DNA of 64,000 bases from Mesorhizobium sp. Root552. GTDB lineage: Bacteria > Pseudomonadota > Alphaproteobacteria > Rhizobiales > Rhizobiaceae. Positions 1 through 64,000 of the stretch are shown here, in pieces. The position numbers and the translations under genes were made by a program. How positions within the stretch are numbered: position 1 is the first letter of the stretch; each line of letters starts with the position of its first letter. The stretch spans positions 20,056-84,055 of the forward strand of contig NZ_LMFV01000007.1 in NCBI RefSeq assembly GCF_001427285.1, written 5' to 3'. The notes under the pieces were generated by a model. The model had not been told where the DNA came from. It made no database searches and worked only from the letters and a program-made list of their open reading frames with translations.

Positions 1-504
1 TCCGGTCCGGTCTCCGCCGAAGTCACCGCCACCGACTATGCCGGCATGATGACTGAGGCCAAGGTGCTGGCCAGGATCGCCGACAACGTCGCCATCAAGG
101 TGCCGCTCACCTTCGACGGCCTCAAGGCCTGCAAGGCGATCCGTTCGGAAGGCCGCATGGTCAATGTCACACTGTGCTTTTCGGCCACCCAGGCGCTGCT
201 CGCCGCCAAGGCCGGCGCTTCGTTCATCTCGCCTTTCGTCGGGCGTCTGGACGACACCGGCATCGAGGGCATGGACCTGATCTCCGAGATCCGCCAGATC
301 TATGACAACTATGATTTCGCCACCGAGATCCTGGTCGCCTCGGTGCGCACCATCAACCATGTCAAGGATGCGGCATTGATCGGCGCCGACGTCGCCACCG
401 TGCCGCCGGCCACGCTGCGTGCGCTGGTCAAGCATCCGCTCACCGACAAGGGTCTCGAAGCCTTCCTCGCCGACTGGGCAAAAACAGGCCAGAAAATCGG
501 GTAG
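1..504 (+). CDS. Transaldolase-like fructose-6-phosphate aldolase (5' end missing)
   Basis: The reading frame is open from the first base of the window, so the N-terminus lies outside it. 167 residues are present; the small TalC/FSA (MipB) family usually has about 215-220, so some 50 are missing. The visible part has the family pattern: [13 protein letters not shown] with the Schiff-base lysine (residue 33 of the visible part), the [17 protein letters not shown] strand-helix, SPFVGRLDD, and the ILVASVRT segment. Members cleave or transfer dihydroxyacetone units between sugar phosphates in the cytoplasm. It is followed after 4 bases by a kinase gene, which suggests coupled translation and a shared sugar-phosphate role. 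Whether it is an aldolase or a transaldolase cannot be decided here. Confidence 0.88.
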
Positions 505-508
505 CATC

Positions 509-1126
509 TTGCAACAATTGAATGAGCTAGTGTCTCGTATCGTTGAGCTTGGCGATCACGAACGCCGGGCAATAATTGCGATTGCCGGTCCGCCCGGCTC
601 CGGAAAATCTTTTCTCTCGGAAAGAACCTGCAACCTCTTGCCGCCGGGCAGCGCGCAGGTGGTGCCGATGGATGGCTTCCACTATGACAACGCGATCCTC
701 GACGAGCTTGGACTTCGCAATCGCAAAGGCGCGCCAGAGACTTTCGATTTCGATGGTTTCGAAACAAACCTGAAACGCCTCCGGCACGACACAAACGGCG
801 TGGCCGTTCCGGTGTTCGATCGGCCGATTGACCTCTCACGTGCCAGCGCCCGCCTGATCAGGCCGGAGACCAGATATATACTCGTGGAAGGCAACTACCT
901 GCTGCTTGGCGAGGCACCATGGTCGGGCCTGAGGCCCTTGTTCGATTTTTCGATCTTCATCGACGTTCCCCGCGCCGAACTGGAACTGCGGCTGGTCAAG
1001 AGATGGCTTGACCTCGGCCATTCGGAAGCGTCGGCTCGCGCCTGGGTCGAGAACAACGACTTGAAGAACGTCGATCTTGTACTCGCATCGCGACAGCGCC
1101 CGGATTTCACATGGCATTTTGACTAG
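509..1126 (+). CDS. P-loop kinase, fructose-transport-kinase/uridine-kinase-like (copy 1)
   Basis: A 205-residue P-loop kinase of the phosphoribulokinase/uridine kinase class. Walker A is GPPGSGKS near residue 27; other landmarks are GFHYDNAIL, APETFDFDGF, VEGNYLLL and LFDFSIFIDVP. The frame extends upstream, but a TTG at 509 puts the P-loop exactly 25 residues from the start, as in the paralogue at 12432-13052, so I chose it. The gene starts 4 bases after the aldolase stop, so it is probably translationally coupled. Family members in rhizobia are annotated as kinases associated with fructose transport (FrcK), but the substrate is unproven. A nucleoside or pantothenate-type substrate is also possible. 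Confidence 0.8.
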   Translation: MQQLNELVSRIVELGDHERRAIIAIAGPPGSGKSFLSERTCNLLPPGSAQVVPMDGFHYDNAILDELGLRNRKGAPETFDFDGFETNLKRLRHDTNGVAVPVFDRPIDLSRASARLIRPETRYILVEGNYLLLGEAPWSGLRPLFDFSIFIDVPRAELELRLVKRWLDLGHSEASARAWVENNDLKNVDLVLASRQRPDFTWHFD

Positions 1127-1184
1127 ACAGACTGTCCACCAGTTCGATGTAGCGCTCCTACCCGAGCGTGAGTTAGACAGTTCC

Positions 1185-2204
1185 ATGAAGAAAATTGGCT
1201 TTCTGTCGTTCGGGCATTGGACCCCCTCGCCCCAGTCGCAGACGCGGTCCGCGGCGGACGCGCTTCTGCAGTCCATCGACCTTGCCGTCGCGGCCGAACA
1301 GCTTGGCGCTGACGGAGCTTATTTCCGCGTCCATCATTTTGCCCGGCAACTTGCCTCGCCGTTTCCGCTTTTGGCCGCGGTTGGCGCGCGGACCAACCGG
1401 ATCGAGATCGGCACAGCCGTCATCGACATGCGCTACGAAAACCCGCTCTACATGGCAGAAGATGCGGGTTCAGCCGACCTTATTTCCGGCGGACGCCTGC
1501 AACTCGGCATCAGCCGCGGATCGCCCGAGCAGGTGATCGATGGATGGCGCTACTTCGGCTATGTTCCCGAGGACGGCCAGACCGACGCCGACATGGCCCG
1601 CCGCCACTCAGAAGTTTTTCTGGAGTTGCTGCGCGGTCAAGGCTTTGCGCAACCCAATCCACGCCCGATGTTCCCCAACCCGCCCGGGCTGTTGCGCGTC
1701 GAGCCACATTCGGAAGGCCTGCGCGAACGCATCTGGTGGGGCGCTGCGACGAACGCCACCGCCGAATGGGCGGCGAAACTGGGAATGAACCTGCAAAGCT
1801 CGACGCTCAAGTTCGACGAGGGCGGCCTGCCGTTCCATGTCCAGCAAGCCGAGCAGATCAGGGCGTACCGGAAAGCATGGAAAGACGCCGGCCACACCCG
1901 CGAGCCTCGCGTCTCGGTAAGCCGCAGCATCTTCGCACTGGTGGACGATCGCGACCGGGCCTATTTCGGGGGCAGCGAAGGTGAGGACCACTTCGGCTAT
2001 ATCGAAGCGAATACGCGCGCCGTCTTCGGCCGTTCCTATGCGGCAGAGCCGCATGTCCTCATTGAAGAACTGAAAGGCGATGAAGCGATCGCCGAGGCGG
2101 ACACGCTGCTGCTCACCGTCCCGAACCAGCTCGGCGTGGACTACAACGCCCATGTCATCGAGGCGATCTTGAAAGAGGTCGCGCCAGCCATGGGCTGGCG
2201 CTAG
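1185..2204 (+). CDS. LLM-class flavin-dependent oxidoreductase
   Basis: A 339-residue bacterial-luciferase-like monooxygenase (FMN or F420 TIM barrel). The N-terminal strand KKIGFLSFGHW, the SIDLAVAAEQLGADGAYF helix, the RIEIGTAVIDMRYENPLYMAEDAG segment, and GGRLQLGISRGSPE are typical of the family. The open frame reaches further upstream, but ATG 1185 starts directly at the conserved first strand. Such enzymes use reduced flavin and oxygen to oxidise small organic compounds; the substrate is unknown. Its stop codon overlaps that of the convergent isochorismatase-fold gene through a shared CTAG. Both classes occur in pyrimidine-ring (Rut) degradation, but the other rut genes are not seen here. 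Confidence 0.82.
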   Translation: MKKIGFLSFGHWTPSPQSQTRSAADALLQSIDLAVAAEQLGADGAYFRVHHFARQLASPFPLLAAVGARTNRIEIGTAVIDMRYENPLYMAEDAGSADLISGGRLQLGISRGSPEQVIDGWRYFGYVPEDGQTDADMARRHSEVFLELLRGQGFAQPNPRPMFPNPPGLLRVEPHSEGLRERIWWGAATNATAEWAAKLGMNLQSSTLKFDEGGLPFHVQQAEQIRAYRKAWKDAGHTREPRVSVSRSIFALVDDRDRAYFGGSEGEDHFGYIEANTRAVFGRSYAAEPHVLIEELKGDEAIAEADTLLLTVPNQLGVDYNAHVIEAILKEVAPAMGWR

Positions 2205-2854
2205 TCAACTATATCCGCAAGCTGGATAACCGGCGCCCAATTGGCGTCGACCCGTTTCAAGGTCGACTCCTCGTCGGCAGGATCTGAAGCCCCGCTACAA
2301 TCGCCGACCACCAGTGGAATGAACCCGAAGTCGCGCGCGGTCCTCGCCGCCTGCTCGACACAGTGGTCCATATGGTAGCCGCAAATGATCAGCGTGCGGG
2401 TCCGCCACGTATTGAGCGTCGCCAAAAGCGGCGAGCCGAGGAACACGTTGCCGAACGACGTATAGACGCTGTCCAGGTCGCCTTCTTCACGCACCTCTGC
2501 GATCTCGTCGATCAACGCACCTTCCCAGGCCTTTTGGTCAGGCGTCCAGCGGCGGTTCTGATACCAGTAGTCATATTGCGCGGTATCGAGCGCCGTCGCC
2601 GGGTAGTGCTGGCGCAGATATTCATAGCGCAGCCATGCGACCGGGAAATTGCGCTCGCGAGCGAATTGGACAAGCCGAAGGATCTTCTCCAGCGAGCCGT
2701 TTTCGGCGCGGGCGCGCTTCCACAATCCATCGCCGCTTTGAGCGCCATCCTTGTGCAGGACGCCGTTGCTGGGATCGATTACCAGCAAGGCGGCGTCTTT
2801 CACGAAGTCGGAGAGATCAAGATCGCTCCATTGCGGATGGCGCCCTATGGCCAT
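2201..2854 (-). CDS. Isochorismatase-family cysteine hydrolase
   Basis: 217 residues with the alpha/beta/alpha cysteine-hydrolase fold. The conserved catalytic aspartate is D27 in ALLVIDPSNG, and the nucleophile is C165 in GYHMDHCVEQAAR. The TLIICGY strand precedes the cysteine as in nicotinamidases, N-carbamoylsarcosine amidases and RutB. Members hydrolyse amides, carbamoyl or imide bonds. It is the last gene of a leftward operon that begins with a polyamine-type ABC importer 23 bases upstream, so it plausibly hydrolyses an imported nitrogen compound or its product. Exact substrate unknown. Confidence 0.82.
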   Translation of the reverse strand: MAIGRHPQWSDLDLSDFVKDAALLVIDPSNGVLHKDGAQSGDGLWKRARAENGSLEKILRLVQFARERNFPVAWLRYEYLRQHYPATALDTAQYDYWYQNRRWTPDQKAWEGALIDEIAEVREEGDLDSVYTSFGNVFLGSPLLATLNTWRTRTLIICGYHMDHCVEQAARTARDFGFIPLVVGDCSGASDPADEESTLKRVDANWAPVIQLADIVD

Positions 2855-2877
2855 GGCTTACTCCCGTCCAAACGGCA

Positions 2878-3911
2878 TCACTTGAGGAAATTCGTCCACA
2901 AGCGGTCATAAAGCTTGATGACCTTCTCGTTGCAAACCTTGACGAATTCCGGCTTCGGAGCTCCTTCCGGCGGGCGGTACTCATGCGCCTTGGCCAGTTC
3001 GGCATCGACGAATTTTTCGCTACCGACAACCCCGTTGGCGTAGCCGGTAAAATTGGTCATCATTGCCGCGTTTTCAGGGTCCATGAGGAAATTCATGAAC
3101 AGCTTGGCGTTTTCCAGATTGGGAGCGCCCTTGATGACGACGAGATTGTCCATCCAGCCGGTGTAGCCTTCCTTCGGATAGGAATACTGGAGGTCCGACC
3201 GACCCTTCCTGGCCAGATAGGCCTTGCCGTTCCAGATCTGCGCCAGATCGACCTCGCCCGATTCGGCGAGTTCCTTCGATTCATAGGCGAAGCTCTTCAC
3301 CGATGGCTTCAGTTCGGTCAACAGCGCCTGCACCTTCTTCAGGTCGTCGGGGTTTTCATTGCAGCGCGGCAATCCGAGGTAGCGCAAGGCGGCGTTGATG
3401 ACGTCATTGACGTCGCGCAGCAGGTTGATGCGCCCCTTGAGTTCGTCCGGTGGGTTGAACATCACGCCCAGCGTATCGACGTCGCCCTTATAGACCTTGG
3501 TGCTGACCGTAAACGAGGTGGTGCCCCACACCCACGGCACCGAATAATGGCGGCCCTGGTCCCAGTAGACGTCTGCCCATTGCGGCTCGAGGTTCTTGTA
3601 TTCTCGAACGTGTTTGGCTCGACCTTCTCGATCAGGCCTTCCTTGATCAGGATCTCCACCATGTAGTCGCCCGGCACGGCAAGATCGTAGCCGGTGATGC
3701 CCGACTTCAGCTTGGCAAGCATGGTTTCGTTGGAATCGTAGGTATCGACCGTCACCTTGACATCGTACTTGGCCTCGAATTTCTTGACCATTTCCTCCGA
3801 GATGTAATCACCCCAGTTGAAGATGGCGAGCGACCCCTCGGCGTGCGCCGATACAGGCATCATCATGAATGCAGCGATGGCGATGTAGGATGCTGTTGAA
3901 ATGCGGCTCAT
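2878..3911 (-). pseudogene. Polyamine-type ABC substrate-binding protein, frameshifted
   Basis: Two overlapping frames together make one PotD/PotF-like periplasmic binding protein. The first part (from ATG 3911) has a signal peptide ending near VSAHA, then GSLAIFNWGDYISEEMV, the classic PotD start, and runs to EPNTFEN. The second part resumes with SVPWVWGTTSFTVS and continues to a normal C-terminus (LYDRLWTNFLK). Adding one base between 3600 and 3601 (reading the minus strand, after gagaa) restores ENYKNLEPQWADVYWDQG and a 344-residue protein of normal length. So there is a single-base deletion, either real or a sequencing error. The rest of the importer operon is intact, which slightly favours an error or very recent damage. 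Confidence 0.85.
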
Positions 3912-3932
3912 CGAACCTTCCCCTTTTGATGT

Positions 3933-4769
3933 TTATGGTTGTTCTGTGGCTGGACGAACGTGCTTGGAACCCGCCTTGGCGACGAAATAGGAAGCGGCAA
4001 CCAGGACGATTGAAACAGCAAGAAGCACGGTCGAGATCGCATTGATCTCCGGCGTCACCCCTTGCTTCAATTGCGTGTAGACATAGACGGGCAGCGTGCC
4101 TGAACCCGCGCCGGCAACCATTGCCGTGATGATGAAATCATCCAGCGAGACAACGAAAGCCAGCATGGCGCCCGATATGATGCCCGGCATCAGAAGCGGC
4201 ATCGTCACATGGCGGTAGGCGTCCAGCGGCGAGGCATAAAGGTCTGACGCAGCCTCCTCCAGCCGCGCGTCCATCGTCTCCAGCCGGCTGCGGATCGGCA
4301 GGTAGGCGAACGGAATGCAGAACACCGTATGCGCGATGATGATGGTCAGCAGCGACAGCTTCATGCCAAGCAAGGCGAAGAAGGAAAGCGTGCCAACCGC
4401 GATAATGATCTCGGGCAACATCAGCGGCAGGTTGACCAGCATGTAGAACGCCTGCGAGCCACGAAAGCGCTGTCCGCGCCCGGTGGCAAGCGCCGCCGCA
4501 GTGGCAATCGCGGTGGCGACGATCGTTGCAATCACCGCGACGACCAGTGAATTCCACGCTGCATTCTGCAGCCCGCCATTGTAGGCAGCCTTGGCGTACC
4601 ATTGCAGGCTGAAGCCGCCCCATACCGTGACCGCACGGTTGGCATTGAAGGAAAAGACGACGAGAACCAGCATCGGCACATAGAGGATGAACAGGCATAG
4701 CCCCGTCACCGAGCCAAAGCCGCGAAACGAAATAAGCGAATGAGGTTCTTTGCGCTGGAGAATTGCCAT
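3933..4769 (-). CDS. ABC transporter permease, PotI-like (polyamine/opine family)
   Basis: 278 residues with about six membrane helices. It carries the permease EAA loop (EEAASDLYASPLDAYRHVTMP, shortened: EAA...G-like...LP) that docks the ATPase. The N-terminal LCLFILYVPMLVLVVFSF helix and the SLDDFIITAMVAGAGSGTLP segment match the PotC/PotI subgroup of spermidine/putrescine-type importers. It lies between the second permease (1-base gap) and the frameshifted binding protein in a leftward operon. The substrate is probably a polyamine or similar cationic amine, inferred from family only. Confidence 0.88.
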   Translation of the reverse strand: MAILQRKEPHSLISFRGFGSVTGLCLFILYVPMLVLVVFSFNANRAVTVWGGFSLQWYAKAAYNGGLQNAAWNSLVVAVIATIVATAIATAAALATGRGQRFRGSQAFYMLVNLPLMLPEIIIAVGTLSFFALLGMKLSLLTIIIAHTVFCIPFAYLPIRSRLETMDARLEEAASDLYASPLDAYRHVTMPLLMPGIISGAMLAFVVSLDDFIITAMVAGAGSGTLPVYVYTQLKQGVTPEINAISTVLLAVSIVLVAASYFVAKAGSKHVRPATEQP

Positions 4770-4770
4770 G

Positions 4771-5727
4771 TCAGCGTCTCTCTGCAGTATCGGGAACGCG
4801 GCTTCGACGCGCCGCCAGCATCAGCACGACAAGGATCGCCGCAAGCAGGATAACGGCAAGTGCCGCCCCGAACGGCCAGTTGCGGCTGCTGCCGAACTGC
4901 AACTGGATCAGGTTGCCAATCAGGAGCTTGCCGCCGCCGCCCAGCATGTCCGGCACCAGGAATGTTCCAAGGCTCGGAATGAAGACGAGCAGGCTGCCGG
5001 CGACGATGCCGGGACGAGCGTGCGGCAGGATTACTTCTGTGAACACACGGCGCGGCGTGGCGTAAAGATCGTAGGCAGCCTCGACCACGCGCCGGTCCAT
5101 CCTCTCCAGGTTGGCATAGAGCGGCAGGATCATGAACGGCAGGTAGCTGTAGACGAGCCCGGCCCCCATCGCGAAGTCGTTGTAGAGGTATGTCACCGGC
5201 GTGCTGTAGAGGCCGAGACCAATCGCGATCGAATTGACCAGGCCGTCGTCGCGCAGGATCAGCAGCACGCAGAAGGTTCGGATCAGGAGGTTGGTCCAGA
5301 ACGGCAAGGTGATCAGGAAAATGAGCAGGTTCTTTTGCCGGTCGGGCCGCGTCGCGATGAAGTAGGCGGTTGGAAAGCCGATGATGAGGCTGACCACGGT
5401 AGCCGAAACGGCAAGCATCACCGAGCGCAGGAAAATCTGCAGATAGGCCGCATTGAAGGCCAGCGTTTCGTCAAAGATATCGCGCTCGAACAGGAACTGC
5501 GTGTAGGCCTCGGTCGAGAACTGCCAGACCACGCCGCCGAACGTTGCCGGCACGAGGAACGAGTAGGTGATGATGATCACCAGCGGCAGAACCAGGAAAA
5601 AGCCGATCACCAAAACGGCCGGCAACAACAGCAGGCGTGACTTGGGAAACTTCTCCCGCTTGGGTTCGGGAGCCGGGATCAATTCCGGCATTGGTGCCGT
5701 TTCCAGTTTGGCGCGCGCGTAAGTCAA
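4771..5727 (-). CDS. ABC transporter permease, PotH/PotB-like
   Basis: 318 residues; a cytoplasmic N-terminal tail rich in charged residues, then about six membrane helices starting LLLLPAVLVIGFFLVLPLVI. The EAA loop reads EAAYDLYATPRRVFTEVILP. The start is TTG 5727, whose last two bases lie in the TGA stop of the upstream ATPase gene (TTGA overlap), which implies translational coupling. An internal ATG at 5691 is an alternative. It pairs with the PotI-like permease to form the membrane channel of the importer. Confidence 0.87.
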   Translation of the reverse strand: MTYARAKLETAPMPELIPAPEPKREKFPKSRLLLLPAVLVIGFFLVLPLVIIITYSFLVPATFGGVVWQFSTEAYTQFLFERDIFDETLAFNAAYLQIFLRSVMLAVSATVVSLIIGFPTAYFIATRPDRQKNLLIFLITLPFWTNLLIRTFCVLLILRDDGLVNSIAIGLGLYSTPVTYLYNDFAMGAGLVYSYLPFMILPLYANLERMDRRVVEAAYDLYATPRRVFTEVILPHARPGIVAGSLLVFIPSLGTFLVPDMLGGGGKLLIGNLIQLQFGSSRNWPFGAALAVILLAAILVVLMLAARRSRVPDTAERR

Positions 5728-6818
5728 GTTGAACGCCCCACCGTCCTGAACGCACCTTCTTCGGCCCGCACCCTGACGGCGGCGCCGACATCGAACCGGT
5801 TGTCGATCGCGCTCGCATTCTGAATGCGGGCCCGCAAGGTTTCGCCACCCTCGAGATCCACATAGTAGACCGTATCAGTGCCGAGATAGAGCTTGTTGGT
5901 CACCACGCCGCGCAACCGTGCCTGCGGGTCGCTTGCCAGATCATCCGGGTTGCCGAGGCGCAGTTTTTCCGGGCGCACGAAGGCAAGTGCCGGGTTGTCG
6001 TCATCGGCAGGCGTATCGCCGAGCGGCAGCAAGGCGCCAGAGCTTGTCTTGAATTCCGGCTGCTTGCCGGGAAGCCGGATGAGCTTGCCTTCGAACACGT
6101 TGGTTTCGCCGACGAACTGCGCGACGAACCGGCTGCGCGGCCGCTCGTAGATGTCGTCAGGCGTACCGACCTGCTGTATGCGGCCCTCTGAAAGCACCGC
6201 GATGCGGTCACTCATGGACAGTGCTTCGCCTTGATCGTGCGTGACGAAGATGAACGTGATGCCGGTGTTGCGCTGAAGCAATTTCAGTTCCACCCGCATC
6301 TCGTCGCGCAGCTTGGAATCCAGCGCCGACAGAGGCTCGTCCAGCAGGAGGACACGCGGCCTTGCCGCAAGTGCCCGGGCCAGCGCCACACGCTGCTGCT
6401 GGCCGCCGGAGAGTTGGTGCGGGTAGCGATGCGCAAGGCCTTCCAGTCGGACAAGGCGAAGCATGCGCTCGATTTCGGGCTCGATCTCCGGCGCTGGCCG
6501 CCGCAGCATCCTCAGGCCGAAGCCGACATTTTGCGCGACGGTCTGGTGCGGAAACAAGGCGTAGTGCTGGAACACGGTGTTGACCGGACGCGCATTGGGA
6601 GGCGTCCCTTCTACACGCTCGCCAAACAATTCAATCGTGCCGGAGGTTGGATGTTCAAAGCCGGCAATAAGACGCAGCAATGTGGTCTTTCCACAACCAG
6701 AGGGTCCAAGAAGCGTGAAGAACTCGTTGTCGTTGATCGTGAGGTTTATGTCGTCCAGTACAGGGTGCGCACTGCCGCCGGCGAAAATCTTGCTGATTGA
6801 TTTCAGTTCTATCGTCAC
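5724..6818 (-). CDS. ABC transporter ATP-binding protein, PotA/PotG-like
   Basis: An import ATPase with Walker [10 protein letters not shown], the Q-loop [10 protein letters not shown], signature [14 protein letters not shown], Walker [13 protein letters not shown], and a C-terminal TOBE-type extension of about 120 residues typical of PotA. It energises the polyamine-type importer encoded downstream in the same operon. I chose GTG 6818, which has an AGGTG ribosome site six bases upstream and gives 364 residues. The frame also runs back to a TTG at 6872 with no ribosome site. A 20-codon frame with a good ribosome site (6844-6906) overlaps this upstream part in another frame. Confidence 0.85.
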
Positions 6819-6843
6819 GGATTTCACCTGCCCCGTAGCCGTA

Positions 6844-6906
6844 TCAACCTTGTTCGGCGACACCGCCCGCAAAAGTATAGTTGTTCATGGTGTTGTCGAT
6901 AGGCAT
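6844..6906 (-). CDS. Possible 20-residue leader ORF upstream of the ATPase gene
   Basis: ATG 6906 is preceded by AAAGGAAACT, a better ribosome site than either candidate ATPase start, and encodes MPIDNTMNNYTFAGGVAEQG followed by TGA. It ends 25 bases before GTG 6818. It could be a leader peptide that couples translation to the importer ATPase, or the relic of the ATPase N-terminus after a frameshift (the two frames differ by one base). I recognise no homologue. Confidence is low. Confidence 0.25.
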   Translation of the reverse strand: MPIDNTMNNYTFAGGVAEQG

Positions 6907-6993
6907 AGTTTCCTTTGTTTTCGCCCTTGGGAAGAAATGACTGCGCCGATCACGCAGTTGGCTAGCACCTCTCAATTGGCGTCGACGGGTTAG

Positions 6994-8451
6994 CTATGGC
7001 CACCTCGTCGTCAGAACTTGCCGGCGCGTGTAGAAATTGACGCCATCCGCCCCGTGAACTGCAAGATCCCCGAAGATCGACTTCTTGCTGCCCCCAAAGG
7101 AATAGTAGGCGACAGGCGACGGCACCGGCACGTTGACGCCCGGCATACCGCAGTGAATGTCCCGCTCGAACTGGTGCGCAGCCTTGCCGGAGGAAGTGAA
7201 CAGAACGGCGCCATTGCCGAGCATGTGCTCGTTGCTCAGCTTAATGGCGCCGTTCAAAGTTTCCACTCGCATGACTGCGAGTACCGGTCCGAAAATCTCT
7301 TCTTTATATATCGTCATGCTAGGTGTGACGTTATCGAAGATGACCGGACCGATGAGGAAACCGTCTTTATTGGAAGCGTTTGAAGGGCGACCGTCGAGCC
7401 GCAGGGCGGCTCCTTCCTGCACGCCCGTCTCGATGAGACGCAGGATTTTCTTGTACTGTTCCAGCGAATTGACCGGCGGCACGAAACAGTCCGCCTGCGT
7501 GCCTGCCGAAACCTTCAGGCGTGAAGCAGCGTCAACCAGCGCAGGCATCAGCTTGTCGTAGGCTTCTCCTACCGCCACCACGACCGAAATCGCCATGCAG
7601 CGTTGGCCGGCGGAATTGAAGGCGCCATTGAGAATGGCATCGACCGTAGTCGGCATGTCGGCATCGGGCATGACGATGGCATGGTTCTTGGCGCCGCCAA
7701 GCGCCTGCACCCGCTTGCCGTGACGGCTGGCCGTTTCATAGACGGAGCGCGCCACGGCGCTTGAGCCGACAAAAGAAACCGCCGCGACATCCGGATTCGT
7801 GACAAGCGCCTCGGCAACATCGCGACCACCGTGTACGACGTTGAAAACGCCATCCGGCAAGCCTGCTTCGCCCAGCATTTCAGCGATCATGTTGACGGCG
7901 CTTGGCGTCTTTTCGGAGGGCTTCAGTACGAAGGTGTTGCCGCAGACCAGAGCCAGCGGAAACATCCACATCGGGATCATTGCCGGATAGTTGAACGGCG
8001 TAATGCCGACACATACGCCGAGCGGTCGCCTGGACGAACGGGTCGCAATCCCGGTCGCCACATGGTCGGAGTTTTCGCCCTTGAGCAGATGCGGCGCACC
8101 CATGGCAAATTCGACGACTTCCAGTCCGCGTTGTATCGAACCGTAGGCATCTGAAAGCGGCTTGCCATGTTCACGCACGATGGCGTGCGCCAACCGGGTC
8201 TTGTCCCGCTCCACGATGTCGCGAAAGCGCATCAGGTGACGAGCTCGCTGGGCAGGCGCCACCTCTTTCCAGCTCTCGAAAGCTTCGCTCGCGGCACTGA
8301 CGGCGGCGTCAACAATAGACTGATCGGCACAAATCAGCCGGGCCGTGGCAGAGCCGCTTGCCGGATCGATGACCACCGTCTGCCTGTCGGATCTCGCTGG
8401 CTTGCCGGCGACGACCGAAGAAATATGGGGCAGATCAACAAGATCGTTCAT
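6994..8451 (-). CDS. mmsA: CoA-acylating methylmalonate-semialdehyde dehydrogenase
   Basis: 485 residues of the aldehyde dehydrogenase superfamily, MmsA/IolA branch. GVCVGITPFNYPAMIPMWMF and FVLKPSEKTPS are the cofactor-binding signatures, GAKNHAIVMPDAD is typical of MmsA, and the catalytic cysteine lies in FNSAGQRCMA. Members convert methylmalonate or malonate semialdehyde plus CoA and NAD to propionyl- or acetyl-CoA, in valine, beta-alanine or inositol breakdown. No other valine or inositol genes are adjacent. It is transcribed away from a MocR-type regulator, with direct repeats between them, so regulation by that neighbour is likely. Confidence 0.9.
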   Translation of the reverse strand: MNDLVDLPHISSVVAGKPARSDRQTVVIDPASGSATARLICADQSIVDAAVSAASEAFESWKEVAPAQRARHLMRFRDIVERDKTRLAHAIVREHGKPLSDAYGSIQRGLEVVEFAMGAPHLLKGENSDHVATGIATRSSRRPLGVCVGITPFNYPAMIPMWMFPLALVCGNTFVLKPSEKTPSAVNMIAEMLGEAGLPDGVFNVVHGGRDVAEALVTNPDVAAVSFVGSSAVARSVYETASRHGKRVQALGGAKNHAIVMPDADMPTTVDAILNGAFNSAGQRCMAISVVVAVGEAYDKLMPALVDAASRLKVSAGTQADCFVPPVNSLEQYKKILRLIETGVQEGAALRLDGRPSNASNKDGFLIGPVIFDNVTPSMTIYKEEIFGPVLAVMRVETLNGAIKLSNEHMLGNGAVLFTSSGKAAHQFERDIHCGMPGVNVPVPSPVAYYSFGGSKKSIFGDLAVHGADGVNFYTRRQVLTTRWP

Positions 8452-8571
8452 GTTTCAGGATCCGTTCTTGCCCGTACCTGGACCGCCGCCGACTGAGGCC
8501 GGAGGCAGGCTCATGAAGGCCAGATCACGTCGATTTCTCTTGTGATGTCAGCTTCCTAGAAACATGGAACC

Positions 8572-8609
8572 ACACATAGAAACAGTGTAAGCAAACAGAT
8601 GGATACAGT
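8572..8609. promoter_or_regulatory. Direct-repeat operator candidate between mmsA and the MocR gene
   Basis: On the minus strand ACTGTATCCATCTGT (8609-8595) and ACTGTTTCTATGTGT (8586-8572) match at 12 of 15 positions, in the same direction and 23 bases apart, about two helical turns. MocR/GabR/TauR regulators typically bind such direct repeats in the gap between their own gene and the divergent target. Direct binding has not been shown. Confidence 0.5.
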
Positions 8610-8699
8610 TTCACGAAGGCATGGGTTCACTGGGATCTTGACGGAGAAACATCACTGGAAAACTGAAGTCGCCTGCCTGCTTCGCAAAAGGAACTTCTG

Positions 8700-10193
8700 A
8701 TGCGAGACAGCCTGTTCCACATCGACCGCAGCAGCGGGCTCACCCTTCAGATGCTGCTGCGTGAAAAGCTGGTGAGCGCCATTCTGGCCGGCCATCTGCC
8801 GCCAAGCTCGCGCCTACCCTCCTCGCGGTTGATGGCCAAGCGGCTGAAAGTATCCCTCAATACCGTGCTGCTGGCCTATCAGGCCCTGACGGAAGACGGC
8901 TATATCGTGGCGCGCGACCGTTCCGGTCATTATGTTGCGCCGGACATCATGCACCGCCTGCCGCCGGAGTCCGGGGTAGGGCCGGCTCAGGCCGCTCAAC
9001 CGGGCAACTCTCCCGTCGACTGGGCAGCCAAGCTTGCGCTGCATCCGGCCGAACAGTCCAACATCGTCAAGCCCAAGAACTGGTACGACTATCCCTACCC
9101 GTTCATCTACGGCCAGGTCGACGCCAACCTGTTCCCGGTGAGTGTCTGGCGCGACTGCACCCGGCAGGCGATGAACCGCAAATGGCTCTACGCTTGGACG
9201 GAGGATCGCTACACCGAAGACGATCCGATGCTTGTCGAGCAGATCCGGCAGCGCGTGTTGACACGACGAGGCATCCTGGCAAAGCCGGATGAAGTGCTGG
9301 TCACGCTCGGTTCGCAAAATTCGCTCTATCTTTTGGCAAGCCTTCTGGTGCGGCCAGGCACGGTGGTGGCGATGGAAGATCCGGGCTACGCCGATATCCG
9401 CAACATGTTCTCCCTGCTGTCGGCAGACGTACGCACCGTCGCCCTAGACACTGAGGGGCTGAGGGTTGATCAACTTGGCGCGGCGCAACTGGCCTTCGTG
9501 ACGCCAAGCCACCAGTTTCCGACCAATGTCACCATGAGCCTCGACCGGCGACGGGCCCTGCTCGACTGGGCGAGTTCGTCCGACGCGCTGGTCATCGAAG
9601 ACGACTATGAATTCGAGACAAACTACTACGGCAGCCCTATCCCCGCGCTGAAATCGCTCGATACCGCCGACCGTGTGCTCTACACCAGCAGCCTGTCGAA
9701 ATCACTGATGCCCGGCCTGCGCATCGGGTTCATGGTCGGCCCGCGCGAACTGATCAAGCAGGCACGGGCGCTGCGCCGGTTGATCCTTCGCCATCCGCCC
9801 AGCAACAATCAGCGCGTGGCGGCGCTCTTCCTCTCGCTCGGTCATCACGATGCGCTGATCGCCAAGCTGCATCATGCCTATACGCAGCGTTGGCAGACCC
9901 TTGCTGCGGCGCTCGACGCCTACCTGCCCGGCTGGGCGCAGGCGCCGACATTCGGCGGCACTTCGTTCTGGGTAAAGGCGCCACCATCGATCGATGCGCG
10001 GCTCCTGGCAGCGCGGGCGATCGAGAGAGGCGTGGTCATAGAGACGGGCGATGTCTATTTCGCCGACCCCGAGCAAGGGCGCAACTACTTCCGCCTCAGC
10101 TTCTCTTCCATTCCCGAGGACCGCATCTGGTCGGGTATCGCCAACCTTGCCGCCGCGGTCGCCCAGCTAAAGCACGAAACGTCAGGGACCTGA
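8700..10193 (+). CDS. MocR-family (GntR-HTH plus aminotransferase-like) regulator
   Basis: 497 residues. Residues about 15-85 form a GntR winged helix (SRLPSSRLMAKRLKVS, NTVLLAYQALTEDGYIV, RDRSGHY). The rest is a fold-type I aminotransferase-like domain: TLGSQNSLYLLASLLV, the VIEDDYEFETNY aspartate, and the PLP-lysine site YTSSLSKSLMPGLRIGF. MocR regulators sense PLP or an amino compound bound to PLP. ATG 8700 follows an AAAGGAAC ribosome site. It diverges from mmsA, which is probably its target; a role in beta-alanine, GABA-like or taurine-like metabolism is possible but not shown. Confidence 0.88.
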   Translation: MRDSLFHIDRSSGLTLQMLLREKLVSAILAGHLPPSSRLPSSRLMAKRLKVSLNTVLLAYQALTEDGYIVARDRSGHYVAPDIMHRLPPESGVGPAQAAQPGNSPVDWAAKLALHPAEQSNIVKPKNWYDYPYPFIYGQVDANLFPVSVWRDCTRQAMNRKWLYAWTEDRYTEDDPMLVEQIRQRVLTRRGILAKPDEVLVTLGSQNSLYLLASLLVRPGTVVAMEDPGYADIRNMFSLLSADVRTVALDTEGLRVDQLGAAQLAFVTPSHQFPTNVTMSLDRRRALLDWASSSDALVIEDDYEFETNYYGSPIPALKSLDTADRVLYTSSLSKSLMPGLRIGFMVGPRELIKQARALRRLILRHPPSNNQRVAALFLSLGHHDALIAKLHHAYTQRWQTLAAALDAYLPGWAQAPTFGGTSFWVKAPPSIDARLLAARAIERGVVIETGDVYFADPEQGRNYFRLSFSSIPEDRIWSGIANLAAAVAQLKHETSGT

Positions 10194-10235
10194 GCCTTCG
10201 CCAGCCAAGGCGGCTGCCCGCGTGGCGGAAGGTGC

Positions 10236-11123
10236 TCAATTCCCGAATACGAACTGCGCCTTTGCAGGGGATGGCGACAACGCCCTTTGCAACAGCATCT
10301 CGGCGTGCGCATTGCGCTCACGCGCGCTGTCGGCTCCCATCACGACCACGACCAGCCGTTTGCCGCCGGCATCATATGACGTGACGATGTTGAAGCCCGA
10401 GGCTCGAACATAGCCTGTCTTTATCCCGTCGACGCCCGGAACGCGGCTCAGCAGTTCGTTGTGCCCACGTACGAGCTGGCCACGGAACATGAAATCAGTC
10501 GCCGAGAAATAGTAATAGAACTGCGGAAAACGGGCGCGCAGGGCGAGGCCAAGCACCGCCATATCGCGCGCTGTCGTGTGCTGGCCGCCATCAGGTAGGC
10601 CAGAGGCATTGCGAAAGACAGTGCCGCGCATGCCGATCTGCCTGGCCTTGGCTGTCATCGCGGCCGCGAACGCGTCTTCACTACCGCCCAGATATTCGGC
10701 AACTGCCACGGCCACGTCATTGGCGGACTTGACCGCCAGCGCCTTGATCGCCGTATCGACGTCGACGGTCTCACCGGCCCGGAAACGCAATTTGGTCGGC
10801 GGCTGCGATGCAGCGTTAGCGGAAACGGGTATCTGCGTCTCCTTCGACAACCGTCCCGACTCCAGTGCCTCGAACACCAGATAAAGCGTCATCATCTTGG
10901 TTAGCGAGGCCGGGTAGCGCGAGGCGGTCGAGTTCATTTCGAAAAGCTGCTTGCCGGTGCGGGCATCGACCACGATTGCTGCATATTTCTGTGGCGCGGC
11001 AGGCACGGTCAGCACTTGTTCCGGCGTTGATGCCGTGGTGCAGCCGCTTACCAATGCCAAAAGGGCGAAGGAGACGACAATCTTTTGCAACAGGGAAAGG
11101 AGGCGTGCGCTGGACAAGACCAT
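10236..11123 (-). CDS. D-alanyl-D-alanine carboxypeptidase (peptidase S11), predicted lipoprotein
   Basis: 295 residues. The N-terminus is a lipoprotein signal (LLALVSGC, cysteine at about residue 28). The three penicillin-binding motifs are present: SLTK (nucleophile serine), SAN, and KTG in GIKTGYVRASG. Members trim the terminal D-Ala from peptidoglycan pentapeptides in the periplasm. The protein lacks most of the C-terminal domain found in DacA/DacC and the usual C-terminal amphipathic anchor, consistent with anchoring by the lipid instead. It stands alone, convergent with the MocR gene. Confidence 0.88.
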   Translation of the reverse strand: MVLSSARLLSLLQKIVVSFALLALVSGCTTASTPEQVLTVPAAPQKYAAIVVDARTGKQLFEMNSTASRYPASLTKMMTLYLVFEALESGRLSKETQIPVSANAASQPPTKLRFRAGETVDVDTAIKALAVKSANDVAVAVAEYLGGSEDAFAAAMTAKARQIGMRGTVFRNASGLPDGGQHTTARDMAVLGLALRARFPQFYYYFSATDFMFRGQLVRGHNELLSRVPGVDGIKTGYVRASGFNIVTSYDAGGKRLVVVVMGADSARERNAHAEMLLQRALSPSPAKAQFVFGN

Positions 11124-11294
11124 ATCTGCGTTGACTAAGACACCGGTTCAGGAAGCGGCGCGAACCTAGCCTAACAGGTTTGCCGCGTCTATTTGGATCG
11201 CTTGTCAGCGCGCAGGCGATGGTGGATTGCTGTGGGCAACGCGGGCCACCTCTTACTTTCGGCTCGGCGAATGAAGCTCTCGACAGGAACAGGG

Positions 11295-12377
11295 ATGGAC
11301 ATCGCGACTTTCGAAGCCAAAGGCATTCGCATCTCCGTCGACCTCGCTGTCGGCCATCTGGCTGACTTTGTCATCGAAACCCAAGGCCGCAAGCTGAAAC
11401 CCCTGCATCGCGCGCCGTGGGCGGACGGACCGCCAGAACTGCTGCCAGCTCATTTGCCGGAAGGCGTGCGGCGTCTTTCAGGCGATTTCCTATGCGCACC
11501 ATTTTCGCGCAGCGACGTCGAAGAGGCGCCTCTACACGGCTGGCCTGCGAACAGTGCCTGGGAAGTTGCCGACAGCACGGCAGTAGACAAAGGCCGGCGC
11601 ATGCTTTTTCGTCTCAAGCGCAAGGTCATGGGCGCCACGGTGGAAAAGATCCTGACGCTGCGCGACCATCATCCCTTCCTTTATCAGGAACATGTGTTCC
11701 TTGGCGGATCTGGGGCGATTTCGGTCGCTCATCACACCATGACGCAAATGGGGGCGGGCGGGCACTTGGCATTTTCACCCAAGCGGCTTGCCGCTACACC
11801 CGAACAAGCGCCTGAAACAGATCCAGCGCGTGGCCGTTCGCTGCTGACATATCCGGCACGCGCCACGAACCTTCAGCAATTTCCAACCGCGGATGGCACG
11901 TTCACTGACCTCACCGAATACCGGGCGAACGGCCGCCATGAAGATTTCGTAACGCTGCTCGAAGCAGATCATGATGGTCCGGGCTGGGCGGCAGTTGCGC
12001 GGCAGGCCGAAGCCGACCTTGTGTTGGTGCTAAAGAACCCAGCCCAACTGCCGGTCACCATGCTTTGGATCAGCAATGGCGGGCGCGACTACGCGCCATG
12101 GAATGGCCGTGGAGGTGTTATCGGCATCGAAGATGGCCGAGCTGCCATAGGCCATGCCGCATCGCTCGGCGACAACTGGCTGAAGCGCGAAGGCGTTTCC
12201 ACTGCATTTGCGCTTGGCGGGCGCATATCGTTTCGCCAGATCATCGGTGCCTTGCCACTGGATGGATTTGGGCTGCCTCGCCACATCGACACGGCAAGCG
12301 GCCTTCTGCGCATTTCGGCCGACCAAGGCTCCCCAAGGCAGGTTCCTTTCGATGATCAGTTTCTGTGGTCCGCTTGA
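11295..12377 (+). CDS. Aldose 1-epimerase-like (galactose mutarotase fold) protein
   Basis: 360 residues from ATG 11295, which has AGGAACAGGG just upstream; the frame is open further back without a better start. The pattern of the beta-sandwich mutarotase superfamily is seen in DLAVGHLADFVIETQGRKLKPLHRAPW near the N-terminus, DHHPFLYQEHVFLGGSG, and VHH-like histidine segments (SVAHHTMTQMGAGG). It resembles uncharacterised rhizobial proteins of this fold rather than GalM itself, so an exact sugar cannot be named. It is 54 bases upstream of a sugar-type kinase in the same direction, which fits a shared carbohydrate role. Confidence 0.6.
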   Translation: MDIATFEAKGIRISVDLAVGHLADFVIETQGRKLKPLHRAPWADGPPELLPAHLPEGVRRLSGDFLCAPFSRSDVEEAPLHGWPANSAWEVADSTAVDKGRRMLFRLKRKVMGATVEKILTLRDHHPFLYQEHVFLGGSGAISVAHHTMTQMGAGGHLAFSPKRLAATPEQAPETDPARGRSLLTYPARATNLQQFPTADGTFTDLTEYRANGRHEDFVTLLEADHDGPGWAAVARQAEADLVLVLKNPAQLPVTMLWISNGGRDYAPWNGRGGVIGIEDGRAAIGHAASLGDNWLKREGVSTAFALGGRISFRQIIGALPLDGFGLPRHIDTASGLLRISADQGSPRQVPFDDQFLWSA

Positions 12378-12431
12378 TTTGAAATCGCCGCAATCTGTGA
12401 ACACAGTGCCGAGGTCCACGGGCAAGAGAGC

Positions 12432-13052
12432 ATGTCAGAGATCGCGACCATAGCCGCTGCCATCTTCAAGCGCGCAGGAAAAGCGCAGCGCTGCCTTATT
12501 GCCATTGCCGGCCCGCCCGGCGCCGGCAAGTCCACCCTGGCGGCCGCGCTACGCGACCTTCTCCCGGAGGGGACAGCTGAAGTCGTACAGATGGGCGGCT
12601 TCCACTATGACGACGTCGTGCTCAACCGGCGCAGCCTTCGTGCCCGCAAGGGTGCGCCCGAAACCTTCGACTTTGCCGGCTTTGAAATTTTGCTGAAACG
12701 GATCAAGGCCGGAGAACCCGATGTCGCCATTCCCATCTTCGACCGCAACATGGAACTCTCCCGGTCCGCCGCCGCGGTGATTTCCTCCGACATCAAATTC
12801 GTGCTGATCGAAGGCAACTACCTGCTGCTTGACGAAGAACCCTGGGCGCGTCTTGGCGGCCTGTTCGACTTCTCCATCTTTGTCGATCCAGATCGTGCCG
12901 ACCTGGAGCAGCGTCTTCTGTCGCGCTGGCACGAGCATGGAAAGTCCGACGACGATGCCCGCGCTTGGGTTGCGTCCAATGACATCCCGAATGTCGAGCG
13001 CGTCGTCGCGCGCCGGCGTGCGGCCGACCTTACCATTGGCAACCGCAGTTGA
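12432..13052 (+). CDS. P-loop kinase, fructose-transport-kinase/uridine-kinase-like (copy 2)
   Basis: 206 residues, a clear paralogue of the product of 509-1126. Shared landmarks in the same order: LIAIAGPPGAGKST, GGFHYDDVVL, RKGAPETFDFAGFE, VLIEGNYLLLDEEPW, GLFDFSIFVD and ARAWVASNDIPNVERV. The best guess is phosphorylation of a sugar or nucleoside in the cytoplasm. Copy 1 sits behind an aldolase and copy 2 behind a mutarotase-like gene, which leans towards a sugar substrate. ATG 12432 is preceded by a weak purine-rich site (CAAGAGAGC). Confidence 0.8.
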   Translation: MSEIATIAAAIFKRAGKAQRCLIAIAGPPGAGKSTLAAALRDLLPEGTAEVVQMGGFHYDDVVLNRRSLRARKGAPETFDFAGFEILLKRIKAGEPDVAIPIFDRNMELSRSAAAVISSDIKFVLIEGNYLLLDEEPWARLGGLFDFSIFVDPDRADLEQRLLSRWHEHGKSDDDARAWVASNDIPNVERVVARRRAADLTIGNRS

Positions 13053-13133
13053 GCGGCCGGATCCGATGTTGGAACCCGGCCTCAGCTTGTTCGTTATTGC
13101 GGATAACAAATTAGACAGGAAACGAGAGATTCG

Positions 13134-13490
13134 ATGGCAACCAAGGCAAAAAAGACGGCTTCCAAGCCAGCCAAGACAACTCACGTGAAAGCCGGAGCTG
13201 ATCCGGCAATCGCAGCGCGCTCGAAAGATGCCAAGCCTGCATTTGGCAAGGCCGCTCCGAAGAGAGTGACGCCGATCACTGCCAAGGCGACCAAGGCCAA
13301 GTCGCAAAGCGCCTCCTCGGCTGCCCGTGAAGGTACATCGATTGCCGCGAAGGTTGCCCGCACTGTGAAAACAACCGCAAATGTTGCAGTAGGCGCAGTC
13401 GTGGCGACCGCAAAAGGCGCTGCGACGCTCGCGTCGTCGGCCGTGGGCAAGTCCGGCACCAAGGCCGGATCTCGCGCCAAGGCCAAATAG
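13134..13490 (+). CDS. Histone H1-like Lys/Ala-rich basic protein
   Basis: 118 residues, dominated by alanine, lysine, serine and threonine with AK and KA repeats in the first third and last 15 residues (GSRAKAK end), and a more apolar central part (TTANVAVGAVVATAKGAATLASSA). The start has a GAAACGAGAG purine stretch upstream. Such low-complexity cationic proteins resemble the C-terminal tail of histone H1 and bacterial H1-like DNA-binding proteins. DNA compaction is a reasonable guess, but composition alone is weak evidence. The central apolar helix could instead be membrane-active. Confidence 0.6.
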   Translation: MATKAKKTASKPAKTTHVKAGADPAIAARSKDAKPAFGKAAPKRVTPITAKATKAKSQSASSAAREGTSIAAKVARTVKTTANVAVGAVVATAKGAATLASSAVGKSGTKAGSRAKAK

Positions 13491-13501
13491 GCGAGCGCCG
13501 A

Positions 13502-14206
13502 TTATGGTCGTGCAGGGATGACTACGCCCTTCTGCACGGCCGGGCGCGCCAGACCGCGTTCCAGCCAGGCGGCAACTGCCGGAAAGTCGTCGAAGCCGAC
13601 CAGTTCACGTGCGTCGTAAAAGCCGATCAGGTTGCGGACCCAGCCGAGCATCGAGATGTCGGCGATGGTGTAGTCGTCGCCCATGATCCAGGTCCGCTCC
13701 TTCAGCCTGCCGTCGAGGACGCCGACAAGACGGCGGGATTCGACGCGGTAGCGTTCCAGGGGACGCTTGTCGCTGATTTCCCGGCCGGCGAATTTGTGGA
13801 AGAAACCAAGCTGGCCGAAAATGGGCCCAATCGCTGCCATCTGGAAGAAAACCCACTGGATCGTTTCGTAGCGAAGGGCCGGGTCAGCGGGCAGTAATTT
13901 GCCGGTCTTCTCGGCAAGATAGAGCAGGATGGCGCCGGATTCGAACAAGGCCAGCGGTTTGCCGCCCGGGCCGTCGGGGTCGATGATCGATGGGATCTTG
14001 CCGTTCGGATTGAGTGACAAGAATTCCGGCGTCCACGTCTCGTCCTTGCCGATGTCGATATAGTGCACCTCGTAAGGCAGGCCGAGTTCCTCCAGGATGA
14101 TCGAGACCTTGACCCCGTTCGGGGTGGGCGCCGAATAGAGCTGGATGCGGTCGGGATGCTTCGCCGGCCAGCGCTTGTCGATGGGAAAGTCTGAAATACT
14201 GCTCAT
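13502..14206 (-). CDS. Glutathione S-transferase family protein, YfcG/YghU-like
   Basis: 234 residues from ATG 14206, six bases after an AAGGAG ribosome site. The N-terminal thioredoxin fold shows LYSAPTPNGVKVSIILEELG, the cis-proline region NPNGKIPSIIDPDG and the glutathione-contacting ESGAILLYLAE. The C-terminal helical domain has TIADISMLGWVRN. The Asn/Thr-rich active site (TPNG) is like the Nu-class disulfide-bond oxidoreductases YfcG and YghU, which reduce disulfides with glutathione. It is separated by 120 bases from the ketoacyl synthase gene and need not be in its operon. Confidence 0.87.
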   Translation of the reverse strand: MSSISDFPIDKRWPAKHPDRIQLYSAPTPNGVKVSIILEELGLPYEVHYIDIGKDETWTPEFLSLNPNGKIPSIIDPDGPGGKPLALFESGAILLYLAEKTGKLLPADPALRYETIQWVFFQMAAIGPIFGQLGFFHKFAGREISDKRPLERYRVESRRLVGVLDGRLKERTWIMGDDYTIADISMLGWVRNLIGFYDARELVGFDDFPAVAAWLERGLARPAVQKGVVIPARP

Positions 14207-14330
14207 CAAGAACTCCTTGGAAGGATAGGCAAATCTGCCGGCAGGCCGCCATCAGGCAGACCCGCGATCCATCGCCATGCATATGGGATGGGGCATAGAT
14301 TTGACGAGACGGCCAGGACGGCAAGCTCGA

Positions 14331-15539
14331 TCAAAATACCTTGAATGCAAGCACCGCATTGGTTCCACCAAAGGCGAAGGCGTTGCTCAGGGCTGCACGC
14401 ACCTTGCGCTCGCGTGCCACGTTCGGCGTGATGTCGAGGTCGCAATCTGGATCGGGCTCGCGGAAATTCGCCGTCGGCGGCACGACGTTCTCACGAATTG
14501 CGTTGATGCAGGCGATCATTTCCAAAGCACCCGATGCACCGAGGCAGTGCGCATGCATCGATTTGGTTGATGATACCGACAGATTATAGGCGTGATCGCC
14601 GAACACGCGCTTGATCGCAACGGTTTCGATCTGGTCGTTGGCCTTTGTGCCGGTACCGTGGGCGTTCAGGTAGTCGATATCCTCGGCATTGAGGCCGGCA
14701 TCGGCGAGGCAGGCCCGCATCGCATTTTCCGGACCGTCGATCGTCGGCGCCACAATGTCCGACGCATCGCCTGACAGTCCCACGCCGGCAATCTCGCCCA
14801 GTATCGTCGCGCCACGCGCCCTGGCATGCTCGAGGCTTTCCAGAACCACCATGCCGGCGCCTTCGCCCAGCACCAGGCCCTGCCTGTCAGCGGAGAACGG
14901 GCGGCAGGTGTCGGGCGAGAGGACGCGCAAGGCTTCCCATCCTTTGAGGATACCCCAGACCATGGGAGCGTCGGTGCCGCCTGTAACCATGACGTCGGCG
15001 CGCCCAAGCCTGATCTGGTCCACGGCAGCAGCAATCGCATGGTTCGACGACGCGCAAGCCGAGGTCACGCCATAGACGGGACCGCGCAGACCAAGGCTCA
15101 TGCTGACCTGGCCGGCTGCCGCGCCCGGCATGACCTTCGGCACGGTAAAAATCCCGGCCCTGTTCTTGCCGTCGATCAAAATCGAACGGTAGTTCTCCTC
15201 GACAGTCTCCCAGCCGCAGATACCGACACCGACAATTGAACCCGCGCGACGGGTATTGGCATCAGTGATTGCCAGTCCGGATTGCTGCAAGGCCTCGCGC
15301 GCGGCAATCACCGCGAGCAGGCTGAAACGATCCATAGCGACGAGCTGTTTTCGGTCTATGCCGTGATCGGGCAGTCGCTTGATTTCGCAACCGGTGCGCA
15401 CCTTAATATCATGCAGGGCGAGATTGCAGATCGGGCCGATCGCCGAACGGCCGGCGCGCATTTCTGCCCATATGTCAGCAGCATTGGTGCCGAGACCGCA
15501 TATCCCGCCAATGCCGGTGATGACGACGCGTGTGCGCAT
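14331..15539 (-). CDS. NodE-like beta-ketoacyl-ACP synthase
   Basis: 402 residues, FabF/NodE-type condensing enzyme with the Cys-His-His triad: cysteine in [13 protein letters not shown], histidine in [12 protein letters not shown] and histidine in [14 protein letters not shown]. Many stretches recall rhizobial NodE specifically, such as [37 protein letters not shown] and the end [15 protein letters not shown]. It follows its ACP partner by 11 bases in the same order as nodF-nodE. It probably extends an unusual acyl chain on that ACP. No other nodulation genes are near, so a chromosomal non-symbiotic role is more likely than Nod factor synthesis. Confidence 0.88.
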
Positions 15540-15550
15540 GACAGGCGAGA

Positions 15551-15805
15551 TCAGGCTTTCTTGTCGATCAGTGCGCGAACGGCCTCGACCATGTCGCCGA
15601 CATTCTTCAGGTTGCTCCAGGCCTCGACCGTGTTCATCTCGATCTCGATGTTGTACTTCTCCTCAAGGTCGAAGATGATCTCGGTGAGTTCGAGCGAATG
15701 GATGCCAAGAGCGGTCAGCTCGGTATTTACTGTGATCTGATCATCACCAGGTTCGGCATGTTCCTTGATCTTCTCGATGATTTCCGTCGCGAGCTGATCA
15801 GCCAT
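15551..15805 (-). CDS. NodF-like acyl carrier protein
   Basis: 84 residues from ATG 15805, preceded by AAAAGGAAC. The C-terminal part [20 protein letters not shown] is very like NodF, and the central [20 protein letters not shown] contains the phosphopantetheine serine. Usual acyl carrier proteins have an Asp just before this serine (DSL); here it is His (HSL), by a GAT-to-CAT change. It is acidic and helical, as expected. It likely donates malonyl or acyl groups to the adjacent ketoacyl synthase. Modification by the phosphopantetheinyl transferase with the altered motif needs testing. Confidence 0.88.
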
Positions 15806-15906
15806 TCGGTTCCTTTTCCCTTCCCGACCTGACGCTGCAGCGCCTTTTACCCTTGGCAACCATTTGTTGCCCCACTCACTGCTCCAAGAGAGCAAAGAGC
15901 CTATTC

Positions 15907-15935
15907 TCTATAGAAACCGAAGCCTATCGAAGCAA
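15907..15935 (-). promoter_or_regulatory. Candidate promoter of the NodFE-like operon
   Basis: On the minus strand TTGCTT (15935-15930) and TATAGA (15912-15907) are separated by 17 bases, about 100 bases upstream of the ACP start. It resembles a housekeeping sigma-70 promoter. I saw no nod-box-like array of ATC/GAT repeats in this gap. Confidence 0.35.
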
Positions 15936-16016
15936 CAACCATATCAACAAAGCCCGTATTGTGCTTAAGGTTCCAACCTCCAGCGCGTTTCCGCAGAAAT
16001 GCAGAGTAGGCTCCAG

Positions 16017-16274
16017 ATGCTCGAACTGCGCCCAAACTGTGAATGCTGCGGCAGGGATCTGCCGCCTGACGCTGCCGACGCCCGCATCTGCACATTCGAA
16101 TGCACCTTCTGCGTTGATTGCGCCGAAGGCGTGCTGGGCGGCGTTTGCCCCAATTGCGGCGGCAATTTTGCAGCCCGTCCGATCAGGCCCGCCACCATGC
16201 TGGCCAAATACCCCGCGTCGACCCGGCGCGTGCTGAAGGCGGAAAGTTGCAGCCCTATCCGCAAGGTTGGCTAG
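16017..16274 (+). CDS. DUF1272 zinc-ribbon-like small protein
   Basis: 85 residues. From ATG 16017 the protein starts LELRPNCECCGRDLPPD, the characteristic start of DUF1272, and continues with cysteine pairs CTFCVDC and VCPNCGG, giving a likely zinc-binding fold. An upstream ATG at 15999 in frame is less well supported. The function of the family is unknown; its members are short proteins often standing alone. Its stop overlaps the hyuB stop in a shared CTAG. Confidence 0.85.
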   Translation: MLELRPNCECCGRDLPPDAADARICTFECTFCVDCAEGVLGGVCPNCGGNFAARPIRPATMLAKYPASTRRVLKAESCSPIRKVG

Positions 16275-18028
16275 ATCGCGCGGTTGCCGGCGCGCCTCAG
16301 CCTTGCCGTCGCTTCCAAATCGACCTTGGAACCATCTTCGGATATGGCAACGCCGAACTTCCCGGCAACTTCTTCAGGCGTGTAGTAGCCAAGCGAAACG
16401 TCCCGCAACACGGCCTGTGGCTCGCGCCGAAAAGGATCGCCATAGCCGCCGCCGCCCGGCGTCGCCACGCGCACGCGATCACCTGCCTTGAGCGGAATGT
16501 CCTGTTCCTTGGACAGATGCGGCGGTACATGCGCCTCACCGTTACGGAATACAGTCACGGAATTGACCGCGCCGTCATCGCCGCCGAGCACGCCTTGCGG
16601 GCCGAAGCGGCCATGATCCATGACGAACGAGGCGCGCGCCTGGCCACGCAGGAGCTCCACCTCATAGGCAAGGCCGAACCCGCCTCGTTGCCTGCCGGCT
16701 CCGCCCGACCCTTCACGCAATGCATAGTGACGATAAAGCACCGGAAACGCCTGCTCCATGATTTCCACCGGCGGCGATTTGGAAATGCCGATGGTGGAAC
16801 AGCCATTGGTGAGGCCGTCGTGTCCTATATTGCCGCCATAACCGCCACCGGAAATCTGATACATGACGTAGTCGCGTCCGCGTCCCGGATCGCTGCCGCC
16901 AAGGGCAAAGTTGCCGCTTGAACCGGCAGGCGCCGCCGTCACCTTGTCGGGCAGGGCCTGCACCATGGCCGCAAAGACGGCTTCGGCGATGCGCTGCGAA
17001 ACTTCCGCCGCGCACCCCGAAACGGGTCGTGGATATTTCGCGTCGAGAAACGTTCCCTCCGGCCGCTTGACGACGAGCGGTTCGAAAGCCCCGGCGCTGA
17101 TCGGAACGTCCGGGAAAATATGGCGCATGGCGAGGTAGACCGACGATAGGGTTGTCGCCAGCACGCTGTTCATCGGCCCCGCACATGGCTTCGACGAGCC
17201 TGAAAAATCGAAAGTCAGCGTATCGCCCCGTTTCTCGATGGCGAGTGCGATGGTGAGCGGCTCATCCACCACGCCGTCGGAATCGACATAGGCTTTTGAA
17301 CAATAGGTGCCGTCCTCGACGGTGCGGATGTTGGCGCGCATCTGGCTGGCAGCCCGCGCTCGCAGTTCCGCAATCGCCTCGATAACCGTGTCGTCGCCAT
17401 ATCGGTCCAGGATCTCGAACAGCCGGTCCTGGCCCACCATCAAGGCCGCGGCCTGCGCCTTGATATCGCCGATACGCTGGTCTGCCACCCGGATGTTCGA
17501 ACAAATGATCGCGTAAATCTCCGGGTCGAGCTTGCCCTTCTTGAACAGCTTCACCGGCGGCAGGCGCAGACCTTCCTGTTCGACGGCCGTGGCGGATGCG
17601 GAAAACCCTCCAGGCACCGCGCCGCCGATATCCGGCCAATGGCCGGTGTTCGACAGCCAGCAGAAAATCGCACCGTTGCGGTAGACCGGCATCGCGAAGC
17701 GCACGTCCATCAGGTGCGTGCCGCCGAGATAGGGATCGTTGACGATGTAGATGTCACCGGGCTGCGGAGGCAGGCAGCGGCCGTCCGCGATCATCTCGAT
17801 CACGGTCATAGTCGAATATTGCATGACGCCGACGAACACCGGCAATCCTTGGCTGCCCTGTGCAATGAGCGATCCGTCAACGGCGGAATAAATGCCGTCG
17901 GAGCGGTCGTTGGCCTCCGCGATCACCGGCGAAAACGCCGCGCGCGAAAACGTCAGGTCCATCTCGTCGCAAGCCTGCTGGAGGGCCGCCTGGATAACCG
18001 AAAGCGTGATCGCGTCGAGCCCTGCCAT
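16271..18028 (-). CDS. hyuB: Hydantoinase B / oxoprolinase family subunit
   Basis: 585 residues of the HyuB family: the start DAITLSVIQAALQQACDEMDLTFSRAAFSP, the GIYSAVDGSLIAQGSQGLPVFVG and DIYIVNDPYLGGTHLMDVRF segments, and the C-terminal GDRVRVATPGGGGYGDP are diagnostic. Together with HyuA it forms an ATP-dependent enzyme that opens hydantoin, N-methylhydantoin or 5-oxoproline rings, or in relatives carboxylates ketones. It follows hyuA by 3 bases. The true substrate cannot be read from sequence. Confidence 0.9.
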   Translation of the reverse strand: MAGLDAITLSVIQAALQQACDEMDLTFSRAAFSPVIAEANDRSDGIYSAVDGSLIAQGSQGLPVFVGVMQYSTMTVIEMIADGRCLPPQPGDIYIVNDPYLGGTHLMDVRFAMPVYRNGAIFCWLSNTGHWPDIGGAVPGGFSASATAVEQEGLRLPPVKLFKKGKLDPEIYAIICSNIRVADQRIGDIKAQAAALMVGQDRLFEILDRYGDDTVIEAIAELRARAASQMRANIRTVEDGTYCSKAYVDSDGVVDEPLTIALAIEKRGDTLTFDFSGSSKPCAGPMNSVLATTLSSVYLAMRHIFPDVPISAGAFEPLVVKRPEGTFLDAKYPRPVSGCAAEVSQRIAEAVFAAMVQALPDKVTAAPAGSSGNFALGGSDPGRGRDYVMYQISGGGYGGNIGHDGLTNGCSTIGISKSPPVEIMEQAFPVLYRHYALREGSGGAGRQRGGFGLAYEVELLRGQARASFVMDHGRFGPQGVLGGDDGAVNSVTVFRNGEAHVPPHLSKEQDIPLKAGDRVRVATPGGGGYGDPFRREPQAVLRDVSLGYYTPEEVAGKFGVAISEDGSKVDLEATARLRRAGNRAI

Positions 18029-18031
18029 TGC

Positions 18032-20104
18032 TCAATCTCCGGCAATGTCGATGATCAGGTTGCCATCCCTGTCGGAGAGCGCGACATCTCCCGGCTCCAG
18101 CACGGTCGTCGCGTCCATCTGTTCGACGATCGCAGGCCCCTTGACCACCGCGTCCAGCGGCAGCTTGTCGCGCGAATAAACTGGCGTGTCGTGCCATTCA
18201 CCGTCGAACCAGACTGGCCGCATTTCCAGCCGCGCATCCTCCAGTCGTGCCGCCCTTCCCGCCGGATCGATCAACCGCGAGAGGTCGATATCGGGCCGCA
18301 CGCCGATGACGGAGGTGTTCAGATTGACCAGATTGGCGCGGATTTCCGGCAATTCTACCTTGAAACGGACGAAGTAGCCTTTTTCGAACAGTTGCTGCAA
18401 CGTGGCCCGCGTTATTTCCGCAGAAGGCAGCGGCACGTTGATGATATGGGTCTGGCCGACAAATTGCATGTCAGCGGAATGGACGACATGCAGTGATTGC
18501 GGCCGCACCGCCTCCTTGGCGATCAGCTTCGCCCCCTCCTTGCGATGATGGTCCAGAACTTCCCGGATGAGCGCCTCATCGACCAGAGCCACCGGCTGGT
18601 TGACCGTGTTGACGAAATCATGGCGCAAGTCCGCCGCCACGCAGCCCAGCGCATTGGTTATGCCCGGCCGCGCCGGCACCAGAACCTTGGGCAGCCCAAG
18701 CTCCCGCGCCAAAGCCGCCGCATGCAATGGGCCGGCGCCGCCAAAGGCGAACAAGGCGAAGTCGCGCGGGTCATGCCCTCGCGACACCGAGACCATGCGA
18801 ATGGCTCCCGCCATCTTCAGATTGCCGAGCCGCAGCACCGCACCTGCTGCCTCGACACCGTCCAGCCCGCTGGCAACGCCAATCTTTTCAGCGAAAACCT
18901 TGCGCACCGCGTCCACCGATACGGGATTGTCGACTGCCAGAAGCTTTTTCGGCGCGAGCCGCCCAAGCACCAGATTGGCATCGGTCAGCGTCGGCTCGGT
19001 TCCGCCGCGACCATAGCAGATCGGGCCCGGATTGGCCCCGGCACTTTGCGGGCCAACCTGGATCAAGCCGGCCGCATCGACGCGGGCAATCGAGCCGCCG
19101 CCTGCCCCCACCGTATGCACTGCCACCATCGGCACATGGATCGGCATGGCATATTCGATCTCGATTTCGTTCGAGACCGCCGGCTCGGCGTTGCGGATCA
19201 GGGCAACGTCGGTCGATGTGCCACCCATGTCGTAGGTAACAAGGTTGCCATAGCCTGCCCGCCTGCCAGTGTAGGCGGCGGCGATGACGCCGGAAGCCGG
19301 CCCGGACATCACGGTCTTTGCCGCCTCGCGGGTAACGAAGCGGGCCGAGATCATGCCGCCATTGCCGTTCATCATCAGGAAGTCGCGATCATAGCCTTGC
19401 GCCGCCAGTTCGTTGCGCAGTTTCGCGACGTAACGTTCCAGGATCGGCTGCACCGAAGCGTTGACGCAGGCGGTTACGCCGCGCTCGAACTCGCGCGCTT
19501 CGGACAATAGCGAGTGTCCTGTGGTGATGTAGCCGTTCGGCCAGCTTTCCGCGGCGATTTCGGCGGCGCGCAGTTCATGCGCCGGATTGGCATAGGCATG
19601 CAGGAAATGGATGACGAGCGCTTCGCAACCGGCGGCCAGCAAGGCGGCCACGGCGCGGCGGACATCATCCTCATCCAGCGGCGCGCGCACTTTACCCGTC
19701 GCCTCGATGCGCTCGTCGACTTCGAGCCGCAGATTGCGCGGAACGACCGGCGTAAAGGTGCCGGTCATGCCATAGGCTTGCGGGCGCGTGCGCCGGCCAA
19801 GCTCGATGATGTCGCGAAAGCCCTTGGTGGTGATCATGCCGGTCTTGGCGAGGCGTCGTTCCAGAACGGCATTGGTGGTCGTCGTCGTCCCATGGACGAT
19901 CAGGTCGACATCACGGACGGGAAAGCCCGTTGCGCCAAGGGCTGCGACGACGCCGAACGCCTGATTGTCGGTAGTCGTCGGGGTCTTGGCGATATGCACC
20001 CGCCCGCCGTTCTTTCCATCGATCAAAAGGAGGTCGGTGAAAGTGCCGCCCACATCGATGCCAGCGACGACGCTGCCCGACTGTGCCGGAACTTTCTCAC
20101 GCAT
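18032..20104 (-). CDS. hyuA: Hydantoinase A / oxoprolinase family subunit
   Basis: 690 residues of the HyuA family, an actin/hexokinase-type ATPase fold. The phosphate-binding loop GIDVGGTFTDLLLID is at residues about 15-30, with HGTTTTTNAVLERR, MNGNGGM, VTYDMGGTSTDVALIRN and FGGAGPLHAAALARELG following. It hydrolyses ATP to drive ring opening by the HyuB partner in the cytoplasm. ATG 20104 is the first gene of a two-gene operon; no transporter lies next to it. N-methylhydantoinase and 5-oxoprolinase activities are both possible. Confidence 0.9.
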   Translation of the reverse strand: MREKVPAQSGSVVAGIDVGGTFTDLLLIDGKNGGRVHIAKTPTTTDNQAFGVVAALGATGFPVRDVDLIVHGTTTTTNAVLERRLAKTGMITTKGFRDIIELGRRTRPQAYGMTGTFTPVVPRNLRLEVDERIEATGKVRAPLDEDDVRRAVAALLAAGCEALVIHFLHAYANPAHELRAAEIAAESWPNGYITTGHSLLSEAREFERGVTACVNASVQPILERYVAKLRNELAAQGYDRDFLMMNGNGGMISARFVTREAAKTVMSGPASGVIAAAYTGRRAGYGNLVTYDMGGTSTDVALIRNAEPAVSNEIEIEYAMPIHVPMVAVHTVGAGGGSIARVDAAGLIQVGPQSAGANPGPICYGRGGTEPTLTDANLVLGRLAPKKLLAVDNPVSVDAVRKVFAEKIGVASGLDGVEAAGAVLRLGNLKMAGAIRMVSVSRGHDPRDFALFAFGGAGPLHAAALARELGLPKVLVPARPGITNALGCVAADLRHDFVNTVNQPVALVDEALIREVLDHHRKEGAKLIAKEAVRPQSLHVVHSADMQFVGQTHIINVPLPSAEITRATLQQLFEKGYFVRFKVELPEIRANLVNLNTSVIGVRPDIDLSRLIDPAGRAARLEDARLEMRPVWFDGEWHDTPVYSRDKLPLDAVVKGPAIVEQMDATTVLEPGDVALSDRDGNLIIDIAGD

Positions 20105-20170
20105 TGGCCAAATCCGAAATGCCCGAACTGCTTCTATGTACCAGATTGGAAAGGCGTTTTACGAGCGTAT

Positions 20171-20200
20171 CTTGACGCAAAACTCATTTGTATACTAATA
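20171..20200 (+). promoter_or_regulatory. Candidate promoter of the ferredoxin-NADP reductase gene
   Basis: CTTGAC (20171-20176) and CTAATA (20195-20200) with an 18-base spacer match the rhizobial housekeeping pattern CTTGAC/CTATAT. Transcription would begin near 20207, leaving an untranslated leader of about 105 bases. Confidence 0.4.
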
Positions 20201-20312
20201 GTTTCAGGGCACAAGGTCTTACCAGACAGAACTGCACGAAGGCGCGACGGACCCAAAAAGGATCGGGCGCATAGAGAATTTCGTGCGCCGCATTTGGCAG
20301 AAGGTCGTCTTG

Positions 20313-21140
20313 ATGAACACCGTACCTCTCCTGAATACCGCCGACGCGCGACCGCTGCAGTTTCCCATTCCGGCCAATGTCTATGCCCAGAGCGTTGTCT
20401 CTGTCCGGCATTATACCGAGCGGCTGTTTTCCTTCCGCATCACCCGCCCGCAATCGCTGCGCTTCCGCTCCGGCGAGTTCGTCATGATCGGGCTCCCCAA
20501 CGCCGAGAAGCCGGTGTTCCGTGCCTATTCCGTCGCCAGCCCGTCCTGGGACGACGAACTGGAGTTCTTCTCGATCAAGGTTCCCGATGGTCCGTTGACC
20601 TCGGAACTGCAGAAGATCGAGATCGGCGACACCGTTCTCATGCGCCAGAAGGCAACCGGCACGCTGGTGGTCGATGCCCTGACGCCGGCAAAGCGCCTGT
20701 TCATGATCTCGACCGGCACCGGCGTTGCGCCGTTCGCAAGCCTGCTGCGCGATCCAGACACCTATGAGAAGTTCGACCAGATCGTGCTTACCCACACCTG
20801 CCGCGACAATGCCGAGCTCACTTACGGGCAGGAGCTGGTCGCCTCGCTGGAAGCCGACCCGTTGATCGGCGAACTCACCAGCGGACGCGTGACGCTCTAC
20901 AATTCGACGACGCGCGAGGAGTCCGAGCGCATGGGCCGCATCACCGGTCTCATCGAAACCGGCAAGTTCTATTCGGACCTGGATATCGAGCCGCTCAATC
21001 CTGAAACCGACCGCATCATGATCTGCGGCTCCATGCACATGCTACAGGACGTCAAGGCATTGGCGGAAAAGCTTGGTTTCAAGGAAGGCTCGCTGGCCAA
21101 TCCGGCCGAGTTCGTCGTCGAGCGCGCTTTCGTCGGCTGA
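20313..21140 (+). CDS. fpr: Ferredoxin-NADP reductase
   Basis: 275 residues from ATG 20313, with GAAGG eight bases upstream; an earlier GTG is less likely. FAD-binding RAYSVASP, NADP-binding STGTGVAPFAS and a C-terminal aromatic-free tail ending AEFVVERAFVG match the bacterial class of plant-type FNR (FprA/B type). It transfers electrons between NADPH and ferredoxin or flavodoxin, often in oxidative-stress response or heme degradation. It is a single gene. Confidence 0.9.
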   Translation: MNTVPLLNTADARPLQFPIPANVYAQSVVSVRHYTERLFSFRITRPQSLRFRSGEFVMIGLPNAEKPVFRAYSVASPSWDDELEFFSIKVPDGPLTSELQKIEIGDTVLMRQKATGTLVVDALTPAKRLFMISTGTGVAPFASLLRDPDTYEKFDQIVLTHTCRDNAELTYGQELVASLEADPLIGELTSGRVTLYNSTTREESERMGRITGLIETGKFYSDLDIEPLNPETDRIMICGSMHMLQDVKALAEKLGFKEGSLANPAEFVVERAFVG

Positions 21141-21176
21141 GCGAAGCGTCTTTTCCGCTGCGCTTTGGCAATCACA

Positions 21177-21195
21177 GCGCCGGACAGGCCGGCGC
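21177..21195 (+). terminator. Short GC hairpin after fpr
   Basis: GCGCCGG and CCGGCGC pair around a five-base loop, 37 bases downstream of the fpr stop. There is no real run of T after it, so it may be a weak terminator or an mRNA-stabilising hairpin. Confidence 0.25.
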
Positions 21196-21383
21196 GTAAT
21201 TCTCTTGTGATGAAAACAAGTTTCCCATAAATAAACATCGGCACGCATGGGGCGCGCTCTTTGCCCCACTGCGCCGCGCTGGGCGGTTGTGTCTCATTGG
21301 CCTATCGCGGCGGACCGGGATAGGAAGCCTTACCCGCTTGGCCTCGGTTAGGTTTGCGCGGGAACGCATTCGAGGGAGGAAAC

Positions 21384-22229
21384 ATGAAACTGTTGCGATA
21401 TGGCGAGACCGGGTCCGAAAAGCCGGGGATTCTCGATGCGGACGGTACGATCCGCGATCTTTCAGGGCATGTCGCCGACATTGGCGGCAAAGTGCTTGAA
21501 CCGGCTTCGCTTGCGTCGCTTGCCAAGCTCGATCCCAAGACGCTGCCGGCCGTCGCCGGCAACCCGCGCATCGGCCCCTGCGTCGCTAATGTCGGCAAGT
21601 TCATCTGCATCGGCCTCAACTATTCCGACCACGCAGCCGAAACCGGTTCCGCCGTTCCATCCGAACCGATCGTGTTCATGAAGGCGAATTCGGCCATCGT
21701 CGGCCCGAACGATGACGTGCTCATTCCGCGCGGCTCTGAAAAGACCGACTGGGAGGTCGAGCTTGCCATCGTCATCGGCAAGAGCGCCAAATACGTCTCC
21801 GAAGCCGATGCACTCGACTATGTTGCCGGCTACTGCGTCGCCCATGACGTGTCCGAGCGTGCGTTCCAGGTCGAGCGCAAGGGCCAGTGGACCAAGGGCA
21901 AGTCCTGCGACACGTTCGGTCCGATCGGACCATGGCTGGTGACCAAGGACGAAGTCGCCAATCCGCAGGATGTCGGCATGTGGTTGAAGGTCAACGGGGA
22001 GACCATGCAGGACGGCACGACCAGGACCATGGTCTATGGCGTCGCCTACCTCGTCTCCTACCTCAGCCAATTCATGTCGCTGCATCCCGGCGACGTCATC
22101 GCCACCGGCACGCCGCCCGGCGTCGGCATGGGCAAGAAGCCGCCGCGTTATCTGAAGCCCGGCGACGTGGTCGAACTCAGCGTCGAAGGCCTCGGCACGC
22201 AGAAGCAGACCTTCCGGGCAGACGCCTAA
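21384..22229 (+). CDS. Fumarylacetoacetate hydrolase family protein
   Basis: 281 residues from ATG 21384, which has an excellent GGGAGGAAAC site. The FAH fold is shown by FICIGLNYSDHAAETG, the metal-binding glutamates in EVELAIVIGK and the DVSERAFQ segment, and VIATGTPPGVGMGKKPP near the end. Members cleave C-C bonds in 2-keto-acids or hydrate and decarboxylate (for example 2-keto-3-deoxy-fuconate or acylpyruvate hydrolases). The fixed N-terminus MKLLRYGE is common in the sugar-acid branch. The substrate is unclear from context; it stands alone. Confidence 0.87.
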   Translation: MKLLRYGETGSEKPGILDADGTIRDLSGHVADIGGKVLEPASLASLAKLDPKTLPAVAGNPRIGPCVANVGKFICIGLNYSDHAAETGSAVPSEPIVFMKANSAIVGPNDDVLIPRGSEKTDWEVELAIVIGKSAKYVSEADALDYVAGYCVAHDVSERAFQVERKGQWTKGKSCDTFGPIGPWLVTKDEVANPQDVGMWLKVNGETMQDGTTRTMVYGVAYLVSYLSQFMSLHPGDVIATGTPPGVGMGKKPPRYLKPGDVVELSVEGLGTQKQTFRADA

Positions 22230-22273
22230 GCATTTCCAGCAAAAGCGTGAAGCGGTTTTGCGTCCGGAAATGC
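22230..22273. repeat. Palindromic intergenic repeat (GCATTTCC...GGAAATGC)
   Basis: A nested inverted repeat: GCATTTCC pairs with GGAAATGC and, inside, GCAAAA with TTTTGC around a short loop. It begins at the base after the stop of the preceding gene and ends 20 bases before the stop of the convergent ATPase gene. I recall very similar short repeats in other Hyphomicrobiales genomes. It could act as a two-way transcription stop. Confidence 0.65.
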
Positions 22274-22293
22274 GACAATAGGGCCTCGGCGAC

Positions 22294-23292
<999 letters not shown>

Positions 23293-23302
23293 GGCGTTTT
23301 TC

Positions 23303-24364
23303 CTATAGCTTGACGGCTTGGCCGGTGCGCACGCTCTCGTCGGCAGCGAGGCAGACGGCGAGCGATTTCACGGCATCGTCCATGTGACGGGTCAGATCGA
23401 GGTTTTCGCGGATCGCCTTCAACACGAAGGCCTGTTCCAGATCGCACAGGTCCTGGTGACCCGGTTCGCCCTGCATCGACAGCATCTCGTCAGGGCGGGC
23501 GAATTTGCCATTCGCGCCAGTTCTGGCGCTATGAAGGCGTATGGTCGATGTCTTGGTGTGGGTATCGATGTCGTCCGACTTCGCGCCCTCGGCCATGACG
23601 ATGGACACGCAGCCATTGGGCGAGATTACATCCTTCACGAAGAAGGCCGTTTCCGAAATCATCGGTCCCCAGCCGGCCTCGTACCAGCCGACCGAGCCGT
23701 CATCGAACAAAACCTGCAGGTGGCCGTAATTGTACATGGCCGGCGCGATCTCGTCGGTCAGGCGCACGCCCATGCCGCGCACCTCGACCGGTCTTGCGTC
23801 GGTGATCTGCAGCATGACGTCGAGATAGTGCACGCCGCAATCGACGATCGGCGAGGTCGTCTGCATCAGTTGCTTGTGCGTTTCCCAGGTCGGGCCGGAC
23901 GATTGCTGGTTGAGGTTCATGCGGAAAACGTAAGGCCCGCCAAGCAGCCTGGCCTCTGCGATCAGCCGCATCCATGACGGGTGATGGCGCAGGATGTAGC
24001 CGATGACCAGTTTCCGGCCGTTGGCCTTGGCGGCATCGACCACGCGGCGAGCATCGGCCACGGTCGTTGCCAACGGCTTTTCCACGAACACATGGCAACC
24101 GGCCTCGAATGCCTTCACCGCATAGTCGGCATGGCTGTCCGAATAGGTCGCGATGGAAGCCAGATCCGGCTTTTCCTCGCGCAAGGCGTCGTCGAACGAA
24201 CGCCTTATCTCATGGCCCGCCAATCCGCCCGGCAACGGCACGTCGGAGCGGTTGACGAGCGCCGCAATCTCGAAGCCGGGGTTGTTGTGATAGGCGAGCG
24301 CGTGGCTGCGGCCCATATTGCCGAGCCCGGCAACCACGACCCTGACCGGTTGTTCTTTACTCAC
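23303..24364 (-). CDS. Gfo/Idh/MocA family NAD(P)-dependent oxidoreductase
   Basis: 353 residues from GTG 24364; the frame runs further upstream into the permease gene, but GTG here overlaps its TGA stop by four bases, the usual coupling. Rossmann motif [12 protein letters not shown], the catalytic [13 protein letters not shown], and a long alpha/beta domain with [13 protein letters not shown] and GYILRHHP. Family members oxidise or reduce sugar hydroxyls. Its place between transporter genes suggests it processes the imported sugar or a co-transported one, for example a 3-keto-sugar step; this is inference. Confidence 0.85.
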
Positions 24365-25200
24365 TTGACTGCTCCAGACGTGATGCCGCGGATCAGTTGC
24401 CGCGAGAAGATGAGATAGAGGACCAGCACCGGCAGGATGGCCAGCGACAGCGCCGCCAGCACGGCATTCCAGTTGGTGACGTATTGGCCGATGAACATCT
24501 GCGCGCCGAGCGTGATGGTCTTCGTCGCTTCCGAAGGCGCGAGGATCAGCGGGAACCACAAATCGTTCCAGATCGGGATCATGGTGAAGACGGCAACGGT
24601 TGCCATGGCGGGCCTGACCAGCGGCAGCACCAGCCGGAAGAAGATCGTGTATTCGGACAGCCCGTCGATGCGTCCGGCATTCTTCAGGTCATCAGAAACC
24701 GTGCTCATGAACTCGGCCAGGATGAAGATGGCGAGCGGCAGGCCCTGCGCGGTGTAGACGAGGACGAGCGCGGTGAGCGTATTGACCAACCCGCTTGCCA
24801 CCATCAACTGCAGGATGGCGACAGTGCCCAGCCGGATCGGGATCATGATGCCGAGCGCCAGATAAAGCCCCATCAGCTTGTTGCCGCGGAACCGGTATTC
24901 CGAGAGCGCGAACGCCGCCATCGCGCCGAACAGCAGCACGAAAAACAGCGAGGAGACGGTGACGATGAAGCTGTTCTGGAAATATTGCAGGAAATCGCCC
25001 TGTGCGAGCACCGTCCGGTAGCCGACAAGATCGAACGTCTCGGCAGTCGGCGGCGTCATCGGCGCATTGAAGATGGCGTTGCGCGCCTTGAACGAGTTGA
25101 TGACGATGATGAACACCGGAAACAGCGCGATGATCGTGTAGGCGATCAGGATCGCATGCGCGGCCGCCGAGCGGGAAAACGAGTTGGTTGCTCTGCTCAT
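24361..25200 (-). CDS. Sugar ABC transporter permease, MalG/UgpE-like
   Basis: 279 residues, six predicted helices starting HAILIAYTIIALFPVFIIVI. The EAA loop is NAGRIDGLSEYTIFFRLVLP and the end ISRQ-like [15 protein letters not shown]. It is the second membrane subunit of the sugar importer. A gap of 280 bases separates it from the other permease gene, unusual within an operon; that gap holds an inverted repeat. Confidence 0.9.
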   Translation of the reverse strand: MSRATNSFSRSAAAHAILIAYTIIALFPVFIIVINSFKARNAIFNAPMTPPTAETFDLVGYRTVLAQGDFLQYFQNSFIVTVSSLFFVLLFGAMAAFALSEYRFRGNKLMGLYLALGIMIPIRLGTVAILQLMVASGLVNTLTALVLVYTAQGLPLAIFILAEFMSTVSDDLKNAGRIDGLSEYTIFFRLVLPLVRPAMATVAVFTMIPIWNDLWFPLILAPSEATKTITLGAQMFIGQYVTNWNAVLAALSLAILPVLVLYLIFSRQLIRGITSGAVK

Positions 25201-25283
25201 GACCCGTCTCCCAAGGACCTATCGACATTCAGGTTTCGGGCGTGGCGCGAGCCGGATTTCGGTCCTGGCAAGGAGAAAGGCGC

Positions 25284-25412
25284 AAGGCGGTGTCGACCAC
25301 CGTCGAGCATTTTCGACGCAGTCAGGGCTGAAATCCGCCGCGTCCCGGAGGGATATGGCCAAAATCGTCCATTTCCACGTCGCGAAGCCTTGACGGTGGA
25401 TAACACCGCCTT
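25284..25412. repeat. Inverted-repeat element inside the sugar-transporter operon
   Basis: Arms at 25284-25304 and 25392-25412 pair as AAGGCGGTG...CCACCGTC against GACGGTGG...CACCGCCTT, 21 bases with a few mismatches in the middle, around an 87-base centre. The whole gap (25201-25480) has no convincing gene. The form suggests an intergenic mosaic element, possibly multi-copy; only one copy is visible in this window. Confidence 0.55.
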
Positions 25413-25480
25413 CGGCTCCGCTCCTCGAACTGGTCGATTTTTGCTCATACCACGCTCCAAACCCTGAGTGTCGATTGGTC

Positions 25481-26410
25481 CTAAAACTGATACCGACGCA
25501 GGCGCGTCTGGATGAGGAAGAGATAGATGCAGACGCCCACCAGGATGATGAGGAACATCATGGTGGCGATGGCAGCCCCCATGTTGGGATCGCCCACCTG
25601 CAACTGGAAGCCGAAGAAGGCGCGATAGAGGAAAGTGCCGAGGATATCGGTCGAGTAGTTCGGCCCGGCAAGCGCGCCCTGCGCCGTGTAGATCAGGTCG
25701 AAAGCGTTGAAATTGCCGACAAATGTCAGGATCGAGATGATGCCGATGGCCGGCAGGATCAACGGCAGCTTGATCTTCCAGAACTGCGCCATGCCGGTGA
25801 CGCCATCGCATTCGGCAGCCTCGATCACCTCGTCGGGGATCGACAGCATGGCGGCATAGATCAGCATCATCGGGATGCCGATGAACTGCCAGACCGAGAT
25901 CAGGCTGAGCGCCGTCAGCGCATACTCTTCCTTGCCGAGCCACGGTGTGAACAGGCTTTTCAGGCCGACCAGATCAAGCAGGTTGGGCGCCACGCCCCAA
26001 AGCGGCGACAGGATCAGCTTCCAGGCGAAGCCGACGATGACGAAGGACAAGATGGTCGGGATGAAGATCGCCGTGCGGTAGAAGGCCGAGAAGCGCAGCC
26101 TGGGGCTCGATAGAAGTGCCGCAAGGACGACGCCGACCGGATTTTGAACCAGCATATGGATGATGAAGAACCAGACGTTGTTCCTCAACGCATTCCAGAA
26201 ATTGGTCGACCAGTTCGGGTCGCCGAACAGGGTGCGGAAATTGTCGAGGCCGACGAAGACCTGGCTTTGCGAGACATTGCGAAACAGCGCGAGTTGCAGC
26301 GTGCCGAACAGCGGCATGATCATGATGGCGGTGTAGACCAGCACCGCCGGCGCCAGGAAGATGGCGATATGCCAGCGGAATGGTCGCTTCGTCGCGGATG
26401 TTGCAGTCAT
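25481..26410 (-). CDS. Sugar ABC transporter permease, MalF/UgpA-like
   Basis: 309 residues, about six helices, starting WHIAIFLAPAVLVYTAIMI. The EAA loop reads EAAECDGVTGMAQFWKIKLP and the C-terminal helix is ATMMFLIILVGVCIYLFLIQ. Typical MalF/UgpA/MsmF family. It forms the translocation channel with the MalG-like subunit. It is preceded by a repeat (26427-26530) and an mRNA hairpin that separate it from the binding-protein gene, so it may be expressed less than the binding protein. Confidence 0.9.
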   Translation of the reverse strand: MTATSATKRPFRWHIAIFLAPAVLVYTAIMIMPLFGTLQLALFRNVSQSQVFVGLDNFRTLFGDPNWSTNFWNALRNNVWFFIIHMLVQNPVGVVLAALLSSPRLRFSAFYRTAIFIPTILSFVIVGFAWKLILSPLWGVAPNLLDLVGLKSLFTPWLGKEEYALTALSLISVWQFIGIPMMLIYAAMLSIPDEVIEAAECDGVTGMAQFWKIKLPLILPAIGIISILTFVGNFNAFDLIYTAQGALAGPNYSTDILGTFLYRAFFGFQLQVGDPNMGAAIATMMFLIILVGVCIYLFLIQTRLRRYQF

Positions 26411-26426
26411 GCCTTCGGCCTCCGCC

Positions 26427-26530
26427 TAAAGCGTGTCGCGATCGTTCGGATTCGCGCCACACGCCTTAGCTCCTTGATTAAGTGCATGTCTTTGTCCCGA
26501 AACCGGTTCCCGCTTTCGGGAGACGTGCAT
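26427..26530. repeat. RIME-like palindromic element, copy 1
   Basis: Two adjacent imperfect palindromes: one flanked by TAAAGCGTGT and ACACGCCTTA (26427-26467), the other by GTGCATGTCTTTGTCCCGAA and TTCGGGAGACGTGCAT (26482-26530). The reverse complement matches 45426-45529 almost base for base. The two-palindrome form and about 105-base length agree with rhizobial RIME elements. It sits inside the operon between the binding-protein and permease genes. Confidence 0.75.
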
Positions 26531-26665
26531 CAATCGCGGTCCAGTTCAGGGGATGCTTAGAACGCCTTGTCACCGTCGAGGCGGACGACGTTGCTGCGCG
26601 CGCTATCTGACCCCACCAGCGTGGAGGGTAAGGATCATGGCAGGCGCATGCAATCGGGATTTGGT

Positions 26666-26691
26666 CCGGCCGGGATAACGCTCCCGGCCGG
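26666..26691 (-). terminator. Perfect 10-bp hairpin after the sugar-binding-protein gene
   Basis: CCGGCCGGGA (26666-26675) pairs exactly with TCCCGGCCGG (26682-26691) around six bases, 15 bases after the binding-protein stop on the minus strand. There is no T run, so it more likely protects the 3' end of the abundant binding-protein mRNA, or causes partial termination, than stops all transcription. Confidence 0.6.
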
Positions 26692-26706
26692 TTCCATGAG
26701 GTCGAG

Positions 26707-27966
26707 TTACTTCGCCGGCTTGTACCAGCTGTCGAGGCCGTCCTGCAGCTTCTTGGCGGCAACTTCCGGCGTATCCGTGCCGTTGATGACGTTGGCCGAT
26801 TCAACCCAGGTCTCGTTCTCGAGGTTCGGCGTGCCGCGCGACAGGATCTGGTAGGTCGAGCGGATCGTCGACTTGCACTTGTCGCGCCAGGATACGAATT
26901 CCTGGGCAAGCGGATCGGCCATCTTCACCGGTGTTGAGTTCAGGCTGAAGAAGCCCGGCAGCGCGTTGGCGTAGATTTCCGCGAACTCAGGCGACGCGAC
27001 CCAGGACAGGAAGGTCTTGGCTGCATCCGGGTTCTTCGATGCGGCGTTGAGGCCGATGCCGATATCGGTGTGGTCGGAAATGTAGCAGGTGTCGCCTGCC
27101 TTCCTGACCGGCGGCGGGAACGCACCCATCTTGAACTGTGCCTGGGTGTTGAAGACCGAGATTTCCCACGAACCGGCCGGATAGATCGCCGCGCGGCCCA
27201 GCGTGAACAGGTTCTGGCTGTCCGGATAGGTCTGGGCTTCGAAACCGTCACCAAGATAAGGCTTCCACTTGGCAAGCGTCGCATAGGGCTCGACCCACTG
27301 CGCGTCGGTCAGCTTCTGCTCGCCCTTGAGCAGCGCAAGGCGGCCTTCCTCGCCCTGCCAGTAGTTCGGGCCGATATTCTGGTAGCCCATGGTGGCTGCT
27401 TCCCACAGGTCCTTGGTGCCCATCGCCATCGGGATATAGGTGCCGTCGGCCTTGATCTTGTCGAGGGCGGCAAAGAACTCTTCCTCGGTCGCCGGCGGCG
27501 TGATGCCCAGCTTGTCGAAGGCATCCTTGTTGTAGATGAAGCCATGGATGACGGATGCCATCGGCACGCAGAAGGTGGCCTTGCCATCGTCGGTGGTCCA
27601 GGCCGACTTGGCGACGTCTGAGAAGTTCTCCATGCCGGCCAGGCTGGTAAGATCGGCGAGCTTGCCCTTGGTGTAGAGATCGAGCGAGGCGTCGAACGGC
27701 CGGCAGGTGATGATGTCGCCGGCAGAGCCTGCATCGAGCTTGGCGTTCAGGGCAGCGTTGTATTCGGTTGGCGCGGATGGCGAGAACACCACCTTGATGC
27801 CGGGGTTCTTGGCTTCGAAGGCCGGGATCAACTTGTCCTGCCAGATGGCGAGGTCGTCGTTGCGCCAGCTTTCAATGGTCAGCGTCGCGTCTTGTGCGAA
27901 TGCGGCCCCGGCGGAGCAGAGAACGCTCGATCCAAGAAGAATTGCCGTCAAGAGTTTCGTATTCAT
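26707..27966 (-). CDS. Sugar ABC transporter substrate-binding protein (extracellular, family 1)
   Basis: 419 residues. The signal peptide runs LLTAILLGSSVLCSAGAAFA, then DATLTIESWRNDDLAIWQ, the usual opening of sugar-binding proteins. Further on are the hinge-region patterns (GSWEISVFNTQAQFKMGAFP, SWVASPEFAEIYANALPG). It binds the sugar in the periplasm and delivers it to the two permeases. Located directly after the murQ-like gene, so an N-acetylglucosamine, MurNAc or chito-oligosaccharide ligand is the most economical guess. Confidence 0.88.
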   Translation of the reverse strand: MNTKLLTAILLGSSVLCSAGAAFAQDATLTIESWRNDDLAIWQDKLIPAFEAKNPGIKVVFSPSAPTEYNAALNAKLDAGSAGDIITCRPFDASLDLYTKGKLADLTSLAGMENFSDVAKSAWTTDDGKATFCVPMASVIHGFIYNKDAFDKLGITPPATEEEFFAALDKIKADGTYIPMAMGTKDLWEAATMGYQNIGPNYWQGEEGRLALLKGEQKLTDAQWVEPYATLAKWKPYLGDGFEAQTYPDSQNLFTLGRAAIYPAGSWEISVFNTQAQFKMGAFPPPVRKAGDTCYISDHTDIGIGLNAASKNPDAAKTFLSWVASPEFAEIYANALPGFFSLNSTPVKMADPLAQEFVSWRDKCKSTIRSTYQILSRGTPNLENETWVESANVINGTDTPEVAAKKLQDGLDSWYKPAK

Positions 27967-27990
27967 GCTCAGTCTCCCTGTTGACCTTTG

Positions 27991-28929
27991 TCAGGTTCGG
28001 TTTTTGATGAGATCGGAGGTCGCCTGACCCTTGCTCCCCTCAATTGCGGAAAGGGCGGGCCGCAATTTCTGGCCCGTCCCGTCCAATAGTCTGCGTGCCG
28101 CTTCCGCGCTGGCGGCACCCGCCGCAAGCAGGATTGCCGTCTTCACCTGTCCGCCGCAGCGCTCCAGAAGCACCTCTGCCTCGTCCTTGCCGCGGCCGGT
28201 AATCGCCGTGACGATGCGGCTGGCGCGGTCGCGCAGCTTCTTGTTGTCGGCGGTCAGGTTGATCATGTAGCCGTCATGGACGTGGCCGAGATGTATGGCA
28301 GCCAGCGTCGACATCATGTTGAGCGCGATCTTCTGCGCCGTGCCGGCGCCCATGCGGGTCGAGCCGGCAATCACTTCCGGCGGCGTTTCGATGAGGACGG
28401 CAACGTCGGCCTTGTCGAACAAGGGCGCGTTCCCGTTGTTGGCGATCGCGATCGTCGACGCGCCCTTAGCCTTCGCGACCTCGAGCGCACGCACCGCATA
28501 GGGCGTCGATCCGCTTGCAGAGATGGCAATAACGCAATCCGCAGAACCGACGCCGGCATCTGCGACGGCTTGCTCAGCTTCGCTGGTGTCGTCTTCGGGT
28601 CCGCCCGCAAGATTATGGAGTGCCTCATCGCCGCCCGCGATCAGGATCGCGATGCGGTCGCGTGCAATGCCGAAAGTTCCGGGAAGTTCCAGTGCATCCG
28701 CGAGCGCCATCAAGCCCGAACTGCCCGCGGCGGCGTAGATCAACCGGCCGCCACCTTCCAACCTGTCGGCCATCAGGCGCGCGGCGACGGCAATGTTGGG
28801 AATGGCCTTCTTTACCGCGGCAGCCGCTTCGATCTGGGCATCGGCCAGGGCAGAAAGCACGACATGCGGCGGCTGGATATCCAGCCCCTCGGCACTCCGG
28901 TGCAGCGCTTCCGTGCGCATTTCCGCCAT
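27991..28929 (-). CDS. murQ: N-acetylmuramic acid 6-phosphate etherase-like protein
   Basis: 312 residues from ATG 28929, which follows GGAGGAAAAGGG; the frame extends further without a good start. It is a SIS-domain protein: GRLIYAAAGSSGLMALADAL with the catalytic-type glutamate of LELPGTFG, AGGPEDDTSEAEQ, ISASGSTPYAVRALEVAKAKG, and GSTRMGAGTAQKIALNMMST are the MurQ landmarks. MurQ removes lactate from MurNAc-6-phosphate to give GlcNAc-6-phosphate. First gene of the leftward operon with a sugar ABC importer, and opposite nagK/nagA-type genes. Some residues differ from enterobacterial MurQ (AAAGSSGLM for GAGTSGR-type), so activity on MurNAc-6-P is probable, not certain. Confidence 0.85.
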   Translation of the reverse strand: MAEMRTEALHRSAEGLDIQPPHVVLSALADAQIEAAAAVKKAIPNIAVAARLMADRLEGGGRLIYAAAGSSGLMALADALELPGTFGIARDRIAILIAGGDEALHNLAGGPEDDTSEAEQAVADAGVGSADCVIAISASGSTPYAVRALEVAKAKGASTIAIANNGNAPLFDKADVAVLIETPPEVIAGSTRMGAGTAQKIALNMMSTLAAIHLGHVHDGYMINLTADNKKLRDRASRIVTAITGRGKDEAEVLLERCGGQVKTAILLAAGAASAEAARRLLDGTGQKLRPALSAIEGSKGQATSDLIKNRT

Positions 28930-28950
28930 CCCTTTTCCTCCAATGACAAA

Positions 28951-28978
28951 ACAATACCAAAAAAATACCACTTGTCCA
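28951..28978 (-). promoter_or_regulatory. murQ operon promoter with overlapping operator
   Basis: On the minus strand TGGACA (28978-28973) and TATTGT (28956-28951) are 16 bases apart. The spacer and -10 contain GGTATTTTTTTGGTATT, matching the word before the nagK-type gene in the opposite direction. A repressor bound here would block the promoter. Confidence 0.55.
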
Positions 28979-29079
28979 CACGCATTAACGATTTCTCTCA
29001 CCTAAAACGTGCAGCAGGGCAGAAAACCAATATTTTTCAATAAAATACGCCTTAATCTTTTCGAAACAGAAATTAAGAC

Positions 29080-29107
29080 TTGGCTATTGGTATTTTATTG
29101 GTATCAT
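29080..29107 (+). promoter_or_regulatory. nagK-type operon promoter with overlapping operator
   Basis: TTGGCT (29080-29085) and TATCAT (29102-29107) are 16 bases apart, and TTGGTATTTTATTGGTATC (29087-29105) fills the spacer and -10. The core GGTATTTTnTTGGTAT is shared with the divergent murQ promoter. It is the likely binding site of the GntR/UTRA regulator encoded two genes downstream. Confidence 0.6.
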
Positions 29108-29128
29108 CCAGCCAGTGGAGGCATCATC

Positions 29129-30013
29129 GTGGATTTCGTGCTCGGCATTGACGGCGGCGGCACCAGCTGCAGGGCAGCCCTGGCGACGACGGATGGCGTG
29201 GTCATCGGTCGCGCCAAGAGCGGCGCAGCCAATATCCGCACCGACCTGACGGGCGCGCGCACGCATATTGTCGATGCGGCCAGGCTGGCCTTCCTCGATG
29301 CCGGCAAAGATGCCGACCTCATTTCCAAAACACCCGCCGTGCTCGGGCTGGCAGGCGCGAATGTCGGCACCTATCGCCAGCAATTGCAGGCAATCCTGCC
29401 GTTCAGGCAAAGCCGCGTCGAGACAGACGCGGAAATTGCGCTCGAAGGCGCGATCGGCGACAGTGATGGGGCTATCGCCGTGCTTGGAACCGGCTCGGCC
29501 TATATGGCGCGCAAGGCCGGCATATCGCGTGCCATCGGCGGCTGGGGCTTCCAGGTCGGCGACCAGGGCAGCGGCGCGCGCATCGGGCGCGATCTCCTGG
29601 AGCAGGCCCTTCTGGCCCATGACGGCATTCGCGAGGCTTCGCCCCTGACGCGCGAGATGCTCGCCGTTTTTCGGGGCGATCCGCAAGACGTCGTCGAGTT
29701 CACGACCAATGCCAAGCCCGGCGACTTCGGCGGCTTCGCGCCGAAGGTGTTCGAGCACGCCGCCAAGGGCGACGTCGTCGCCATCTGGATCGTCGACAAG
29801 GCAGTGGCCGATGTCGAAGCCTCGCTCGCGGTCCTCGGCCTTGCGGCCGGCGACGCGCTGTGCCTGCTCGGCGGATTGGCCGGCCTTTATGCGCCCCGGC
29901 TGTCGGCCAGGTATCAGGCACTGCTGCGGCCACCGCGCGACGATGCGCTGGGCGGCGCCGTGCGCATGGCTGCCCGCCTGTTCGCATCCTCGACGGAGGC
30001 GGCGAATGGCTGA
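29129..30013 (+). CDS. BadF/BcrA-family sugar kinase (N-acetylglucosamine/MurNAc-type)
   Basis: 294 residues from GTG 29129, with GTGGAGG eight bases upstream. Phosphate loop FVLGIDGGGTSCRAAL, second loop IAVLGTGSAYMARK and adenosine region GGLAGLYAPRLS belong to the BadF/BadG/BcrA/NAGK ATPase family, which includes eukaryotic-type N-acetylglucosamine and glucosamine kinases. It would phosphorylate the sugar imported by the divergent ABC system to the 6-phosphate. It shares an 8-base overlap (ATGGCTGA) with the regulator gene. GlcNAc, GlcN or MurNAc are all possible substrates. Confidence 0.85.
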   Translation: MDFVLGIDGGGTSCRAALATTDGVVIGRAKSGAANIRTDLTGARTHIVDAARLAFLDAGKDADLISKTPAVLGLAGANVGTYRQQLQAILPFRQSRVETDAEIALEGAIGDSDGAIAVLGTGSAYMARKAGISRAIGGWGFQVGDQGSGARIGRDLLEQALLAHDGIREASPLTREMLAVFRGDPQDVVEFTTNAKPGDFGGFAPKVFEHAAKGDVVAIWIVDKAVADVEASLAVLGLAAGDALCLLGGLAGLYAPRLSARYQALLRPPRDDALGGAVRMAARLFASSTEAANG

Positions 30014-30794
30014 CGTCTCCGACCAGATTTTCGGCGGGCTGAAGCAGGCAGGCCAGAGCGGCCTGCCGCTCTACCTCCAGCTTCGCAAGAGCATCGAAGA
30101 CGCGGTCAAGACCGGGCTGATCGGCCCCGGAGACGCCCTGCCGTCCGAACGCGATATCGCCACCAAGGCCGACATTTCGCGCGTCACCGTGCGCAAGGCG
30201 GTGCAGGATCTGGTCAAGGGCGGCCTTCTCGTCCAGCGCCACGGTTCGGGTACCTTCGTCGCGCCGCGCGTCGAGCGCGTCGAGCAATCGCTGTCGCGGC
30301 TGACCTCCTTTACCGAAGACATGGCGCGCCGGGGCATGGCCGTGCGTTCGGCGTGGCTCGACCGTGGCGTGTTCACGCCCTCGCCGGAAGAGATCATGGC
30401 GCTTGGCCTGTCGTCGAAGGAACTGGTTTCGCGCATAGCGCGCCTGCGCATCGCCGACGATACGCCGCTTGCCATCGAGCGGGCCTCGCTGTCGTCCTCG
30501 ATCCTGCCCGATCCTTCGGCAATCGAGTTCTCGCTCTACGCCACGCTTGGAAAAACCGGCAACCGGCCGGTCAGGGCGGTGCAGCGGATTTCGGCGGCCA
30601 ACCTCAACGAAACAGATGCAAGGCTGCTGGCCGTGCAACCCGGCGTGGCGGGCCTGCACATCGAGCGCATCTCCTATCTGGCAAGCGGCAAGGTGGTGGA
30701 ATTTACCCGCTCGATCTATCGCGGCGATGCCTATGACTTTGTCGCGGAGTTGCGGCTAAGCGGGCCCGGCGAAGAGACAGGAGACCGTTCGTGA
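30006..30794 (+). CDS. GntR/HutC-family (UTRA) regulator, NagR/NagQ-like
   Basis: 262 residues from ATG 30006. Residues about 20-85 form the GntR winged helix (PLYLQLRKSIEDAVKTG, ALPSERDIATKADISRVTVR, LVQRHGSGTFV). The rest is a UTRA ligand domain with SRIARLRIADDTPLAIERAS and LHIERISYLASGKVVEFTRS. UTRA regulators of this type commonly sense GlcN-6-P or GlcNAc-6-P. It lies in the operon of a sugar kinase, a deaminase and a deacetylase, and the paired operators at 28951-29107 are its natural candidates. Confidence 0.88.
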   Translation: MADVSDQIFGGLKQAGQSGLPLYLQLRKSIEDAVKTGLIGPGDALPSERDIATKADISRVTVRKAVQDLVKGGLLVQRHGSGTFVAPRVERVEQSLSRLTSFTEDMARRGMAVRSAWLDRGVFTPSPEEIMALGLSSKELVSRIARLRIADDTPLAIERASLSSSILPDPSAIEFSLYATLGKTGNRPVRAVQRISAANLNETDARLLAVQPGVAGLHIERISYLASGKVVEFTRSIYRGDAYDFVAELRLSGPGEETGDRS

Positions 30795-31822
30795 CGGCAA
30801 CCAAAACGCATATGCGCCGCGAGATCGAGGAGATTCCGCAGGCGGTCGCGCGCCTGCTCGACGGCTCGGCACCCGCGTTCATCGAGGCAGGGCGCGGCAT
30901 ACGCGAACTTGACCCCAACTTCATCGTTACCGTCGCGCGCGGCTCGTCCGACCACGCCGCGACCTTCCTGAAATACGCCATCGAGCTCACCGCCGGTCTG
31001 GCCGTGGCTTCCATAGGCCCCTCGGTGGCCTCCATCTACGGCGCCAAGCTAAGGCTGAACGGTTCTGCCTGCGTCGCCGTCTCGCAATCCGGCAAAAGCC
31101 CCGACATCGTCGCCATGGCCGAAAGCGCAAAACAGCGTGGGTCGCTGACAGTTGCGCTGACCAACACAGCGGACTCGCCGCTGGCACGCACCTGCACCTA
31201 TTCCATCGATATCCTCGCCGGGCCGGAGCGCAGCGTCGCCGCCACCAAGACCTTCGTGAACTCGGCGGTTGCAGGCCTTGCGCTGATGGCGCACTGCACG
31301 AATGACGAGGGCCTGCTTGTCGCCTTGCGGGAATTGCCCGCCCATCTCGAAAAGGCAATCGCCTGCGACTGGATGGCGCTTGCCGGAGCGCTTGAAGGCC
31401 AGCGGTCTTTGTTCATCCTTGGCAGGGGGCCGTCCTTCGCCATCGCCAGCGAAGCGGCGCTTAAATTCAAGGAAACCTGCGCCATGCACGCGGAAGCCTA
31501 CAGCACCGCCGAGGTGATGCACGGCCCGCTTGCACTGGTCGGGCCGAAATTCCCGGTCCTGTCGCTCGCCTCGCGCGATGCCGCCGAAAAATCCGTCGCC
31601 GACACCGCAGATGCTCTGGCGGCAAAGGAAGCGTCGGCCTTCGCCACAACCACCCTTGTGAAGCGGGCCCAACAGCTTCCGCACGTCGCCACCGGCCATC
31701 CGTTGACCGAGCCTCTGGCGCTGATCGTTTCCTTCTACGCCTTCGTCGAGGCTTTCGCCCGCCATCGCGGCCTCAACCCCGATGCGCCGCCCAATCTGCA
31801 CAAGGTGACCGAAACCGTATGA
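30791..31822 (+). CDS. SIS-domain glucosamine-6-phosphate deaminase (NagB-II/GlmS C-domain-like)
   Basis: 343 residues from GTG 30791, overlapping the regulator's stop by four bases. Two SIS domains: IVTVARGSSDHAATFLKYAI, SQSGKSPDIVAMAESAKQRG, AATKTFVNSAVAG in the first; FILGRGPSFAIASEAALKFK, EAYSTAEVMHGPLALV in the second. It matches the isomerase half of GlmS with no glutamine amidotransferase domain, as in NagB-II and AgaS proteins. In this context it should convert glucosamine-6-phosphate to fructose-6-phosphate and ammonia. Confidence 0.85.
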   Translation: MTATKTHMRREIEEIPQAVARLLDGSAPAFIEAGRGIRELDPNFIVTVARGSSDHAATFLKYAIELTAGLAVASIGPSVASIYGAKLRLNGSACVAVSQSGKSPDIVAMAESAKQRGSLTVALTNTADSPLARTCTYSIDILAGPERSVAATKTFVNSAVAGLALMAHCTNDEGLLVALRELPAHLEKAIACDWMALAGALEGQRSLFILGRGPSFAIASEAALKFKETCAMHAEAYSTAEVMHGPLALVGPKFPVLSLASRDAAEKSVADTADALAAKEASAFATTTLVKRAQQLPHVATGHPLTEPLALIVSFYAFVEAFARHRGLNPDAPPNLHKVTETV

Positions 31823-32982
31823 ACGGCCGCTTCGCACTTTCAGCTACGAGAATCTTCGACGGCGACGCCTGGCATGAAGATGCAGCACTGGTCGTCGCAA
31901 ACGGCATCATCGAAGCGATCGTCCCGCGAAGCTCGTTGCCCGCCGATATGAGCGTGGTCGAGGACAAACGCGCGATCCTCGCGCCCGGCTTCATCGACCT
32001 CCAGGTCAATGGCGGCGGCGGCGTGATGCTGAACGACCATCCCGACGTCGCCTCGATCAGGACGATCTGCGCGGCGCATGCGCCGTTCGGAACAACCGCG
32101 CTGTTGCCGACCCTCATCACCGATACGCCCGAAATCACCGCCGCCGCCGCCGCGGCTGGCAGGGCCGCCGCAGAAGAAAAGATACCCGGTTTCCTCGGCC
32201 TGCATCTGGAAGGCCCGCATTTGTCGCTGGCGCGCAAGGGCGCACACGACCCCAAGCTCATCCGCCCGATGACGGAAAAGGATCAGTCCGCCCTGATTGC
32301 CGCCAAGGATGGTCTGCCGGTGCTTCTCACCACCATTGCGCCTGAATCGGTGACGGCGGATCAGGTCGGCAAGCTGGCACAAGCCGGCATCGTCGTCAGC
32401 CTCGGCCATTCCGATGCCGGCTTCGCTACGGCGCGCGCCTATGCACATGCAGGCGCTTCGGTCGTCACCCACCTTTTCAACGCGATGAGCCAGATCGGCA
32501 ACCGCGAGCCGGGCCTTGCCGGTGCCGCCATCGATACCGGCAGCCTGTCCGCCGGCCTGATTGCCGACGGCATCCACGTCGACCCGGCCACCATCGGCAT
32601 CGCGCTTCGCGCCAAAACCGGGCCGCGCCACATTTTCCTCGTCACCGATGCGATGGCGACCATCGGCACCGACATGACGTCATTCACGCTCAACGGCCGC
32701 ACCATCTACCGCAAGGATGGCAGCCTGCGCCTTGCCGACGGAACGCTTGCCGGCGCCGATCTCGACATGATCTCGGCAGTCCGCTTCATGCACGAGGTCA
32801 TCGGGCTTGAACTGGCAGAGGCGCTTCGCATGGCATCGACCTACCCTGCCGAAGCTGTCGAGCAATCACACCGCATCGGCCGCCTTACCAAGGGCCAGGC
32901 AGCCAATATCGTCGCGCTTTCGGAAAGACTGGCCGTCGAAAGCGTATGGATCAACGGCAGCAAGGTTTTCGCCAAGGCCTGA
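31819..32982 (+). CDS. nagA: N-acetylglucosamine-6-phosphate deacetylase
   Basis: 387 residues, overlapping the deaminase gene by four bases (ATGA). Amidohydrolase motifs of NagA: APGFIDLQVNGGGGVMLND, FLGLHLEGPHLSLARKGAHD with the metal glutamate, VVSLGHSDAGF, VTHLFNAMSQI, FLVTDAMATIG with the catalytic aspartate, and a long C-terminal segment ending NGSKVFAKA. It removes acetate from GlcNAc-6-P to give glucosamine-6-P for the NagB-II-type enzyme upstream. Last gene of the rightward operon. Confidence 0.95.
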   Translation: MNGRFALSATRIFDGDAWHEDAALVVANGIIEAIVPRSSLPADMSVVEDKRAILAPGFIDLQVNGGGGVMLNDHPDVASIRTICAAHAPFGTTALLPTLITDTPEITAAAAAAGRAAAEEKIPGFLGLHLEGPHLSLARKGAHDPKLIRPMTEKDQSALIAAKDGLPVLLTTIAPESVTADQVGKLAQAGIVVSLGHSDAGFATARAYAHAGASVVTHLFNAMSQIGNREPGLAGAAIDTGSLSAGLIADGIHVDPATIGIALRAKTGPRHIFLVTDAMATIGTDMTSFTLNGRTIYRKDGSLRLADGTLAGADLDMISAVRFMHEVIGLELAEALRMASTYPAEAVEQSHRIGRLTKGQAANIVALSERLAVESVWINGSKVFAKA

Positions 32983-33001
32983 TCCGCAGCGCAGCCCTTC
33001 G

Positions 33002-33679
33002 TTAGCGGGCTGCGCCGTCAGCCGCGGAGCGGATCGCGGCAATGTTCTTGCGATAGGCTTCGAAGCCGTCACCCTTGAACACGGCAGCACCGGCCACCAG
33101 AACGTCAGCACCGGCAGCGGTCACCAGCGGCGCGGTCTCCGCCGTCACGCCGCCGTCGATCTCGATATGGATCGGCCTGCCTCCGATCATCGCCTTCACG
33201 CGCTTCACCTTATCGATCATCGCCGGGATGAAGGCCTGTCCACCGAAACCCGGATTGACCGTCATGATCAGGATCAGGTCGAGCCGGTCGAGCACATATT
33301 CAATCGCGCTTTCCGGCGTGGCCGGATTGAGCGAAACGCCCGCCCTCTTGCCAAGATTGCGGATGGTCTGCAGCGAGCGGTCGAGGTGGGGGCCAGCTTC
33401 CGCATGGACGGTGATGCCATCGCAACCGGCTTCCGCAAAGGCGGCCAGATAGGGATCGACCGGTGCAATCATCAGGTGGCAGTCGAAATAGGCCTTGGTG
33501 CGGTTGCGGATCGCCTTGATGACCGGCGGGCCGAACGTGATATTGGGAACGAGGTGGCCATCCATCACGTCGAGGTGCACCCAGTCAGCGCCGGCGGCAA
33601 CCACGGCCTCGACCTCGTCGCCCAGTTTGGAAAAGTCGGACGACAGCACCGACGGTGCGATCAGGGTTTTTCCGCTCAT
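33002..33679 (-). CDS. rpe: Ribulose-phosphate 3-epimerase
   Basis: 225 residues, (beta/alpha)8 barrel. Motifs: [36 protein letters not shown] with metal ligands, [26 protein letters not shown] and EIDGGV. It interconverts ribulose-5-phosphate and xylulose-5-phosphate in the pentose phosphate pathway. It is convergent with nagA and separate from it. Confidence 0.95.
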
Positions 33680-33848
33680 GGCTGGCCTTTCACGATTGAT
33701 GGAGATTTCGCCGTTTGCCTAAAGGCACGAACAGGACTTGTCGAGTGGATTGAGACGGGTTCCCCTGTTCAGATTCTGGCAATTGCCCCGACAAAGCCAA
33801 AATCCTGCCCCACTCAGCGCCGGTGCACAAAACCTGCGGAGATCCACG

Positions 33849-34196
33849 TTGAAATCGGCTTTAGCGGCGTCCGTTCTTTGCCTGACCGTTACCGGCTGCG
33901 CCAATTCACTGGTCGCGGATCAGGACCGCAATGTCGCCTCGGCTCTGCCATATGACAGTGTCGACTGCGCCACGCTTTTGGCCGAGCGGGACCAGCTTGC
34001 CCGGCGCTACAATCTTTCCATCAACGCCAAGCCGGTTTTCGCCAAATCCGCGATGGGCCTGGGGCCGATAACGCCTGATATACGCTCAAACCGCCGCCGC
34101 GACGTGGAAAAGGCTAGCGGCGAGATCAACGCGATGAACCGCTCGCTATCGCGGCGCAAATGCGCTGGCGCTATCCAAACCCTGCCCGCTCAATAG
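33849..34196 (+). CDS. Small predicted lipoprotein
   Basis: 115 residues from TTG 33849 (GCGGAGA upstream). The signal is KSALAASVLCLTVTGCAN, with the lipobox cysteine at about residue 17. The rest is charged and apparently helical, with NRRRDVEKASGEINAMNRSL near the end and a pair of cysteines (DCATLL, RRKCAG) that could form a disulfide. No recognised domain. It overlaps the end of the convergent dehydrogenase gene. A frame start further upstream would destroy the signal peptide. Confidence 0.6.
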   Translation: MKSALAASVLCLTVTGCANSLVADQDRNVASALPYDSVDCATLLAERDQLARRYNLSINAKPVFAKSAMGLGPITPDIRSNRRRDVEKASGEINAMNRSLSRRKCAGAIQTLPAQ

Positions 34197-35140
34197 CCCG
34201 CGCTGCGGTCGACAACGTTGTCCAGCGGCTCGCCGCGCTCGAAAGCCGCCATCTGCCGCAACATGATCGGCACCAGATGATTGGGATCCGATGTCGCTGC
34301 TGCATGCGGCGTGACGAATATCCTGGGATGATTCCAGATCGGGCTGGTTTTGGGCAGCGGCTCCACCTCGAAAACGTCGAGGCTTGCCTCCTTCAATATG
34401 CCATCGTCCAGCGCGCGGACAATGTCGGCATCCTTTTGCAGCCGTCCGCGCCCGGCATTGATCAGCACCGCGCCGCCAAGGCCGTTGCGCCGGCGCAATT
34501 CCTTGAGCAGGCCGTAGTTGACGATGCCCTGCGTCGCCGGCGTCAACGGCAGCAGCACCACAAGTATATCCGTGGCGTTGAGGAACGGGACGAGGCCGTT
34601 GTTGCCGCTGAAGGTCGAAACCCCTGCAACCTGTTGTTCCCGGCGTGACCAGCCATTGACCCGAAAGCCCAGCGAAGACAGCGCAAGTGCAGCAGCGCGG
34701 CCCAGACTGCCAAGCCCCATGATGCCGACTGAAATGTCGTTGGCAGTCCGCTGCGGCGGCTCATGCCAGACTTTCTTCTTCTGCTGGCCTTCGTAGAGCA
34801 TCGCCTGGCGATGGTGGTCGAGTACCCGCCAGACGACGAACTCGACCATGTGCTGGGTCAGATTGTCAGCCACCACCTTGACGATCGGAACGTCCGGCAC
34901 GGTCTTGTCGGCCATGATGTGATCGACGCCTGCGCCGATGGAAAAGATCGCGCGCAGGTTCGGCAGCTTGGTCAAGAGATTGGGCTTCTGTTTCCACACA
35001 ACCGCATAGTCGATCGACGGGTCGGCAGGCCCATTGGGCTCCAGCACCACCTCGCGCTCGGTCGATAGAAGCTCACGCCAGCGTTGCGGATGAAACCCGG
35101 TAACGGCGAGCAGAACACGGCCCTTGTCGAGTGTCGGCAT
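34190..35140 (-). CDS. D-2-hydroxyacid dehydrogenase, GhrA-type glyoxylate/hydroxypyruvate reductase
   Basis: 316 residues. The NAD(P)-binding motif GIMGLGSLGRAAALALSSLG, the arginine region VLINAGRGRL with catalytic-type Arg, LDVFEVEPLPKTSPIWNHP and the histidine of FVTPHAAATSDP are those of the GhrA branch. Members reduce glyoxylate or hydroxypyruvate. It starts 17 bases from the end of yejF on the same strand and could be the last gene of that operon, but a functional link is not obvious. Confidence 0.88.
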   Translation of the reverse strand: MPTLDKGRVLLAVTGFHPQRWRELLSTEREVVLEPNGPADPSIDYAVVWKQKPNLLTKLPNLRAIFSIGAGVDHIMADKTVPDVPIVKVVADNLTQHMVEFVVWRVLDHHRQAMLYEGQQKKKVWHEPPQRTANDISVGIMGLGSLGRAAALALSSLGFRVNGWSRREQQVAGVSTFSGNNGLVPFLNATDILVVLLPLTPATQGIVNYGLLKELRRRNGLGGAVLINAGRGRLQKDADIVRALDDGILKEASLDVFEVEPLPKTSPIWNHPRIFVTPHAAATSDPNHLVPIMLRQMAAFERGEPLDNVVDRSAGY

Positions 35141-35156
35141 TTCGTGCCCCCTGGTT

Positions 35157-36785
35157 CTACTCGCTCACAACGCCGACCGGCGCGGTTTCGATCCTGAAAG
35201 CAGCCGACATCAGCGCTTTCGTATAATCGGTTTGCGGATTGCCGAATATCTGCTCGGAGGGCCCCGCTTCGACAATCCTGCCATTGCGCATGACGATGAC
35301 ATGGTTGGCCAGCGCGCGGACCACTTTCAGGTCGTGGCTGATGAACAGGTAGGCCAGATTGTGCTTGGCCTGCAGGTTGCGCAAAAGGTCGACGACCTGT
35401 GCCTGCACGCTCATGTCGAGCGCCGAGGTCGGCTCATCCAGCATCACGAAACGCGGCTTCAGCACCATGGCGCGGGCAATGGCGATGCGCTGGCGTTGGC
35501 CGCCGGAGAATTCGTGCGGATAGCGGAAGCGGGTGGCCGGATCGAGCCCGACCTCGCCAAGCACGGCGACAACGCGCTCATCGCGCGCCTCTGGCGACAG
35601 CTTCGGCTCGTGTATCTTCAGACCCTCTTCGATGATTTCCGACACCGACATGCGCGGGCTCAGCGAACCATAGGGGTCCTGGAACACGATCTGCAATTCA
35701 TGGCGCAACGGGCGCATATCGTTGAACGACAGCTTGTTGATGTCGCGGCCATCGAACCGGATCGCACCCTTGGACGAGATCATGCGCGCCAGCGCAAGGC
35801 CGAGCGTGGTCTTGCCGGAACCGGATTCACCAACGACGCCGACCGTTTGGCCTTCGCGCACCGTGATGTCGATCCCGTCAACCGCCCTGACATGGTCAAC
35901 CGTCTTGCGGAAAAAGCCCTGCTTGATGGGAAACCAGACCTTGACGTCATCGCCCGCCATGACCGGCCTGGCGGCGTCGTTCGCCGCCGGCGGTTTACCC
36001 TTCGGCTCGGCGGCGAGCAGGTGGCGCGTATAGGCGTGCTGGGGGTTATCGAATATCTCGGCGGTCGGACCGGTCTCGACGATCTTGCCCTTGGTCATCA
36101 CGCAGACGCGGTCGGCGATCTTGCGCACGATGCCCAGATCATGGGTGATGAACAGCATCGACATGCCGTTCTTTTGCTTGAGCTTTGCCAGCAATTCGAG
36201 GATCTGCGCCTGCACGGTGACGTCGAGCGCCGTCGTCGGCTCGTCCGCGATCAAAAGCTCGGGCTCGTTGGCGAGCGCCATAGCGATCATCACGCGCTGG
36301 CGCTGGCCACCCGATAGCTGGTGCGGATAGGCGGACAGGCGCTTTTCGGGGTCGCGGATGCCGACTTCCTTCAAAAGATCGAGCGTGCGTTGCCGTGCCT
36401 CGCGCTCGCCCATGCCCCGGTGCAGTTCCAGCACTTCGACGATCTGCTGCTCGATCGTGTGCAGCGGATTGAGCGATGTCATCGGCTCCTGGAAGATCAT
36501 GGTGATCTTGTTGCCGCGCACCTTCCGCAACGCCTTTTCGTCCAGCGCCAAGAGGTCGTTGCCGTCGAACAGAATCTGGCCGGATGGATGGCTGGCCGCC
36601 GGATAGGGCAAGAGCTTCAGCACCGATAGCGCCGAAACCGATTTACCCGAACCGGATTCACCGACCAACGCCACGGTCTCGCCCTTGGCGATGTCGAAGG
36701 ACACATGATCGACGGCAAGCGACGTGTTGCCGCCTTGCAAAAAAGCAACCGAAAGGTCGCGGACGGACAGAAGCGGCGCGCTCAT
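35157..36785 (-). CDS. yejF: Peptide ABC transporter ATP-binding protein with two nucleotide-binding domains
   Basis: 542 residues; two complete ABC cassettes in one chain, the YejF layout. The first has [30 protein letters not shown] and [12 protein letters not shown]; the second has [31 protein letters not shown] and [12 protein letters not shown]. Each is followed by an oligopeptide-type tail. It energises the YejB/YejE channel. Yej importers take up peptides, microcin C in E. coli, and are known to affect sensitivity to host antimicrobial peptides in rhizobia. Confidence 0.93.
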
Positions 36786-37936
36786 CTGAACGTCTTTCGC
36801 GGATCGAAGGCGTCGCGGGTCGCTTCACCGACGAAAATCAGCAGCGACAGCATGATCGAGAGCGTGGCAAAGCCGGTGATGCCCAGCCAAGGCGCGTTGA
36901 GGTTACGCTGGCCCTGCTTCAAAAGTTCGCCAAGCGAGGCCGAGCCAGGCGGCAGGCCGAAGCCGAGGAAGTCGAGCGAGGTCAGCGTCGAGATCGAGCC
37001 GTTGAGGATGAAGGGCAGGAAAGTCAGCGTCGCCACCATGGCGTTGGGCAGGAGATGGCGGAACATGATGGTGCGGTTGGGCACGCCCAACGCACGCGCA
37101 GCGTTGACGTATTCGAAATTGCGGGCGCGCAGGAACTCGGCCCGGACGACGCCGACGAAGGCGACCCATGAAAACAGAAGCATCAGGCCGAGAAGGATGA
37201 AGAAGCCGGGCGGCAATATCGCCGCAACGATGAGCAGCAGGTAAAGCACCGGAATCGCCGACCAGATTTCGATGAAGCGCTGGAAGATCAGGTCGGTCCA
37301 GCCACCGAAATAGCCCTGCACCGCCCCTGCCGACACGCCGATGATCGCCGAGCCGATAGTCAGGATCAGGCCGAACAGCACCGATATGCGAAAGCCATAG
37401 ATGGCGCGCGCCAGCACGTCGCGGGCCTGGTCGTCGGTGCCGAGCCAGTTCCAGTTGCCGACAATGCAGTTCGGATCGGCCTCGCCTTGTGGGAGCTGGT
37501 TGCAGCGCGTCTTGGCGTCATACTGCCATGACGGCTTGGCAGGCGCCGCCTCGGGAACGAAGTTGTTGACGGTGCGATAGGAATAGCGGATCGGCGGCCA
37601 GATCATCCAGCCATTGGCGTTGATCTCGTCCTGGATGACCGGATCGCGGTAGTCGGTGACGGCGTAGAAGCCGCCGAACTTTTCTTCCGGATAGTCAACC
37701 AGCACCGGGAACAGGATCTCGCCCTTGTAGGAGGCGAGGACCGGCTTGTCGTTGGCGATGAATTCCGCAAACAGCGACAGCACGAACAGGAGGAGGAATA
37801 TCCAGAGCGACCAGTAGCCGCGCCGGTTCGCCTTGAAGTTTGCCCAGCGGCGCTGGTTGAGCGGCGAAATCCACGGACGCTTGCCGCGGACCACTTCCAC
37901 CACCGTCGAATCCGCAGTTCCGGTATCGACCGTCAT
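36782..37936 (-). CDS. yejE: Peptide ABC transporter permease YejE
   Basis: 384 residues from ATG 37936, which overlaps the yejB stop by four bases and has GGAGAGACG upstream. A helix near residue 40 ([19 protein letters not shown]) is followed by a large periplasmic domain with [12 protein letters not shown], then [20 protein letters not shown] and four more helices with the loop [20 protein letters not shown]. Domain order and size match YejE/OppC-type permeases. Confidence 0.92.
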
Positions 37937-39036
37937 ACGTCTCTCCGCTCGAAGTCGATACGCGGATCGATCCACGTATAGGTGAGGTCGGAGATCAGGC
38001 TGATGACGAGGCCGATGAGCGAGAAGATATAGAGATTGGCGAACACCACCGGGTAGTCGCGCTCAACCACCGAGCGGAAACCGAGCAGGCCGAGCCCATC
38101 CAGCGAAAAGATGTTCTCGATCAGAAGCGAACCAGTGAAGAAGGCCGAGATGAACGCACCCGGAAAGCCTGCGATGACGATCAGCATGGCGTTGCGGAAC
38201 ACGTGGCCGTAAAGCACCTGCCGCTCTGAGAGGCCCTTGGCGCGTGCCGTCACCACATACTGTTTGCGGATCTCGTCGAGGAAGGAATTCTTGGTCAGCA
38301 AGGTGGTGGTGGCGAAGGCCGACAGCACCATCGCCGTCAGTGGCAGCGCCAGATGCCAGAAATAGTCGAGGATGCGCGCCGGCCACGACAGCTGCTCCCA
38401 ATTGTCGGAAGTCAGCCCACGCAGCGGGAACCAGTCATAGAACGAGCCGCCGGCAAACAGGATCATCAACAGGATGGCGAAGAGGAAGCCCGGAATGGCA
38501 TAGCCGACAATGACGATGCCGCTGGTCCATACATCGAAGGCCGAACCGTCCTTGACCGCCTTCCTGATGCCGAGCGGGATGGAAATCAGGTACGAAATCA
38601 AGGTGATCCACAATCCAAGCGAGATCGACACCGGCATCTTTTCCAGGATCAGGTCCACCACCGAAATGTCGCGGAAGTAGCTGTCGCCGAAGTCGAAACG
38701 GGCATAGTCCCACAGCATCTTGCCGAAGCGTTCCAGCGGCGGCTTGTCGAAGCCGAATTGCTTTTCCAGCTTGGCGATGAACTCCGGGTCGAGGCCCTGC
38801 GCGCCCCGGTATTTCGAACCGACGTCGCTGCCGACATCGAGGTTTCCGCCCGCGATATCGCCGCCGCCACCGCCGCCGATGCGATCGCTGGCGTCACCGC
38901 CCTGCCCGGTCAGCTTGGCGATGACCTGCTCGACTGGCCCGCCGGGCGCAAACTGGATGACCGCGAAGGAAATGGCCATGATGCCGAGCAGGGTCGGTAT
39001 CATCAAAAGCACGCGGCGCAGGATATAGGCACCCAT
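37933..39036 (-). CDS. yejB: Peptide ABC transporter permease YejB
   Basis: 367 residues; DppB/OppB-like with the signature start [25 protein letters not shown], a periplasmic stretch including a glycine-rich run near residues 48-70 ([15 protein letters not shown]), and five more helices with [22 protein letters not shown] as the ATPase-docking loop. Forms the channel with YejE. Confidence 0.92.
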
Positions 39037-39084
39037 CAGGTGGCTCTCACGGTCGCTCTTGGGGGCCAGCGCTTCGTTGCAATT

Positions 39085-40953
39085 TCACCCCTTACCAATC
39101 TTCGCCGCCTTGTCTTGATCGAACCACCACAGCGCTTCCATCGCAAATCCGTAATCCGGCTTCGGTTCCTTGAACCCGAACATATCCCAGAACGCGACGC
39201 GGTGATTCGCCGAATACCAACTTGGAATCCAGTCCATGCGCGCGCGCAAGACCCGATCGAGCGAACGCAGCACGGTTGTCAGTTGCGCACGGTTCTTGAC
39301 GCCATCTATCGCCTCGACGAGCGCATCGATCGCCGGGTCGGCGGTGCCTGGAAGATTGCGCGACCCGTACAGGTTTGCCGAGCGCGAATGGAAGATGCCG
39401 TCCATGCCTTCGCGTGTCGGCGTTGGCGAGAACAGCACCGCCATAGCAATCATGTCGAAATCGAAGCTGGCCTGCCTCGCCTGATGCTGCGCCGATTCGA
39501 CGAGGCGGATCGAGGCGTCGAAGCCGACGGCCTTCAGATTGCCCACCCACGGCGTATAGACGCGCACCAGACCATCGTCATCGGCCAGGAACTCCAGCTT
39601 GAAAGTCTCGCCGGCGGCATTCTGGAAAAACTCGCCGGCCCGGTTCCAGCCGGCGTGCTTCATCAGGTTTTGCGCTTCGCGCAGGAGCTTGCGGTCGCGG
39701 CCGCTGCCATCGGAAGCAGGCAGGGAGTAGACCTCGCCGAAGACTTCAGGCGGAAGCTTGTCGCGCAGCGGCTCCAGCAGAGCCATTTCCTCTGCGGATG
39801 GGACGCCGGTCGCCCTGAAATCCGACTTCTCGAAATTCGACTGAGAGCGGTCGTAGAGACCGTAGAACAACGATTTGTTGGTCCACCCAAAGTCGAAGCA
39901 CAATGCGATGGCGCGGCGTACCCTGACGTCGCTAAACCGCTCGCGACGCTGGTTCATCGCCGTCCCGTAGAGGAGCGGGCGCTTCTCCGAAGGAAATTCG
40001 CGCTTGACCACCTTGCCGGCGGTGAGTGCCGGGAAGTCGTAGCCGGTCGCCCAGACGCGCGATGTCGCTTCCTCCCGGAACGCGACGTCGCCCTTCTTGA
40101 AGGCTTCGAATGCGGCCTGGCGGTCGCCGTAGAACTCGATGCGCAGCTTGTCGAAGTGGTAAAGTCCCCGGTTCACCGGCAGGTCGCGACCCCAATAATC
40201 GACCACCCGCTCGAATTCGATGGTCTGTCCCGGTCGCACAAGACCCACCTTGTATGGCCCCGAGCCGAGCGGCGCCTTCATGCGCGAACTGTCGAACGGC
40301 GCTGTCGCGAAATAGGCCCTGGACAGGATGGGGAATGTCGCAACGTCCAAAATGGTGCGTTCGGATTGCTTGCCGGAAAAGGTCAGCCGCAAGGTGCGGG
40401 CATCGACGGCGGTGGCCGCCGTCATTTCCTTCAGCGGCAGGGAAAGGTCCGGGTGCCCCTGTTCCTTGAGCAGGTTGTAGGTGAAAGCGGCATCCTCGGC
40501 GGTCAGCGGCGAGCCGTCATGCCAGCGCGCCTCGGGGCGCAGGGCAAAATCGAAACTGTTGCGGTCCGCCGAGATGGTGACCGTTTGCGCCAGTTGCCCA
40601 TAGATCGAATCCGGTTCGTCCAGCGCGCTGACCATCAGCGAATCGAAGCACATTTCCATGCGCGGCGGCGCATCGCCCTTCGACACGAAGCTGTTCAGCG
40701 TATTGAAGGTCTGGGGGTTCTGGTTGAACAGCCATTGCGACGGGCCGAAATTGAACGTCCCGCCCTTCGGCGCATCGATATTCACATAGTCGAAATGCGA
40801 AAAATCGGCGGGATATTTCAAGTCGCCGAAAGCGGACAGGCCGTGCAGCTTTTGGCCTGTGAGGGTGTTTGCAAAAGCCTTGCCGGGCAGAACCGCCGCT
40901 ACTGCCGCCGCGGCGCCCAGCCCCAGAAAGCCGCGGCGATGCAAGCCGGCCAT
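39085..40953 (-). CDS. yejA: Peptide-binding protein, YejA-like (proximal copy)
   Basis: 622 residues from ATG 40953, which overlaps the upstream binding-protein stop by three bases. Twin-arginine type start LHRRGFLGLGAAAAVAAVLP, then GDLKYPADFSHFDYVNIDAPKGG, the YejA/OppA-type opening. The DppA-like domain with EARWHDGSPLTAEDAAFTYNL and VDYWGRDLPVNRG runs on to the end. It binds peptides in the periplasm for YejBEF. Although in tandem with a second paralogue, the sequences differ widely, so the two should bind different peptides. Confidence 0.88.
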   Translation of the reverse strand: MAGLHRRGFLGLGAAAAVAAVLPGKAFANTLTGQKLHGLSAFGDLKYPADFSHFDYVNIDAPKGGTFNFGPSQWLFNQNPQTFNTLNSFVSKGDAPPRMEMCFDSLMVSALDEPDSIYGQLAQTVTISADRNSFDFALRPEARWHDGSPLTAEDAAFTYNLLKEQGHPDLSLPLKEMTAATAVDARTLRLTFSGKQSERTILDVATFPILSRAYFATAPFDSSRMKAPLGSGPYKVGLVRPGQTIEFERVVDYWGRDLPVNRGLYHFDKLRIEFYGDRQAAFEAFKKGDVAFREEATSRVWATGYDFPALTAGKVVKREFPSEKRPLLYGTAMNQRRERFSDVRVRRAIALCFDFGWTNKSLFYGLYDRSQSNFEKSDFRATGVPSAEEMALLEPLRDKLPPEVFGEVYSLPASDGSGRDRKLLREAQNLMKHAGWNRAGEFFQNAAGETFKLEFLADDDGLVRVYTPWVGNLKAVGFDASIRLVESAQHQARQASFDFDMIAMAVLFSPTPTREGMDGIFHSRSANLYGSRNLPGTADPAIDALVEAIDGVKNRAQLTTVLRSLDRVLRARMDWIPSWYSANHRVAFWDMFGFKEPKPDYGFAMEALWWFDQDKAAKIGKG

Positions 40954-42839
40954 CAGTTGCCGCTCTTGTACTTGGCGGCCAACGCCTTTTCCTTCTCGGT
41001 ATCGATCCACCACGAATCGAGATCCGGGCCGATGTAGGTCGGCTGCTTGTCGGGAATGCCGAACTTGTTCCAGTAGGCCAGCCAGACGTCCGGCCGGGTG
41101 AACTGCGGCACGACATAGAAATTCCACAACAGCACGCGGTCGAGCGCGTGCGTCGCGGCAATGAGGTCGTCCCTGTCGCTGGCGAAAATGACCCGATCGA
41201 CCAGCGCGTCCACGATCGGGTCCTTGATGCCGGAGTAATTGCGCGAACCGGGCGCATCCGCAGCCCTCGAACTCCAGTAGTCGCGCTGTTCGTTGCCGGG
41301 CGAATCCGACTGCGGCAGCGCCGCGGTGATCATGTCGAAGTCGAACTCGTTGACGCGGTTCACATATTGCGACTGGTCCACGAACCTCAGCGATGCGTCG
41401 ATGCCGATTTTCCGCAGCATGGTCACGTAGGGCATCAACGTCGCTTCCGCCCCTTGCCTGAAGTCCAGTATCTCGAAGCGGAATGGCGCTCCGCTTTCAG
41501 CGCTCACCATCTTGCCGCCCTTGATGACCCAGCCGGCGGAGGCAAGCAGGTCGACCGCTTGCCTGAGTATTTTCCGCTCGGCCTGCGGCGTGTCGAAGGC
41601 AGGAAGCTTCCATTCCTGCGTGAAAAGTTCCGGCGGCAGCTTGTCCTTGTACTGGTTCAGTATCTCCAGTTCCTTGCCTTGCGGCACGCCGCTGGAGGCA
41701 AGGTCGCTGCCCATGAAATAGCTGGTGATGCGGGTGTTGAGGCCGAAAGACTGCGTGCGGTTGATGGTGTCGAAATCGTTGAGATAGGAAAGCGCCTGCC
41801 TGACCCGCCGATCCTGGAAAAGCGGGCGGCGCGTGTTCATGGCGAAGCCCTGCATGTTGGCGCGCGACATCGCCTTGAATTCCGTCTTGATGACGTCGCC
41901 CGCCTTCAGCGCCGGGAAATCATACTTGGTCTTCCAGTCCCGGCCGCTGTTTTCGGTGTTGATGTCCTGCAGGCCACCTTTGGTGAAGGCCAGCCACTCG
42001 GCGTTCTCGTCAAGGAAATAGGTGTAGCGGCGCGTGTCCCAGTTCTCGCGCCCGATCTTGACCGGCAGCTTGGCGGCCCAGTAGTCCGGCACCCGCTCCC
42101 AGATGATCTCCGACCCCGGCTTGAAGCTCTTGATCTTGTAGGCGGCGGAGCCGAGCGGAATTTCCAGCGTCGACTTGGTGATATCGCGCTTCTTGCCGCT
42201 GGCGTCAGTGCCTTCCCACCAATGTTTCGGCAGCACTGCGAGATCGCCGATGATCTTCGGCAGTTCGCGATTGCCCTTCTGGTCGAAAGTGAACTCGACC
42301 TCGCGGTCGGAAATCGCCTTCGCTTCCGTCACGTTCTCGAAATAGCGGTTGTACATCGGGCTGTGCGCCTTCAGCACGTTGAAGGACCAGACAACATCGT
42401 CGACCGTGATCGGCTGGCCGTCATGCCATCTGGCGCGCGGGTCGAGCCTATAGGTGGCCGACGAATAGTCGTCCGGATATTTGTAGGCATCTGCAATCAA
42501 GGGGTGCGAGACGCTGCCTTCGTCGGTCGCCTGCTCCATCAGCGTGTCGTAGAGCAGCCCGCCGCCCAGTTGCGCAAAACCCGCGGCGGCCGACCCTTGG
42601 ACGATGTAGGGATTGAAGCTGTCGAAAGTACCAAGAACGGTCGAATTCAGCGTGCCGCCCTTCGGCGCATCCGGGTTCACGTAGTCGTAGCGCTGGAAGT
42701 TTTCGCCATATTTGGATTCGCCGATCAGGGAGGAGGTCGTGCGCCACTCGTCGGCGGCTTGGCTGGTGGCGAGGCCCATTGGAAACAGGGACGCCGCCAG
42801 AGCCGCTGCCGCCCAAATGCCCGATCGGTGAAACCTCAT
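40953..42839 (-). CDS. yejA: Peptide-binding protein, YejA-like (distal copy)
   Basis: 628 residues. A Sec signal (WAAAALAASLFPMGLATSQA) is followed by GESKYGENFQRYDYVNPDAP and by DPRARWHDGQPITVDDVVWS, VPDYWAAKLPVKIGRENWDT and REYWSSR-like parts of the SBP_bac_5 family. First gene of the leftward yej operon. It pairs with the proximal copy as a second binding protein of one importer; a Sec versus Tat export route difference is an additional contrast between the two. Confidence 0.88.
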   Translation of the reverse strand: MRFHRSGIWAAAALAASLFPMGLATSQAADEWRTTSSLIGESKYGENFQRYDYVNPDAPKGGTLNSTVLGTFDSFNPYIVQGSAAAGFAQLGGGLLYDTLMEQATDEGSVSHPLIADAYKYPDDYSSATYRLDPRARWHDGQPITVDDVVWSFNVLKAHSPMYNRYFENVTEAKAISDREVEFTFDQKGNRELPKIIGDLAVLPKHWWEGTDASGKKRDITKSTLEIPLGSAAYKIKSFKPGSEIIWERVPDYWAAKLPVKIGRENWDTRRYTYFLDENAEWLAFTKGGLQDINTENSGRDWKTKYDFPALKAGDVIKTEFKAMSRANMQGFAMNTRRPLFQDRRVRQALSYLNDFDTINRTQSFGLNTRITSYFMGSDLASSGVPQGKELEILNQYKDKLPPELFTQEWKLPAFDTPQAERKILRQAVDLLASAGWVIKGGKMVSAESGAPFRFEILDFRQGAEATLMPYVTMLRKIGIDASLRFVDQSQYVNRVNEFDFDMITAALPQSDSPGNEQRDYWSSRAADAPGSRNYSGIKDPIVDALVDRVIFASDRDDLIAATHALDRVLLWNFYVVPQFTRPDVWLAYWNKFGIPDKQPTYIGPDLDSWWIDTEKEKALAAKYKSGN

Positions 42840-42940
42840 TCTATCCCCTTTGGAACTTGGCCGAGCTGCAATCTAGAACATTGGCGACCGATGGGAACCG
42901 GCAAGACGGCCAATGTTCCCGGATCGAAGCCGTTTCCAAC

Positions 42941-42967
42941 AAAAAAGCCGGGTCGAACCCGGCTTTT
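42941..42967 (-). terminator. Rho-independent terminator after cycM
   Basis: AAAAAGCCGGGT and ACCCGGCTTTTT make a 12-base stem around a three-base loop, with an A/T tract on both sides. It is 27 bases downstream of the cycM stop on the minus strand and would stop transcription before the yej operon. Confidence 0.85.
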
Positions 42968-42993
42968 TCATGGAGATGGAGATTACAATTTCG

Positions 42994-43626
42994 TTATTGA
43001 GCCGGCGCAGGCGCCGCGCCTTCGGCCGGGGCCGCACCATCTGCGGGCGCGGCGGCATCAGCAGGCGCTGCGCCAGCTTCGGGAAGCGGAACGGGGCTGT
43101 CGGCCTGGGTGCGGATGTACGCGATCAGGTTGGCCCGCTCATCATCCTTCTTGATGCCGGCAAAGCCCATTGCCGTGCCCTTCACGAAATTCTTCGGCGA
43201 AATCAGGAAGTGGTTGAGGTTGTCGAAGGTCCACTTCTCGGCACCGCCCTTGGAAAATTCCTTCATGCCGGCCGAATATGCAAAGCCTTCATGCTCCGCA
43301 ACCGGACGATCCACCAATGCCCAAAGGTCGGGGCCGACCTTGTTGGGGCCGCCCTTTTCGATCGAATGGCAGGCCTGGCACTTCTTGAACACGGCGGCAC
43401 CGGCATCAGCGTCGGCGCTGGCCAGAAGTTCGGCAATCGGCTTGACCGCATCCGCAGCACCGGCAGCCTCGCCGCCCGCAGCGGCTTCAGCCGCTTCGAT
43501 GATGAAGCCCGGCTTTTCCGGAGAATGGGAAGCAAACAGCGAGTCCGAGACGATACCAACCGAAAAAACGACGAAAACGGCGCCGAGCAGCCCGCCCAGG
43601 ACCTTGTTGACCTCGAATGAATCCAT
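42994..43626 (-). CDS. cycM: Membrane-anchored cytochrome c (CycM-like)
   Basis: 210 residues from ATG 43626 (GGGAG upstream). An uncleaved signal-anchor ([20 protein letters not shown]) is followed by an Ala/Gly linker, then a class I c-type domain with the heme site [20 protein letters not shown] and the axial methionine region [12 protein letters not shown]. The tail is a long Ala/Pro/Gly run. It resembles the membrane cytochrome c of rhizobia that passes electrons to aa3 oxidase. It neighbours kdsB and pheA, as in other Hyphomicrobiales. Confidence 0.9.
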
Positions 43627-43817
43627 GTGCCCCAGGCTCCCTTTTCCGGCGGACTGTCCCGTCCCCCGTCCGTCGGTATTTACGCTCAGCCTATCAGGGC
43701 TGCCAAATCGGGCGGAAACTAGGTCTTTTGCTCGGCTCTTGCAACACCTATAAGGGCGCTGCCAGTGAGACCTTTTGACACTTTTTCCCAAGTGATTTTC
43801 GAAGCACACATCCCCTG

Positions 43818-44546
43818 ATGTCGACACTCATCCTCATTCCCGCGCGTATGGCTTCCACCCGCCTGCCCGGCAAGCCACTCGCCGACATAGCCGGCGAACC
43901 GATGATCGTGCATGTGGCGCGGCGCGCCGCCGAGAGCGAAATCGGTCGTGTCGTCGTTGCCACAGACACGGTGCGCGTTGCCGAGGCTGTCCGCGCACAC
44001 GGTTTCGAGGCGGTGATGACTCGGGAAAACCACGAATCCGGATCGGATCGCATTTTCGAGGCGCTGCAGGCGCTCGATCCAACCGGCAAGGTGTCCGTGG
44101 TCGTCAACGTCCAGGGCGACTTGCCCACCATCGACCCGCGGATCATCGGAGCGTCGCTCGCCCCATTGGCCGATCGCCACGTCGATATCGCAACGCTCGG
44201 CGTCGAAATCGTCCGCGAAGAGGAAAAGACCAATCCGAGCGTGGTCAAGATCGTCGGCTCGCCGCGCTCCGAAACCCGGCTGAAGGCGCTCTATTTCACC
44301 CGCGCGACCGCGCCATGGGGGGATGGACCACTCTATCACCACATCGGGCTTTACGCCTACCGCCGCAAGGCCCTCGAGCGCTTCGTCGGGCTTGGGCCAT
44401 CGCCACTCGAACGGCGCGAACGGCTCGAACAATTGCGCGCGCTTGAATCGGGAATGCGCATCGACGCCGAAATCGTGCAATCCGTGCCGCTCGGCGTCGA
44501 TACGCCCGAGGACCTCGAGCGCGCCCGAAAGATACTTTCCAGATAG
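43818..44546 (+). CDS. kdsB: 3-deoxy-manno-octulosonate cytidylyltransferase
   Basis: 242 residues. The nucleotide loop [20 protein letters not shown], the CTP-contacting [12 protein letters not shown], and [20 protein letters not shown] near the end are those of KdsB. It activates Kdo as CMP-Kdo for lipid A-core synthesis in the cytoplasm. It is followed at 12 bases by pheA. Confidence 0.95.
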
Positions 44547-44558
44547 TCAGGTCGCATC

Positions 44559-45425
44559 ATGTCAGAAAAGACGAACAGAATAGCTTTCCAGGGCGAGCCG
44601 GGTGCCAATTCGGATACCGCCTGCCGCAATGTCTACCCGACGATGGAGCCTCTGCCGCGCCCCACTTTCGAGGACGCCTTCAATGCCGTCGAGACCGGCA
44701 AGGCCGACCTCGCCATGATCCCGATCGAGAACACCATCGCCGGGCGCGTCGCCGACATCCACTACCTGTTGCCGGAGTCCAAGCTGCATATAGTCGGCGA
44801 GTATTTCCTGCCGATCCACTTCCAGCTCATGGTGCTTCCGGGCGTGGCGCGCGCTGAAATCAAGACCGTGCACAGCCATATCCATGCGCTCGGGCAGTGC
44901 CGCAAATACATCCGCAAGAACGGCTGGAAGCCGATGGTCGCCGGCGATACGGCAGGTGCGGCCAAGCTTGTCGCCGAAAAGCAGGATCGCTCGATGGCGG
45001 CACTGGCGCCGACGCTTGCGGCCGGGCTCTATGGCCTCGACATCATCGAGGAAAATGTCGAGGACACCGAGCGCAACATCACCCGCTTCGTCGTGCTTTC
45101 GAAAGGCCGCAGTTGGGCCGACCGCACCGTCAACCACGGCAGGATGATGACGACCTTCGTCTTCCGGGTCCGCAACGTGCCTGCGGCGCTCTACAAGGCG
45201 ATGGGCGGCTTTGCCACCAATGGCGTCAACATGACCAAGCTGGAAAGCTACCAGCTCGGCGGCGAGTTCACCGCAACCCAGTTCTACGCCGATATCGAGG
45301 GCCATCCCGACGACGCCCATGTCGCGCGCGCGCTGGAGGAACTGCGTTTCTTCTCGCGCGAAGTCCGCATCCTTGGCGTCTACGAGGCCAACGAGTATCG
45401 CGAACTGGTGAGCGGCGGCTACTAG
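44559..45425 (+). CDS. pheA: Prephenate dehydratase
   Basis: 288 residues. Two-lobe dehydratase domain (RIAFQGEPGANSDTACR, DLAMIPIENTIAGRVADIHY, the NITRFVVLSKG threonine-arginine-phenylalanine motif) and a C-terminal ACT regulatory domain (TTFVFRVRNVPAALYKAMGG, GVNMTKLESYQLGGEFTATQ). It converts prephenate to phenylpyruvate and is feedback controlled by phenylalanine through the ACT domain. No chorismate mutase domain is fused to it, as is usual in this class. Confidence 0.95.
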   Translation: MSEKTNRIAFQGEPGANSDTACRNVYPTMEPLPRPTFEDAFNAVETGKADLAMIPIENTIAGRVADIHYLLPESKLHIVGEYFLPIHFQLMVLPGVARAEIKTVHSHIHALGQCRKYIRKNGWKPMVAGDTAGAAKLVAEKQDRSMAALAPTLAAGLYGLDIIEENVEDTERNITRFVVLSKGRSWADRTVNHGRMMTTFVFRVRNVPAALYKAMGGFATNGVNMTKLESYQLGGEFTATQFYADIEGHPDDAHVARALEELRFFSREVRILGVYEANEYRELVSGGY

Positions 45426-45529
45426 TGCATGTCTCCCGAAAGTGGGAACCGGTTTCGGGACAAAGACATGCATAAAATCAAGGAGCTAAAGCGTGTGAAG
45501 CGAATCTGAAAGATCGCAACACGCTTTAG
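45426..45529. repeat. RIME-like palindromic element, copy 2
   Basis: Reverse complement of the 26427-26530 element with a few differences: TGCATGTCTCCCGAAAGTGG ... CATGCATAAAATCAAGGAGC ... ACACGCTTTAG. It fills exactly the space between convergent pheA and nudC, with the nudC stop codon (45526-45528) inside it. It may serve as a two-way mRNA end. Confidence 0.75.
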
Positions 45530-46467
45530 TCGCCCTCGGCCCAGGCGCTGACGAGCTGGTGGGCGATGGCGCCTTTCGGCGGGATCGTCAGCCCCTGCGG
45601 GTGCTCGCGCGCCAGCATCAACCGCACCTCGTCGCGGGAAAACCAGCGGCAGTCCTCGAGTTCGCTAGAGTCCGCGTGGATATCGTCGTTGAGCGGCTCG
45701 CCATAGCAGCCGATCATCAGCGAATAGGGAAACGGCCACGGCTGGCTGGCATAGTAGATCACACGGCCAAGCCTGATGCCGGCCTCTTCCAGCGTTTCGC
45801 GCCGCACGGCGTCTTCGATGGTCTCGCCCGGCTCGATGAAGCCGGCAAGCGCCGAGTAGCTGCCTGGCGTAAAATGCCTGCCGCGGCCGAGCAGGCATTT
45901 TTCCTTCGTCGCCGTCAGCATGATCGCCACCGGATCGGTGCGGGGAAAGTGATCGGCGCCGCAGGAAGGGCAATGCCGCCTGTATCCGCCGGCGCGCATC
46001 TCCGTCCGGCTGCCGCATCGGCCGCAAAAGCGATGGCTGGCGTTCCAGCCGAGCAGGGCGGCGGCTTGCGCAAGCGCGCCAAGTGCCGCTTCATCGACCA
46101 GCCCCTGTATGTAGATGGAGCGATGCTCGATCGCCTTGATCGTTTCGGGCAGGCGTTCGGCATCGAAATCGCCCGGAACGGCAAGCACCGGCCCTTTGTC
46201 GTCCCTACCAAGCAGGATCGCCTGTTCCATCGATGAAGCGATGCCGCCCAGTTCGCCAACTGAGAACCACGGATCAAACGTTTCGCCTTGCAGCTTGATC
46301 AGCGTCCTGCCGTCGCGCACCACCAGCAGCCGCGCGGACGGCTCAGCCAGAGCCTTTTCCACGCAATCGTCGCTGCGATGTTCGGACTGACGCTCGATGC
46401 GGTTGCCGGCAAAGGCAAGCGATCTGCTGGGCTCGCGCTCAGGCGCATCAAAAAGACGGAAAGTCAT
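45526..46467 (-). CDS. nudC: NAD+ diphosphatase (Nudix)
   Basis: 313 residues. A C4 zinc ribbon (FCGRCGSRTEMRAGGYRRHC with CPSCGADHFPRTDP) is followed by the Nudix box GFIEPGETIEDAVRRETLEE and the NudC-type SQPWPFPYSLM after it. It cleaves NADH to NMNH and AMP, and in E. coli also de-NADylates RNA. Its stop lies inside a RIME-like repeat. Confidence 0.95.
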   Translation of the reverse strand: MTFRLFDAPEREPSRSLAFAGNRIERQSEHRSDDCVEKALAEPSARLLVVRDGRTLIKLQGETFDPWFSVGELGGIASSMEQAILLGRDDKGPVLAVPGDFDAERLPETIKAIEHRSIYIQGLVDEAALGALAQAAALLGWNASHRFCGRCGSRTEMRAGGYRRHCPSCGADHFPRTDPVAIMLTATKEKCLLGRGRHFTPGSYSALAGFIEPGETIEDAVRRETLEEAGIRLGRVIYYASQPWPFPYSLMIGCYGEPLNDDIHADSSELEDCRWFSRDEVRLMLAREHPQGLTIPPKGAIAHQLVSAWAEGD

Positions 46468-46506
46468 GGGGAAACTACTCGAAGCGACGGATGAAGGCCG
46501 GCAGGT

Positions 46507-46926
46507 TCATAGCGCCGCCTTGACCGTTTCGGCAAACCGGCGGAGTTCGGGAATCTTGTAGGGTTCACGGATGCCGTGGCCCCACACCGGCCCCGGCCAG
46601 GCGGCGTCGCCTTCCGAACGGGCTATCACGTGAACATGCAGTTGCCGCACGATATTGCCGAGCGCGCCGGTGTTGATCTTGGTGCAGCCGGTGACGCGCT
46701 TCAGCGCCTGCGCCGCCATATTAACCTCGAAGGTCAGCATGGCCTGGTCGAGCGGCGCCATATCGTGGATTTCCTCGATCCCCGGCCGCTGCGGAATGAG
46801 CACCAGCCACGGCCAGCGGCGATCGTTCATCACACGCAATTCGCACAGGCCGAGCCACATCAACTGCTCGCTGTCGGCCTCAAGCCGGGCGTCAAGCGTG
46901 AAACCGGCCTTCAGGCCAGGTAGCAT
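46507..46926 (-). CDS. HIT-family nucleotide-binding protein
   Basis: 139 residues. Short histidine triad at residues about 99-105 (RQLHVHVIARSEGD), the LVLIPQRPGIEEIHDM middle strand, and KINTGALGNIV. The family hydrolyses or transfers AMP-like groups; this branch, without a full HxHxH, is common in alphaproteobacteria beside nudC. 39 bases upstream of nudC on the same strand, so probably co-transcribed. Confidence 0.85.
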   Translation of the reverse strand: MLPGLKAGFTLDARLEADSEQLMWLGLCELRVMNDRRWPWLVLIPQRPGIEEIHDMAPLDQAMLTFEVNMAAQALKRVTGCTKINTGALGNIVRQLHVHVIARSEGDAAWPGPVWGHGIREPYKIPELRRFAETVKAAL

Positions 46927-47126
46927 GGGCGTTCCCCTCGAACCTGCAAGGGCCCCCAGAGGCCCCGATACGTATGTATGTCCGGGAAGCGGATGAGCCG
47001 CCAGCTCCCCATTATAGCATCATCCGCCACGGCGCGTCCGACTGTTTGAACGCTATTGCGAGGCTTGCGCCGCTGCAAGCGTTTCATTGGGGCAAAGCCG
47101 CGTCAGTGTTCGATTTCGACACGCAC

Positions 47127-47155
47127 TTGCATTTCGGCATCGAATTGCCGATATG
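47127..47155 (+). promoter_or_regulatory. Candidate promoter of the SRP RNA gene
   Basis: TTGCAT (47127-47132) and GATATG (47150-47155) are 17 bases apart, with the predicted RNA beginning 7 bases after the -10. The position is exactly what the RNA start requires. Confidence 0.45.
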
Positions 47156-47161
47156 GAAGAC

Positions 47162-47260
47162 GGGAGGTTGGTGGTGGACGATCCACTCGCCAACCGGGTC
47201 AGGTCCGGAAGGAAGCAGCCCTAACGAGCCCGGAACGGGTCATTGTTCCAGCCTCCCACC
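47162..47260 (+). ncRNA. ffs: Signal recognition particle RNA (small, 4.5S type)
   Basis: The apical domain is complete: GGTCAGGTCCGGAAGGAAGC followed by AGCCC, with the GGAA tetraloop and the asymmetric and symmetric internal loops that bind Ffh. The ends GGGAGG (47162-47167) and CCTCCC (47252-47257) pair to close the stem. Length about 97-99 bases, right for the alphaproteobacterial form. It lies directly upstream of dnaX, as in other rhizobia. Confidence 0.95.
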
Positions 47261-47410
47261 TTCTTCACGACCCTGTTTGGTCCATCTTGGCGGCCCGCCT
47301 GGGCGGCACACCGGCATTGACGATGTGCAGTCGTGCGGGCGAAACTGGTTCGAACAGCCGACCGCTTCCGGTCGCGGTCCGTAGATTCTTGCTGGGAGCC
47401 GTCCTGATCG

Positions 47411-49237
47411 ATGAATGAAGCTGGAACGAGCGGATCAGGCAGCACCGGGGCAAAGCCGGCCACCGGCGCCTACCGCGTGCTCGCCCGCAAATACCGCCCT
47501 TCGAATTTTTCCGAGCTGATCGGCCAGGAGCCGATGGTGCGCACGCTCACCAACGCCTTTTCATCCGGCCGCATCGCGCAGGCATGGATGTTGACCGGCG
47601 TGCGCGGCGTCGGCAAGACGACGACGGCCCGCATCCTCGCCCGCGCGCTCAACTACAAGAACGAGGCCATCGACCAGCCCAGCATCGATCTCTCCGTGCC
47701 GGGCGAGCATTGCCAGGCGATCATGGAAGGCCGCCACGTCGATGTCATCGAGATGGACGCGGCGTCCCACACCGGCATCGACGATATCCGCGATATCATC
47801 GACCGCGTGCGCTACGCGCCGGTTTCTGCGCGCTACAAGGTCTACATCATCGACGAAGTGCACATGCTTTCCACGCAGGCTTTCAACGGCCTGCTGAAGA
47901 CGCTGGAAGAGCCGCCGCCGCACGTCAAGTTCATCTTCGCCACGACCGAAATCCGCAAGGTTCCGATCACCGTCCTGTCGCGCTGCCAGCGCTTTGACCT
48001 GAGGCGCATCGACGCCGGCGCGCTGGTCGCGCATCTTGGCGCCATCGCCGCCAAGGAAGACATTTCAATCGATGACGACGCATTGGCGATGATCGCGCGC
48101 GCCGCCGAAGGCTCGGCCCGCGATTCGCTTTCCATCCTCGACCAGGCCATCGCGCATGGAGGCGGCGGCGTCAGCGCCGAAGCGGTGCGCGCCATGCTCG
48201 GCCTTGCAGACCGCGCCCGCATCGTCGACCTGTTCGAGCATCTCATGAAGGGCGACGTCGCCGCGGCCCTTGCCGAGTTCCGCTCGCAATATGACACCGG
48301 CGCCGATCCGGCCGCCGTGCTTACCGATCTCGCCGAGTTCAACCATCTGGTGACGCGGCTGCGCTTCGTACCCTCGGCCGCCGAAGACGCCTCGCTTTCG
48401 GAAGACGAGCGCCGCCGGGGCGCCGCCTTTTCCGAGCAGCTCTCGGTCAAGGTGCTGTCGCGCACCTGGCAGATGCTGCTCAAGGGCATCCCGGAAGTTC
48501 AAAGCTCCAACCGCCCGGTCAGCGCCGCTGAAATGGTGATGATCCGCATCGCCCACGCAGCCGACCTGCCAACGCTGGACGAGGCGTTGAAGTCGCTTGA
48601 GAGCGGAGCGCAGACCTCGGCCGCTCCTCGAGCCTCGGCCTCTTCATCGCCGGCCGGATCCGCTGGTCGAGGCAATGGCGAGACGGCCAGCGCTGTATCG
48701 ACGGCGTCCTTTGCGCCGAGCGGCAATGGCGCGCAGACTATGCGTCTGGTCGAGGCATCGCCCGCTCCGGTAGCATTCACGCCGCCGCAGCCCGATCCCC
48801 AGCCGGCAATTGCCGTCAAGTCCCTCGCCGACATCGCGGCCCTCGCCGAAGAACACCGGGACATGGCCTTCAAGATCCTCTTGAAGAAATACATCCGCCC
48901 TGTTCGCTTCGATGCCGACCGCCTCGACGTCAGCCTCACGCCCGATGCGCCCAAGACGCTGCTCAACGACCTCACGTCCAAGCTGCGCAGTTGGACGGGG
49001 CGCAACTTTTTCGTCTCGCTGTCGAAGGAGACAGGTGGACCGACGCTGGCGGAGATGGATTCGGCCCAGCGCGAAAACGCCTTTCTCGACGCGCGCAACG
49101 ATCCCGCTGTCGCCGCGATCCTGGACCGCTTTCCCGGTGCGAAGATCATCGACGTCCGCATCCCGGATACCGCGCAAGGCAGCGGCGAGGCGGACGAGGA
49201 CATGACTGCCGAGCCGATGGTCGAAGACGACGACTGA
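47411..49237 (+). CDS. dnaX: DNA polymerase III subunit gamma/tau
   Basis: 608 residues. AAA+ clamp-loader core: [18 protein letters not shown] (Walker A), [20 protein letters not shown] (DExx), [20 protein letters not shown] and the Arg-finger region, [16 protein letters not shown]; then a linker rich in Ala/Ser/Pro and a C-terminal tau domain ([20 protein letters not shown]) that binds DnaE. The classical four-cysteine zinc site is not there: only one cysteine ([14 protein letters not shown]) remains in that region, which I recall as typical of this order. Assembles beta clamps at the fork. Confidence 0.95.
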
Positions 49238-49274
49238 CGTTTCGACCCAACAATCAAGAGATGAAGGACCTACG

Positions 49275-49598
49275 ATGAAAGATCTTCTCGGCCTGATGGG
49301 CAAAGCCAAGGAAATGCAGGCCAAGTTCCAGGCCATGCAGGATGAGATCGCCGAACTCGAAGCGACCGGTCAGGCCGGCGGCGGCCTGGTCAATGTTACC
49401 TTGAGCGGCAAGTTCGAGATGAAGTCGCTGAAGATCGATCCGTCGCTGTTCAAGGAGGACGAGGTCGAGATCCTCGAAGACCTGATCCTTGCTGCCCACA
49501 ACGACGCCAAGGCCAAGGTCGAGCAGGTCATGCAGGAAAAGGCCAAGGCGCTGACCGCCGGCCTGCCGATCCCTCCCGGCATGAAGCTGCCGTTCTAG
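49275..49598 (+). CDS. YbaB/EbfC family nucleoid-associated protein
   Basis: 107 residues. Start [40 protein letters not shown], and the end [12 protein letters not shown] are the family hallmarks. It is a dimeric DNA-binding protein. Together with dnaX and recR it forms the conserved dnaX-ybaB-recR set. Confidence 0.95.
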
Positions 49599-49608
49599 GA
49601 TGTGTGGA

Positions 49609-49727
49609 ATTCAGATCAGGATGAGCCGAAAACGGTAGCGTTCGAGAACCGAAGCGCAGTGCATGTTTTGATACATGAGCATCGGAAGCGCAGAATGCTG
49701 CCGTTTGCCGGCCACCATCATCTGAAT
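49609..49727. repeat. Palindromic intergenic repeat, ATTCAG family, copy 1
   Basis: The ends ATTCAGATCAGGATGAGCCG and GGCCACCATCATCTGAAT pair as an imperfect inverted repeat of about 27 bases, with a second inner palindrome. Related to 60671-60756. It separates ybaB and the cell-wall hydrolase gene. Confidence 0.6.
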
Positions 49728-49871
49728 CCCCATATATGCTGATACAACCCTCGCGAGACGGTTCGGCGCGCCAAAAACGGAAGATTGGCGCTCCGCCATC
49801 ATTTTGCCGGAAACAGTCTCATTCTTGCCGCAACCTGGGGACGTGGCGGCCACAAAGAAGAGAGACGTTTG

Positions 49872-50654
49872 TTGATCGCCAAGCGTTTGAAGGCGCCATG
49901 CGTGTTGGGCGCCGTGGGCTGTTTGTCCCTGTTAGCCGGTTGCAGCCAGACCACGCAGGGCATGTCGGCCGCCAATTTTGCCGACGGTGTGCAGCCGACC
50001 CACACAACCTCTTACCAATACACCATGAAGGACAGGACGTGCCTGCAGCGCGCCATGTTCTTCGAATCCAACCGCTCAAGCCGCGAAGGCATGGTCGGCG
50101 TCGGCACCGTGGTGATGAACCGCCTGAAATCCGGCCGGCATGGCAGTTCCATATGCTCGGTTGTCGGCGAGCCCCGGCAATTCGCACCGGGCGTGATGAC
50201 CAGGCGCATGAACTCAAAGGCCATGCCCGACGTGGTGGCCGCTGCCGACGCGGTCCTCAAAGGCGAACGCCACCCGAAGCTTAGGAACGCGATGTTCTTC
50301 CACACCGCCGGGCTGAAGTTCAAGTACAAGAACATGCACTACGTGGCCGTTGCCGGCGGCAATGCCTTCTACGAGAAACGCGGCCGCAAGTGGCAACCGC
50401 TGCCGCCCGATTCCACCTTCAAGGTTTCTGCCGCAGGCTCGGTGCCGGCCACCGCGCCGACCGTGGCCGTGGCATCGGTCGCCAAGCCCAAACTGCCTGC
50501 CGCGCCGCCGCAGGTTGCCGACAAGTCGATCATGACGGCCTCCATCCCCCAACCTGAGCCACAGCCGGTCATGGCATTCGAGCAGACGCCCAGCGACACC
50601 AGTGCGATCGGCGCGCTCATAATTACGCAGAACCAGTCGTTTCCAGCTCAATAA
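49872..50654 (+). CDS. SleB/CwlJ-like cell wall hydrolase, predicted lipoprotein
   Basis: 260 residues from TTG 49872 (TTG 49869 possible; AGAAGAGAGA upstream). Lipobox LSLLAGC with the cysteine near residue 23. The SleB/Hydrolase_2 domain lies in residues 50-180: [20 protein letters not shown] with the catalytic-type glutamate, [20 protein letters not shown], and [18 protein letters not shown]. The rest is a proline- and alanine-rich tail. Members cut peptidoglycan. It sits between ybaB and recR, away from other envelope genes, and the start codon choice is the least certain part. Confidence 0.8.
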
Positions 50655-50728
50655 ATTCGGCGTCGGCAGGCGGGAAAGCTCACAGGCGCATTGTTTTCAA
50701 TGGCGCTGAAAAATCCTACAACCGCGCC

Positions 50729-51334
50729 ATGTCGAAGCGAATCGCCGGTCCGGAAATCGAACGCCTGATCCAGCTTCTGGCCAAGGTGCCGGGGCTCGGC
50801 CCGCGTTCGGCCAGACGCGCCGCCCTTCACCTCATCAAGAAGAAGGAACAGTTGCTCGCGCCTCTCGCTGCGGCCATGAGCGAAGCCGTGGACAAGGTGC
50901 GCATCTGCTCGACCTGCGGCAACGTCGACACTTCCGATCCCTGCATGATCTGCACCGACGCGCGCCGTGACCCGGCCACGCTCATCGTGGTCGAGGATGT
51001 TTCCGACCTTTGGGCTCTGGAGCGGGCGTCAGCGATGAACGTGCGCTACCACGTCCTCGGCGGAACCTTGTCGCCGCTCGACGGCGTTGGTCCCGACCAG
51101 TTGAACATCCGTTCGCTGGTAGACCGTGTCGCCGGCGGCGAGGTCAAGGAAGTCATCCTCGCCGTCAATGCCACCGTCGAAGGCCAGACCACGGCGCACT
51201 ACCTGACCGACCAGCTTGCCGGCATGGACGTCAAGGTCACGCGCTTGGCGCACGGCGTACCAGTGGGCGGCGAACTCGACTATCTCGACGATGGCACGCT
51301 TGCCGCGGCGCTGAAGTCGAGAACTGCGTTTTGA
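50729..51334 (+). CDS. recR: Recombination protein RecR
   Basis: 201 residues. N-terminal helix-hairpin-helix [20 protein letters not shown], a four-cysteine zinc finger ([18 protein letters not shown]), and the Toprim domain with [13 protein letters not shown] and [20 protein letters not shown]. It loads RecA with RecF and RecO. Last member of the dnaX-ybaB-recR set. Confidence 0.96.
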
Positions 51335-51353
51335 TGCCGCTTGGGCTTTCCAT

Positions 51354-51508
51354 CCCCCTCTGGCCTGCCGGCCATCTCCCCCTCAAGGGGGGAGATCGAC
51401 ACTCGCCTTGGCTTTCATCAATCTCCTACGGTGTTGGAAAGGCAGAAAAGACGAAGCTGCCAATCTCCCCCCTTGAGGGGGAGATGCCCGGCAGGGCAGA
51501 GGGGGGTC
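51354..51508. repeat. Large inverted repeat of two CCCCCTCTG palindromes
   Basis: Arm 51354-51399 (start CCCCCTCTGGCCTGCCGGCC, end GGGGGGAGATCG) pairs with arm 51461-51508, which is the reverse complement with a few changes, around a 61-base centre. Each arm is itself palindromic around CTCCCCCTCAAGGGGGGAG. The element follows recR and reaches 25 bases into the following gene. I recall similar repeats as numerous in Mesorhizobium genomes. Confidence 0.7.
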
Positions 51509-52752
51509 GGCAAGGCTACCGCGTCCTCCTCGCAGCCGTCCTCGCCATTCTGACCCTCGTAGGCCTCGCCTCCCCCACCACCGCCGCGCCGATCGACGAC
51601 CAGTTCCGCACATGGCTGGGCAACGATTTGTGGCCAGAGGCCAAGGCCGCCGGCGTTTCGCAAAAGACCTTCGATGCGGCTTTTGCCGGCGTGAAGCCAA
51701 ACCTGAAACTGCCCGATCTGGTTATGCCCGGCAAAAAGCCGAAGACCCCGAAAAAACAGCATCAGGCCGAATTTGGTTCACCCGGCAGCTATTTCGCCGA
51801 AAAGACGGTGAAAGCAGTGACTGCGGGTGGGCGCTCGCGCGCCGCCTCCAATGCCGCAACCCTTGCCGCCGTCGAAAAGCGCTACGGCGTGCCCGGCGAA
51901 GTCGTGCTGGCGATCTGGGGGCGGGAATCCGGCTTCGGCGCGGCCAAGCTGCCTTACGACGCCTTTGAAGTGCTCGGCACCAAGGCCTTCATGGCGACCC
52001 GCAAGGACATGTTCCGCAAGGAGGTGCTGGCGGCGCTTGAAATCGTCCAGCGCGGACTGGTTGCCCGCAACGCCATGAAGTCGTCCTGGGCCGGCGCACT
52101 CGGCCAGCCGCAATTCATGCCGACCTCGTTTCTCAAGCACGCGGTGGATTTCGATGGCGATGGCCACCCCGACATCTGGAATTCCACGCCGGACACGCTG
52201 GCGTCGATCGCCAACTATCTCGTCAACTATGGTTGGCAAAAGGGCCGCGACTGGGGGTTCGAGGTTGCCGTTCCGCAAAGCGTATCCTGCTCGCTCGAAG
52301 GACCGGATCGAGGCAAGCCCATTTCGCAATGGGCTGCAATGGGCATTGCCCGCATTAACGGCAAAGCGTTTCCTGTGCATGAGGCGAAAGCCGAAGGTTT
52401 CCTCTTGATGCCGGCCGGGCGCAACGGTCCGGCCTTCATCGTCACGCCGAATTTCTATGTGCTCAAGGAATATAATATGAGCGACCTCTATGCCCTCTTC
52501 ATCGGGCATGGCGCCGATCGCATCGCCTATGGCGATAGGACCTTTTCAGGAAGCTGGGGCGCCGTCGGTGGCCTCTACCGCTCCGACATTGCAGCGCTCC
52601 AACGCTCCCTTGAAGGCAAGGGCTACGATGTCGGTAGCGCCGACGGCCTGCCGGGCTTCAAGACCCGCCGCTCGATTGGCGACTGGCAGGCGAAAAGTGG
52701 CCTCAAACCGACATGTTTTCCGGACGCAGAACTGGTCAAGGCACTGAAATAG
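51484..52752 (+). CDS. Lytic murein transglycosylase (MltB family) with peptidoglycan-binding domain
   Basis: 422 residues from ATG 51484; the frame stays open upstream through the repeat. The signal peptide YRVLLAAVLAILTLVGLASP with TTAAPID follows. The catalytic glutamate is in AIWGRESGFGAAKL, then GALGQPQFMPTSFLKHAVDF and GDGHPDIWNSTPDTLASIAN, all MltB/SltB1 landmarks. The last 60 residues are a PG_binding_1 domain (DIAALQRSLEGKGYDVGSAD). It cleaves glycan strands with 1,6-anhydro product. The first codons and its ribosome site (GAGGGGGAG) belong to the right arm of a palindromic repeat. Confidence 0.88.
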   Translation: MPGRAEGGRQGYRVLLAAVLAILTLVGLASPTTAAPIDDQFRTWLGNDLWPEAKAAGVSQKTFDAAFAGVKPNLKLPDLVMPGKKPKTPKKQHQAEFGSPGSYFAEKTVKAVTAGGRSRAASNAATLAAVEKRYGVPGEVVLAIWGRESGFGAAKLPYDAFEVLGTKAFMATRKDMFRKEVLAALEIVQRGLVARNAMKSSWAGALGQPQFMPTSFLKHAVDFDGDGHPDIWNSTPDTLASIANYLVNYGWQKGRDWGFEVAVPQSVSCSLEGPDRGKPISQWAAMGIARINGKAFPVHEAKAEGFLLMPAGRNGPAFIVTPNFYVLKEYNMSDLYALFIGHGADRIAYGDRTFSGSWGAVGGLYRSDIAALQRSLEGKGYDVGSADGLPGFKTRRSIGDWQAKSGLKPTCFPDAELVKALK

Positions 52753-52879
52753 CTCGCCCCCTCGGCAAGCTTGTGCACGAGCGGCAAAGCCGTCGAAAGC
52801 GCCATAACACAGACACAATCGAGGCGGCTTGAAAGCTGGGGGCAGGGCCCCAAGCCAAGTTGATAACGTCGAGTCAGCC

Positions 52880-54547
52880 ATGAAATTCAAGCGCCCCGTT
52901 GTCGGCAGCACCATCCTGTCGGTCATCGTCGCGGCCTATGTGCTTTTCCTCGACAACTCGACTTTCTGGAGCAAGATCTCCGGGCATTTTGCCGGGCATC
53001 CGGCCATGCTGGCCATTCTCGGCCTGGCCGTCCTTTTGCTCTACATTGTTTTCCTGGTCGCTTTCTCCGCGCCCTATGTCATCAAGCCGGTGCTGATCGC
53101 CGCAGTCATGATCTCCGCCGGCGTTGCCTATTTCACCGATACGTTCGGCACCATTCTGGACCGCGACATGATCCAGAACATCGCCCAGACGACCGGGCCA
53201 GAATCCGGCCACCTGATCACGACCGAATTCCTCCTGCATCTTTTCTTTTTCGGCGTTCTACCCAGCCTGCTCATCGTCTGGGTCCGCATCGACCACAAGC
53301 CGTTCTGGCAAAAGGTCAGGACGAACACCGCGCTCTGCCTCGGCCTGGTCGTGGTTGCGGTCGCGCTTATCGGCAGCAATTTCCGCACTTACATCCCGTT
53401 CTGGCAGCATGAGCGCAAGGAGACGATGGTTTACCTCAATCCCGCCATGGCGCTGGTCAGCTCCATCGACTACGGCATTCACCAGTTCAAGGATGCCAAC
53501 ATCGTTGCGAAGCCCTATGGCGAGGATGCAAGGCAAGGTCCGAAGCTCGCCTCGCTCGGCAAGAAGCGGCTGCTGGTGCTGGTCGTCGGCGAAACCGCGC
53601 GCGCCCAGAACTTCAGCCTCAACGGCTACCGGCGCGATACCAACCCCGAACTTGCCGAGCGCAATGTCATCGCCTTCACCAACGTCACCAGTTGCGGCAC
53701 AGCAACGGCCGTCTCGATGCCCTGCATGTTCTCCCATCTCGGCCGCGAGAACTACTCAAAGCATGCAGCGCTATCTTCGGAAAATCTGGTCGACGTTCTC
53801 AAGCATGCCGGCCTCACCATCGAATGGTGGGAAAACAACACCGGCACCAAGAACATCGCCGATCGCATTCCCACCACGATGATCGCCGCCTCGCCCGATC
53901 CGAAACTATGCAGCGGCGGCGAATGCCTGGATCAGGTTCTCGTCGACAAGCTTGCCGCGCGGCTGGACCATCTGGACGGCAACGCCGTCCTCATCCTGCA
54001 CACGATGGGCAGTCACGGCCCGGCCTACTACCAGCGCTATCCCGCCGATTTCGAGCGCTTCAAGCCGGCCTGCCACAGTGCGGAACTGGCCGATTGTTCG
54101 GCCGAGGAGCTTACCAATGTCTATGACAATTCGATCCTCTACACGGATCACATCCTCGCTTCGATCATCGACGTCCTGAAGAAGCACGGCGGCGACTACG
54201 CCTCGGCCATGTACTACATGTCCGATCATGGCGAATCGCTCGGGGAAAACGGGCTCTACCTGCATGGCGCGCCCTACATGTTCGCGCCCGACACGCAAAA
54301 GCGCATCCCCTTTATTGCCTGGCTGTCCGATGATTTCGCCGCCGCGAACGGCGTCGACCTTGCCTGCCTGCGCGCAAAAACCGGCGATGTTTTCTCGCAC
54401 GACAACATGTTCGATACCGTTCTTGGCATGATGGATGTCGAAACCAAAGTCTACGACATCAAGCGCGATGCCTTCGCGTCGTGCCGTGGCAGCGCCGTTT
54501 CGCAGACGGGCGCCGCCTCTGCCGCATCCGTTTCCCTGCCCAAGTAG
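52880..54547 (+). CDS. Phosphoethanolamine transferase (EptA-like)
   Basis: 555 residues from ATG 52880; an upstream TTG at 52829 is less likely. Residues 1-150 hold about five membrane helices (STILSVIVAAYVLFLDNSTF and others). The soluble part is an alkaline-phosphatase-type domain: LVVGETARAQNFSLNGYRRD with the nucleophile threonine, TSCGTATAVSMPCMFSHLGR, a metal-binding MSDHGESLGENGLYLHGAPY, and HTMGSHGPAYYQRYPADF. It adds phosphoethanolamine to lipid A or other envelope targets, which reduces negative charge and raises resistance to cationic peptides. Confidence 0.9.
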   Translation: MKFKRPVVGSTILSVIVAAYVLFLDNSTFWSKISGHFAGHPAMLAILGLAVLLLYIVFLVAFSAPYVIKPVLIAAVMISAGVAYFTDTFGTILDRDMIQNIAQTTGPESGHLITTEFLLHLFFFGVLPSLLIVWVRIDHKPFWQKVRTNTALCLGLVVVAVALIGSNFRTYIPFWQHERKETMVYLNPAMALVSSIDYGIHQFKDANIVAKPYGEDARQGPKLASLGKKRLLVLVVGETARAQNFSLNGYRRDTNPELAERNVIAFTNVTSCGTATAVSMPCMFSHLGRENYSKHAALSSENLVDVLKHAGLTIEWWENNTGTKNIADRIPTTMIAASPDPKLCSGGECLDQVLVDKLAARLDHLDGNAVLILHTMGSHGPAYYQRYPADFERFKPACHSAELADCSAEELTNVYDNSILYTDHILASIIDVLKKHGGDYASAMYYMSDHGESLGENGLYLHGAPYMFAPDTQKRIPFIAWLSDDFAAANGVDLACLRAKTGDVFSHDNMFDTVLGMMDVETKVYDIKRDAFASCRGSAVSQTGAASAASVSLPK

Positions 54548-54553
54548 GAAGCG

Positions 54554-55555
<1,002 letters not shown>

Positions 55556-55800
55556 GGGTCGGTTCCGCATTCAGGTCGCGCAGATATAGGAAGTGTTGCG
55601 TGCGCTGCAAACCGGCCAGGCGCAGCTCATTGTTGCGACCAAACCGAGACATTCGCGGGAAAACGGCCTGCTACCCCTGCCTTAGTGTCATCGCATTGCA
55701 ACATTGCTTGAATTTCATGGCAGGCATGCGGTTTTGGCGCTTGAAGTCTTGGCTTCGGCGCGTATGTAAGCCTCGCGAATTTGACTCTAGGGAACTACAG

Positions 55801-56229
55801 TTGGCTATCTACAGAGAAAAAGACATTTTCGAGCGGCGCAATGCCGCAAATGAAGCAAAAAAAGCACTCCTCGAGCGTTTCAAGACACGGCCTGCAGCGG
55901 ACGATCCGGCTGTTGTGGCCCGCAAGGCTGAGCGTCAGGCGATCCTCGCCGCCCGTGCCGAGCGCGACGCGGAGAAGGCAAAGCTGAAGCAGGAACGTCT
56001 TGCCCGCGAAGCTGCCGAACGCGCCACCCGCGAGGCCGCAGCCGAAAAGGCAAGGCTCGAGGCCGAGGCGAAGGCTGCCGAAGAAAGCAAGCTTCGTGAA
56101 ACCGAAGAGAATGAGCGCATTGCTCGTCTCCTCTCGGACGAAGCAGAGCGCAAGGCCAAGCGCGACGCCCGCTACGCCGCCCGCAAGGCGCGCGTCGGCA
56201 GGACGCCTCCCGGCTTCACGGCACGCTGA
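55801..56229 (+). CDS. DUF6481-type charged coiled-coil protein
   Basis: 142 residues from TTG 55801, with a TAGGGAAC site. A single very charged, alanine-rich helical stretch runs from residue 20 to 130 (KAERQAILAARAERDAEKAK, EAAAEKARLEAEAKAAEESK), ending RVGRTPPGFTAR. Alphaproteobacterial proteins of this type (DUF6481) are widespread, with no known function. A TTGAAG/TATGTA promoter-like pair lies at 55741-55768. Confidence 0.7.
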   Translation: MAIYREKDIFERRNAANEAKKALLERFKTRPAADDPAVVARKAERQAILAARAERDAEKAKLKQERLAREAAERATREAAAEKARLEAEAKAAEESKLRETEENERIARLLSDEAERKAKRDARYAARKARVGRTPPGFTAR

Positions 56230-56298
56230 CACAACAGGCCAGCCAGCAGCAGCAGGGTCGCCCTGAGGGCGGCCTTTGCCGTTGTGCGCTCAACAAAA

Positions 56299-56328
56299 CG
56301 GCCGGCAACCCCTCAGGATTGCCGGCCG
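56299..56328 (-). terminator. Hairpin terminator of the 41-residue protein gene
   Basis: CGGCCGGCAA and TTGCCGGCCG form a 10-base stem around ten bases; on the minus strand it is followed by TTTTGTTG. It lies 14 bases after the stop of the small gene 56342-56467. Confidence 0.7.
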
Positions 56329-56341
56329 ATTGCTGCGAAGA

Positions 56342-56467
56342 CTATTTTTCCTTGATCCTGGTTGCCTGAACGGGCGGAGCCTTCGGCGCTGGCGCGGCAG
56401 CCGGCTTCTTGGCATCCTTCTTCGGCTTGCGGGCTTCCTTGCCCGGCTTCATCTGACCCTTGGCCAT
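56342..56467 (-). CDS. 41-residue Lys/Pro/Ala-rich conserved small protein
   Basis: From ATG 56467 with GGAGG nine bases upstream the frame gives a 41-residue protein that begins MAKGQMKPGKEARKPKKDAK, then a Pro/Ala stretch and RIKEK. It has a strong ribosome site, a hairpin after the stop and a start (MAKGQM) that I recall from short conserved proteins annotated in many proteobacteria, so I take it as real. Very basic; a nucleic-acid or ribosome partner is possible, but there is no domain. It is too short for routine ORF calling. Confidence 0.75.
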   Translation of the reverse strand: MAKGQMKPGKEARKPKKDAKKPAAAPAPKAPPVQATRIKEK

Positions 56468-56560
56468 GATTCGCGTCCTCCAATGCTCGGCGGATGGAGT
56501 GAACCAAGACTTCTCTTTCCATGCAAGCTCAACAATCGCCGGCTTGAATGGCAGCCGGCG

Positions 56561-57811
56561 TCATTCGCCGTCTTCCACCACCCTCAGCCGCAACTGGCCG
56601 GTCTTGGAATCGGCCGTTCGCCGCCTTGGATCCGCCGGCGCTTCGCTCTGTGCGTCACCAGCCGTGGGGGCGGCGAATTCGAGCGATTCGATCTTCTGCC
56701 CGCGCTTGGTCACCTTCGAGGTCGAGACAAGGATATCGTCTATATCCTTGGCTGCCTGGCTGAAGTGGCCTTGCAGCTTGCGAACGCGTTCGTCGACGCG
56801 CGCCACGTCTTCCATCAACCGCACCACCTCGCCCTGGATCAGGTGCGCCTGCTCGCGCATGCGCGCATCCTTGAGGATCGCCTGTATGACCTGGATCGAC
56901 AGCATCAAAAGCGACGGCGACACGATGACGACGCGGGCACGATGCGCGCGCTGCACCAGCGCCTCAAAATTCTCGTGGATCTCGGCAAACACCGATTCCG
57001 ACGGCACGAACATGAACGCCGTATCCTGCGTCTCTCCCTGAAGCAGGTACTTGTCGGAAATATCGCGGATATGCACTTCGATATCGCGCCGGAACGCCTG
57101 CGCCGCGACTTTCTGCAAGTCGGCGCCCTCGGCGGCGCGGATGGCGTTCCACGCTTCCAGCGGAAATTTCGCATCGATAGCCAGCGACGGCGCATCGTTC
57201 GGCATCCTGATCAGGCAGTCCGGACGGCTGCCGTTCGAGAGCGTCGCCTGGAATTCGTACGACCCCATGGGCAGCCCGTCGGCAACGATCGCCTCCATGC
57301 GCGACTGTCCGAATGCGCCCCGGGTCTGCTTGTTGGACAGGATTGCCTGCAGCTGCACCACCTGCCCCGCCAGCGACTGGATATTGCCCTGCGCGGTGTC
57401 GATCACCGCCAGGCGCTCCTGCAGCTTGGCAAGGCTTTCATGCGTCGATTTCGTCTGCTCGCTCATGGTCTGGCCGAGGCGGCCTGTCATCGCGTCGAGG
57501 CGCTGGCCGATGGATTGGGTCAATTCCGCCTGCCTTGCGCCGAACACCTCGGCTATGGCCCCCATGCGGCCCTGCATTTCAGCCTGGCTTTGCAGGATGT
57601 CGGCCATGCGCGCCTCGGTGTCGCGGGCCTGTTCGGCAGTTTCCGCGGCCGCGGCTGCACGGGCCTTCGCGCTGCGCCACAGCGCGACCACGAGCGCGAT
57701 GAGGAGGCCGACGAACACCAGCGCCCCGAAAGCCAGCATCTGGCCAAGCGAAATCACCGTCGCTCCAAGGCGGATAATGGGTTCGGAAAGAATGCTGCTC
57801 ATCTCGTTCAT
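56561..57811 (-). CDS. rmuC: DNA recombination protein RmuC
   Basis: 416 residues from ATG 57811 (GTG 57817 possible). A single N-terminal helix (LGQMLAFGALVFVGLLIALV) anchors a coiled-coil region (AEQARDTEARMADILQSQAE), followed by the RmuC domain: IRMPNDAPSLAIDAKFPLEA, DTAFMFVPSESVFAEIHENF and IVSPSLLMLSIQVIQAILKD. The nuclease-like RmuC domain limits inversions at short inverted repeats. It ends 219 bases before the small-protein gene reaches its start... and diverges from def. Confidence 0.92.
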   Translation of the reverse strand: MNEMSSILSEPIIRLGATVISLGQMLAFGALVFVGLLIALVVALWRSAKARAAAAAETAEQARDTEARMADILQSQAEMQGRMGAIAEVFGARQAELTQSIGQRLDAMTGRLGQTMSEQTKSTHESLAKLQERLAVIDTAQGNIQSLAGQVVQLQAILSNKQTRGAFGQSRMEAIVADGLPMGSYEFQATLSNGSRPDCLIRMPNDAPSLAIDAKFPLEAWNAIRAAEGADLQKVAAQAFRRDIEVHIRDISDKYLLQGETQDTAFMFVPSESVFAEIHENFEALVQRAHRARVVIVSPSLLMLSIQVIQAILKDARMREQAHLIQGEVVRLMEDVARVDERVRKLQGHFSQAAKDIDDILVSTSKVTKRGQKIESLEFAAPTAGDAQSEAPADPRRRTADSKTGQLRLRVVEDGE

Positions 57812-57914
57812 CGGCACAGCATATCCGATTCGGCCGGCTCCGACAGATCAAAACGTGAACATGATTATGTAAGCGTAGTTGACGCGTTGGGGCCGAGGCC
57901 TTACGTGAAGCGCC

Positions 57915-58445
57915 ATGACGATCAAGCCGCTCATCATCCTTCCGGATCCCGTCCTGCGCCAGGTTTCAAAGCCCGTCGAAAAGGTAGACGCCCCGCTTCT
58001 GAAGCTGGCCGACGACATGCTGGCGACCATGTATGACGCTCCCGGCATCGGGCTCGCAGCCATACAGATCGGCGAGCCGCTGCGCATGCTGGTGATCGAC
58101 CTCGCCAAGGAAGACGAGGCGCCGGCGCCGCATGTCTTCATCAACCCGGAAGTCCTCGAAAGCGGCGATGCGCGCTCGGTCTACGAGGAAGGGTGCCTGT
58201 CGATCCCGGACTATTATGCGGAGGTCGAGCGGCCGGCGACGGTGCGGGTAAAATATCTCGACCGCGACGGCAAGGCGCAGGAAATCATGGCCGAAGGCTT
58301 GATGGCGACCTGCCTGCAACATGAGATCGACCACCTCAACGGCGTTCTCTTCATCGACCATATCTCGAAGCTCAAGCGGGATATCGTGATGCGGAAGTTC
58401 AAGAAGCTGGCCAAGGACAAGCCGGCCAGCCGGATGGTCGGATAA
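57915..58445 (+). CDS. def: Peptide deformylase
   Basis: 176 residues. The three conserved motifs are [18 protein letters not shown] (zinc cysteine) and QHEIDHLNG (zinc histidines and catalytic Glu). It removes the formyl group from new proteins. First gene of def-fmt-(GNAT)-truA. Confidence 0.97.
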
Positions 58446-58453
58446 GGGCGGCA

Positions 58454-59389
58454 ATGGCCCTTCGCGTCATCTTCATGGGCACGCCGGATTTTTCCGTTCC
58501 GACGCTCAGTGCAATCGCAGAAGCTGGCCACGAAATCGTCGCCGTCTACACGCAGCCGCCGCGCGCGGCGGGCAGGCGCGGTCTGGAACTGACGCCGTCG
58601 CCGGTGCAGCGTGAAGCCGAGCGGCTCGGTATCAGCGTCCATGTCCCCACCTCGCTGAAAAGCGTCGAGGCCCAGGCCGAATTCGAGGCGTTGAATGCTG
58701 ACGTTGCCGTCGTCGTCGCCTACGGCCTGTTGCTGCCGAAGCCGGTTCTCGATGCGCCGCGCTTCGGCTGTCTGAACGGCCATGCCTCGCTTTTGCCCCG
58801 CTGGCGGGGGGCCGCGCCCATCCAGCGCGCCATCATGGCCGGCGACACGGAAACCGGCGTCATGGTGATGCGCATGGAAGAGGGGCTGGACACAGGCCCC
58901 GTCGCCACAGGCGAGACTGTCGCGATCGGCCCGGACATGACGGCTGGCGAGCTGCACGATAGATTGATGGCGAGCTGCGCCAGCTTGATGGTTGAAGCGC
59001 TGGCTGGACTGGAAGCCGGCTCGCTCACATTCACGCCGCAGCCCGATCAAGGCGCGATCTACGCGAAAAAGGTGGAAAAAGCCGAGACCCGCGTCGATTG
59101 GCGCTTGCAGGCAAGCACCGTGCATAACCATATTCGCGGCCTCTCGCCTTTTCCGGGCGCCTGGTGCGAAGCGGAAATCGGCGGGCGCGTTGAGCGGCTG
59201 AAACTGCTTCGCTCTACCCTCGGCGAAGGCCGGGGCGAGCCGGGAGGAATCCTCGATGACCGCCTGACGGTCGCCTGCGGTTCAGGCGCGGTCAGGCTGG
59301 TCGAAGTGCAACGGGCGGGCTCAAGGCCCGCCTCTGCCTCGGAGTTCCTTCGCGGCGCAAGACTGGAAAAAGGAATGAAACTGTCATGA
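58454..59389 (+). CDS. fmt: Methionyl-tRNA formyltransferase
   Basis: 311 residues. [20 protein letters not shown] at the start, [20 protein letters not shown] with the catalytic-type asparagine and histidine, [14 protein letters not shown], and the C-terminal OB domain with [20 protein letters not shown]. It formylates Met-tRNAfMet using 10-formyl-THF. It starts 8 bases after def. Confidence 0.97.
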
Positions 59390-59895
59390 GCATGATGTCG
59401 ATCCGAGCGGCAACGCCGCGCGACCGCGAGGCGATCCGCCTCGTGGAAGAACATGCTTTCGGCCAGAAAGCGGAAGCCGGCCTTGTCGATGCGCTGGTCA
59501 GCGATGGCGACGCCGTCGTCGAACTGGTTGCGGTGGAAGAGGGACAGGTCGTCGGCCACATCCTGTTTTCACGCCTGCTGGTCGAACGGGCCGGCAAGAC
59601 GTTTCCCGCCGTGGCGCTCGCGCCGCTTGCCGTCGAACCATCCTTCCACGGCACCGGCATCGGCGGCGCGCTCATCCGCGAAGCCCACATCCGGCTCAAA
59701 GACAGCGGCGAAAAGCTGGCCGTGGTCTTGGGCGATCCCGACTACTACGGCCGCTTCGGCTACAGCCACGACCGCGCCGCCAGCTTCGAAACCGAATATC
59801 AGGGCGATGCGCTGCAGGCATTGGCATGGCAAGAGGCTCCGGTGAACGGCAAGCTCGTCTACGCCTCGGCTTTCAACACAGCGCTCGCGGCCTGA
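59386..59895 (+). CDS. GNAT family N-acetyltransferase
   Basis: 169 residues, overlapping the fmt stop by four bases (ATGA). GNAT core: [20 protein letters not shown], the AcCoA loop [40 protein letters not shown]. This YhbS-like branch is common in this operon in rhizobia. The acceptor is unknown. Confidence 0.88.
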
Positions 59896-59910
59896 CCCGG
59901 CCATCCGGGA

Positions 59911-60660
59911 ATGCCGCGCTTTCGCCTCGATATCGAGTATGACGGCGGCCCCTATGCCGGCTGGCAACGCCAGGCCGACCAGCATTCGGTGCAGCAGGCG
60001 ATCGAGCAAGCGGTCGAGAAGTTCAGTTCCGAGATTGTCTCGCTGCGCGGCGCCGGCCGCACCGATGCCGGCGTCCACGCGACCGCGCAGGTGGCGCATC
60101 TCGACCTGGAAAAAAACTGGCGTCCGGACACGGTGCGCGATGCCTTGAACGCGCATCTGCAACAGGCTGGCGAGCGCGTCGCCATCCTCAAGGCGACGAA
60201 GGTTGCAGACGACTTCGACGCCCGCTTTTCGGCGCTGGGCCGCCACTATCTTTACCGCATATCCAATCGCCGCGCCCCGCCGGCGCTCGACAAGGGCAAG
60301 GTCTGGTGGGTGCCGAAACGGCTTGACGCCGAGGCCATGGACAGCGCCGCCAAGGTGCTGCTCGGACGGCACGACTTCACCACCTTCCGCTCGGCCCAAT
60401 GCCAGGCCAACAGCCCGTTGCGCACCCTCGATCGCCTTGACGTCGTGCGGTTGGGCGACGACATCGAAATCCGCGCCTCGGCCCGTTCATTCCTGCACAA
60501 TCAGGTCCGTTCGATGGTCGGCTCGCTGAAGCGCGTCGGCGAAGGCGCATGGACCGGCGGCGACCTCAAGGCAGCGCTCGATGCGCAAGACCGCGCAGCC
60601 TGCGGACAGGTCGCGCCGCCGGACGGGCTTTACCTCGCGGGCGTGGACTATCCCACTTGA
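59911..60660 (+). CDS. truA: tRNA pseudouridine(38-40) synthase
   Basis: 249 residues. [19 protein letters not shown] at the start, the catalytic aspartate in [33 protein letters not shown] and [20 protein letters not shown]. It modifies U38-U40 of tRNA anticodon arms. Follows the GNAT gene by 15 bases. Confidence 0.97.
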
Positions 60661-60670
60661 GGCACAAGCA

Positions 60671-60756
60671 GGATTGAGGTCAGGGCGAGCCGAAAACAGG
60701 GAATTTTCGGGAAAGCATGGAAAGTTGCTATTTGCAGGCCACCATCACCTGAATCC
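60671..60756. repeat. Palindromic intergenic repeat, ATTCAG family, copy 2
   Basis: GGATTGAGGTCAGGGCGAGC and the end GCAGGCCACCATCACCTGAA match the two ends of the 49609-49727 element (CGAGCCGAAAAC and GGCCACCATCA-CTGAATCC are shared). The centre differs and is shorter. It lies between convergent truA and a membrane-protein gene and touches the stop codon of the latter. Confidence 0.6.
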
Positions 60757-61349
60757 TATTCGGGAATGGTGATGCCGAGCAAAGCCTGCAAGGCGAACAG
60801 CACGGCCAGCGAAGCAATCAGCATGCCGGTAAACACGGCAGAGCCGACAGCCGCTCCCTTGGCGATGACAGCGTTGGTCATGCGCCATGTCAGGACCATC
60901 GACAGCAGGAAGAAGAACAGCGTCACCAGTGCCGCGAACTGATCCGTCGACGGCAGGAAAAGCCTGACCAGAGCAGACGGCAGCAGCATCCATGCGATCA
61001 GTGCCGATGCCCAGTTGCTGGCAACGACATAGGGCACGAAGCGCGTCGCGATCCCCGCATAACGCGAAACGAAGGCAAGGGCGACCAGCGGCAGCGTCCA
61101 GGTTCCGATATCGACCAGCGCGACCCGGACAAGCGCGCCAAGCCTGCCCGAAAAGGCGTCAGGATCGCCGATCTCGTTGGCAACGCCGACCCAGCCGACG
61201 ATGAGCGCAGGGGCTGCCACGACCAGCGCGAAGAATGAATTCCAGAACCCGTCGGCGGACAGATCGAGCAGGCGCACGCCATCAGGCTTGCCCATCATCA
61301 AGTGCCAGGCGCCGGTGAGTGATGTCTGGATCTCATCCGCCGACAGCAT
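60756..61349 (-). CDS. Predicted multi-spanning membrane protein of unknown function
   Basis: 197 residues with five or so predicted helices (FFALVVAAPALIVGWVGVAN, WTLPLVALAFVSRYAG, WASALIAWMLLPSALV, FAALVTLFFFLLSMVLTW, TGMLIASLAVLFALQALLGI). A short amphipathic N-terminus precedes the first one. No known motif recognised. It ends near the truA gene and begins 7 bases downstream of dapE, so it is likely in the dapE operon. Confidence 0.7.
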   Translation of the reverse strand: MLSADEIQTSLTGAWHLMMGKPDGVRLLDLSADGFWNSFFALVVAAPALIVGWVGVANEIGDPDAFSGRLGALVRVALVDIGTWTLPLVALAFVSRYAGIATRFVPYVVASNWASALIAWMLLPSALVRLFLPSTDQFAALVTLFFFLLSMVLTWRMTNAVIAKGAAVGSAVFTGMLIASLAVLFALQALLGITIPE

Positions 61350-61355
61350 CTTGTG

Positions 61356-62549
61356 CTAGCCTCGCTCGAACCAGTCGGCGATGAAGCGCTGGTAGATCTG
61401 CGTCAGCGTTTCGAGGTCAGCCACCGCGACGCGCTCGTCCACCATGTGCATGGTCTGGCCGACGAGGCCGAATTCGACCACCGGGCAATAGTCCTTGATG
61501 AAGCGGGCGTCGGAGGTTCCACCCGAGGTCGACAGGGTCGGGCTCTTGCCGACCACCGCCTTGACCGAGCCGCTCAGCGTCTCGATCAGCCGGTCGTCAC
61601 GCGTCAGGAAGACATGGCTCGGGCGGTCGCGCCAGAGAAGATCGAAGTCGATGGCTTCCTTGCGGCCCGCCCGATACTTCCGCCTGCGGCTGGCAACGTC
61701 CAGCCGGTTGTGGATTTCCGCCTGGATCGTCTCCGCCGTCCACGTATCGTTGAAACGGATGTTGAACGCCGCGGTCGCCTTGGCGGGGATGACGTTGGTG
61801 GCCGGATTGCCGACATCGACCGAGGTGACTTCGAGATTGGTCGGCTGGAAGTCCTTCGTGCCCTTGTCGAAAACCGGGTAGAGCAAGGCATCGACCAGCG
61901 TCATCAATCCACGCACCGGGTTGTCGGCAAGATGCGGATAGGCGGCGTGGCCCTGCCTGCCGTTCACCGTAATGACGCCGGACATCGAGCCGCGCCTGCC
62001 GATCTTGATCATGTCGCCCAGCGCGTTCGGGTTGGTCGGCTCACCGACCAGCGAAGCATCCCACTTCTCGCCCTTGGCCGCCGCCCATTCGAGCAGCTTG
62101 ACGGTACCGTTGATGGAAGGACCTTCCTCGTCGCCGGTAATCAGCAGCGAGACCGAACCCCTGGGTCCGCCGCTTTCGGCAACATGACGCGCGAGGGCCG
62201 CGATGAAGCAGGCGATGCCGCCCTTCATGTCGACGGCGCCGCGCCCGTACATCTCGCCATGCGCGATTTCCGCGGCAAAGGGCGGGTGCGTCCATGCAGC
62301 CTCGTCTCCGACCGGAACGACGTCGGTATGGCCGGCAAACATCAGGTGCGGGCCGTTGCCGGAACGCCGGGCGTAGAGGTTCTCGACATCGGGCGTGCCG
62401 TCCTCCGAAAAAACCGGCCGCTCGATGTCAAAGCCCATCGGCTTCAGCATCGTCTCAAGTGTGGCAAGCGCGCCGCCCTCGTCAGGCGTCACGGAAGCGC
62501 AGCGGATCAGCGCGGCAAGGTTTTCAGCGGGGTCTGTCGGCAGCATCAT
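61356..62549 (-). CDS. dapE: Succinyl-diaminopimelate desuccinylase
   Basis: 397 residues from ATG 62549; the frame extends further but the family starts near [15 protein letters not shown]. Metal-binding motifs of the M20 family: [79 protein letters not shown], and the C-terminal histidine in [15 protein letters not shown]. It frees L,L-diaminopimelate in the lysine and peptidoglycan precursor pathway. In the same direction as dapD, separated only by a DUF805 gene. Confidence 0.95.
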
Positions 62550-62623
62550 GGGCAAAGCGATAATCGAAAGCGTCGAGGCTGTCACGGCCTGACCGTGAGG
62601 CCAGCGTGAACATGGCAAACAGA

Positions 62624-63007
62624 CTATCGGGCGGGCGCGTTGGTGCGCTGTCCGTAGCGGTTCGGTCCCTGCTGGCCGGGAAACAGGCACAGCACCAGAA
62701 AGGCGACAATCGAGATCACCGGCACGAAAAGAACGACCGCTGCCAATCCCGTCTTGCCGAGATCATGCAGCCGCTTCACCGCAAGCGCCACATTGGACCA
62801 TAGCGAGGCAAGGAAGACGACCATGAACACGGTCGACCACAGCGCGCTTTCCGGCGTTCCCTCCATCACCAGCGTGAACCGATAAAGGGGAAACGCCTGC
62901 GCGATCGCCACCAGCAGGCCGCCCAGAAAATAGGCGGCGCGGCTGACTCGGCCGGAAACGCCGAAGAAGAGCCAGAGAAGCTGCGGTCGGTCAGCCACGC
63001 GGTTCAC
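62624..63007 (-). CDS. DUF805 membrane protein
   Basis: 127 residues from GTG 63007. The DUF805 start ([20 protein letters not shown]), a membrane pair separated by [20 protein letters not shown] with the typical KRLHDLG motif, and a final helix [20 protein letters not shown]. Function unknown. It lies between dapD and dapE on the same strand. Confidence 0.88.
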
Positions 63008-63023
63008 CCTGTCGCTTCAAGTC

Positions 63024-63878
63024 TCAGTCGCGCAGCAGTTCGTTGATCGAGGTCTTCGAGCGGGTCTTGGCATCGACGCGCTTGACGATGACGGCGCAAT
63101 AGAGGCTCGGCCCCGGCTCGCCGTTCGGCGAAGGCTTGCCCGGCAGTGAACCGGCGACGACAACCGAATTGGCCGGCACTTCGCCATAGAACACCTCGCC
63201 CGTGGCGCGGTCGACGATCTTGGTCGACTGGCCGATGAACACGCCCATGCCAAGCACCGAGCCTTCGCGCACGATGCAGCCCTCGACCACTTCCGAGCGC
63301 GCGCCGATGAAGCAGTTGTCCTCGATGATCGTCGGCCCTGCCTGCATCGGCTCCAGCACGCCGCCGATGCCGACGCCGCCGGACAGGTGCACGTTCTTGC
63401 CGATCTGGGCGCAGGAGCCGACCGAGGCCCAGGTATCGACCATGGTGCCGGAATCGACATAGGCGCCGACATTGACGAAGGACGGCATCAGCACTGCTCC
63501 CGGCGCGACATAGGCGGAACGCCGCACGACGCAGGATGGCACGGCCCGGAAACCTGCCTTTTCGAAATCAACCGCGCCCCAGCCCGAGAACTTGGAAGGC
63601 ACCTTGTCCCACCAATTGCCGTCGCCCGGCGCACCCTTGATGATCTCCATCGGATTGAGCCGGAATGACAACAGAACGGCCTTCTTCAGCCACTGGTTGA
63701 CATGCCAGCTGTTGTCGGCGCGCTTTTCCGCCACCCGTACCTCGCCGCGGTCGAGCAGGTTCAGCGCCGTCTCGATCGCATCGCGGACCTCGCCGCGCGT
63801 GGCCGTCGAAATGCCGTCGCGTTCCTCAAAGGCCTTGTCGATGGTCTGTTCGAGGTTCGCAATATCGGACTTCGACAT
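63024..63878 (-). CDS. dapD: Tetrahydrodipicolinate N-succinyltransferase
   Basis: 284 residues from ATG 63878 (GGAGCAT upstream). An N-terminal helical part ([20 protein letters not shown]) and left-handed beta-helix hexapeptide repeats ([60 protein letters not shown]) end in the SINELLRD tail. It succinylates tetrahydrodipicolinate in the lysine/DAP pathway. Confidence 0.96.
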
Positions 63879-64000
63879 GAGATGCTCCGTTACACGTGCT
63901 GTTAAGGGGCGGCTCTTAACCTGTTTGTAAGCCGCGCGGACCCTATTTGAAGGTATGGAGAGGGTCAATCGCGGCTGCGCCACGGGACGGCGCTGTCGGG

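Follow-up and report, generated by a model that had tools for sequence, protein, structure and literature searches.

The window, by which we mean the whole stretch of 64,000 nucleotides analyzed here, contains two divergent operons separated by a gap of 199 bases (28930-29128), which runs from the start of murQ (28929, minus strand) to the start of a gene for a BadF-type kinase (29129, plus strand). The genes of the two operons are:

22294-23292, minus strand: UgpC/MalK-type ABC ATPase (PRK11650, 441.9 bits, cut-off 432)
23303-24415, minus strand: Gfo/Idh/MocA oxidoreductase (PF01408; start codon provisional)
24361-25200, minus strand: ABC importer permease (PF00528)
25481-26410, minus strand: ABC importer permease (PF00528)
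26707-27966, minus strand: ABC importer substrate-binding protein (PF01547/PF13416)
27991-28929, minus strand: murQ, MurNAc-6-P etherase (NCBIfam PRK05441, 336.9 bits, cut-off 168; scanned from 28938)
29129-30013, plus strand: BadF-type kinase, most like the GlcNAc kinase NagK (PF01869; NF046058, 175 bits, below the cut-off of 370)
30006-30794, plus strand: GntR/UTRA (HutC subfamily) regulator, NagQ-type, the probable operator ligand (PF00392, 58 bits; PF07702, 120 bits)
30791-31822, plus strand: SIS-domain GlcN-6-P deaminase, NagB-II-like (NF046059, 295 bits, below the cut-off of 430)
31819-32982, plus strand: nagA, GlcNAc-6-P deacetylase (TIGR00221, 307 bits, cut-off 225.65)

The nagA end of the operon is faced by an open reading frame (33002-33679, minus strand) that, from the appearance of its sequence, we take to resemble a ribulose-phosphate 3-epimerase. 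Compared with solved structures, the kinase is closer to 1zc6 (GlcNAc kinase, E 7.6e-25) than to 8zo3 (E 7e-17), which is described as an "N-acetylmuramic acid/N-acetylglucosamine kinase". Family searches gave no match to PTS EIIC anywhere in the genome and a match to AnmK outside the locus. AnmK makes MurNAc-6-P, so MurQ need not depend on the BadF-type kinase, and, judging from gene content, recycling of the cell wall can supply its substrate with no need for a MurNAc kinase. A preliminary description of this DNA had called the combination of murQ, ABC importer and BadF-type kinase unlike the textbook PTS-based systems. The lack of a PTS EIIC match agrees with this, but the contrast was overstated, as the relatives of the kinase include a solved MurNAc/GlcNAc kinase (8zo3) and the type of operator has been published.

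Two exact copies of the word GGTATTTTnTTGGTAT lie in inverted orientation in the gap (28954-28969, minus strand; 29089-29104, plus strand), one over each of the divergent promoters, as had been noticed at the outset. A third match with three mismatches (28943-28958, minus strand) overlaps the first of these copies. Shuffles of the window produced 0.21 matches at up to three mismatches. Across the 4.62 Mb genome, 30 matches were found at this threshold (the two exact copies in the gap and 28 with exactly three mismatches) versus 16 for a reversed control pattern, and no match with fewer than three mismatches occurred besides the two in the gap. Both words belong to 18-mers of the form TTGGTAT-N4-TTGGTAT, from which the murQ-side copy differs by one base. 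The coordinates originally assigned to the operators (28951-28978 and 29080-29107) are in fact the promoter spans, and the corrected features are as follows:

28951-28978, minus strand: predicted promoter of the murQ-ABC operon, TGGACA-16-TATTGT, with TG before the -10; -35 side and -10 conserved in relatives
28954-28971, minus strand: murQ-side operator predicted from sequence, GTGGTAT-TTTT-TTGGTAT, direct repeat of period 11
28970-29088, no strand: spacer of 119 bases between the two 16-base words, unconserved in sequence at its center and kept in length in near relatives
29080-29107, plus strand: predicted promoter of the nagK-gntR operon, TTGGCT-16-TATCAT, with TG before the -10; conserved in relatives
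29087-29104, plus strand: nagK/gntR-side operator predicted from sequence, TTGGTAT-TTTA-TTGGTAT, direct repeat of period 11

Two promoter-like sites were found in the gap, compared to 0.4 (sd 0.8) in shuffles. The equal 16-base spacers and equal operator positions reported for them hold: the first base of the -35 hexamer precedes the start of each word by 9 bases, which makes the placement identical on both sides, and the second half-site of each operator provides the TGnTAT of an extended -10. The tandem site had no match at up to two mismatches in the neighborhoods of the other two UTRA genes of the genome (three UTRA matches in total). At two mismatches, the whole genome gave 11 matches versus 9 for the control; therefore, weak further tandem sites are indistinguishable from chance. 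In the window, as in five relatives' loci, the murQ-side arm carries a further TGGTAT-like or TTGTCAT copy 11 bases on. A third half-site at this position was considered and dropped, its match being at chance over 145 dereplicated loci (means of 1.68 and 1.83 of 7). Inverted symmetry of the gap continues beyond the operators to the ribosome-binding sites in 34-base arms (28937-28970 and 29088-29121) that are 76% complementary and both end in a GGAGG stretch, which may stem from duplication of a promoter or from a constraint common to both sides.

Absence of the word from orthologous gaps had been named beforehand as an outcome that would refute the reading. Of 78 related loci whose gap is uncut (80 loci minus two cut at contig ends), 74 had the pair at up to three mismatches over both words, 39 of them exactly on both sides, and no such pair occurred elsewhere in the 958,820 bases of these loci. 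Conservation of both operators extends to the arms of dereplicated loci, 70 of nagK type and 75 GntR-first. The left word persists in seven loci that lack a murQ match and have the binding protein as their nearest matched gene (L025, L044, L051, L150, L151, L160 and L161), and the right word persists in Devosia-type loci, where no nagK match is present and the regulator comes first. The tandem repeat was also sought in 40 further loci, 33 of which came from twelve families other than those of the window and of Devosia (L290 and L296 overlap earlier loci; L271 and L272 share one genome). At a stricter threshold, 44 matches had a period of 11 bases, one had a period of 13 and none had periods of 8-10, 12, 14 or 15, and mononucleotide shuffles gave 0.0 tandem-repeat matches. 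With a looser listing threshold, for which period 11 alone was run, the repeat was found in 35 of the 40 loci, with an N4 linker that varies widely between families; the other five (L269, L272, L294, L295 and L299) had no such repeat despite the presence of a regulator relative.

Among 397 genomes of the order, word matches on both strands (up to one mismatch each) occurred together with the regulator in 51; 25 had the words only, 71 the regulator only and 250 neither (Fisher p 2e-13, from a table compiled by hand and uncorrected for relatedness). The name of this order, and that of the family Devosiaceae below, are those that we take to apply. Single words without an adjoining regulator match were found at L141, L178, L179 and L183 (exact in L183), and over the range searched, 221 of the family's 297 genomes did not show the two-site pattern. 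The murQ-side operator of one locus (L026) has one base fewer in its T run and a period of 10 instead of 11, representing either a natural linker mutant or a homopolymer sequencing error. Two same-strand tandem-repeat matches were observed upstream of the regulator at L291 (27 bases apart) and L302 (11 bases apart and overlapping).

The presence of a GntR/UTRA regulator in the rightward operon was borne out by matches of the 30006-30794 product to PF00392 and PF07702, and the best record found by regulator was a Mesorhizobium MAG (L001) with 98% identity. Its closest solved relatives by sequence are YvoA/NagR of B. subtilis and DasR of Streptomyces, with which it probably has GlcNAc control in common. 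The source paper for NagQ is reportedly that of Yang et al. 2006. E. coli NanR, also of the GntR family, belongs to the FadR subfamily. As described in the survey texts, NagQ is a HutC protein with direct repeats of TGGTATT (PMC4494728); it occurs in alpha- and betaproteobacteria as well as some gammaproteobacteria, and has 81 tandem-repeat sites in 31 genomes (PMC5343134). Most HutC proteins are described as reading palindromes, with direct repeats unusual among them, and the 2016 survey gives nagA, nagB and a PTS transporter as the cores of the three GlcNAc regulons. Going by these descriptions, the window shares with NagQ regulons the GntR DNA-binding and UTRA effector domains of its regulator, the tandem TGGTATT repeats and the nagA/nagB-type targets, the latter by operon position only; nagA scores above its cut-off and the NagB-II-like protein below its own. 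It differs in that an ABC importer and murQ replace the PTS transporter, no PTS EIIC match being found in the genome, and in that two operators lie over two divergent promoters. Since we regard the PTS core as a trait of the surveyed regulons rather than of the regulator, the protein is labeled "NagQ-type" and not "NagQ".

Other known systems are more distant in operator type or regulator. In contrast to the mostly palindromic operators that the surveys give for HutC proteins such as NagR and DasR, each operator here is a direct repeat. E. coli NanR dimers bind direct repeats of GGTATA cooperatively, but NanR, in the account given for it, is a sialic acid regulator with three repeats and a 32-residue N-terminal extension (PMC8012715). 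E. coli NagC acts on nagE-nagB, likewise a GlcNAc divergon with two operators, where looping is called necessary (PMC5401889); it is described as a ROK-family repressor (PMC5343134) and works with a PTS transporter, whereas looping in the window is a candidate only. The kind of operator is thus already known, because direct TGGTATT repeats are the published NagQ site type, and the combination of murQ and an ABC importer without PTS EIIC is a variant. The divergon may already stand in the site tables behind the two surveys (PMC4494728, PMC5343134). A literature search on etherase, rhizobia and GntR together found no related paper, as judged from the listing. With operator and regulator type known, what is possibly new is the spacing between the operators.

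Operator anatomy, promoter overlap, conservation, the lack of equally good sites elsewhere and gene content can be read from the DNA directly. On this basis, the regulator probably binds the word and one repressor probably controls both operons, and the match of the half-site to the NagQ repeat, as published in the surveys, supports this assignment. In the proposed mechanism, the NagQ-type repressor would bind, at each divergent promoter, the pair of TTGGTAT half-sites set in tandem one helical turn from each other, and cover the spacer and extended -10 of both promoters. Because the bound protein would lie over these elements, RNA polymerase would be excluded from the murQ-ABC importer operon as well as from the nagK-gntR-nagB-nagA operon, until an amino-sugar phosphate made by the pathway (presumably GlcNAc-6-P or GlcN-6-P) released the repressor. 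A candidate further step is contact between the two bound complexes across a loop of ~135 bases. We consider it highly probable that a single NagQ-type repressor acting through tandem half-sites shuts both operons and is released by an amino-sugar phosphate. The word could instead be merely a strong promoter element shared by both sides (an extended -10 with an A/T spacer) and no operator, given that it overlaps both promoters and contains TGnTAT. This is very improbable, as 35 of the 40 further loci keep two half-sites with an 11-base period despite a variable N4 linker, and the word occurs with fewer than three mismatches nowhere else in the genome.

To describe the arrangement of the two operators, D was defined as the distance from word start to word start, which is 135 in the window. 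From 251 loci, five were dropped without a regulator match (among them L162, cut by its contig) and three more that lacked a pair (L180, and L001 and L022, both truncated by contig ends); removal of identical gaps reduced 243 loci to 208, and removal of five with at least five mismatches left 203 for the tree, sister-pair and spacing analyses. Loci L081-L093 were left out. Over the 208 loci with distinct gaps, D ranged from 93 to 179 (44 at 134, 62 at 135), and distant families extend it down to 85, with spacings of 85, 100-102, 122-124, 146 and 177 in families other than that of the window. For kinase-type loci chosen by regulator protein alone, mostly Mesorhizobium, D was 128-140 in 51 of 53 (21 of 23 after dereplication), and for loci of other families chosen by a single word it was so in 1 of 5. 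Pair-bearing Devosiaceae genomes (93 of 136 searched; 85, 7 and 1 in three gap ranges covering D 85-177) had peaks at 134-137 (43) and 123-126 (22), with 7 at 127-132 and 21 elsewhere. One Devosiaceae clade without a murQ match (L261, L262, L079, L239 and L241, four of which reach just 400 bases on the murQ side) has spacings of 106 and 116-118, which lie outside the main register but again differ by roughly one turn. It is unlikely that slippage of the 11-base repeat caused one-turn changes, because the flanks hold their register to the words in both GntR-first spacing classes: on the left, CAMTT was kept in 18 of 18 and 34 of 34 loci, and on the right, TTGG in 15 of 18 and 29 of 34. The longer left-hand CAMTTGT was kept in only 10 of 18 and 31 of 34. 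An IHF-like motif at the center of the gap was inspected by eye, and as information there is near zero no claim is made on it.

The fairly constant operator distance in near relatives hints that bound repressors may touch. Repressor at both operators would then form a short loop whose length is held in helical-turn steps, convergent with E. coli NagC on nagE-nagB, a reading that we hold to be less likely than not. Alternatively, each site would act alone on its own promoter, and the spacing would reflect only descent, chance and small indels, or else promoter elements further upstream; to this we give an even chance. Sequence divergence speaks for the loop and against independent sites: in 22 dereplicated loci the gap center (word-based positions 40-95) is near substitution saturation (31% identity, 26% expected; 91-94% in the words) while D stays at 135. 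So do the changes in D inferred by parsimony on a regulator tree of 203 loci, of which 12.1 were of 9-12 bases, 4.4 of 5-8 and 2.1 of 13-16, with the 9-12 class exceeding the 5-8 class in 15 of 15 bootstrap trees. This excess was missing from control distances between the words and three gene anchors (n 87, 172 and 114), for which steps of 9-12 numbered 4.0, 1.0 and 0, those of 5-8 7.9, 3.2 and 1.3, and those of 13-16 5.9, 0 and 0 (pooled, 5.0 versus 18.3 in the other two classes). The corresponding Fisher test (p 0.008) is a guide only, because it uses rounded mean counts and overlapping taxon sets. The narrow range of D in protein-chosen kinase-type loci and the two Devosiaceae peaks are also consistent with looping. 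On the Devosiaceae tree one-turn contractions arose five times, but about eleven changes led from the main class to other spacings, and sister pairs differed by 9-12 bases in 6 of 101 cases, by 5-8 in 5 and by 13-16 in 1.

Tests of helical phase were weak or failed, which favors sites that act independently. Of 26 spacings of independent origin, compiled by hand from the tree, 12 were in phase (p 0.05 to 0.14 depending on the assumed period; Rayleigh p about 0.9), and adding four distant values gave 13 or 14 of 30 (p 0.03 to 0.10). Spacing concentration in the 93 Devosiaceae genomes was nearly independent of the period (R 0.45-0.50 for 9.5 to 11.5), and distinct D values lacked a period, with R of 0.12-0.15 both across all loci and within the Devosia type, although R reached 0.65 in the nagK type (n=13). 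Out-of-phase spacings occur (105-106, 116-119, 128-131, 139-140 and 162), and several clades contain ones that are off by roughly half a turn. For the nagK-type set, a random walk given as many small steps as parsimony counts is not rejected (p 0.13), although it is rejected at two and three times that number; bounded drift of the spacing, which fell short of significance at the parsimony count of steps, was set aside. Of the 114 nagK-type loci, 55 were picked by a pattern allowing only D of 111-141. Short nagK-type leaders are kept in length as well (toK10 median 67, IQR 67-68), spacing differs in other families, and the GntR survey, in its account of such arrangements, classes many double-site divergons as independent (PMC4494728). 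In addition, promoter-promoter geometry would leave an equal trace, and since operators and promoters overlap it could be what a phase effect reflects. Considering the weak phase tests, the off-phase spacings and the possible role of promoter geometry, we rate looping as well short of probable. Only tentatively, then, do we suggest that a GntR/HutC repressor of tandem repeats shuts two divergent promoters via a loop, its length selected in helical steps across several families, and that this arrangement was invented independently of the NagC loop.

Overall, the locus brings murQ, and with it cell-wall sugar recycling, together with the import of amino sugars under a single probable switch; the genome has no PTS EIIC match and carries an AnmK gene elsewhere. 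It gives a precise operator, TTGGTAT-N4-TTGGTAT, to probe, and its relatives supply a natural series of spacings from 85 to 177 bases with which to ask whether a GntR repressor that reads direct repeats loops DNA.
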